Shown here: positions 1 to 22,983 of the stretch, piece after piece
How the letters are laid out: the number at the start of each line of letters is the position of its first letter
How positions within the stretch are numbered: the stretch's first letter is position 1
Virus record (IMG/VR): IMGVR_UViG_3300038648_000070
Coordinates: 1 to 22,983 of that record
From: a virus
Direction: 5' to 3' (one strand)
Length of the DNA stretch: 22,983 nucleotides
Translations under genes and position numbers: made by a program
The notes under the pieces: model-generated
Databases searched by the model: none
What the model was told of the DNA's origin: nothing
Seen by the model: only the letters and a program-made list of their open reading frames with translations

Positions 1-54
1 CTCATCTACTTGTAATATAAGCCGAGATAGACTTCCACCACCTGCATCCGACAC
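1..54 (-). CDS. Start of probable tape measure protein (partial)
   Basis: The first 18 codons of a gene that runs off the window. A GTG start at 54 reads MSDAGGGSLSRLILQVDE and stays open to base 1. A good Shine-Dalgarno sequence, AAGGGAG, lies seven bases upstream. The position directly after the frameshifting tail assembly chaperone pair is where siphophages place the tape measure gene, whose product sets tail length and spans the tail lumen. The identity comes from gene order and the start context only; no domain can be seen in 18 residues. Confidence 0.6.
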   Translation of the reverse strand, partial: MSDAGGGSLSRLILQVDE

Positions 55-109
55 TCAAAAACTCCCTTTTACCTAAGGCCTATTTCTAATATCGACCATC
101 CGCTAGTCC

Positions 110-454
110 TTACTTCCCGCGCCTGTAGGCTACCATTCTAGGGTCTTCGTTCTCATACAGAGGAACCTGTTCCCGATCATCATTAGGATCTTTCTGGTCC
201 CGCTTGGTCTTAAACTCTAATTCCTTGAACCATTCATTAAGAGGTTCAGAGAATATCCACATCCAAGGAGGAGGGATCTTCTCAGCTTCCAAGTTCTCAT
301 ACCAGTGAAGGATCCGCTGTGCCTGTCCTAAGGCCTCCACAAGATCCCAAGGAGTGTCCTCAAAGCTTTGACAGCCCATGGGTAGAAGGACGCGCACGTC
401 CCCATTGTGAACTGTTCTGACTAGACTCAGGAAGCCGGGACTACCGGCGAGTCT
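110..454 (-). CDS. Tail assembly chaperone, downstream (T) frame, made by -1 frameshift
   Basis: This is the second frame of the tail assembly chaperone pair (lambda G/T arrangement). The frame is open from just before the GGGAAAA slip site at 454-460 to the stop at 110, giving about 114 residues after the slip and a fusion of about 373 residues. A GTG at 397 could give a 95-aa free product, but it has no clear ribosome binding site and coding-like sequence continues upstream of it, so I favour expression only as the G-T fusion. The protein has an aromatic, acidic stretch (PPPWMWIFSEPLNEWFKELE), which is typical of the T part, followed by a charged tail. In known systems the fusion holds the tape measure protein and recruits tail tube subunits during assembly; it is not part of the virion. 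Confidence 0.8.
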   Translation of the reverse strand, partial: RLAGSPGFLSLVRTVHNGDVRVLLPMGCQSFEDTPWDLVEALGQAQRILHWYENLEAEKIPPPWMWIFSEPLNEWFKELEFKTKRDQKDPNDDREQVPLYENEDPRMVAYRRGK

Positions 455-1230
455 TTTCCCTCAAGTGGGTCTACAGTCAGTTCCAAAAGAGCACCAGACA
501 ACCTGGCAAGGGTGGGCTCCATAAGAGCATCTACGTCATCTCTAGTAGGAAGAGCCTTTTCCTTGTGGTCACACTTGGAATGGTCCCAGCCCTCTTCAGT
601 CTTTTCGGCCTCACACTTTCTAACTGCTTGCCAAATCTCTGACCTCTGGTATTCATTAACCCATACCATATCGCCACGCAGCTTGAAGGTAAGCTTCAGA
701 ATGGAATTGTCTATTTCTTTTTCAGGAATAGCTTCCGAGAACTGAGCCCTATGATCGGCCATCTTTACTTCAATAGCTTCATTGACTTGGTCGATATAAC
801 GCTGCAATTCCTTTTGGACACGCTGGGCTTCGACGTCATCAGGATCTTCCAAGAACCTCTTATTGAGCTTATCTGCCCAAGAGTCACGCAAGCCCTGAAG
901 GTAGTCCTCATTGGCCCATTGATCCTGAAGAGAGATTTCTTCTTGGACCATAGGAGTTACCCGAGACCGCTCTGATTCTACAAGCATAGTGATCTTGGTC
1001 TCACGATCAAGAGAATCTATATCCCCGATCGCAGACAAATAGATCTCGGATTCCTTGTCATTCTGACCAGCAAGAGACCGCGCACGCGCTGAATCGGCCT
1101 TACGGATAACTGTTTCTCTTTCAACAGGGTTCAGCTTCTGGAGCCAAACCTGGATAGCCCCACCACCATCGTCTAATGTCAGTTCAACGCCACGAACAAA
1201 TAGATCTGCTAATGACCGTGTCTTGGGCAT
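427..1230 (-). CDS. Tail assembly chaperone, upstream (G) frame
   Basis: A 267-aa, highly charged and mostly helical protein with no membrane segment. It occupies the slot between the tail tube-like gene and the tape measure gene and carries a GGGAAAA slip site nine codons before its stop. That is the standard arrangement of the G half of a tail assembly chaperone pair. The ATG at 1230 has a clear ribosome binding site (GAGGAG, about three bases upstream). The N-terminus (RSLADLFVRGVELTLDDGGG) and the coiled-coil-like middle (about residues 100-165) fit actinophage chaperones in general character, but no catalytic motif is expected. It is longer than many G proteins. It is separated from the tail gene only by the endonuclease gene at 1274-2563, which looks like an insertion between two genes normally adjacent. 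Confidence 0.75.
   Translation of the reverse strand: MPKTRSLADLFVRGVELTLDDGGGAIQVWLQKLNPVERETVIRKADSARARSLAGQNDKESEIYLSAIGDIDSLDRETKITMLVESERSRVTPMVQEEISLQDQWANEDYLQGLRDSWADKLNKRFLEDPDDVEAQRVQKELQRYIDQVNEAIEVKMADHRAQFSEAIPEKEIDNSILKLTFKLRGDMVWVNEYQRSEIWQAVRKCEAEKTEEGWDHSKCDHKEKALPTRDDVDALMEPTLARLSGALLELTVDPLEGKDSPVVPAS
454..460 (-). promoter_or_regulatory. Programmed -1 ribosomal frameshift site GGGAAAA
   Basis: On the minus strand the upstream chaperone frame reads GAG GGA AAA GAC. The heptamer G GGA AAA fits the X XXY YYZ rule for simultaneous -1 slippage and is close to the lambda G/T site GGGAAAG. Slippage moves ribosomes into exactly the frame of the downstream ORF, which is open from this point to 110. 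The upstream frame would otherwise end eight codons later at 427. Both the geometry and the gene position fit the conserved siphophage tail chaperone frameshift. Confidence 0.85.
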
Positions 1231-1273
1231 AACTCCTCGTTCCCCTTAGTCAATCTCCTATGGGATGTATCGA

Positions 1274-2563
1274 CTAGGAACGATAAAAAACAAACCGCCT
1301 TTTACTACCATCTTCTACACGCAACAAACCCGTATTCTGAGCATATTCACTCTCTTTAAGATGGTTAGCCTTGGCTTGGTCCCACACTACACGCTTATGG
1401 ATGAAGACACCTTCTTGATTAATATAATGATAACCAGAAACAGCAGAAGACAACCCTGCTTCTTTGAAATTACAAGCCTTGTAAAGCGTCCCGTCGTGAC
1501 CCGCGCCTGGATCACTAAAGGCTAGAACTGCTTTAATGCCAGGGTCTAAGAGCTTGATAGCCCGACTAAGGAACCACGACCCAGTATTGGGGGGCAAACC
1601 CCCTTCTAAGGCAAATCTACGAAGCTCGGTAAAAGGGATATCACCAAAGATAGCTTTACCAGTTTCCTTGTAATTGGGTCGTCCAAAAGCAGCTACTCCG
1701 CATAGTTCTCCCGTGGGTTTGCGAAGACCTACACATCTGACGCCAACAGGAAGAGACCGAGTATAGTGCCAGAGCCCAACAAAAATGGCAGCCTCTTTCC
1801 TTGTTACTGGCATAACTTGTAGATCGTCCAAAGAAAAAACTACAGGAAGAAGTGCCTGGATTTGAGAAACTATCTCGCGACGAGAAAATGAATCAGCAAT
1901 AGTTTCTTTAAAACCCTCTATGTTGGCAGGAAGAGCCTCAGCCCATCCCTCTTGACGCCAAGAGGCCAAAACCCTGTCTTCAATTTGTTTAGCCACCTTA
2001 GCATCTACTGGTCCCCAAACACCCGTTCCACCTGGATCATAGCCCCGTTGAAAGTGAGTTTTCAATCTATTGCTGGGATCGTTAGTAATACCAATCTTCC
2101 ATGCTCCCAGGGGATGATGAATTAAATAGAGAAACCCATCAACGTCCTCTTTATAACCATAATTCGCACATCCTGGACAAGTTCCATTATGCCGTAATAC
2201 ATCATAAAGGAATCTCCGGCCTTCCCATCCACAGGAGTGACGAATAAGATAGGACTTGTCCATCCCTCGCCATTCATCCTCTAGTAATTCAGCCCCCTGG
2301 GTTAAAAGAAAAGGACGTAATACATCCAAAGAAAGAGTATGTTTTTTCTCACGTTCTTTCTGCCCACAAACTGGGCATCCCGTTCGGCTCTCTCGATAAA
2401 TGGCCTCCAAACTAGAAAGTCTAACCCAGTTCTCATGACCACAAGCTAACCGTAGATGCCATTTACGCTGAGTGCCAGGGAACGGGGCCAACGGTGTGGC
2501 TCCACAGACCAAGGCACGCTCGACGGCCTTTTCTGATGAGACGCGAAGAGGCTGCAAGGACAT
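1274..2563 (-). CDS. GIY-YIG homing endonuclease fused to Mom-like GNAT domain
   Basis: A 429-aa protein in three parts. Residues 35-135 hold two zinc-ribbon or treble-clef-like modules: C41 with C63/C66, and H109/C111 with C129/C132. Residues 143-203 form a GIY-YIG nuclease variant (GFLYLI, then WKIG, an Arg in the NRLK segment and a Glu in the QIEDRV helix). Residues 250-395 resemble the phage Mu Mom family of GNAT acyltransferases (ELRRFAL, PPNTGSWFLSRAI, FSDPGAGHDGTLYKACNF). It is a diverged relative of the gene at 16907-18640. It sits between the tail gene and the chaperone pair and has its own consensus promoter ending five bases before the ATG, so the message would be nearly leaderless. 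The lower GC by eye and the position between conserved morphogenesis genes suggest a mobile homing gene. The enzymatic role of the C-terminal domain is unknown. Confidence 0.8.
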   Translation of the reverse strand: MSLQPLRVSSEKAVERALVCGATPLAPFPGTQRKWHLRLACGHENWVRLSSLEAIYRESRTGCPVCGQKEREKKHTLSLDVLRPFLLTQGAELLEDEWRGMDKSYLIRHSCGWEGRRFLYDVLRHNGTCPGCANYGYKEDVDGFLYLIHHPLGAWKIGITNDPSNRLKTHFQRGYDPGGTGVWGPVDAKVAKQIEDRVLASWRQEGWAEALPANIEGFKETIADSFSRREIVSQIQALLPVVFSLDDLQVMPVTRKEAAIFVGLWHYTRSLPVGVRCVGLRKPTGELCGVAAFGRPNYKETGKAIFGDIPFTELRRFALEGGLPPNTGSWFLSRAIKLLDPGIKAVLAFSDPGAGHDGTLYKACNFKEAGLSSAVSGYHYINQEGVFIHKRVVWDQAKANHLKESEYAQNTGLLRVEDGSKRRFVFYRS

Positions 2564-2568
2564 ATTTT

Positions 2569-2597
2569 ATTATATCCTTGCAGCCTCCTATTGTCAA
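2569..2597 (-). promoter_or_regulatory. Consensus sigma-70 promoter of the 429-aa endonuclease gene
   Basis: TTGACA at 2597-2592, a 17-base spacer and TATAAT at 2574-2569: a perfect consensus promoter. Only five bases separate the -10 box from the ATG at 2563, so transcription should begin at or next to the start codon (leaderless message). The -35 box is embedded in GCTGACTTGACA (2603-2592), shared exactly with two other promoters here. Confidence 0.85.
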
Positions 2598-2605
2598 GTC
2601 AGCGA

Positions 2606-3832
2606 TTAAGCCGTTAGACCAGACATCAGACCGTTGTACGTGAACCACTTACCAGTATCCGACTGGAAAGCAAAAGGCACGTCCAACTTCTGATTAACCC
2701 TTATCGAAATGTCCGGTGGGTCGAAGTGGGCGTCGGGGCAGTAAAGCGTCTTAAGCGTAGTACCAAGTCCAGGTGCAGGACCAGGGCTGTTGATGGTAAG
2801 AGCCATAGCTATAGGCTGAGACGTTAGAGCACCGATAACCTGAGTAAGAGGTACAGAAAGATCGGCCGTCTGCGCCAAAATATTCGCAAGGTTGGTTACA
2901 GAGTTAGGACGAACTGTCAAGGTACCAGTCAAACCGGGAACAACATAGTCGATAGAGGCAGCTAGGGGGTTTCCGAATTCCCAGTTCTGTTCCATACCCG
3001 TAGCTACCCACGTAGCATCGAAACTCTGCACACCGGGGACCTGAGCCCAAGCAGTGGTAGCATTGGCAGCAGCGAAGTAGACGCGGATTTCATAGGGACG
3101 AACAGCTGCAGGCTTGATGAGGATACCATCATTGTCGTTAGCAGCCTGGAGAATGCTTTCAGACCCAGTACTATTACTGCACTGGAAACGCATAACAGCG
3201 TTGGTCTGCATAACAGCACCACTGGGGAAGGTGGCAGTACCACCAGCGACAACCACACCAGCGTTGAAAGACCAACCGACATCAGTGTCGCTGTAGTCAA
3301 AATCTGGACCGAAGAACAAACGTCCATAAGAACCGTCGGGATTATAGAAGTTGACGTTCAGAGTGTACTGATAAGCAGAAGTACCGTAAATGGGGTTCTC
3401 ATACTCATCAGCATCTACACCGCCAGCGTAGGTGAATGGGCCAGTAGCCGACCCGTTCCAAACCTGCACTGATTCCAAAGGAGGATGTGGAGTATAGAAA
3501 ATGGAGTCACCACGGAAGGTAGCCGTCATAGAGGCGTTCTGCCTGTTGGCGAACCGGTATTGCATCTGCGAAAGAGCTAGGTTCGGAATAACAACACCAT
3601 TAACAATCGTAGCATTAACCTGACCCGAACGGAAAGGAGCCAAAATGGTTAAAGGCTGTTGAGCGTTGAAGTCAATAACCTGACCGTTGGTGAAGGGATT
3701 AGCTGTAACGCCACCCGAAGTAAGAAGACCTGTGCTGGGGTTTACACCGCAGATCAAAGCCTCCAACTTAGCAGTCATGTCGAAAGTTTCAACGTCAAAA
3801 GAAAGGTCGGGCGTATCACGAACAACACCCAC
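2606..3832 (-). CDS. Tail tube-like protein (probable major tail protein), N-terminus uncertain
   Basis: A 408-aa, Ser/Thr/Ala/Gly-rich, beta-type protein between the connector genes and the tail chaperones, which is the usual place for the major tail (tube) protein. The first recognised start is GTG at 3832, but it is almost certainly not the real one. The same frame continues upstream with convincing coding sequence (RAGQVVWTAQNNAANAGEF, then FLIDRLQSADIRPNVPKEV) to about 3985 without any ATG, GTG or TTG, until a TGA at 4021-4023. Either a rare start such as ATT at 3999 or ATC at 3972 is used, or the 5' end has been disturbed by the homing-gene remnant just upstream, or ribosomes or RNA bridge a gap. 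The identity as tail protein comes from position and composition; no family motif is certain. Confidence 0.65.
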   Translation of the reverse strand: MGVVRDTPDLSFDVETFDMTAKLEALICGVNPSTGLLTSGGVTANPFTNGQVIDFNAQQPLTILAPFRSGQVNATIVNGVVIPNLALSQMQYRFANRQNASMTATFRGDSIFYTPHPPLESVQVWNGSATGPFTYAGGVDADEYENPIYGTSAYQYTLNVNFYNPDGSYGRLFFGPDFDYSDTDVGWSFNAGVVVAGGTATFPSGAVMQTNAVMRFQCSNSTGSESILQAANDNDGILIKPAAVRPYEIRVYFAAANATTAWAQVPGVQSFDATWVATGMEQNWEFGNPLAASIDYVVPGLTGTLTVRPNSVTNLANILAQTADLSVPLTQVIGALTSQPIAMALTINSPGPAPGLGTTLKTLYCPDAHFDPPDISIRVNQKLDVPFAFQSDTGKWFTYNGLMSGLTA

Positions 3833-4020
3833 CGTATATTCGTTACCAAGTTCTGCTACAACTTCCTTGGGAACGTTGGGACGAATATCAGCCGACTGTA
3901 GCCGGTCAATGAGGAACTCGCCAGCATTAGCAGCGTTGTTCTGTGCCGTCCAAACTACTTGCCCCGCTCTGATTGGCGTCGGAGGACCCCCTTATGAATT
4001 GGTCCTGTGCTTTTTACGGC
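3833..4020 (-). other. In-frame coding extension of the tail gene lacking a standard start codon
   Basis: This 188-base stretch is open in the same frame as the tail gene. From about 3987 downward it encodes protein-like sequence that runs straight into the GTG at 3832. No ATG, GTG or TTG occurs in this frame between the TGA at 4021-4023 and 3832. It should be treated as part of the tail gene with an unresolved 5' end. Confidence 0.7.
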
Positions 4021-4075
4021 TCAAAACCTTGCTAATATGACCTGGATGTACTTGAAACTTGGATGCAATATCTGC
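3992..4075 (-). pseudogene. Remnant of a homing endonuclease C-terminal helix-turn-helix
   Basis: A 27-codon frame ending in TAA at 3992 contains DIASKFQVHPGHISKVLSR. This has the pattern of a short helix-turn-helix found at the C-terminus of phage HNH homing endonucleases (IA-x-F-x-V-x-x-x-x-ISK-x-L-x-x-K). There is no start codon, and TAA, TAG and TGA codons lie immediately upstream in the same frame, so it is not an intact gene. It overlaps the start region of the tail gene in another frame. I read it as the decayed tail end of a third homing gene that once sat between 4117 and the tail gene. Confidence 0.5.
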
Positions 4076-4116
4076 TCACTGCTATTAGATTCGACCATCT
4101 AAACCGTAGAACTTAC

Positions 4117-5013
4117 TCAATCCCGCCAAGAAGCTCTGGGTTTCGGGGAGATACGAATAATACGCGTAGTACCTCCCGAAACTCCCGAAGAAATTCTACC
4201 AAAAATGTCCTTCTCATAACCTGCCAACATACCAGGAAGGGCCTTCACCATCGTCCTAATGCCAGCAGAGAAGAAGTCATGGGTCCTGATACCCTTAGTT
4301 GGGTGATCTCTCATCCCTGGTTGAAACCCTTTGGATTCGCGAGATATGTCAATCGGTGCCGTCTGGCTATGAGTAGGTGGATTCGTTTCAGGATAGAAAA
4401 TTCCACCTCTACCAGAGGCGCTGTTAAGACGAGAACTAGACCCAGGAACGGACCCTTCTTCGTACCACCACCCGTAGGGCATCGTAAAGGCAGGAGAAGG
4501 AGTTCCTACAATTCCCATGACGGCGTTCACTAAACCCTCAAAGGGGATCACATACTGGATGTTGATCCCAGTACCAGCCGCACCAGCACCAAAAGCAATC
4601 CTGTGCCAGTGTCGCGCTGCCTCTGACAGAACAGCAACATTACCCCACAGAAGGGAACTCCCATTTACAGTGAAGAAGTCCTCCCGTCCTAAAGCTTCTC
4701 TCAGGATACCACCAGCTAATCTGCCTTCTCCAACGCGGTACTCAGGCCCAGCATTGCGGGTAACAAGCTGATCATAAGACTTCAACATAGACTGTTGGCC
4801 CGCCTCAGCCACAGTTCTAAGCATATTTTCTCGGTACTGAGCATCATCTGCGTTGTCAGTTTGTTGGGCTAATCTTTGTGCCCATTCTGCAATAGCCTGA
4901 CCAGCACCCATCAGGATCCCGTTTATGGAATCATGAATAATAGAGCGAATAGCTTCTGCCTGATAAGCTCCTATCTGGCGTTCAACTGGGACGCGTGAAC
5001 GTGTCAGTGGCAT
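4117..5013 (-). CDS. Head-tail connector or minor tail protein
   Basis: A 298-aa protein in the connector cluster. The N-terminal third is helical (RQIGAYQAEAIRSIIHDSIN onward), while the middle is rich in Gly, Ser, Pro and Trp (YGWWYEEGSVPGSSSRLNSA region). Its ATG at 5013 overlaps the stop of the 71-aa gene by one base (TAATG), indicating translational coupling. The position between the 209-aa and 71-aa genes and the tail tube gene suggests a neck or tail-completion role (HK97 gp10-like proteins occupy this slot), but I see no decisive motif. The gene ends at 4117, after which normal gene order is disturbed by the homing-gene remnant. Confidence 0.5.
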   Translation of the reverse strand: MPLTRSRVPVERQIGAYQAEAIRSIIHDSINGILMGAGQAIAEWAQRLAQQTDNADDAQYRENMLRTVAEAGQQSMLKSYDQLVTRNAGPEYRVGEGRLAGGILREALGREDFFTVNGSSLLWGNVAVLSEAARHWHRIAFGAGAAGTGINIQYVIPFEGLVNAVMGIVGTPSPAFTMPYGWWYEEGSVPGSSSRLNSASGRGGIFYPETNPPTHSQTAPIDISRESKGFQPGMRDHPTKGIRTHDFFSAGIRTMVKALPGMLAGYEKDIFGRISSGVSGGTTRIIRISPKPRASWRD

Positions 5014-5228
5014 TACTTTTCCTCGAAGTAATCAATCACGTCCAGAAAAAGGCTTGATAGCTCGTTAATTTCATCAAGAATCGAGCTACGTAGAGCTACT
5101 TGTACTTCCTCAGGAAGGTACTTATCTGCATTTTTCTCTTTAAAAGACAAGAGGATAGCTATGGCGCGACGAGTCCTACGTTCCACCAAGTCTCTGACAT
5201 CCTCCGCGGAGAGCATTGCATTTATCAT
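5013..5228 (-). CDS. Small helical protein of the connector cluster
   Basis: A 71-aa, charged, predicted all-helical protein (DVRDLVERRTRRAIAILLSF near the start, an acidic end IDYFEEK). It overlaps both neighbours: ATGA with the 209-aa gene upstream and TAATG with the 298-aa gene downstream, so it is translated within the same operon. I do not recognise the family. Its conserved packing between connector genes suggests a structural or assembly partner rather than an accessory gene. Confidence 0.6.
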   Translation of the reverse strand: MINAMLSAEDVRDLVERRTRRAIAILLSFKEKNADKYLPEEVQVALRSSILDEINELSSLFLDVIDYFEEK

Positions 5229-5854
5229 GGTGTGAACGCCCAGGTACTGGTGTCGAGATCTGAATCGTAATAATCAAGAGCTTCCCATCTAACCTCACAC
5301 ATATAGCGCTGCCACTTCTGGCTGTACGTAGGAGGACGGAGCATGGTAGCATGCTCGATTTCGAGGTAGCCTACTCTATAGGGTGTCGCTGCCGACCAGT
5401 TGTAAATATTAACGATAGGCCCACCAACACGCTGAATGGTGCTCATCTTACCACGTAAGATATCACGAATGTCGCCAGCAAGCCACATAGAAATATCCGT
5501 ACTCTCGGCCAAGATCAGACAATAGAAGGGCCAGCGGTTCTCACGAAAATCCGAGCCCAACTCCCAAGTCTGATCAGAATATGTCTCAGGGGCAAAGGCT
5601 ATCGTGTTGGGAACTAATTCCTCATTCCAATTAACGTCCTGCTCTTTTAGGAGAGATACATCATGGTGGACACGAGTACCAGGAGGAGTATCATAAATGG
5701 TAGAGTCATACCACCCCAACGCAGCCAGAGAATCATTAATGCAGTTCCACAAAGAGTAGTAGATGAACAGATCTCGTTGGCCCCCAGAGAACCCTATAGG
5801 TCCCAGAGGAGTGTCTGTAGGCGAGCCTATCCAAGAACCATTGGTGTAACTCAT
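5225..5854 (-). CDS. Neck or tail-terminator-like structural protein
   Basis: A 209-aa protein rich in Trp, Tyr and Asp. The start (IYYSLWNCINDSLAALGWYD) is a helix like those of tail completion or terminator proteins, and the C-terminal half carries beta-type segments ending in EVRWEALDYYDSDLDTS. It overlaps the upstream 158-aa gene by four bases and the downstream 71-aa gene by four bases. The order capsid, adaptor, stopper, terminator, tail tube makes a tail-terminator role plausible. This is inferred from position and general fold impression only. Confidence 0.5.
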   Translation of the reverse strand: MSYTNGSWIGSPTDTPLGPIGFSGGQRDLFIYYSLWNCINDSLAALGWYDSTIYDTPPGTRVHHDVSLLKEQDVNWNEELVPNTIAFAPETYSDQTWELGSDFRENRWPFYCLILAESTDISMWLAGDIRDILRGKMSTIQRVGGPIVNIYNWSAATPYRVGYLEIEHATMLRPPTYSQKWQRYMCEVRWEALDYYDSDLDTSTWAFTP

Positions 5855-6327
5855 CGCTGATCCTCAGCTGTGGCGTAAAAGAAATAAACATCCACACTGA
5901 AAAGTCCAACTTGGGTATGACGATCAAAAATATAAACATCCCCACCCAATAGAACCCTGTCAGGCAGCACCCCACCCCCGTGAGCAATCAGAAGCTTATA
6001 GTCGGTATCTAAAAGAGTAAGACGAACCTGAGCAGCGTTTTCTACACCGGCTACCGTTCCCTCTTCAGTAGAACCCATATAGTCAACAGCACAGTTCACT
6101 GCCAGATCGCTGATAGACAACGGAGCCGGGGCTGCCGAGGCAGCAGTGAGGTTCCAAGGTGTACCAGCAGGCGTCGTAGGCCCCGAAGCCACATAGTTAC
6201 CTGGAAGGGTCCAGCGGAAAGTAGGCTGGTTGGCTGTAGCCGTAGGTAAGCCCATCCCCATGGCCAACTCTATTCCAGCCCGAAAATCCGTAGCGCTAAA
6301 AGCGCCTGTTGGGTCTTCCCCCGCCAT
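5851..6327 (-). CDS. Head-tail connector protein (stopper-like, tentative)
   Basis: A 158-aa protein with a short helical N-terminus, an Ala/Pro/Thr-rich middle and a C-terminal segment of alternating hydrophobic residues (VLLGGDVYIFDRHTQVGLFS). That pattern fits a small beta-barrel such as head-closure (stopper) proteins. Its ATG at 6327 overlaps the stop of the 207-aa gene by one base, and its stop overlaps the next gene by four bases. The function is inferred from its slot between the adaptor-like and terminator-like genes. Confidence 0.5.
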   Translation of the reverse strand: MAGEDPTGAFSATDFRAGIELAMGMGLPTATANQPTFRWTLPGNYVASGPTTPAGTPWNLTAASAAPAPLSISDLAVNCAVDYMGSTEEGTVAGVENAAQVRLTLLDTDYKLLIAHGGGVLPDRVLLGGDVYIFDRHTQVGLFSVDVYFFYATAEDQR

Positions 6328-6950
6328 TAGACGTAAGGCCTTCCACCGGAATCAAACCCGCTGCCACGAACCCAGGAAGCATCTCCCAATCCCTGATTAC
6401 GACTCACTTCCATCACAGCGTCGAAAACTTGAACCGTGGTAGATCCAAGATCGCTCAAACGAGTGAGGGCAATGTCGATTTCGGCAGTCAACACCTTGAG
6501 CAAAGCCTGCAGAACGGTTGCCGATTGCTGAGTCTCGTACTTGACAGGACCAGCCTGGTAGGAAGCAACCGTCTTAAGGTTGATCAGCTGGGTCTGTACG
6601 GACTTGTAAGCCGCGTAAAGGATGATTGCCTGGACTATCTGCCTACCAAGGTTTGGAAGCCCCGTAGAGGCATCCTTGGTGCCATCCAAGTACCAAGCAT
6701 TGGGAAGGTACTGCATGGTGTTGGCAGGGCCGTTAGGATTGGGCGAAATTATCCCATCGGTGGAACAATTCCACGCCGCCAGGAAATCCATACCGTTCAG
6801 ACGCCACGACCAGAAGGCGTCTACGAGACGCCCGACAATTTCTGTCTCTGTCATGTTAACAAACGGGCCAGACGTACCCTGAAGAGCTTGACCCGGTGGA
6901 GATATAGCGTTGAGGTAACTTTGTTGAAAATCAGAAAGATCGACAGACAC
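6327..6950 (-). CDS. Head-tail adaptor-like protein
   Basis: A 207-aa, largely helical protein (FWSWRLNGMDFLAAWNCSTD; IVQAIILYAAYKSVQTQLIN; VLQALLKVLTAEIDIALTRL). It is the first gene after thyX in the connector block, where siphophages encode the adaptor that joins the portal to the stopper. It starts at GTG 6950 with a GGAG ribosome binding site four bases upstream. That site lies next to, and partly inside, a long inverted repeat (6955-7006) that could hide it in the message. The family is not recognised with certainty. Confidence 0.5.
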   Translation of the reverse strand: MSVDLSDFQQSYLNAISPPGQALQGTSGPFVNMTETEIVGRLVDAFWSWRLNGMDFLAAWNCSTDGIISPNPNGPANTMQYLPNAWYLDGTKDASTGLPNLGRQIVQAIILYAAYKSVQTQLINLKTVASYQAGPVKYETQQSATVLQALLKVLTAEIDIALTRLSDLGSTTVQVFDAVMEVSRNQGLGDASWVRGSGFDSGGRPYV

Positions 6951-6954
6951 CCTA

Positions 6955-7006
6955 CTCCCTCTCCGCGCCGGTTCTCCTATCTAGGAGATCGGCATTTGAG
7001 AGGGAG
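6955..7006 (-). promoter_or_regulatory. Inverted repeat masking the ribosome binding site after thyX
   Basis: On the minus strand CTCCCTCT (7006-6999) pairs perfectly with AGAGGGAG (6962-6955). Nested inside is a second stem, TCTCCTA/TAGGAGA, flanked by CCG/CGG. The 3' arm AGAGGGAG contains the Shine-Dalgarno sequence of the 207-aa gene (start 6950). There is no T-run, so it is not a standard terminator. It may restrain translation initiation or be a processing site. Confidence 0.5.
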
Positions 7007-7014
7007 CTACTGAC

Positions 7015-8682
7015 CTATGGCGCTACTCTTCCGTTCTTAACAAACGCCTCATGCGTTATCGGGAATTGTCCTTTGAAGAACTCTTCCATTGTCTCGGCAG
7101 CTTGGGCGATTTCCCACATCGGGTGGGAAGGGTATGCAGCGTCGTCATGTTCGGTACGAAGGGAGAGAAAGTGCATGATCGAACGTGCGTTGGCTGTCGC
7201 GTACATAGCGGTGAAAGTATTGACAGGGAGGACCATCCGTGCAACTTCATTACCTATCCCGTTCTCTAGCATTGTGGTATATCTATCATAAGCATCGTAA
7301 GCGTTCGCCTCTAGGGACGTCTTCACTAATTGATATTGCTCTGCTGTCCCAGGTTCGAACTTCGGCCTAGCACTGGTGCCTGCATTAATAAGAGGGCGGT
7401 GCTTGGGGGGGATATAGAACAACGGTGGTAACACCGAATATCTGCCACTCACCTCGTTATAGCTCCACGCCACCCTGTGCCTGTGCCACTCACGGAAAAC
7501 AAAGATGGGAGCCTTAACCAAGAAAGTGAAGGCGTTGTGTTCAAAAGGCGTATTGCCACACCACATAGGCTTACCGCGGCGGCGGACGTACAAGGTGCCA
7601 TTCGGGACGCTCACACAATGCACCATGCCATCATAAGGCACTACTGTCACCTGCTTAGCCCGATCCCCGGGTGTCCATCCTATCCTAGGCTCAGAATTAC
7701 GATCACGATACACAGTCACTCTATAAAGCGGACGCTCACCGAACGCACCTTTACGCCTCACGTCAGGAGCAGTCTCGCTCGCTACCAAACCCACTTTAAG
7801 CGCCAATTCCTGCACACCATCTACTACGTGGCGGCTCACTGTTGAGCACGTTACTTTACCACTAGCGCTCACCGAACCATCACCTTGTAAGAAACCAGCC
7901 AGCAATGCCTCAAGAGTTTCAAGGTCACCATGGAGCAACAACTCCCTGGGAAAACATCTATCCCGCTCTGTGGTATACGTAGCTTGCGCCCACTCACGCA
8001 GTTTACAGGACACGTCAACCAGGAGAAAGCGCTCAGGTCCACCTGATACCACGTTGCCTATCTTCCCACCGTACTCTTTGAGCCAAGCAATCTTCCGTGG
8101 TCGTCGCAAATGAAACAAAAGATCAGCCGTACCATCCGCCACTAAGAACCCAATAATAGCCGCTTCATCGGGAGCATGGATACTACCACCCTGCCATACA
8201 CCGCCAGCAAGACGCAAACGGTGGGAGCGATCAAGCAGTTGTCGTGCTGGGTACAGCCCAAAGGGCGTTTCTTCATGACGCCGTGGCGCCGCCACCATGC
8301 GATGATCAAGAGTCACAAGCGCGTCCACAGCACTTGTCTTAACACTCAACATCGGCCCAACCCACGACTTGTGTACAACACGCTCAGCAGCCTGGTACTC
8401 CACCTCATCGGTAATTAGATTGAGTGTGACGAATGTCTCAGACCCGTCCACCTCTGGCCAATGTTTCCAGCCGTCGCTTGTCAGAACGTCCGTCTCGTCG
8501 TCATAGCATCCATGCCGATGCTTCATGAGATAGTTGATGAGTCCACCAATCTTTTCGGTGTTGATCTCATCCTCAGCACGCTCGCCTTTGGTAGACACCC
8601 AGGCTGCCCGAGCTATAGAGACGTCATCTGCCATAGAATCGATCATCTTGACGGTTATATCTGAAGTAAATTGGACTTCCAC
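7015..8682 (-). CDS. thyX: Flavin-dependent thymidylate synthase ThyX interrupted by an intein
   Basis: ThyX makes dTMP from dUMP using methylene-tetrahydrofolate, NADPH and FAD. The 555-aa product is two ThyX exteins (1-58 and 378-555, together about 236 residues, a normal ThyX size) around a 319-aa intein (59-377). The C-terminal extein starts TPFEHNAFTFLVKAPIFVFR and carries the ThyX signature RHRVAWSYNEVSGRY at about 401-415. The signature spacing looks one residue longer than the usual RHR-x7-S. The intein interrupts the conserved HG/TPFEH site, so splicing is needed for activity. The start is GTG 8682, with AAAGGAGAG two bases upstream. A terminator and a structured leader lie directly upstream. 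Placement of a nucleotide-metabolism gene among structural genes is unusual and suggests a separate insertion. Confidence 0.93.
   Translation of the reverse strand: MEVQFTSDITVKMIDSMADDVSIARAAWVSTKGERAEDEINTEKIGGLINYLMKHRHGCYDDETDVLTSDGWKHWPEVDGSETFVTLNLITDEVEYQAAERVVHKSWVGPMLSVKTSAVDALVTLDHRMVAAPRRHEETPFGLYPARQLLDRSHRLRLAGGVWQGGSIHAPDEAAIIGFLVADGTADLLFHLRRPRKIAWLKEYGGKIGNVVSGGPERFLLVDVSCKLREWAQATYTTERDRCFPRELLLHGDLETLEALLAGFLQGDGSVSASGKVTCSTVSRHVVDGVQELALKVGLVASETAPDVRRKGAFGERPLYRVTVYRDRNSEPRIGWTPGDRAKQVTVVPYDGMVHCVSVPNGTLYVRRRGKPMWCGNTPFEHNAFTFLVKAPIFVFREWHRHRVAWSYNEVSGRYSVLPPLFYIPPKHRPLINAGTSARPKFEPGTAEQYQLVKTSLEANAYDAYDRYTTMLENGIGNEVARMVLPVNTFTAMYATANARSIMHFLSLRTEHDDAAYPSHPMWEIAQAAETMEEFFKGQFPITHEAFVKNGRVAP
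7552..8508 (-). mobile_element. Intein with LAGLIDADG-type endonuclease in ThyX
   Basis: A 319-residue intein. It begins with Cys59 of the ORF (CYDDETDVLTSDGWKHW, a splicing block A) and has a block B-like LVTLDHRMVA. Two degenerate LAGLIDADG motifs are present (IIGFLVADG and LLAGFLQGDG), so the homing endonuclease looks intact. It ends ...MWCGN before Thr +1. The block G penultimate residue is Gly rather than the usual His, and a Cys precedes it; Asn is present. Missing the penultimate His is a known variation but often slows Asn cyclisation. The boundaries are set by the ThyX extein match on both sides. Confidence 0.9.
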
Positions 8683-8692
8683 GACTCTCCTT

Positions 8693-8740
8693 TAGAAAAG
8701 AAAAAGCCAGTGGAGGTTGAAGCGCTACCTCTCCACTGGC
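8693..8740 (-). terminator. Rho-independent terminator just upstream of thyX
   Basis: GCCAGTGGAG (8740-8731) pairs perfectly with CTCCACTGGC (8715-8706) on the minus strand around a 15-base loop. The stem is followed by a TTTTTCTTTTC tract. It ends about ten bases before the thyX start and overlaps the approach to its ribosome binding site. No promoter is visible between it and thyX, so thyX expression probably depends on read-through or regulated antitermination. Confidence 0.85.
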
Positions 8741-8851
8741 CTCGTTCTCGGACGTGCCCTTTAGCCCAATCTTATCGGTGAGCGTCAACCTTCGGATTGC
8801 TAGCCGTACACTGGTCCTATCGGGTTCTCCACGCTCTGGGTACCCCGTCTA
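8694..8851 (-). ncRNA. Structured leader or small RNA between a strong promoter and a terminator
   Basis: A strong promoter (8858-8885) should start an RNA near 8851, and the terminator ends it near 8694, giving about 155 bases with no convincing ORF. Pairings seen by eye are CGGG/CCCG near the 5' end, GGAC-CA-GTG (8817-8809) with CAC-GTCC (8756-8750), and TAGCAATC (8802-8795) with GATT-GG-GCTA (8771-8762). The element CCAGTG (8814-8809) could instead pair with CACTGG in the 3' arm of the terminator, which would break it. That is the logic of an attenuator. No known riboswitch or tRNA was recognised; it may alternatively be an independent small RNA. Confidence 0.55.
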
Positions 8852-8857
8852 TTAATC

Positions 8858-8885
8858 AGTATACACGTTCCAAGGTGGTTGTCAA
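8858..8885 (-). promoter_or_regulatory. Sigma-70 promoter of the thyX leader
   Basis: TTGACA at 8885-8880, a 16-base spacer and TATACT at 8863-8858. The -35 box lies in GCTGACTTGACA (8891-8880), identical at two other promoters in the window. On the opposite strand 8874-8886 reads GGTGGTTGTCAAG, which matches the mycobacteriophage L5 stoperator consensus at all but one position, so a repressor site overlapping the -35 is possible. Confidence 0.75.
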
Positions 8886-8896
8886 GTCAGCACATC

Positions 8897-9451
8897 CTAT
8901 CGCTCAGGCAGAGAGGCCTTGGCTTCCTTTGCTATGTCAGAACCCACCCGGACCTTGGATACGCCAGGCGACAGAGAATCCAACCTGTCCTCAAGAACCT
9001 TCATCTGGCTAGCCTTGGCGTCCACTTCCACGGCTATTTCCCTCAGGCGGTTCAGAGTAATGGGGTTCGTTATACCCTCTACCTTACCAACGAACGTCTT
9101 GATCTGGCTGTTGAAGAGAGCCTTCATGGCTGTTTCCGACATGGCGTTCGGAGTGGCTTGTAGTTCGGCTGTGTCTGGCTCGTCATCAATCAAAACAAGC
9201 GGCACAAGACGACCGTTCCTAAAAGGGTTAACGTCCGTGCTTACACAAGCTTCCTCATAAAGATGCCTTTCCAATGGGGTGATTGTCATCGTCTTCTTGA
9301 GCCCCTGAATCCTTTGAGTGGTCGGCTTACCCAACTCGTTGACACGAGTGATATAAGTCTCACCGGGAACGTTGTGCTGCCACGTTTCGACTCTTAAAGT
9401 CTCCAGAGCAGCGGGGGTAAAGTTTCTAGTTTGAGTTCTGATCTGTGCCAT
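8897..9451 (-). CDS. Head-associated protein of unknown function
   Basis: A 184-aa protein directly downstream of the capsid gene and its terminator. The N-terminal half is mixed (RVNELGKPTTQRIQGLKKTM), while the C-terminal half is helical with coiled-coil character (about residues 125-165, ITNPITLNRLREIAVEVDAK). It starts at ATG 9451 with AAGGGAG upstream, and a plausible promoter lies at 9484-9513. I do not recognise the family. The position suggests a capsid-associated or connector-assembly protein. It ends at 8897, only 12 bases before the -35 element of the thyX leader promoter. Confidence 0.6.
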   Translation of the reverse strand: MAQIRTQTRNFTPAALETLRVETWQHNVPGETYITRVNELGKPTTQRIQGLKKTMTITPLERHLYEEACVSTDVNPFRNGRLVPLVLIDDEPDTAELQATPNAMSETAMKALFNSQIKTFVGKVEGITNPITLNRLREIAVEVDAKASQMKVLEDRLDSLSPGVSKVRVGSDIAKEAKASLPER

Positions 9452-9483
9452 TACCTATCTCCCTTAAGTGAAATATATCCTTC

Positions 9484-9513
9484 AGTATATGAAAGATCGA
9501 CGGAAGATAACAA
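9484..9513 (-). promoter_or_regulatory. Probable promoter of the 184-aa gene
   Basis: TTGTTA at 9513-9508, an 18-base spacer and TATACT at 9489-9484, placed between the capsid terminator and the gene starting at 9451. The -10 box is good and the -35 box matches four of six consensus bases. The site lies in an otherwise gene-free stretch. Confidence 0.5.
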
Positions 9514-9561
9514 AAAACGCAATTACCCGACGCAAACGCCGGTTTGAGTCTGATCCCTTAA

Positions 9562-9589
9562 CAAAAAAGAAGGGGCCTTTCGGCCCCCT
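9562..9589 (-). terminator. Rho-independent terminator after the major capsid gene
   Basis: GGGGCC (9587-9582), a GAAA tetraloop and GGCCCC (9577-9572) on the minus strand, followed by TTCTTTTTTG. This is a short GC stem with a stable loop and a T-run, placed 22 bases after the capsid stop codon. It closes the head-gene transcript. Confidence 0.92.
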
Positions 9590-9611
9590 CTCTCCCATCC
9601 CGAAGGATTGA

Positions 9612-10598
9612 TTATTCAGCGATGACCGTGTAAGGCACGATGCTGGAGTCGACGATACGACGCACACGATCAGGACGATGGACAACAAAGCCCGCATCTC
9701 TACGAGCTAGGTAGTGCCATTCCCAAGCGGCGTTCTCAATCCATTCCTTCGAAAGCATGCCCCCGAAGAAAGCGAACTTAGAAGCGTCACGACCGATAAC
9801 CCAAAGCTCGTTGGCTGGGAAGTAAGGCGTCCCAGTATCATCGAGATAGTTCTTGAGGGTGATAATCTTAGCACCACGGTAGGTACCAAGAACACCACGC
9901 CGCATCAAGTCTTCGTTCAACTCGGGGAAGAACCCAGCACCAGTCTGGGAACCGACACCCAACAAAGCGTTGACGATCTGATCGGTCATCGTACTACGAC
10001 CGACAATGGCGACTTCCCAGTCACGAGAAACGTCACGTACAGCAGTCAAGGCGTTGTTGATTGAACTAGTACCTGAGGTGGACAGATCGTTCACCGATAC
10101 ATAGTAGGGTGAAGCAGAAGTAACCTGAGCCTGAAGACCCGTGAAGAACCAGCTGTTGACCGTAGCGTCCAAACGCTGCACACCCAATTCCACAAGTGTG
10201 GCCTGAGTTTCTGCAAAGTTCGTCCTAAGCTTGTCTTCTTCTTCGTAAACGTGGAAGCCCACGGTTTCACGAGGAATTTCGAAGACCTCAGCGTGGACCG
10301 AGCTAGACTCGATATATCCACCACGAGCAACGAAGAAGGCACGGAGGCCCCTGACTTCCTTAACGAAGACACGCTCGTCGAAGTCAGCATTTTCGACCTG
10401 AGTCATATAACCAAGTAGGTTCTCATGCTCAAAGCCAAGATAAATTGTTTCGGTTAGCTCTTGAGCCATCTCCCGACGCCAAGCTGGGTCGTCCCAGTTG
10501 TCACGGGCAATCTCGTTAAGCGCACGCTTGCGGGTTTCCCACTCACGCCGCTCTTCGAGAGAGCGTCCCATCCCATCAACGAGTGTCCTTGAAGGCAT
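9612..10598 (-). CDS. Major capsid protein (HK97 fold)
   Basis: A 328-aa protein, a typical size for an HK97-fold shell subunit. It sits after the scaffold and head-associated genes and just before a strong terminator, which fits the highest-demand virion gene. The N-terminal region is charged and helical (residues 10-50). A segment with E-loop character lies near 80-110 (the GGYIESSSVHAEVFEIPRET region). The C-terminal half has P-domain-like sequence (DWEVAIVGRSTMTDQIVNAL, and the LWVIGRDASKFAFFGGML stretch). The residues RRDAGFVVHRPDRVRRIVD near the end are like the closing strand of many actinophage capsid proteins. It starts at ATG 10598. No lysine-asparagine cross-link pair can be assigned from sequence alone. 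Confidence 0.85.
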   Translation of the reverse strand: MPSRTLVDGMGRSLEERREWETRKRALNEIARDNWDDPAWRREMAQELTETIYLGFEHENLLGYMTQVENADFDERVFVKEVRGLRAFFVARGGYIESSSVHAEVFEIPRETVGFHVYEEEDKLRTNFAETQATLVELGVQRLDATVNSWFFTGLQAQVTSASPYYVSVNDLSTSGTSSINNALTAVRDVSRDWEVAIVGRSTMTDQIVNALLGVGSQTGAGFFPELNEDLMRRGVLGTYRGAKIITLKNYLDDTGTPYFPANELWVIGRDASKFAFFGGMLSKEWIENAAWEWHYLARRDAGFVVHRPDRVRRIVDSSIVPYTVIAE

Positions 10599-10613
10599 GT
10601 CTTATCTCCCCCC

Positions 10614-11252
10614 TTAGAAGAGAAGCCGAGCTTCAACCTCGGCCCTTGTGGTATCGACGCGGGTAACTTCTGCCCAAGCGCCTGTAGCGGAACTAGTAGC
10701 TTCCCAATAACCATCAACGTCATCGCCCGAATAAGGGAAGAGGTACTGACCGACTGTCACGGTCGGGGTAGCACCCATACCAGCAATCATTGTACGTCCC
10801 GTATAACTACGCTGACCCAGGAATGAGAAAGTCGAAGTATTACGAAGAAGGATCTTGGTAGATAGGTCGCCAGCAATTACTATGCAGTAAGTGTTAAGCG
10901 GAACTGTACCAAGGTCCGAATAGGTCGTCATGTATGGATCAGTCAAAGCGAAAGCCGCAGGACCATACTCATAGCAGAGGAGCCCAGCACCGGGATCCGC
11001 AGCCCACTGTGCTCCTGATGTAGCGAGCTTTACGTACTGAGCGCCCTGAGCATCCACACCAGCAGTCAAGTCAGCAATGACCGGAGCGCCAATAGGAAGC
11101 AGACCAACTGCACCAGTAGGAGACCCACCAGTACCACTACCTCCACCCGCTCCAGAGCCTGTCAATAACGTGGCAGGGCTAATGAACCTACCACCTCTAG
11201 CACTTGGCCTTGGAGGGATTCTAAATTCGAAGTTACGTCCGTAAGATGCCAT
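10614..11252 (-). CDS. Head-associated (possible decoration) protein
   Basis: A 212-aa protein between scaffold and capsid genes. The N-terminus is basic with a Gly/Ser-rich linker (about residues 30-48), followed by a beta-rich region with many Thr, Val and Gly. This linker-plus-beta composition fits capsid decoration proteins, which in other phages are encoded next to the capsid gene, but no specific family is recognised. The ATG at 11252 has an AAGGAGGG ribosome binding site. Close spacing to the capsid gene, 15 bases, implies co-expression at high level. Confidence 0.55.
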   Translation of the reverse strand: MASYGRNFEFRIPPRPSARGGRFISPATLLTGSGAGGGSGTGGSPTGAVGLLPIGAPVIADLTAGVDAQGAQYVKLATSGAQWAADPGAGLLCYEYGPAAFALTDPYMTTYSDLGTVPLNTYCIVIAGDLSTKILLRNTSTFSFLGQRSYTGRTMIAGMGATPTVTVGQYLFPYSGDDVDGYWEATSSATGAWAEVTRVDTTRAEVEARLLF

Positions 11253-11261
11253 CTACCCTCC

Positions 11262-11900
11262 TTAAGAAATAGAACGGGGATCGAAGCCGAATTGCGAGCC
11301 CGTCATTACTTCACGGTAGGCAGCACGACTCTTGGATATTGTTGAACTGGGACGAGTCTTGCCCGTCTCCCTTGCCGCCGTTAGAGCGGTCGTTGCGGGG
11401 ATTGTGTCCCCCGCCTTTGCGGGAACAAGAGCGGCCCATTCGGACTTCTTCTCTTCCCAAGTCTCATCGGACAAGCCAGCCCAATAGGATGCCTTCTCTT
11501 CGGCATACCCTTCAGGGAAGATACTAAGAGCCTTAGCTTCTTCAAGGCGATCCTTCTCCTTGAGAGCCTTGTTCTTAGCTTCGTCTTCCTCTTCTTTCTT
11601 GGCTGCGGCTGCAGCCTCGAAATCGGCTAGCGCCTCTTCAGCTGCCTTCTGTGCAAGCACGGCAGTGTCGAGTGCGGATTGAAGCTCGTCTACTTGGCCT
11701 TCGTACTCAGCCTTGACCGCCGATACGGCTTCTTCAGTAGCAGTCTGTTGCGTAAGAGCGTTGAGCCTAGCAATCTCCTCTAAAAGGGGAGCTTGACCCT
11801 CATCTACGAGAGCCCTCGCTTCTTCTGCGGTGTAAGTCTTTTCCCCCGCCACATTCCCTCCATTCGGGGTTACTTTGCTCATTGATAATTGTTTCGTCAT
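11262..11900 (-). CDS. Capsid scaffolding protein
   Basis: A 212-aa acidic protein dominated by a long coiled coil at about residues 22-125 (EEARALVDEGQAPLLEEIAR, then repeated Ala/Glu/Lys heptads). The C-terminus is basic (TISKSRAAYREVMTGSQFGF), typical of the capsid-binding end of scaffolds. It lies between the protease and the capsid genes, the standard order. Scaffolds direct procapsid assembly and are removed, usually by the maturation protease encoded just upstream. It starts at ATG 11900. Confidence 0.85.
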   Translation of the reverse strand: MTKQLSMSKVTPNGGNVAGEKTYTAEEARALVDEGQAPLLEEIARLNALTQQTATEEAVSAVKAEYEGQVDELQSALDTAVLAQKAAEEALADFEAAAAAKKEEEDEAKNKALKEKDRLEEAKALSIFPEGYAEEKASYWAGLSDETWEEKKSEWAALVPAKAGDTIPATTALTAARETGKTRPSSTISKSRAAYREVMTGSQFGFDPRSIS

Positions 11901-11911
11901 TGTTCTATAGA

Positions 11912-13750
11912 CTACTTAGAAGCACTTTTACCAAGTGCAGCAATTCTGGACATAAAAGCGGGTCCAGCCTTCAAGACACGAGCCTGCTTGTAAAGATGTG
12001 CCTTTAGAGAAGCTCTTTTAGCTTCGGGTTCACGACCATATGCGTGGATTGCATTATCAAGATCCTTGAGAGACTTGATAGGATAACCACCCCCCGACAT
12101 AGCCTTGCCTTCTTTGGCCAACGCCTGACGCTCTTCGGGTGAAAAACTACGGGCGATTTCCTCTGCTGCTTGCATGGCCATAGAAAGCTGCCAGTCAGCA
12201 GGGACTAGATGAGCCAACCCAAGATGTTCTGCCCTCTTGGCAATATGGTTCTTAATGTCTTGGAAACGACCGGCCCTTGGAGGTAGAACGGATTCAGCAC
12301 CTTGGACTTTAGCAATAGCCGCCACCACGTCGCCAGGTTGGGCAATACTAAAAGTGCCATCAGACATCTGCGGAGAGTCCCAAGGAGCTACCGTAGTAGG
12401 ATCAGAATCACTAGCCATACTCGACCTAGGAGTTTTATTCCCATGAGCCAATCCCTTAGGATCACCTGGGTCATAAGAAAGCTTGCCAGCTATACCAGAA
12501 CCCGCAGCATAAGCAGCCGACTTGGGATCAGGAGCACCAGGAACAGCGGAAGATTTAGGAAGCGCCTTACCTTTAGACCAAGCTTTAGTAGTGTCACCAC
12601 TATAATCAGGCTTACCCTTGGCTCCATTACCGTCCGTCTTTACACTAGACCAGGCACCAGAAGTGTCCACACCATAATTGATGGCAGCCTTGGCCGTAGC
12701 CGCAGCAGCCCAGTCAATAGGAAGAACAGACTCTCCAGCGGCAGGCGGATGGTTGTCAGGGATTTCTTGGACGTGTGGGGCATCCGGCAAGTGCAGAGCT
12801 GGCTTAGCCTCAAACCCGCCGTCGTCTGGGATAACAGGATCACCGGAGTCAGGCGTCACAGGACCACCCTCAGCGGGGTGGTTATTGGGAACGTCTTCTG
12901 AAGACTTACCCGGAGACCGGAGAGGAGGCCGAGTTTGGAACCCACCGTCAGCGGGAATTTCTGTTTGTAGCGCCATTTCTCCTCCTGCAAGCATTTGATA
13001 AACCATTTCCTCTACGATTTTGTAGTCGACACCAGGCGACTCGGCAGCCATTTCTTTACAAAGACGATCCGATTCATCTGTGTCGCGATCTAAAACTCTG
13101 CTGATCTCTTTCACATCGGCATTTACCCAGCCAGGTCGGACTGGAGGCACGATCAAAGCCCCACCAGTAAAGCGAGGCTTGTGGAGCATCTTCTTCGACC
13201 GAGGCTTCTGCAAGTGAGCACAATATGTAGAGGACCCAGGACCCGCATAGCGGTACGTCTGGTTACAAGTCTCGTCCATACAGGTAATCTTCTCGGGCAT
13301 TGCCTCCATGGAATACCAAAGAGTCCCGTCGCGGTGCGCCATGGCAATAGAGGGCCAAAGTTCGCCCTCATCATAAACTGACCAGAAGACTGACAAGGCT
13401 TCGACAATGGGAGGTTCGGGCTCTGCGGCATTCTCGCCAGTAGGCCAAACGAATTCGGCTGCCGCAAACGTCCCAATTCGCCTGTTGGGAATGTGAAGAT
13501 AATTCAGAGGACGATGAGGAATGTCCTTGATTGCTTCTTTAGTATCAACTAACCCGAATAAATGACCGTTGGAATTATAACGTAACGCCTGCTCAGTGGA
13601 CGTTTGTACATAGTTACCCAGTATAAACTTGATGTCTGGAGCGCGACGAACAAAGGGTTCAGCCCATGCTAGCTCGCGACTATCCTCAACGACCCAAGCA
13701 CGGGAAGCAACGACAATCCCAGTCTTACCCTCGATTATAATGGCCATCAA
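11912..13750 (-). CDS. Capsid maturation protease with long repeat-rich C-terminal region
   Basis: A 612-aa protein between the sigma-like gene and the scaffold, the usual place of the prohead protease. The N-terminal domain (about 1-200) has HRPLN at 79-83 and GTLWYSMEAM at 142-151, candidate catalytic His and Ser segments of the actinophage head-protease type, plus a CxxxxC...CxH zinc-like cluster near 157-179. Residues 265-343 hold two tandem copies of a Pro/Asp-rich unit. A low-complexity Gly/Ser/Asp linker follows. The last 77 residues (FSPEERQALAKEGKAM onward) resemble the DUF6582-like helical domain common at the end of such proteins. The likely start is ATG 13747, one codon after the first possible start. 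The protease assignment is from motif impression and gene order. Confidence 0.65.
   Translation of the reverse strand: MMAIIIEGKTGIVVASRAWVVEDSRELAWAEPFVRRAPDIKFILGNYVQTSTEQALRYNSNGHLFGLVDTKEAIKDIPHRPLNYLHIPNRRIGTFAAAEFVWPTGENAAEPEPPIVEALSVFWSVYDEGELWPSIAMAHRDGTLWYSMEAMPEKITCMDETCNQTYRYAGPGSSTYCAHLQKPRSKKMLHKPRFTGGALIVPPVRPGWVNADVKEISRVLDRDTDESDRLCKEMAAESPGVDYKIVEEMVYQMLAGGEMALQTEIPADGGFQTRPPLRSPGKSSEDVPNNHPAEGGPVTPDSGDPVIPDDGGFEAKPALHLPDAPHVQEIPDNHPPAAGESVLPIDWAAAATAKAAINYGVDTSGAWSSVKTDGNGAKGKPDYSGDTTKAWSKGKALPKSSAVPGAPDPKSAAYAAGSGIAGKLSYDPGDPKGLAHGNKTPRSSMASDSDPTTVAPWDSPQMSDGTFSIAQPGDVVAAIAKVQGAESVLPPRAGRFQDIKNHIAKRAEHLGLAHLVPADWQLSMAMQAAEEIARSFSPEERQALAKEGKAMSGGGYPIKSLKDLDNAIHAYGREPEAKRASLKAHLYKQARVLKAGPAFMSRIAALGKSASK
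12722..12958 (-). repeat. Tandem protein repeat inside the maturation protease
   Basis: Two units of about 37-42 residues share IP-x-DGGF at their start and a PxNHPxxxG motif near the end (IPADGGFQTRPPLRSP and IPDDGGFEAKPALHLP). The repeat probably arose by duplication within a flexible linker. Confidence 0.7.
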
Positions 13751-13775
13751 TCATTTGATCGGCCATTTCATCCAG

Positions 13776-14492
13776 CTAACTTGGATAAGAATAAGCTCTC
13801 GTGCCCTGGCGTGGCTTAGGAGGTTGACCACTCCCATTGGAGATCCCCTTCCTAGAACCACCCACCTTTTTGCTATAGCTATAGTTCCCTACCCGCTTAG
13901 GAATGGGAGGTTTTCCTAACAACAAACGCGCATCATTAAGAGCAAGCCTCATCACTTGAGTAACACGAGCTTCAGTACGGTGCCACATGGTAGCTATCTC
14001 CCAGTACTGATAACCCTCCAAGGCAAGAGTAAGACACTCAGCTTCTTTAGTAGGCAGTTGAGAAATAACCTCTTTCAAGAGAGTTTCTTGAGTGTCAGCT
14101 ATCTCATCAAAAGGAGTAGCAAAAGAAGCCTCAGGATGACCAACATACCAAATCTCAGATGGGTTCTTGGCCTGATGTTTTCTTAGAGACCCGGCCACAA
14201 AATCGTCTAGATAACAGACCGAAGGCTTGTAATCATCAGCCGCCCTACAAGAACTCAGCCGCCGCCACGCATCACGCGCCCCGCCTTGAACGCGAATAAA
14301 GGCCCAGCCCTGGAATGTCCCACGCCCATCCCAAGACTGGGCCGCTTGCCAGAGACCCTCTAACGCCCCACCAACAACGTCGTCAAACCACAGGCTGGCC
14401 TCTGGGAACCTTGTTAATTTCTTAGCTTCGTTGAAACCTATTTTCCGTGCCCAAGCTGCGTTTTCTTGGACTAACTGCTCAGGCTGGGACAA
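13776..14492 (-). CDS. Sigma-70-family RNA polymerase sigma factor-like protein
   Basis: A 238-aa protein with the two core sigma regions. Residues 36-80 resemble region 2 (FDDVVGGALEGLWQAAQSWD, then TFQGWAFIRVQGGARDAWRR, like the flagellar/WhiG-type core). Residues 138-192 form a region 4 helix-turn-helix (LPTKEAECLTLALEGYQYWE, then a recognition-helix-like TEARVTQVMRLALNDARLLL). A basic, Gly/Ser-rich tail follows. The TTG start at 14492 overlaps the upstream 46-aa gene by 14 bases; a later start cannot be excluded. The expected role is redirecting host RNA polymerase to phage promoters, probably late ones. Its position between accessory and head genes makes it a candidate timing switch for the morphogenesis operon. 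Confidence 0.78.
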   Translation of the reverse strand: MSQPEQLVQENAAWARKIGFNEAKKLTRFPEASLWFDDVVGGALEGLWQAAQSWDGRGTFQGWAFIRVQGGARDAWRRLSSCRAADDYKPSVCYLDDFVAGSLRKHQAKNPSEIWYVGHPEASFATPFDEIADTQETLLKEVISQLPTKEAECLTLALEGYQYWEIATMWHRTEARVTQVMRLALNDARLLLGKPPIPKRVGNYSYSKKVGGSRKGISNGSGQPPKPRQGTRAYSYPS

Positions 14493-14619
14493 GTTCTGGC
14501 TCGGGGATCTTCTCCGGTTCGCGAACAGGAAGGGGAATAGGGGGCCAATCCGGCAGATGATCAGGGATACTCTCTGGAATAGGAATGTCTATAATACGCT
14601 TAGCTGGACCTATTTTCAT
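14479..14619 (-). CDS. Small proline-rich protein
   Basis: A 46-codon gene. ATG 14619 is preceded by GAAGG three bases upstream. The product is proline- and glutamate-rich with repeated I/P and E/P pairs (MKIGPAKRIIDIPIPE at the start, EPEKIPEPELVPA at the end). Its end overlaps the TTG start of the sigma-like gene by 14 bases. No function is known. The good ribosome binding site and biased composition argue that it is real. Confidence 0.6.
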   Translation of the reverse strand: MKIGPAKRIIDIPIPESIPDHLPDWPPIPLPVREPEKIPEPELVPA

Positions 14620-14689
14620 TTTCCTTCTTTTCTAAGAGTTCTTGCATGAACACCTTGGCTTCCTTACGAGTATGGCAGTCACGGGACAT
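14600..14689 (-). CDS. Tiny charged ORF, possibly the 3' part of a frameshifted gene
   Basis: A 29-aa ORF (SRDCHTRKEAKVFMQELLEK inside) with helical, protein-like composition. It lacks a ribosome binding site, and its frame is open upstream to a TGA with further Cys/His-rich sequence. It overlaps the end of the 42-aa ORF in a different frame. It could be a separate gene, or the proper C-terminus of the 42-aa ORF joined by a -1 shift near the A5 run at 14701-14705. Confidence 0.3.
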   Translation of the reverse strand: MSRDCHTRKEAKVFMQELLEKKENENRSS

Positions 14690-14760
14690 TGATAAGTGAC
14701 AAAAAGAACCACCCGAATGCGCTCCGCCTCTTCCTCGGTTTGGGCAAACCGATCACCCAT
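14632..14760 (-). CDS. Small ORF coupled to the 77-aa gene
   Basis: A 42-aa ORF whose ATG at 14760 overlaps the end of the preceding gene. The first half (MGDRFAQTEEEAERIRVV) looks like a normal charged helix. The second half looks less protein-like, while frame -1 becomes more protein-like at the same point. See the finding on a possible frameshift. Function unknown. Confidence 0.35.
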   Translation of the reverse strand: MGDRFAQTEEEAERIRVVLFVTYQCPVTAILVRKPRCSCKNS

Positions 14761-14986
14761 TGGAGGCGACTCCTGTTCGGTGCCCGAGGAATAAGCGGAA
14801 CCCTCTCTTGTCAGGAATCTCCTTCCGGGGTCTAAACGTGGTCTGGCCCTGCACGTTGCCTAAACGATCTGTCCATATGACTCCAACACGCTCTGCAAGC
14901 GCCATTCTCGAAGCTGTAAAGAGCCTAAAGTCCGGCCCTGACTTGAATGTACTTGCCATCTTCGAAAGCTGAACCTCGGAGCGCAC
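14753..14986 (-). CDS. Small basic protein of unknown function
   Basis: A 77-aa frame from GTG 14986. An internal ATG at 14959 (MASTFKSGPDFRLFTASRMA) is an equally likely start and gives 68 residues. The protein is basic, with a beta-like middle (VGVIWTDRLGNVQGQTTFRP). It lies in the accessory cluster between the glycosylase-fold gene and the small ORFs and overlaps the next ORF. I do not recognise a family. Confidence 0.45.
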   Translation of the reverse strand: MRSEVQLSKMASTFKSGPDFRLFTASRMALAERVGVIWTDRLGNVQGQTTFRPRKEIPDKRGFRLFLGHRTGVASNG

Positions 14987-15045
14987 TACTGTTGTCGGAT
15001 GGACGAGGGCTGTCGCGTGTTACTCGGTCGTGGAGTTTTCGGTCA

Positions 15046-16149
15046 TCAGTAGTAACGGGTAGCCTCTAGGGGCGACCCATATACCGTCTGCTTAGTGCAA
15101 ACGGCGTTGAACGGGCACTCATGGCAAGCCCAGTTCTCTTCGGAGCAGACTCGTCGGTTGAGCCAATAAAGGTTGTCGAGCACTGTTGTAGGGGTACCCG
15201 AATAGCGCGCCACCTCGGTGAGGGCGAGCATCACTGCCCGCCTGAGGACGAGAGACTCGTCAGGAGTTAGTGGCTTCCGCTCGACTAGCTTGAGGGCCAA
15301 CTCCGGCGGAGGGAGAACAAGCCCCTGACGAAGCGCTTGTTTTACCAAGTGGTAGTCAATGCCCGGTAGTGGGTCGCGATCAAACGCGGCCAGGCCCGAT
15401 CCGCTAAGCATGATGGCATTCACCATTGTGAGCTTCTGGACTGGGTCGTCAAAGGCTCTGAACTCGGAACTCAGACTGGCGAAGCGCTCCAGTGAGCCGG
15501 CAGCGGCGTCAACGACGTTCTTGAACTGGCCGTCCCAGTGCTCGATCAAGCGCTTTCCCAGGTCGCGGAGGTTCGCCACGCGATCGGCCAGAGCGGGCAC
15601 AAGCGGGAGATTACCCTCATCGTCGATGAATGCTCGCCTCATCTGGTCGTAGCGAAGTTGAGCGAGCCACTCGGCGTTGAGGGATAGATCCCCACTCTGT
15701 GTTGCCATTAGCAGGCGTCGCCACATGAACATTGAGCCGCGTTCCCTTTGACCGCCAACGACTCCTTGGGAGGGAACCAAGCGCCCACCCACAAGGGACC
15801 AGAAGCGAAAGTTGATAGCATTGCCGACGGCAAGGTACTGGCACCGGTTGTCGGGAGAAGCGTCGACATTCCAGTACAGAGGGTCATCCCATGCGGCGGG
15901 AGCCGGCGTGCCCGCCCTGAACCGCTCCTCTAGGAGCGAAGCTACCCCCCTGACCTGGTGCTCGTTCACGAGGGCGACGGCTCCGTCCATCCTGCCTAGC
16001 GTGACTAACGAGGAGACCATCGCACCAGCATAGGCACTAGGTGTGACGGCTTCCTGCTTGGTTTCGAAGTTGCAAGAAGAGCCGTCCGGTGATACCAGCT
16101 TCCAGCAACCACTACGGTAAACAACTTCATAGTCTCCGGGAGATATCAT
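15046..16149 (-). CDS. Qng1-like glycosylase-fold protein with Nth-type 4Fe-4S motif
   Basis: A 367-aa protein from ATG 16149. This start overlaps the stop of a 41-aa gene as TGATG, so I prefer it to an upstream GTG at 16194. Two segments recall the queuosine nucleotide salvage glycosylase family (Qng1, DUF2419), which has a DNA-glycosylase-like fold: CQYLAVGNAINFRFWSLVGG and FDDPVQKLTMVNAIML followed by PGIDYHLVKQALRQGLV. The C-terminus has Cys335, 342, 345 and 351, spaced C-x6-C-x2-C-x5-C, exactly the endonuclease III/MutY iron-sulfur loop. It may release a base from a nucleotide or from DNA, for instance in 7-deazaguanine metabolism. The gene is visibly GC-richer than its neighbours, suggesting recent acquisition. 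The substrate cannot be told from sequence. Confidence 0.6.
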   Translation of the reverse strand: MISPGDYEVVYRSGCWKLVSPDGSSCNFETKQEAVTPSAYAGAMVSSLVTLGRMDGAVALVNEHQVRGVASLLEERFRAGTPAPAAWDDPLYWNVDASPDNRCQYLAVGNAINFRFWSLVGGRLVPSQGVVGGQRERGSMFMWRRLLMATQSGDLSLNAEWLAQLRYDQMRRAFIDDEGNLPLVPALADRVANLRDLGKRLIEHWDGQFKNVVDAAAGSLERFASLSSEFRAFDDPVQKLTMVNAIMLSGSGLAAFDRDPLPGIDYHLVKQALRQGLVLPPPELALKLVERKPLTPDESLVLRRAVMLALTEVARYSGTPTTVLDNLYWLNRRVCSEENWACHECPFNAVCTKQTVYGSPLEATRYY

Positions 16150-16274
16150 CAGGAATGCTCGTCTTCCCAAGATTCCATCACAACCCAGCAACACCAGGGT
16201 TCAAGCTGGTCGTTTTTCTCTACCCACATCTCACAACCTGGAACACCTAGATCTTTAACATAATAACGTATCAT
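16149..16274 (-). CDS. 41-aa protein coupled on both sides
   Basis: A short gene filling the gap between the DUF3039-type gene and the glycosylase-fold gene. ATG 16274 overlaps the upstream stop as ATGA, and its TGA overlaps the next ATG as TGATG. The product is Trp/Cys/Glu-rich (MIRYYVKDLGVPGCEMWVEK at the start, a WCCW motif near residue 27). The tight overlaps on both ends are strong evidence for translation. Function unknown. Confidence 0.65.
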   Translation of the reverse strand: MIRYYVKDLGVPGCEMWVEKNDQLEPWCCWVVMESWEDEHS

Positions 16275-16567
16275 AGACTTGGCACCTTCCACCCATGAGC
16301 CTTGGCTATGTCTTTGCACGTAGGGCAAAGCGGATACCTTTTAGGGTCATCGTTTGGGACCCACTGTTTGCCACATAGAGCCTTAACAGGAGTTCCGAAG
16401 ACGATGCCTTCAGCAACGGCTGGCCCTGCTGGCGTCCACCCCTCTTTATTTTCATCGTCCTTCCAAAAACCTTCGAGGACAATATGGGTGAACTTGTCCC
16501 AGCTTTGATCGTCTAATTGAGGAGTTGTAACGGTCTCTGTAGATTCCAGAACCAGAGTGTCAGTCAT
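16271..16567 (-). CDS. DUF3039-type small zinc-binding protein
   Basis: A 98-aa protein with the C-terminal pattern GTPVKALCGKQWVPNDDP followed by YPLCPTCKDIA: three Cys in a C-x16-20-CxxC layout plus an upstream His (FTHIVLEG). This is the hallmark of DUF3039, a family common in actinobacteria and their phages with no known function and a presumed metal site. The ATG at 16567 lies seven bases after a -10 box, so the message is probably leaderless. It heads an accessory cluster that includes the glycosylase-fold protein, with ATGA coupling to the next gene. Confidence 0.8.
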   Translation of the reverse strand: MTDTLVLESTETVTTPQLDDQSWDKFTHIVLEGFWKDDENKEGWTPAGPAVAEGIVFGTPVKALCGKQWVPNDDPKRYPLCPTCKDIAKAHGWKVPSL

Positions 16568-16574
16568 GTTGCTT

Positions 16575-16602
16575 AGTCTAGCACGTCCAAACCCTATGTC
16601 AA
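16575..16602 (-). promoter_or_regulatory. Promoter of the DUF3039-headed accessory cluster
   Basis: TTGACA at 16602-16597, a 16-base spacer and TAGACT at 16580-16575, within the same GCTGACTTGACA element (16608-16597) seen at two other sites. The start codon follows after seven bases. The -35 overlaps the stop codon of the membrane protein gene. Confidence 0.75.
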
Positions 16603-16904
16603 GTCAGCTTCTCACGATCGAGCTTCCTCCCCAAGTAGAAGCCCACAATACTACCAGCAGCAGAACCCAACAATAACGCTGCTAACATGGCCAGAGTTTG
16701 GACCGACAGCCCGTTGCGAACCCACGAAACACCCGCAGAGACAACACAAAACGGTAGGGTCAAGTCACCCAAACCGTCCATGATACCACCCCTGAGCGCT
16801 CCCCGCCAGTTCTTGGCCCGTGCCAACAGGACCACAGAGGCGGTGTAGAACACATCCTGTAACGCCATGGAGGCGAACACAAGCACTACTAGACCGTAGT
16901 TCAT
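16599..16904 (-). CDS. Small membrane protein with about three transmembrane segments
   Basis: A 101-aa hydrophobic protein. Segments at about residues 3-27, 45-62 and 68-92 look membrane-spanning, separated by a basic loop (ARAKNWRGALRGG) and ending in a basic tail (GRKLDREKLT). It starts at ATG 16904, two bases after the endonuclease gene, without a clear Shine-Dalgarno sequence. The size and topology would suit a holin or another lysis or envelope protein, but there is no lysin gene nearby, so I leave the function open. Confidence 0.6.
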   Translation of the reverse strand: MNYGLVVLVFASMALQDVFYTASVVLLARAKNWRGALRGGIMDGLGDLTLPFCVVSAGVSWVRNGLSVQTLAMLAALLLGSAAGSIVGFYLGRKLDREKLT

Positions 16905-16906
16905 GG

Positions 16907-18640
16907 TTATTTATCGGACGGATGGAACTCCATTTCGGATTTAACTTGATGTAAGATTTTACGAGCCCGGTCAGAACGAGGAAAAGCAAAACGAAACTTA
17001 GGAGGATCGGCAATGTACATTAACCCTTCTTTATCCACCAGAGCCTTTTCAGTAAGACCTTGAGTCTTAGCCCGAGTCCAAACGGTACGCTTGTGAATGT
17101 GATTCCCCATTTTGTCGTCGTAGTGGTAACTGCCCACAGCCTCCTCACCTAAAAAAACAAAGTTGGCTGCCCGATAGAGACCTCCGGTATGGCCAGCAGC
17201 TGGATCGGCAAAAGAAATAATCATTTCATACGATGACGGCAATGACTCAATTGAACGAGACAAAAACCAAGTACCCGTATTTTTAGGTAAAAAATCCACC
17301 AAAACAAACCTTCGCAACTCTAAAGTTGGTCCCGGTTCCACACTCCCCCAACCAAACCGTCCAGCGCCAGGGTAAGATGAGCGCCCGAAGACAGCAACCC
17401 CCACCAGCATTTCCTCGTGCCAAAGCCCACTATAGAACAAGGCCGAAGGACAAGTATGTGTATAGTGATTCAAAACAACAAAATCACGTGCTTCTTTAAT
17501 ATTAACTTGACCGCACCGCAGATTACTTAAAAGAATAGGAGAAGAAATAGAAGGAAATAAAAGCTTTAATTCACACAATACTTCTTCAAGTGTAACTTCC
17601 AAGGAGGAAACAGTTTCAGTCCAGCCCTGTTCCCCTTTTAACTCAGGCACGTGCAGATGTCCTGCATCTCGCCATTGAGCTATAATTTTTGATTCGACAT
17701 CGCTGACTAATTGTCCGTCCAGCGGTCCTATCACACGGTGAACGATCGTTTCTCTTTCATTGGCAAAGAATTTCAACCGCTGTTGAATATTTTGAGATTT
17801 TCCAATTTTAAAAGCATGAAACCCAGGAAACTCAATAAGATAGAGGTACCCAGGACGATGGACATCAAATCCGCTGGTAGCACAAGAGGGACAACCCCCT
17901 CTTCCGCGTGATTGTGCTGTTTGCAAATCATTAAATGATGTTTTATGAACAGTATCACAAACAAGATGCAAATAGGGCAAAATATCATGAGTCAACCCTG
18001 GTTCAAGTCTCTTCCACTTCCAAATAGTCAACCAATCCTCAATCTCAGAATCGGATAAGGATCGTTTCTTTGAGGTACACGAAGTACATCCTTGAGACTC
18101 TAGTCTCTCAACATTTGTTAAACTCACTAACTGTTGATGTCCACATCTATGTTTACCCTGAATAGCTTGTTCTTTGACTCGCGGGATCTCTAGACATTCC
18201 CACCCCATAAGTTTAAATCTTCTTTTTAATTCAACATCAACTAGTTGGGAGCCGTGTGGTGAGCAAAACTTACAACCACTAAACCCCCGATCTTCAGTAA
18301 TATGATAGAGATACTTAAGTTGTTCTGTCCCGCAGTTTAGATGACGAGCTAAAAAAGGCTCATCCATTCGAGTGATAGAACCAGTACGCACCCACCCAGT
18401 ACCCACGAGGCGACTATCAACCACCTCTTCACTGAGATGACGTCCTTTCGTAGCACAAGCCTTACACCCTTGAGAATCCCCTTTCCGAGGTGCTTCTAAA
18501 AGGCCCAAGCGAACAGAAGCTTCAGTACCACAAACCAAGTGAACAGCCAAAAAAGGTTGATTGGTATTCCCGACCAAAGGACCAGTACGCCGCCACCCAG
18601 CGGCAGCCACGCGCTTATCTAAATCAAGAGACAAGGCCAT
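16907..18640 (-). CDS. GIY-YIG homing endonuclease with four zinc modules and Mom-like GNAT domain
   Basis: A 577-aa protein. Residues 30-255 contain four zinc-ribbon or treble-clef-like modules, each with an H/C pair and a CxxC (C37/C59/C62, C103/C123/C126, C166/C185/C188, C228/C250/C253). Residues 264-324 form a GIY-YIG nuclease variant (GYLYLI, FKIGKS, an Arg in NIQQRL, a Glu in DVESKI). Residues 372-523 match the Mom-like GNAT pattern (LELRRFVLVDFLPKNTGTWF, then IISFADPAAGHTGGLYRAAN). It shares the layout of the gene at 1274-2563 but with two more zinc modules. The gene has its own promoter directly before the ATG, is AT-rich by eye, and sits between the portal and a membrane protein gene. 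Nicking or cutting DNA at a zinc-module-defined site fits the family; the GNAT role is unknown. Confidence 0.8.
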   Translation of the reverse strand: MALSLDLDKRVAAAGWRRTGPLVGNTNQPFLAVHLVCGTEASVRLGLLEAPRKGDSQGCKACATKGRHLSEEVVDSRLVGTGWVRTGSITRMDEPFLARHLNCGTEQLKYLYHITEDRGFSGCKFCSPHGSQLVDVELKRRFKLMGWECLEIPRVKEQAIQGKHRCGHQQLVSLTNVERLESQGCTSCTSKKRSLSDSEIEDWLTIWKWKRLEPGLTHDILPYLHLVCDTVHKTSFNDLQTAQSRGRGGCPSCATSGFDVHRPGYLYLIEFPGFHAFKIGKSQNIQQRLKFFANERETIVHRVIGPLDGQLVSDVESKIIAQWRDAGHLHVPELKGEQGWTETVSSLEVTLEEVLCELKLLFPSISSPILLSNLRCGQVNIKEARDFVVLNHYTHTCPSALFYSGLWHEEMLVGVAVFGRSSYPGAGRFGWGSVEPGPTLELRRFVLVDFLPKNTGTWFLSRSIESLPSSYEMIISFADPAAGHTGGLYRAANFVFLGEEAVGSYHYDDKMGNHIHKRTVWTRAKTQGLTEKALVDKEGLMYIADPPKFRFAFPRSDRARKILHQVKSEMEFHPSDK

Positions 18641-18646
18641 TCACTA

Positions 18647-18675
18647 ATCATACCACGTCTTCAACGAAGAATCAA
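18647..18675 (-). promoter_or_regulatory. Promoter of the 577-aa endonuclease gene
   Basis: TTGATT at 18675-18670, a 17-base spacer and TATGAT at 18652-18647. The ATG follows after six bases (leaderless). The -35 region reads GTTGACTTGATT, a diverged copy of the GCTGACTTGACA element. Confidence 0.65.
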
Positions 18676-18680
18676 GTCAA

Positions 18681-20621
18681 CTACTGACCATCATTGGGTT
18701 CACTATGCTTCTCAAGCTTCGGACGGCTTCTTATCCCCTTAACAGCAGCACTACCGGGAGGCGTAGAGGTTCCCTTGTGCTCGTCCTTGGACACTCCTCT
18801 AGCAGGAGGTTGACCAGCTCCACGAGCCTTTCCACCATTGCCAGCTGCTCCATGGTTGCCTCCAGCAGCCCTACCTGCCCTCTTAGGACTATTCGCCGCT
18901 CCTGGTGCTGGCCCACCGGGTTTAGGTGCCGTTGAATTGGCTGGAGTTGGAGCCCCTGGCGCACCAGGAGGCGGCGGTGGTGGCATGAAGTACTTGTCGT
19001 ACTTCTGCATTTCCATCTTGCGAAGCCGTGCCTCGTCAGCCTCGTCGTAGTCCACCTCGGAGAGAATGGACTTACGGGAAAGGTCATCACGGTCGCGAAG
19101 ATCAAGTAGATAAGTTGCGAGGCTAGGATCGAAATCAAGCGCAATACGCTTGGGGTGGAACGCCATGGAAGGAAGACAAGTCAAAGAATTGTTCAACTCA
19201 AAGATAGGCATAAAGATGTTATTCATCACGTCATCCTTCTGCATATCCCTACGGGACTCAAGACCTCTGGCCACCACACGGGCCAACTTAAGACTGTCGT
19301 CTCTCCCTGCGTGGGTCGTGGTGAACATCCCATACAAGGTCCCTTGAATGCCAAGATTCAAGACCCCATAGCGCCCCTCGTCAATGATGTGTTCCGTCTT
19401 GGGAGTGATAATCTCCACCTTGAGGCGGTGGTCACCTACCAAGACGGGAGAGGCCCCCATGGTTGAGGCCTGGGCCTGCAAGTAGTTGATTTCGTACTGC
19501 GAAGCAGGGTGATGATCGGTACCCTTGGTAATAAGAACTATGAACTGGGCAATCCCGATTAGAGCAGAACGATCAGCCGCCTTAAGCTGCCTCTTTAGGT
19601 CCAGTAGCTCGAAAACCCTTCTCATGGGAACAGGAGCAAACCTGGCATAGTCAGGACGCGTTAGAGTGGTACGCCAAACGTATTTCGGGTTCAACACATA
19701 CAAACGGTTCGGGTCTACACTATACCCACCGCCGCCGATGTTCACCAATTCTTTGCGGTCACGATAGTCGGGCTCGTACTTAGCCACGATAAGGCGCTGA
19801 ATGATAGGATCTGCACCTGAGGCATCGTCACCCAAAAGCCAAGAATCTATAACGTCTTTTTCGGTGGGATCAGCAACATAGGTAAGGGTCTCCTTGCCGA
19901 AGAGGAAGTTCCCTACAGGGATAACCTTGAACGGGTCAAGAACTGTCAAGCCCAGAGGAACGGTAAGGTTATTGAAAGCCTTCTTCTTCTTGACCCCGGT
20001 TTCAGTGGACTTACCTTGGACTTTGTACGACTTTGTTCCATACCAAGCAGCAACATAAGCCTGACCCGTTAAAGCTAACTCCCGCCAGACCTTCCGCATG
20101 TGAGTAGATAGATGGATATCATAAGCTATCTGGCCCCAGATGTTCTCTTCGTCCTCGTCGTCGCACTCTATCTTGATCTGGCCAAAGGCAAGAGCCTCGG
20201 AAGAAGCCAAGTAAGCTCCCACCATATCATCATCAGCAGCGTTGTAAGCAGCAGCTAGTTGTTCAAAGAAAGAGTCGTCAACAACGAACAAATCACGATC
20301 AAACAAAGTCCCTTCACGCCGCTGCCCCTGGCGCCCACCCTGCACGCTGTGCGTCCATGTAACCATGGCAGCCATGAGAGGCTTGACCGAGTCGTCCATG
20401 AACTGGCCCCGCATAACATCTCCAGTGGGGATGCCAGAAGTGTTGATAATGGCAGCTGCAGTCTCACCGTCAGGGGATTGCCAGATCTCCATACCCGAAG
20501 GATCTACTTCCACCTGAGCCGAAAGAACGCCTTTAGGCTGCTTGGGAGCAGACCGCGGTGTACGCTTGCGCGTAGGGACAGCGCGTCCCATAGCCGTCTG
20601 GGAAGGGATCTGATCAGTCAT
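18681..20621 (-). CDS. Portal protein
   Basis: A 646-aa protein placed two genes after the large terminase. The portal is the dodecameric ring at one capsid vertex through which DNA is packaged and ejected. The central region (about 100-520) has portal-like features: an acidic N-terminal wing (FFEQLAAAYNAADDDMVGAY), the stem/helix area (RVFELLDLKRQLKAADRSAL) and a crown-like helical end (ARVVARGLESRRDMQKDDVM). The C-terminal 110 residues are low-complexity Pro/Gly/Ala with a PPPPPPG run at about residue 550, a probable disordered extension. It starts at ATG 20621, sharing one base with the upstream stop (TAATG). Confidence 0.82.
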   Translation of the reverse strand: MTDQIPSQTAMGRAVPTRKRTPRSAPKQPKGVLSAQVEVDPSGMEIWQSPDGETAAAIINTSGIPTGDVMRGQFMDDSVKPLMAAMVTWTHSVQGGRQGQRREGTLFDRDLFVVDDSFFEQLAAAYNAADDDMVGAYLASSEALAFGQIKIECDDEDEENIWGQIAYDIHLSTHMRKVWRELALTGQAYVAAWYGTKSYKVQGKSTETGVKKKKAFNNLTVPLGLTVLDPFKVIPVGNFLFGKETLTYVADPTEKDVIDSWLLGDDASGADPIIQRLIVAKYEPDYRDRKELVNIGGGGYSVDPNRLYVLNPKYVWRTTLTRPDYARFAPVPMRRVFELLDLKRQLKAADRSALIGIAQFIVLITKGTDHHPASQYEINYLQAQASTMGASPVLVGDHRLKVEIITPKTEHIIDEGRYGVLNLGIQGTLYGMFTTTHAGRDDSLKLARVVARGLESRRDMQKDDVMNNIFMPIFELNNSLTCLPSMAFHPKRIALDFDPSLATYLLDLRDRDDLSRKSILSEVDYDEADEARLRKMEMQKYDKYFMPPPPPPGAPGAPTPANSTAPKPGGPAPGAANSPKRAGRAAGGNHGAAGNGGKARGAGQPPARGVSKDEHKGTSTPPGSAAVKGIRSRPKLEKHSEPNDGQ

Positions 20622-20968
20622 TAGTACGCCTCCCCTCTAAGCTGCTCTGCTTCAATCTTCATAAGAGTTACTCGTCTACTTGCTACATCAAACTGCCAAT
20701 GCAACTCATCACGGGTTGGGATTAGAGCCTCGATACGGAACTTCGTAGCCCGCTGACCAGAGGAAATGACCGTTTGAACGATAAGTTCATGTACACGAGC
20801 AGAAATCGAAGAAAGCCATCCCATGGCCTCATCTGCAGGTAATTGGTTGAGATTTTTAAGCTCAGTACAATACCCAACTACCTCCTTCTTGACTCCCTCA
20901 AGCCAAATATCAGCTTGTGAGGGTTCTCTGTTACCAAGACAGGATTCTATGTCTTCCGCCAACGTCAC
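20621..20968 (-). CDS. Small helical protein between terminase and portal
   Basis: A 115-aa protein, charged and predicted helical throughout, for example ADEAMGWLSSISARVHELIV and a C-terminal RVTLMKIEAEQLRGEAY. It starts at GTG 20968 with a GGAAAG sequence at a rather long distance. Its stop shares a base with the portal ATG, so it is translationally coupled. I do not recognise a family; the position suggests a packaging or portal-assembly accessory role. Confidence 0.55.
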   Translation of the reverse strand: MTLAEDIESCLGNREPSQADIWLEGVKKEVVGYCTELKNLNQLPADEAMGWLSSISARVHELIVQTVISSGQRATKFRIEALIPTRDELHWQFDVASRRVTLMKIEAEQLRGEAY

Positions 20969-21012
20969 AATGTTTTATCGACTTTCCTAGAACTTTATCA
21001 GACGGTCCAACA

Positions 21013-21279
21013 TTACATACCCCCTATAAATCCGTCTAGAACGTTCTCACTTCGCTGTTCATATTTCCCATTTGGCTGTTGCTTAACTCTACCAACTTCT
21101 ACTGCAGCCATAAAGTCAGCCATCATCACGATATCCTGATCACTTAATCTGTGCCAAGGAGCCACCTGGGCAGCCCAAGCGCCCACGCGAGGGTCCAAAG
21201 ATTTGGCGATTTTGTGTACCATCTTGAACCGTTGGTTCCAGGCTTCTCGTGCTGCGTCCCATTGTGCGTCTCTTACCAC
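21013..21279 (-). CDS. Small protein coupled to the large terminase gene
   Basis: An 88-aa protein whose start overlaps the end of the terminase gene by seven bases. It is Trp- and Met-rich and helical in the first two thirds (WDAAREAWNQRFKMVHKIAK; HRLSDQDIVMMADFMAAVEV) with a polar tail. No family is recognised. Actinophages often have such short genes between terminase and portal. Confidence 0.55.
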   Translation of the reverse strand: MVRDAQWDAAREAWNQRFKMVHKIAKSLDPRVGAWAAQVAPWHRLSDQDIVMMADFMAAVEVGRVKQQPNGKYEQRSENVLDGFIGGM

Positions 21280-22983
21280 CCTGACCCCTGCCTTCCACCG
21301 AGACCCTGTTTCATCCCATTATTAGGATCGAACTGCTGGAAGATCCCCCCTATATTATGAACGTTAAACACGTCCAGAACTGGATCTGGCGCTGGTTCAG
21401 ATTGAGCCAATAATTCTTCAATAGAGCGCTGCTTCTGAGCCAAGGCTGCCATTCTAGCCGCATCGAGTGTATGAAAGTCGCCTTGACTGAACAATCGCCT
21501 TCTACCATAAGCATCAGTAGTCATTTTAGAGAAGTGCCAGGTTTGTGCATTCCAGGTACTGATTAACTCGCGATCCCACGGAAGCCACATACGTTCAGTG
21601 TCCACTAATTCTCTTAGAGCATCTGTAGAAACCTCCACAACTCTTCGGTATATACCAGCCTCTTTAGCTTGCTCATCTATAGTCATTCCTGGTAATAGTT
21701 CTTGTGCCGGGTCTATTTCCACAAGAACGGTTTCCGAGAAATTGTAACCTTTTATGACTTTCACCGCCGCTCTAGCCCTGGCCGAGTTAGTCTCGTTAGC
21801 GTTATTCTCCAACTGACGTGTGATGTCCTGATAGAGAGGGAGGCCGTTCCCTGTTTTGTCTATACCAAACGCTTGGATGGCGGGACTATAAAAGTCTATA
21901 AGATGAAGCACCACCTCCATCTGGTCGGGAGCGGGGATATTCTGAAGAGATATTCTGGCTATAAGCTTAAACCGACGATCTCCGGGAGCAGGGAAAGCCT
22001 TTTCGGGATGATCTTTTGTAGCCTTGGCATACCTGGCCTCAGCCGCAGTAGGTAAGTAATCAGCAAAGACTAAAATTTCAGAAGGATCATTGATATACCC
22101 AACGTCCATCCCAATATAAATCATCGGGTACTTCTTGTGAGATTCTGGCAAGTTTATGAAGTCCAGAATCGAAGAGTGATCACGGTCCATGTCAGCATCG
22201 CGTATCGTAACGTGAACGTATTCCGCGGAGTTATAATCCGATCCAGGGTCATCATCCGTACATTTAATGAGACGGTGAAGAATAAAAATAACGTTCTCTG
22301 CAGGCCCCGGCAGTCCTAAAACATTACGCCCATAGTCAGGAGCATCCCTAGAGCCATATTTCTCTATCTTGGACTGGCGTTCCTTGTCTGTCCAGTCAGG
22401 TCTACATTGAGCAACTATTCTATGTAACTCCCAGTCGGTATCACTTTTCTTGGGAGTAGCCCGCAAAGGGGGAGTCTCTACAGCACCCTTCGTGACATCG
22501 TAGAACCATCCACCGACGCCATTCACAACACCATGGACTCTCCATTGGGTTCCTTCCCCTGTGCAAGTTTCAATTAATTCGTAATATCCCTGTTGAGGAT
22601 AATCTTGGCTGTTGCTGCAATGGATTCCATCGATTAGGTAGGAATGGTCCTCCTCAACGGTCAGGTCATAAAGCTCCTTTTCCTCACCGGTTTCCGTAAC
22701 CTTACGCACCGCCGTATAACGATACTGTTGATTGTGGGTAAACCCCTGACCTTTTGTATTACCAACGATCTGATAAAACCCCGTCGGTTTAACTTCACGC
22801 CCTCGGATTACTGATGGCACCTTCCTGGGGGGGTTCCAATACCATGAAACAGAGTAACCCAAACCCAAAGCAAGAAGTCGCGTTGAAACAGATAACTTCT
22901 TAGAAACCGTCGTTAACTTCCAACGTCCAGCCTCATAACGTTCATCGGGATCTTCAAATCCATCGCCGTATACCAAACCCTCC
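21273..22983 (-). CDS. Terminase large subunit, intein-containing, 5' part outside the window
   Basis: The frame is open to the window edge; the TTG near 22976 is not a real start. The visible product is the C-terminal part of an intein (to about 22611) followed by 445 residues of TerL. The extein begins SQDYPQQGYYELIE and carries the RNase H-like nuclease: Asp in YIGMDVGYINDPSEILVFA, Asp in QAFGIDKTGNGLPLY and Asp in GDFHTLDAARMAAL. This nuclease cuts concatemers at the start and end of packaging. The ATPase half (Walker A and B) should lie upstream of the window. The enzyme works with the portal encoded two genes downstream. The end overlaps the 88-aa gene by seven bases. Confidence 0.9.
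   Translation of the reverse strand, partial: EGLVYGDGFEDPDERYEAGRWKLTTVSKKLSVSTRLLALGLGYSVSWYWNPPRKVPSVIRGREVKPTGFYQIVGNTKGQGFTHNQQYRYTAVRKVTETGEEKELYDLTVEEDHSYLIDGIHCSNSQDYPQQGYYELIETCTGEGTQWRVHGVVNGVGGWFYDVTKGAVETPPLRATPKKSDTDWELHRIVAQCRPDWTDKERQSKIEKYGSRDAPDYGRNVLGLPGPAENVIFILHRLIKCTDDDPGSDYNSAEYVHVTIRDADMDRDHSSILDFINLPESHKKYPMIYIGMDVGYINDPSEILVFADYLPTAAEARYAKATKDHPEKAFPAPGDRRFKLIARISLQNIPAPDQMEVVLHLIDFYSPAIQAFGIDKTGNGLPLYQDITRQLENNANETNSARARAAVKVIKGYNFSETVLVEIDPAQELLPGMTIDEQAKEAGIYRRVVEVSTDALRELVDTERMWLPWDRELISTWNAQTWHFSKMTTDAYGRRRLFSQGDFHTLDAARMAALAQKQRSIEELLAQSEPAPDPVLDVFNVHNIGGIFQQFDPNNGMKQGLGGRQGSGW
22611..22983 (-). mobile_element. C-terminal part of an intein in the large terminase
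   Basis: About 124 codons of intein are visible. The end is a classic block F/G, ELYDLTVEEDHSYLIDGIHC then SN, followed by Ser +1 of the extein. Near the window edge the motif GLVYGDGF looks like a degenerate LAGLIDADG repeat, so the intein probably carries or carried a homing endonuclease. Unlike the ThyX intein, the residue before the terminal Asn is Ser rather than Gly, again not the usual His. The N-terminal part is outside the window. Confidence 0.88.

Follow-up and report, generated by a model that had tools for sequence, protein, structure and literature searches.

A promoter, an untranslated leader and an intrinsic terminator precede thyX in an uncultured phage and may gate its expression

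The analysed window is a whole IMG/VR viral record of 22,983 bases from an uncultured phage. On its minus strand the genes follow the order terminase (with intein remains), portal, sigma-like protein, scaffold, major capsid protein (MCP), ORF184, thyX, ORF207 and connector-like genes, several of the gene names in the window being inferred from gene order and sequence without a family match. A DNA similarity search in phages found no near relative among named phages; the MCP is about 50% identical to that of phage GX15bay (mangrove soil) and the ThyX about 50% identical to enzymes of Streptomyces and Rhodococcus phages. Among the structural genes, at 13776-14492 on the minus strand, lies one for a protein that resembles sigma-70 in regions 2 and 4. 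A sister contig (L009/L003/L018, IMGVR 3300014493), 98-99% identical to the window, carries the same promoter–leader–terminator–thyX cassette; it is missing a segment that in the window holds a queuosine-salvage-like gene (Pfam Q_salvage; 14721-16152, minus strand). The layout of this cassette, all on the minus strand, is real: a promoter at 8885-8858 is followed by a leader, an intrinsic terminator at 8741-8694, a ribosome-binding site and the GTG start codon of thyX at 8682. The features of the locus are:

8897..9451, minus strand: ORF184, a structural-region gene upstream of the thyX leader, from gene order in relatives
8858..8891, minus strand: promoter with upstream extension, GCTGACTTGACA, a 16-base spacer and TATACT, from a consensus scan (11/12)
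8742..8851, minus strand: untranslated leader of about 110-112 nt between the predicted start site and the terminator, with no ORF kept in the sister contig
8809..8814, minus strand: CCAGUG, which could extend the candidate antiterminator via CACUGG of the 3' arm (string present)
8777..8791, minus strand: AGGUUGACGCUCACC, a candidate antiterminator strand with 8729-8714 of the terminator as its potential partner, from the minimum-energy fold of 140-146-nt transcripts
8694..8741, minus strand: intrinsic terminator, hairpin GGCCAGUGGAGAGGUAGCGCUUCAACCUCCACUGGC and then UUUUUCUUUUCU, from a hairpin energy and T-tract scan
8683..8693, minus strand: thyX ribosome-binding site AAAGGAGAG, directly after the T-tract, from the sequence
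7015..8682, minus strand: thyX, interrupted by a LAGLIDADG intein (Pfam Thy1, LAGLIDADG_3, Hom_end)
6951..7014, minus strand: very stable hairpin between thyX and ORF207 (-36.7 kcal/mol, z -4.9)

The core promoter, TTGACA-16-TATACT, matches 11 of the 12 consensus bases, and its TTGACA begins twelve bases past the stop codon of ORF184. The 12-mer GCTGACTTGACA occurs in exactly three exact copies in the window (2603-2592, 8891 and 16608-16597), each preceding a -10 box, and with two or fewer mismatches it gives six matches where 2.1 are expected, a number reached by none of 100 shuffles. A fourth related promoter is found at 18675, and in the sister contig the promoter before the thyX leader is unchanged. 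The promoters of the same class at 2597, 16602 and 18675 abut ORFs, with an ATG 5-7 nt past the -10 box (at 2563, 16567 and 18640), so a long leader is unique to the thyX promoter within the same-class set of this phage. Among 86 listed promoters of the same consensus from viral contigs, the layout in which a terminator precedes the ORF is uncommon: the present population alone has a strong terminator ahead of its first ORF, and one other promoter has a weak one. The form CTGACTTGACA-16/17-TATACT occurs in at least 120 stretches of IMG/VR against roughly 14 expected by chance, and thus seems to be a form of promoter that is widespread in viruses. Two Mom-family proteins (DNA modification) are encoded at 1274-2563 and 16907-18640, both on the minus strand and each with its own promoter placed right at the start codon; both contain repeats rich in Cys and show a weak, sub-threshold match of the GIY-YIG/T5orf172 kind.

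About 110 nt past the predicted start site, the arms GGCCAGUGGAG and CUCCACUGGC form the terminator hairpin, followed by UUUUUCUUUUCU, AAAGGAGAG and GTG. The hairpin (8741-8706) has an energy of -22 kcal/mol (z -4.5) and a T-rich tail (8705-8694), and a scan of both strands for a hairpin with a T-tract finds just two in the window that reach -18 kcal/mol, while shuffles average 0.125. Since GCTGACTTGACA recurs before -10 boxes and such terminators are rare in shuffles, promoter and terminator can be taken as real sequence features. From the end of the T-tract it is 11 bases to the thyX GTG and 1-2 bases to the Shine-Dalgarno sequence, which leaves no room for another promoter before thyX, and a consensus scan of the minus strand between 8858 and 4966 finds no promoter-like site at 9/12 or better. 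As to promoter and terminator, the preliminary description, which had proposed a strong promoter and a terminator about ten bases before the thyX start, holds good. The other strong terminator of the window lies right behind the MCP gene (9550-9600, minus strand). Such a post-capsid terminator, often with a promoter then following before ORF184, recurs in most relatives (L007-L041), though the sequences differ.

Over the 110 nt of leader before the terminator the folding energy is -27.8 kcal/mol compared to a shuffle mean of -27.6 kcal/mol (z -0.06), a result that reveals no structured sensor upstream of the terminator and does not bear out the several nested pairings described earlier for this stretch. 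The roughly 155 bases had also been described as lacking an ORF, and this is upheld: a possible leader peptide, in a 54-aa frame opening with TTG at 8788, was rejected as the sister contig has a 1-base insertion that breaks the frame, the caveat being a 10-codon GTG frame that remains in the leader without support. The element CTTGACAACCACC, which resembles the L5 stoperator, was dropped as a stoperator-like site, being a single occurrence and within chance. The lack of excess structure upstream of the hairpin would suit a partial terminator that does no more than set gene dosage, with the leader as a mere spacer and with thyX and the connector genes lowered relative to ORF184, as happens after capsid genes. 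Such a use would also be in line with the strong terminator, then promoter, found behind the MCP gene both here and in most relatives. However, it leaves unexplained why the strong promoter lies before rather than after the terminator and why a long leader is found at this promoter and at none of its sister promoters, and we regard gene dosage as a rather improbable explanation of the whole.

thyX is evidently cargo that was inserted at a site of variable content. Scans by ORF184, by MCP and by MCP alignment recovered the sister contig, L004/L005 (MCP 87% identical) and about 25 more distant relatives, which mostly lack thyX at the corresponding place. The homologues of ORF184 and ORF207 are adjacent in most relatives without thyX, mostly 8-58 nt apart and with no terminator between them, so that transcription normally runs from ORF184 into the genes that here follow thyX. 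In L005 the corresponding place holds a distinct ThyX that belongs to the same Pfam family and stands behind a 234-nt gap. This different enzyme, together with the side-by-side position of ORF184 and ORF207 in most distant relatives, is what marks thyX as cargo. The 234-nt gap was rejected as a homologue of the leader, its similarity not being significant (P 0.10) and its hairpin having no T-tract; searched against Rfam at gathering and at lax thresholds it gave nothing. Between the MCP gene and the ORF184 homologue of L005 (5982-6757) is an apparent TnpB remnant with an IS200/IS605-like end, identified by eye, behind a promoter of the TGACTTGACA class. The LAGLIDADG intein of the window ThyX is absent from the sister contig, which has an intein-free, 236-aa copy (L018); the ThyX of L008 carries two intein-like insertions, and in L249, a more distant relative, the Thy1 match is broken by an in-frame TGA. 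The hairpin at 6951-7014 holds the ORF207 ribosome-binding site in its 3' arm, has no T-tract and is identical in the sister contig; it is a possible translational gate or processing site for ORF207.

The search for the leader in related phages, proposed at the outset, yielded the sister contig and no other homologue. DNA similarity in phages gave nothing, nhmmer and BLAST over all fetched loci returned the sister only, 18-mer scans of IMG/VR returned the sister and one chance match inside a coding gene, and an MCP search of genome contigs gave no match. Between window and sister the 155-nt RNA has zero substitutions and one 1-base insertion adjoining the terminator. Fourfold sites are substituted at 41 of 1157 positions (3.5%), and at that rate a substitution-free 155-nt RNA has P 0.004. 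However, 25% of all 155-nt windows in the sister alignment are likewise free of substitutions; as such windows are this common in the local background, the argument for constraint is weak, and conservation in the sister was dropped as evidence.

The same findings bear on whether the 155 nt are an independent phage small RNA gene that happens to lie before thyX and acts in trans or on the host, thyX then living on leakage or on an unseen promoter. The stretch does form a complete transcription unit with its own promoter and terminator and no conserved ORF, and actinophages offer a precedent: in D29/L5 (PMC5712189) and WC1 (PMC10986025) very abundant short non-coding RNAs arise from strong promoters, and downstream genes are expressed more than 90% lower. 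Hints of an actinobacterial host come from the promoters at ORFs, from DUF3039 and from the Streptomyces and Rhodococcus phage relatives of ThyX. Against this, fold stability outside the terminator does not exceed chance, no homologue is found elsewhere, and the terminator abuts the thyX ribosome-binding site, a placement that an independent gene does not need. A separate small RNA gene is thus an unlikely, if appreciable, alternative.

The position of the terminator directly before the ribosome-binding site (8693-8685) is that of a riboswitch or RNA attenuator, and the preliminary description had suggested a new riboswitch in which CCAGTG switches between two exclusive partners. In the full RNA at equilibrium the terminator pairs have a probability of about 1.0 and the pairing of CCAGUG (8814-8809) with CACUGG one of 2e-6, while the pairing of GUG with CAC (8756-8754), at about 0.6, comprises just 3 bp. 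Growing transcripts were then folded stepwise and the minimum-energy fold read at each length. In transcripts of 140-146 nt this predicted fold pairs AGGUUGACGCUCACC (8791-8777) with GGUAGCGCUUCAACCU (8729-8714), that is, with the loop and 3' arm of the terminator; at 146 nt part of CCAGUG:CACUGG joins the antiterminator-like helix, and from 148 nt on the terminator is the winning fold. The modelled order, antiterminator-like helix and then terminator, is the one expected of an attenuator and makes this pairing a candidate. Its duplex energy is reached by 89 of 600 dinucleotide-shuffled leaders (P 0.15) and by 42 of 600 genomic stretches (P 0.07), and for this reason an attenuator pairing cannot be claimed. 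The two-state switch therefore survives as a string match and as part of a longer antiterminator-like helix, but not as an alternative state at equilibrium.

Membership of a riboswitch class is not supported for the thyX leader, as there is neither an Rfam match nor a structured sensor: the window gives no match at the gathering score, and relaxing E to 10 adds nothing beyond chance level. A thyX riboswitch that senses a ligand, or an attenuator bound by a protein, would alternate between antiterminator and terminator folds and would draw on the joint pairing of 8814-8809 and 8791-8777 with the terminator loop and 3' arm at 140-146 nt. The complementarity within chance, the lack of a family, a would-be sensor no more stable than shuffles and the related thyX genes of 79 other viral contigs, which mostly lie in tight operons without such a leader, all speak against it, and we consider it most improbable. 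Very unlikely too, if marginally less so, is an undescribed attenuator in which 8814-8809 and 8791-8777 would capture the terminator co-transcriptionally and a nucleotide, folate or protein signal would gate thyX and the connector genes.

The best explanation of the locus, to which we would give slightly better than an even chance, is a terminator-gated 5' leader of the thyX cargo cassette. A strong host-type promoter at 8885-8858 would initiate an RNA of about 155 nt; the majority of polymerases would halt at the intrinsic terminator before the thyX ribosome-binding site and release the short RNA as the main product, while those reading through would make thyX and probably contribute to the connector genes behind. 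Read-through could start at the 8885 promoter or at the ORF184 promoter (9513), and may be passive or be raised by the antiterminator fold or by a phage antitermination factor; the short RNA is perhaps a mere by-product. The sequence itself shows the promoter followed by the terminator, no good promoter from there until 4966, and thyX lying between usually adjacent genes. As no promoter at 9/12 or better occurs until 4966, thyX, and probably ORF207 and later genes, need passage through the terminator; promoter and terminator presumably work in the host, with thyX expressed by read-through. The terminator gate is supported by a promoter and a terminator that are both beyond chance, by a long leader at the thyX promoter only, and by the antiterminator-like minimum-energy fold at 140-146 nt that gives way to the terminator in longer transcripts. 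Counting against it, the leader without its hairpin has no more stability than chance would give, and the antiterminator complementarity falls short of significance. Read-through would be unnecessary if an unrecognised promoter, possibly one for the phage's sigma-like factor, lay inside thyX; the sigma-70-like protein at 13776-14492 might serve promoters missed by the consensus scan. The proposal that the leader controls thyX is thus retained in its anatomy, with a terminator before the gene and no promoter between the two, but not in its riboswitch form. If the gate is regulated, read-through would be the means by which the phage controls its thymidylate synthase as well as the structural genes that follow. 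The cassette, which appears to have come with the cargo gene, may also be a test case for how metabolic genes are fitted into structural operons without polar effects.

Among known systems, bacterial attenuators and riboswitches (Rfam cis-regulatory families) share with the thyX leader a terminator that immediately precedes the gene's ribosome-binding site, but the thyX leader has no family match or extra structure. In the late switch of phage lambda, PR'-tR', a strong promoter yields a short untranslated transcript that ends at an intrinsic terminator, and read-through gives the late genes. This order of promoter, short untranslated RNA, intrinsic terminator and read-through genes is one that the thyX locus matches in anatomy alone. 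In lambda the antiterminator is Q (PMC7171158); the next gene at the thyX locus is a metabolic cargo gene, unlike in lambda, and of the three Q families (PF06530, PF03589 and PF06323) the first two were searched and gave no match in these fragmentary records. In the Gifsy-1 prophage one promoter yields both the short RNA IsrK and a read-through mRNA (PMC4825925), an anatomy similar to that proposed for the thyX leader in that a short RNA runs to an intrinsic terminator with some read-through into phage genes. No sequence relationship between the two was found, and what distinguishes IsrK is that it has been shown to act in trans on its own read-through mRNA and to control an antiterminator. 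At Pleft of the Cluster A actinophages D29 and L5, too, a strong promoter precedes a non-coding RNA, and the genes that follow are expressed at a much lower level (PMC5712189). These RNAs are about 500 nt long and have no evident stem-loop terminator, whereas the thyX leader is about 155 nt long and ends in a canonical one.

Follow-up and report, generated by a model that had tools for sequence, protein, structure and literature searches.

The stretch of viral DNA analysed here, referred to as the window, comprises 22,983 nucleotides of the IMG/VR record IMGVR_UViG_3300038648_000070. On its minus strand lies a gene for a protein of 577 aa (P0001), present as a preliminary description of this DNA had given it. 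In the predicted protein, zinc-type modules precede a GIY-YIG nuclease domain and a C-terminal domain of the Mom family. A second fusion gene (P0002), absent from the preliminary description, is also encoded in the window. The two genes, their domains and the neighbours of P0001 are as follows.

16907..18640, minus strand: P0001, zinc-module / GIY-YIG / Mom fusion gene, 577 aa (profile searches, structure model)
18455..18541, minus strand: P0001 putative zinc-type module 1, HxxC...CxxC, residues 34-62 (sequence pattern)
18263..18343, minus strand: P0001 putative zinc-type module 2, residues 100-126 (sequence pattern)
18077..18151, minus strand: P0001 putative zinc-type module 3, residues 164-188 (sequence pattern)
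17882..17968, minus strand: P0001 putative zinc-type module 4, residues 225-253 (sequence pattern)
17666..17851, minus strand: P0001 GIY-YIG (T5orf172-like) nuclease domain, residues ~264-325 (phrog_681, motif, model)
16949..17521, minus strand: P0001 Mom domain (PF25680), residues 374-564 (Pfam, phrog, fold)
18681..20621, minus strand: portal-position gene, upstream neighbour of P0001 (comparison with relatives)
16599..16904, minus strand: small membrane (holin-like) gene, downstream neighbour of P0001 (comparison with relatives)
1274..2563, minus strand: P0002, second fusion gene, 429 aa, with two zinc-type modules, GIY-YIG and Mom (Pfam, alignment, pattern)
1955..2137, minus strand: P0002 GIY-YIG domain (motif common to P0001)
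1286..1822, minus strand: P0002 Mom domain, with H266, Y267, E313, R316, S329, D351, G358, Y361 and N365 (alignment)

The four zinc modules noted earlier in P0001 are recovered as four H-x(1-2)-C ... C-x2-C modules; they are putative, being seen as a sequence pattern in a region where the AF2 model is poor. An alignment of P0002 with P0001 over 404 aa shows 35% identity. The presence of such a fusion in the same window, the occurrence of both genes in a second contig and related fusions elsewhere rule out that P0001 was joined by chance or misassembly.

Nuclease and Mom domains

The central domain of P0001, which the preliminary description had read as a GIY-YIG variant, matched phrog_681 'endonuclease' in a profile search (E = 1e-20), while its match to Pfam T5orf172 was weak and below the cut-off (E = 0.17). 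P0001 and P0002 have a GIY-YIG motif in common, represented in P0001 by G264, Y267, KIG at 278-280, R288 and E316. A separate AF2 model of the P0001 domain (pLDDT 73) gave modest fold matches (best Z = 7.1), the leading ones being established nucleases of the GIY-YIG type, first HIGLE and Slx1 and then I-TevI and UvrC. By its modelled fold and its Y, KIG, R and E motif, the domain is a predicted nuclease of the GIY-YIG / T5orf172 type.

The Mom protein of phage Mu is a GNAT-fold enzyme that modifies adenine in DNA, and it modifies the Mu genome against restriction. Residues 374-564 of P0001 matched the Pfam family Mom, PF25680, with E = 7.6e-30 and 104.5 bits (cut-off 27.1), and the corresponding match of P0002 reached E = 3e-21 and 76.3 bits. 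P0001 further matched phrog_1384, Mom-like (E = 2e-36), and, in a sequence search with phmmer, Mu Mom of the solved structure 8bv8 (E = 6e-10). The C-terminal pattern of the type LRRF...SFADPxxGHxGxxYxAxNF, from which a Mom-like GNAT domain had been proposed, is real in P0001. Structure prediction against Mu Mom, the check suggested at the time, returned a GNAT fold (pLDDT mostly >90) whose best match was 8bv8 itself (Z = 18.5, 174 residues, 25% identity), the next GNAT following at Z = 13.3. On this predicted structure, the family score and the active-site residues, the P0001 C-terminus is a genuine member of the Mom family of GNATs.

The residues invariant in standalone Mom proteins (Mu H58, Y59, E108, R111, D149, G156 and Y159, 241-aa numbering) are retained in P0001, in P0002 and in 16 of 16 fused relatives (see below), despite an overall identity of 20-30%. 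Neither outcome that the preliminary description had named as speaking against a Mom domain was therefore observed: the model has a GNAT fold, and the residues needed for Mom activity are not missing from all relatives. At the conserved positions, P0001 has H392, Y393, E441, R444, T457, D479, G486, Y489 and N493. Asn occupies the position of Mu N163 in P0001, in P0002 and in 12 of the 16 fused relatives, and the position of Mu S124 is Ser or Thr throughout the fused set (T457 in P0001, S329 in P0002). According to the title of PDB entry 8bv8, the S124A mutant of Mu Mom is inactive; that the other residues matter is suggested by their conservation. Because the P0001 domain belongs to this family and its active site looks intact, adenine modification in DNA of the Mu Mom type is its most likely activity.

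A degenerate form of the domain occurs elsewhere. In the alignment, the Tyr, Glu and Asn are missing from the Mom-like domain of phage PA5oct, and a putative homing endonuclease of Campylobacter phage PC5 (L184, 784-2259) ends in a weak, degenerate Mom-like match; its Hef-like class is present in several copies per Campylobacter phage genome. The Mom fold can thus persist without a full active site, since Hef-like endonucleases (PA5oct, PC5) keep it in degenerate form.

Empty sites and a tract of low divergence

The portal-position gene of the window is 79% identical to its counterparts in the IMG/VR contigs G002 and G004 and 44% identical to those in G005 and G006. In G002 and G004, the site of P0001 is empty: the end of the portal ORF (at L022:9842 in G002) is also the start of the next small membrane-protein gene, the counterpart of the small holin-like gene in relatives being matched by eye (length, position and hydrophobic pattern) with no significant BLAST score. 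The site of P0002 is empty in G004 (L030), where the flanking homologs lie about 165 bp apart with no insert, and likewise in the more distant L034, where they lie 100 bp apart. No Mom match was found in G002-G006, records which may be fragments. P0001 and P0002 are thus intergenic genes missing from their sites in relatives, as is the case for free-standing homing endonucleases.

A near-identical contig, G001, carries both P0001 and P0002, and comparison of the window with this contig revealed a tract of low divergence centred on P0001:

16824..19314: low-divergence tract relative to G001, 6 differences in about 2.5 kb

Within P0001 there were 3 differences in 1734 bases, of which 1 was synonymous (dS 0.0025), against 21 synonymous differences expected from the background dS of 0.053 (binomial p = 4e-8). 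The third of the portal gene that adjoins P0001 had a dS of 0.0067, compared with 0.082 for the remainder of that gene. On the other side of P0001, the small gene had a dS of 0.19, the last difference before P0001 being at 16824; the segment 16501-17000 alone held 17 differences, all at or before this position. For P0002, dS was 0.017 (p = 0.003), with 0.0135 for its neighbour and 0.08 for the next gene. The major-head-like gene also had a low dS (0.017). This signal comes from one genome pair of metagenomic contigs.

The low-dS tract around P0001 is as expected for homing with co-conversion of flanks, the signal at P0002 being weaker. Co-conversion during homing is known for free-standing endonucleases of T4-like phages (PMC2988022). 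Recombination unrelated to homing offers a partial alternative for the low dS, because the major-head-like gene is low as well. Together, the empty sites in relatives and the low-divergence tract lend support to the homing system that the preliminary description had envisaged.

Other elements of the window and its relatives also vary. A ThyX gene (7015-8682) contains an intein bearing LAGLIDADG domains (Pfam; insert at about 7552-8510), and this segment is absent from the near-identical G001, so that this mobile element is polymorphic too. At the start of the ORF for the terminase large subunit (21273-22976) lies the C-terminal portion of a splicing domain of an intein, and a stretch similar to the ThyX intein also interrupts the terminase region of the distant relatives G005 and G006. 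Also absent from G001 are the segment 14720-16153, with a queuosine-salvage-like ORF (15046-16194; PF10343, E = 9e-11), and the segment 13809-14483 of a sigma-70-like ORF (13776-14492; region 2, E = 2e-7). G002 and G004 encode a DNA methyltransferase of 581 aa (N6_N4_Mtase, E = 2e-17) just after the portal-adjacent small gene (L022, 10202-11947), where the window has none.

Fused relatives and known systems

Two DNA patterns were used to search for relatives. The first, a Mom motif ([FY][AS]DPxxGHxGxxYxAxN) built without use of fusions, found at least 120 stretches in a scan of IMG/VR; among the matches listed, clear nuclease fusions were present in 2 of 122 ORFs, one with an HNH nuclease (L073) and one with a REase-fold, Vsr-like nuclease (L115). 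The second, the signature YxYx4Gxx[IM]HK[KR]...AK, was derived from these two fusions together with P0001 and P0002; its retrieval is hence biased towards fusions, and it found 29 stretches in viral contigs and 1 in bacterial and archaeal genomes totalling 257 billion bases. Among the signature matches, all complete ORFs of normal length were nuclease-Mom fusions, the others being fragments cut by contig ends and one remnant of 81 codons (L172). The nuclease partners were mostly of the REase fold (MTES_1575 or Vsr in Pfam), with two HNH or Endo VII-like nucleases and the GIY-YIG pair of the window. Pfam Mom was matched by 16 of 16 fused relatives and phrog_3339, 'homing endonuclease', by 14 of 16.

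In 14 of the parent records, each of the 26 Mom matches lay within an open frame 381 aa long or longer, and one genome of 256 kb held seven Mom matches, five of them over the cut-off. Several fused copies per genome are a pattern of proliferating homing genes. The fused genes adjoin those for portal, terminase, major head, tail sheath, polymerase or prohead protease; such neighbourhoods are usual for free-standing endonucleases (PMC10448857; PMC2988022).

In a maximum-likelihood tree built from 74 Mom domains, a single branch (bootstrap 95, SH-aLRT 89) set the fused domains apart from the rest, with one change between the fused and the standalone state, for a fused set that was fetched with the fusion-derived pattern and may not sample all fusions. 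The tree was rebuilt without the long branches of a quick tree (PA5oct and others), which left the split unchanged. One Mom clade was thus retained as the nuclease fused to it switched between three unrelated folds (REase-fold, HNH and GIY-YIG).

Among 50,697 phage records, none matched at least 80% of P0001 or P0002, and those phage tblastn matches to the two proteins that were inspected were standalone Mom genes, not fusions. A literature search found nothing specific on Mom with GIY-YIG or homing. In Geobacillus phage PK3.6, the genes gp43 and gp44 (L183, 1848-3030), encoding an HNH endonuclease and a standalone Mom, overlap by ~60 bases; such an unfused pair is a possible earlier state of an HNH-Mom fusion as in L073. 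A contig filed as a Lokiarchaeota MAG, perhaps a virus or a misbinned phage, has a nuclease-Mom fusion beside a gene for a Hef-like homing endonuclease (L182, 496-4895; phrog_559, E = 2e-111).

The fusion of a nuclease with Mom is itself already known, Mom-REase fusions having been noted in 2021 in jumbo phages such as PA5oct (PMC7824862). These likewise join a nuclease and a Mom-like domain in one chain and occur several times per jumbo phage genome, but their nuclease is of the REase fold, the PA5oct copy has the degenerate Mom active site described above, and they were interpreted as restriction-modification, not homing (PMC7824862). The free-standing T5orf172 / GIY-YIG endonucleases with repeated zinc fingers (PMC10448857; phrog_681) resemble P0001 and P0002 in their zinc array, T5orf172-like nuclease and intergenic position beside head and packaging genes, but differ in that P0001 and P0002 have an extra C-terminal Mom domain; Mom is not mentioned in the main text of PMC10448857. 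Hef-like homing endonucleases (phrog_3339, phrog_559) have a homologous C-terminal domain in a homing nuclease, with a degenerate Mom active site and another nuclease fold. With Mu Mom (PF25680; 8bv8), the fused domains have the fold, the invariant residues and Ser/Thr at the S124 position in common; unlike Mu Mom, which is encoded on its own by a late gene that Com controls, they form the C-terminus of a mobile nuclease and carry a signature of their own (YxYx4Gxx[IM]HK[KR]...AK).

Probable homing and a proposed role of the Mom domain

We consider the best explanation of P0001, at a probability of roughly 45%, to be a free-standing phage homing endonuclease with a competent adenine-modifying Mom domain, the likeliest use of which is self-protection. 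From the architecture, the empty sites, the low-divergence tract, the residue conservation and the single clade, we infer the following course of cleavage, modification and protection. Target recognition would fall to the N-terminal zinc modules, and the T5orf172-like GIY-YIG domain would cleave the allele that lacks the gene in a co-infecting phage. Once the break is repaired with the carrier genome as template, the P0001 gene would have been copied together with its flanks. The Mom domain would modify adenine in DNA as Mu Mom does, and this mark on sites in the carrier's own DNA may block cutting. The carrier would need such protection because the cleavage sites of free-standing endonucleases lie hundreds or thousands of bases away from where the gene is inserted (PMC2988022), so that the insertion itself leaves the target intact. 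We put forward more tentatively that P0001 is self-protecting in this full sense, one mobile chain cutting unmarked copies of its target and marking its own with a Mom-type adenine modification. Against the best explanation stand the degenerate Mom-like domain of Hef-like endonucleases, the Thr at the S124 position of P0001, a possible part of general recombination in the low dS and the poor model of the N-terminal array.

The first of these points is also the basis of an alternative that seems unlikely to us, namely a homing endonuclease in which the Mom-fold domain has lost its modifying activity and is a DNA-binding or structural module only. The Hef-like endonucleases, with PA5oct as an example, indicate that a full active site is dispensable in this class. 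However, the H, Y, E, R, D, G and Y and a Ser/Thr at S124 are present in all 16 fused relatives as well as in P0001 and P0002, and binding alone would not require the retention of an active site at such low overall identity. A GNAT fold serving as a DNA-reading module is less likely for P0001 because its active site is kept; among the Hef-like relatives with their degenerate domain, this reading may apply.

We regard as still less likely a one-chain restriction-modification or anti-restriction system, in which Mom would mark the phage genome broadly and the nuclease would attack unmodified host or rival DNA. Such a system would accord with the presence of both predicted activities in one chain, with the protection of the Mu genome by its own Mom against restriction and with the role already predicted for the Mom-REase fusions of jumbo phages (PMC7824862). 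Yet the genes behave as mobile elements, with empty sites, a low-divergence tract, dispersed copies per genome and swapped nucleases; the Mom matches in the 14 records all lie inside long fused frames; and the zinc or repeat arrays would fit targets that are rare better than an action on the whole genome. Homing is favoured by the mobility of the genes, their multiplicity and their specific targeting arrays, and homing and restriction-modification are mutually compatible. Finally, Mom could be an anti-restriction cargo, acquired by chance by an ordinary homing endonuclease and helping the host phage in a manner unrelated to homing. Fusion could indeed follow neighbourhood, given the adjacent unfused HNH and Mom genes of PK3.6 (gp43/gp44), but one Mom clade stayed fused across three nuclease folds, which suggests that the domain matters to the mobile gene; we consider a mere cargo improbable.

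That a carrier genome is spared by its own free-standing endonuclease is usually explained by differences in the target sequence. With a Mom domain built in, there would be a direct answer to how the carrier escapes an endonuclease that cuts away from its own gene. P0001 suggests a selfish gene able both to cut DNA and to mark DNA as its own; if true, self-protection would place a restriction-modification-like logic inside a selfish gene, which could then spread into genomes with a target identical to its own and exclude rivals. Of particular interest is why a mobile nuclease would retain its modifying domain when the nuclease fold is exchanged. The data further suggest common ancestry of phage homing endonucleases of the large Hef-like class with proteins bearing a DNA-modifying domain, and they make the fused Mom genes candidates for new sequence-targeted adenine modification enzymes.
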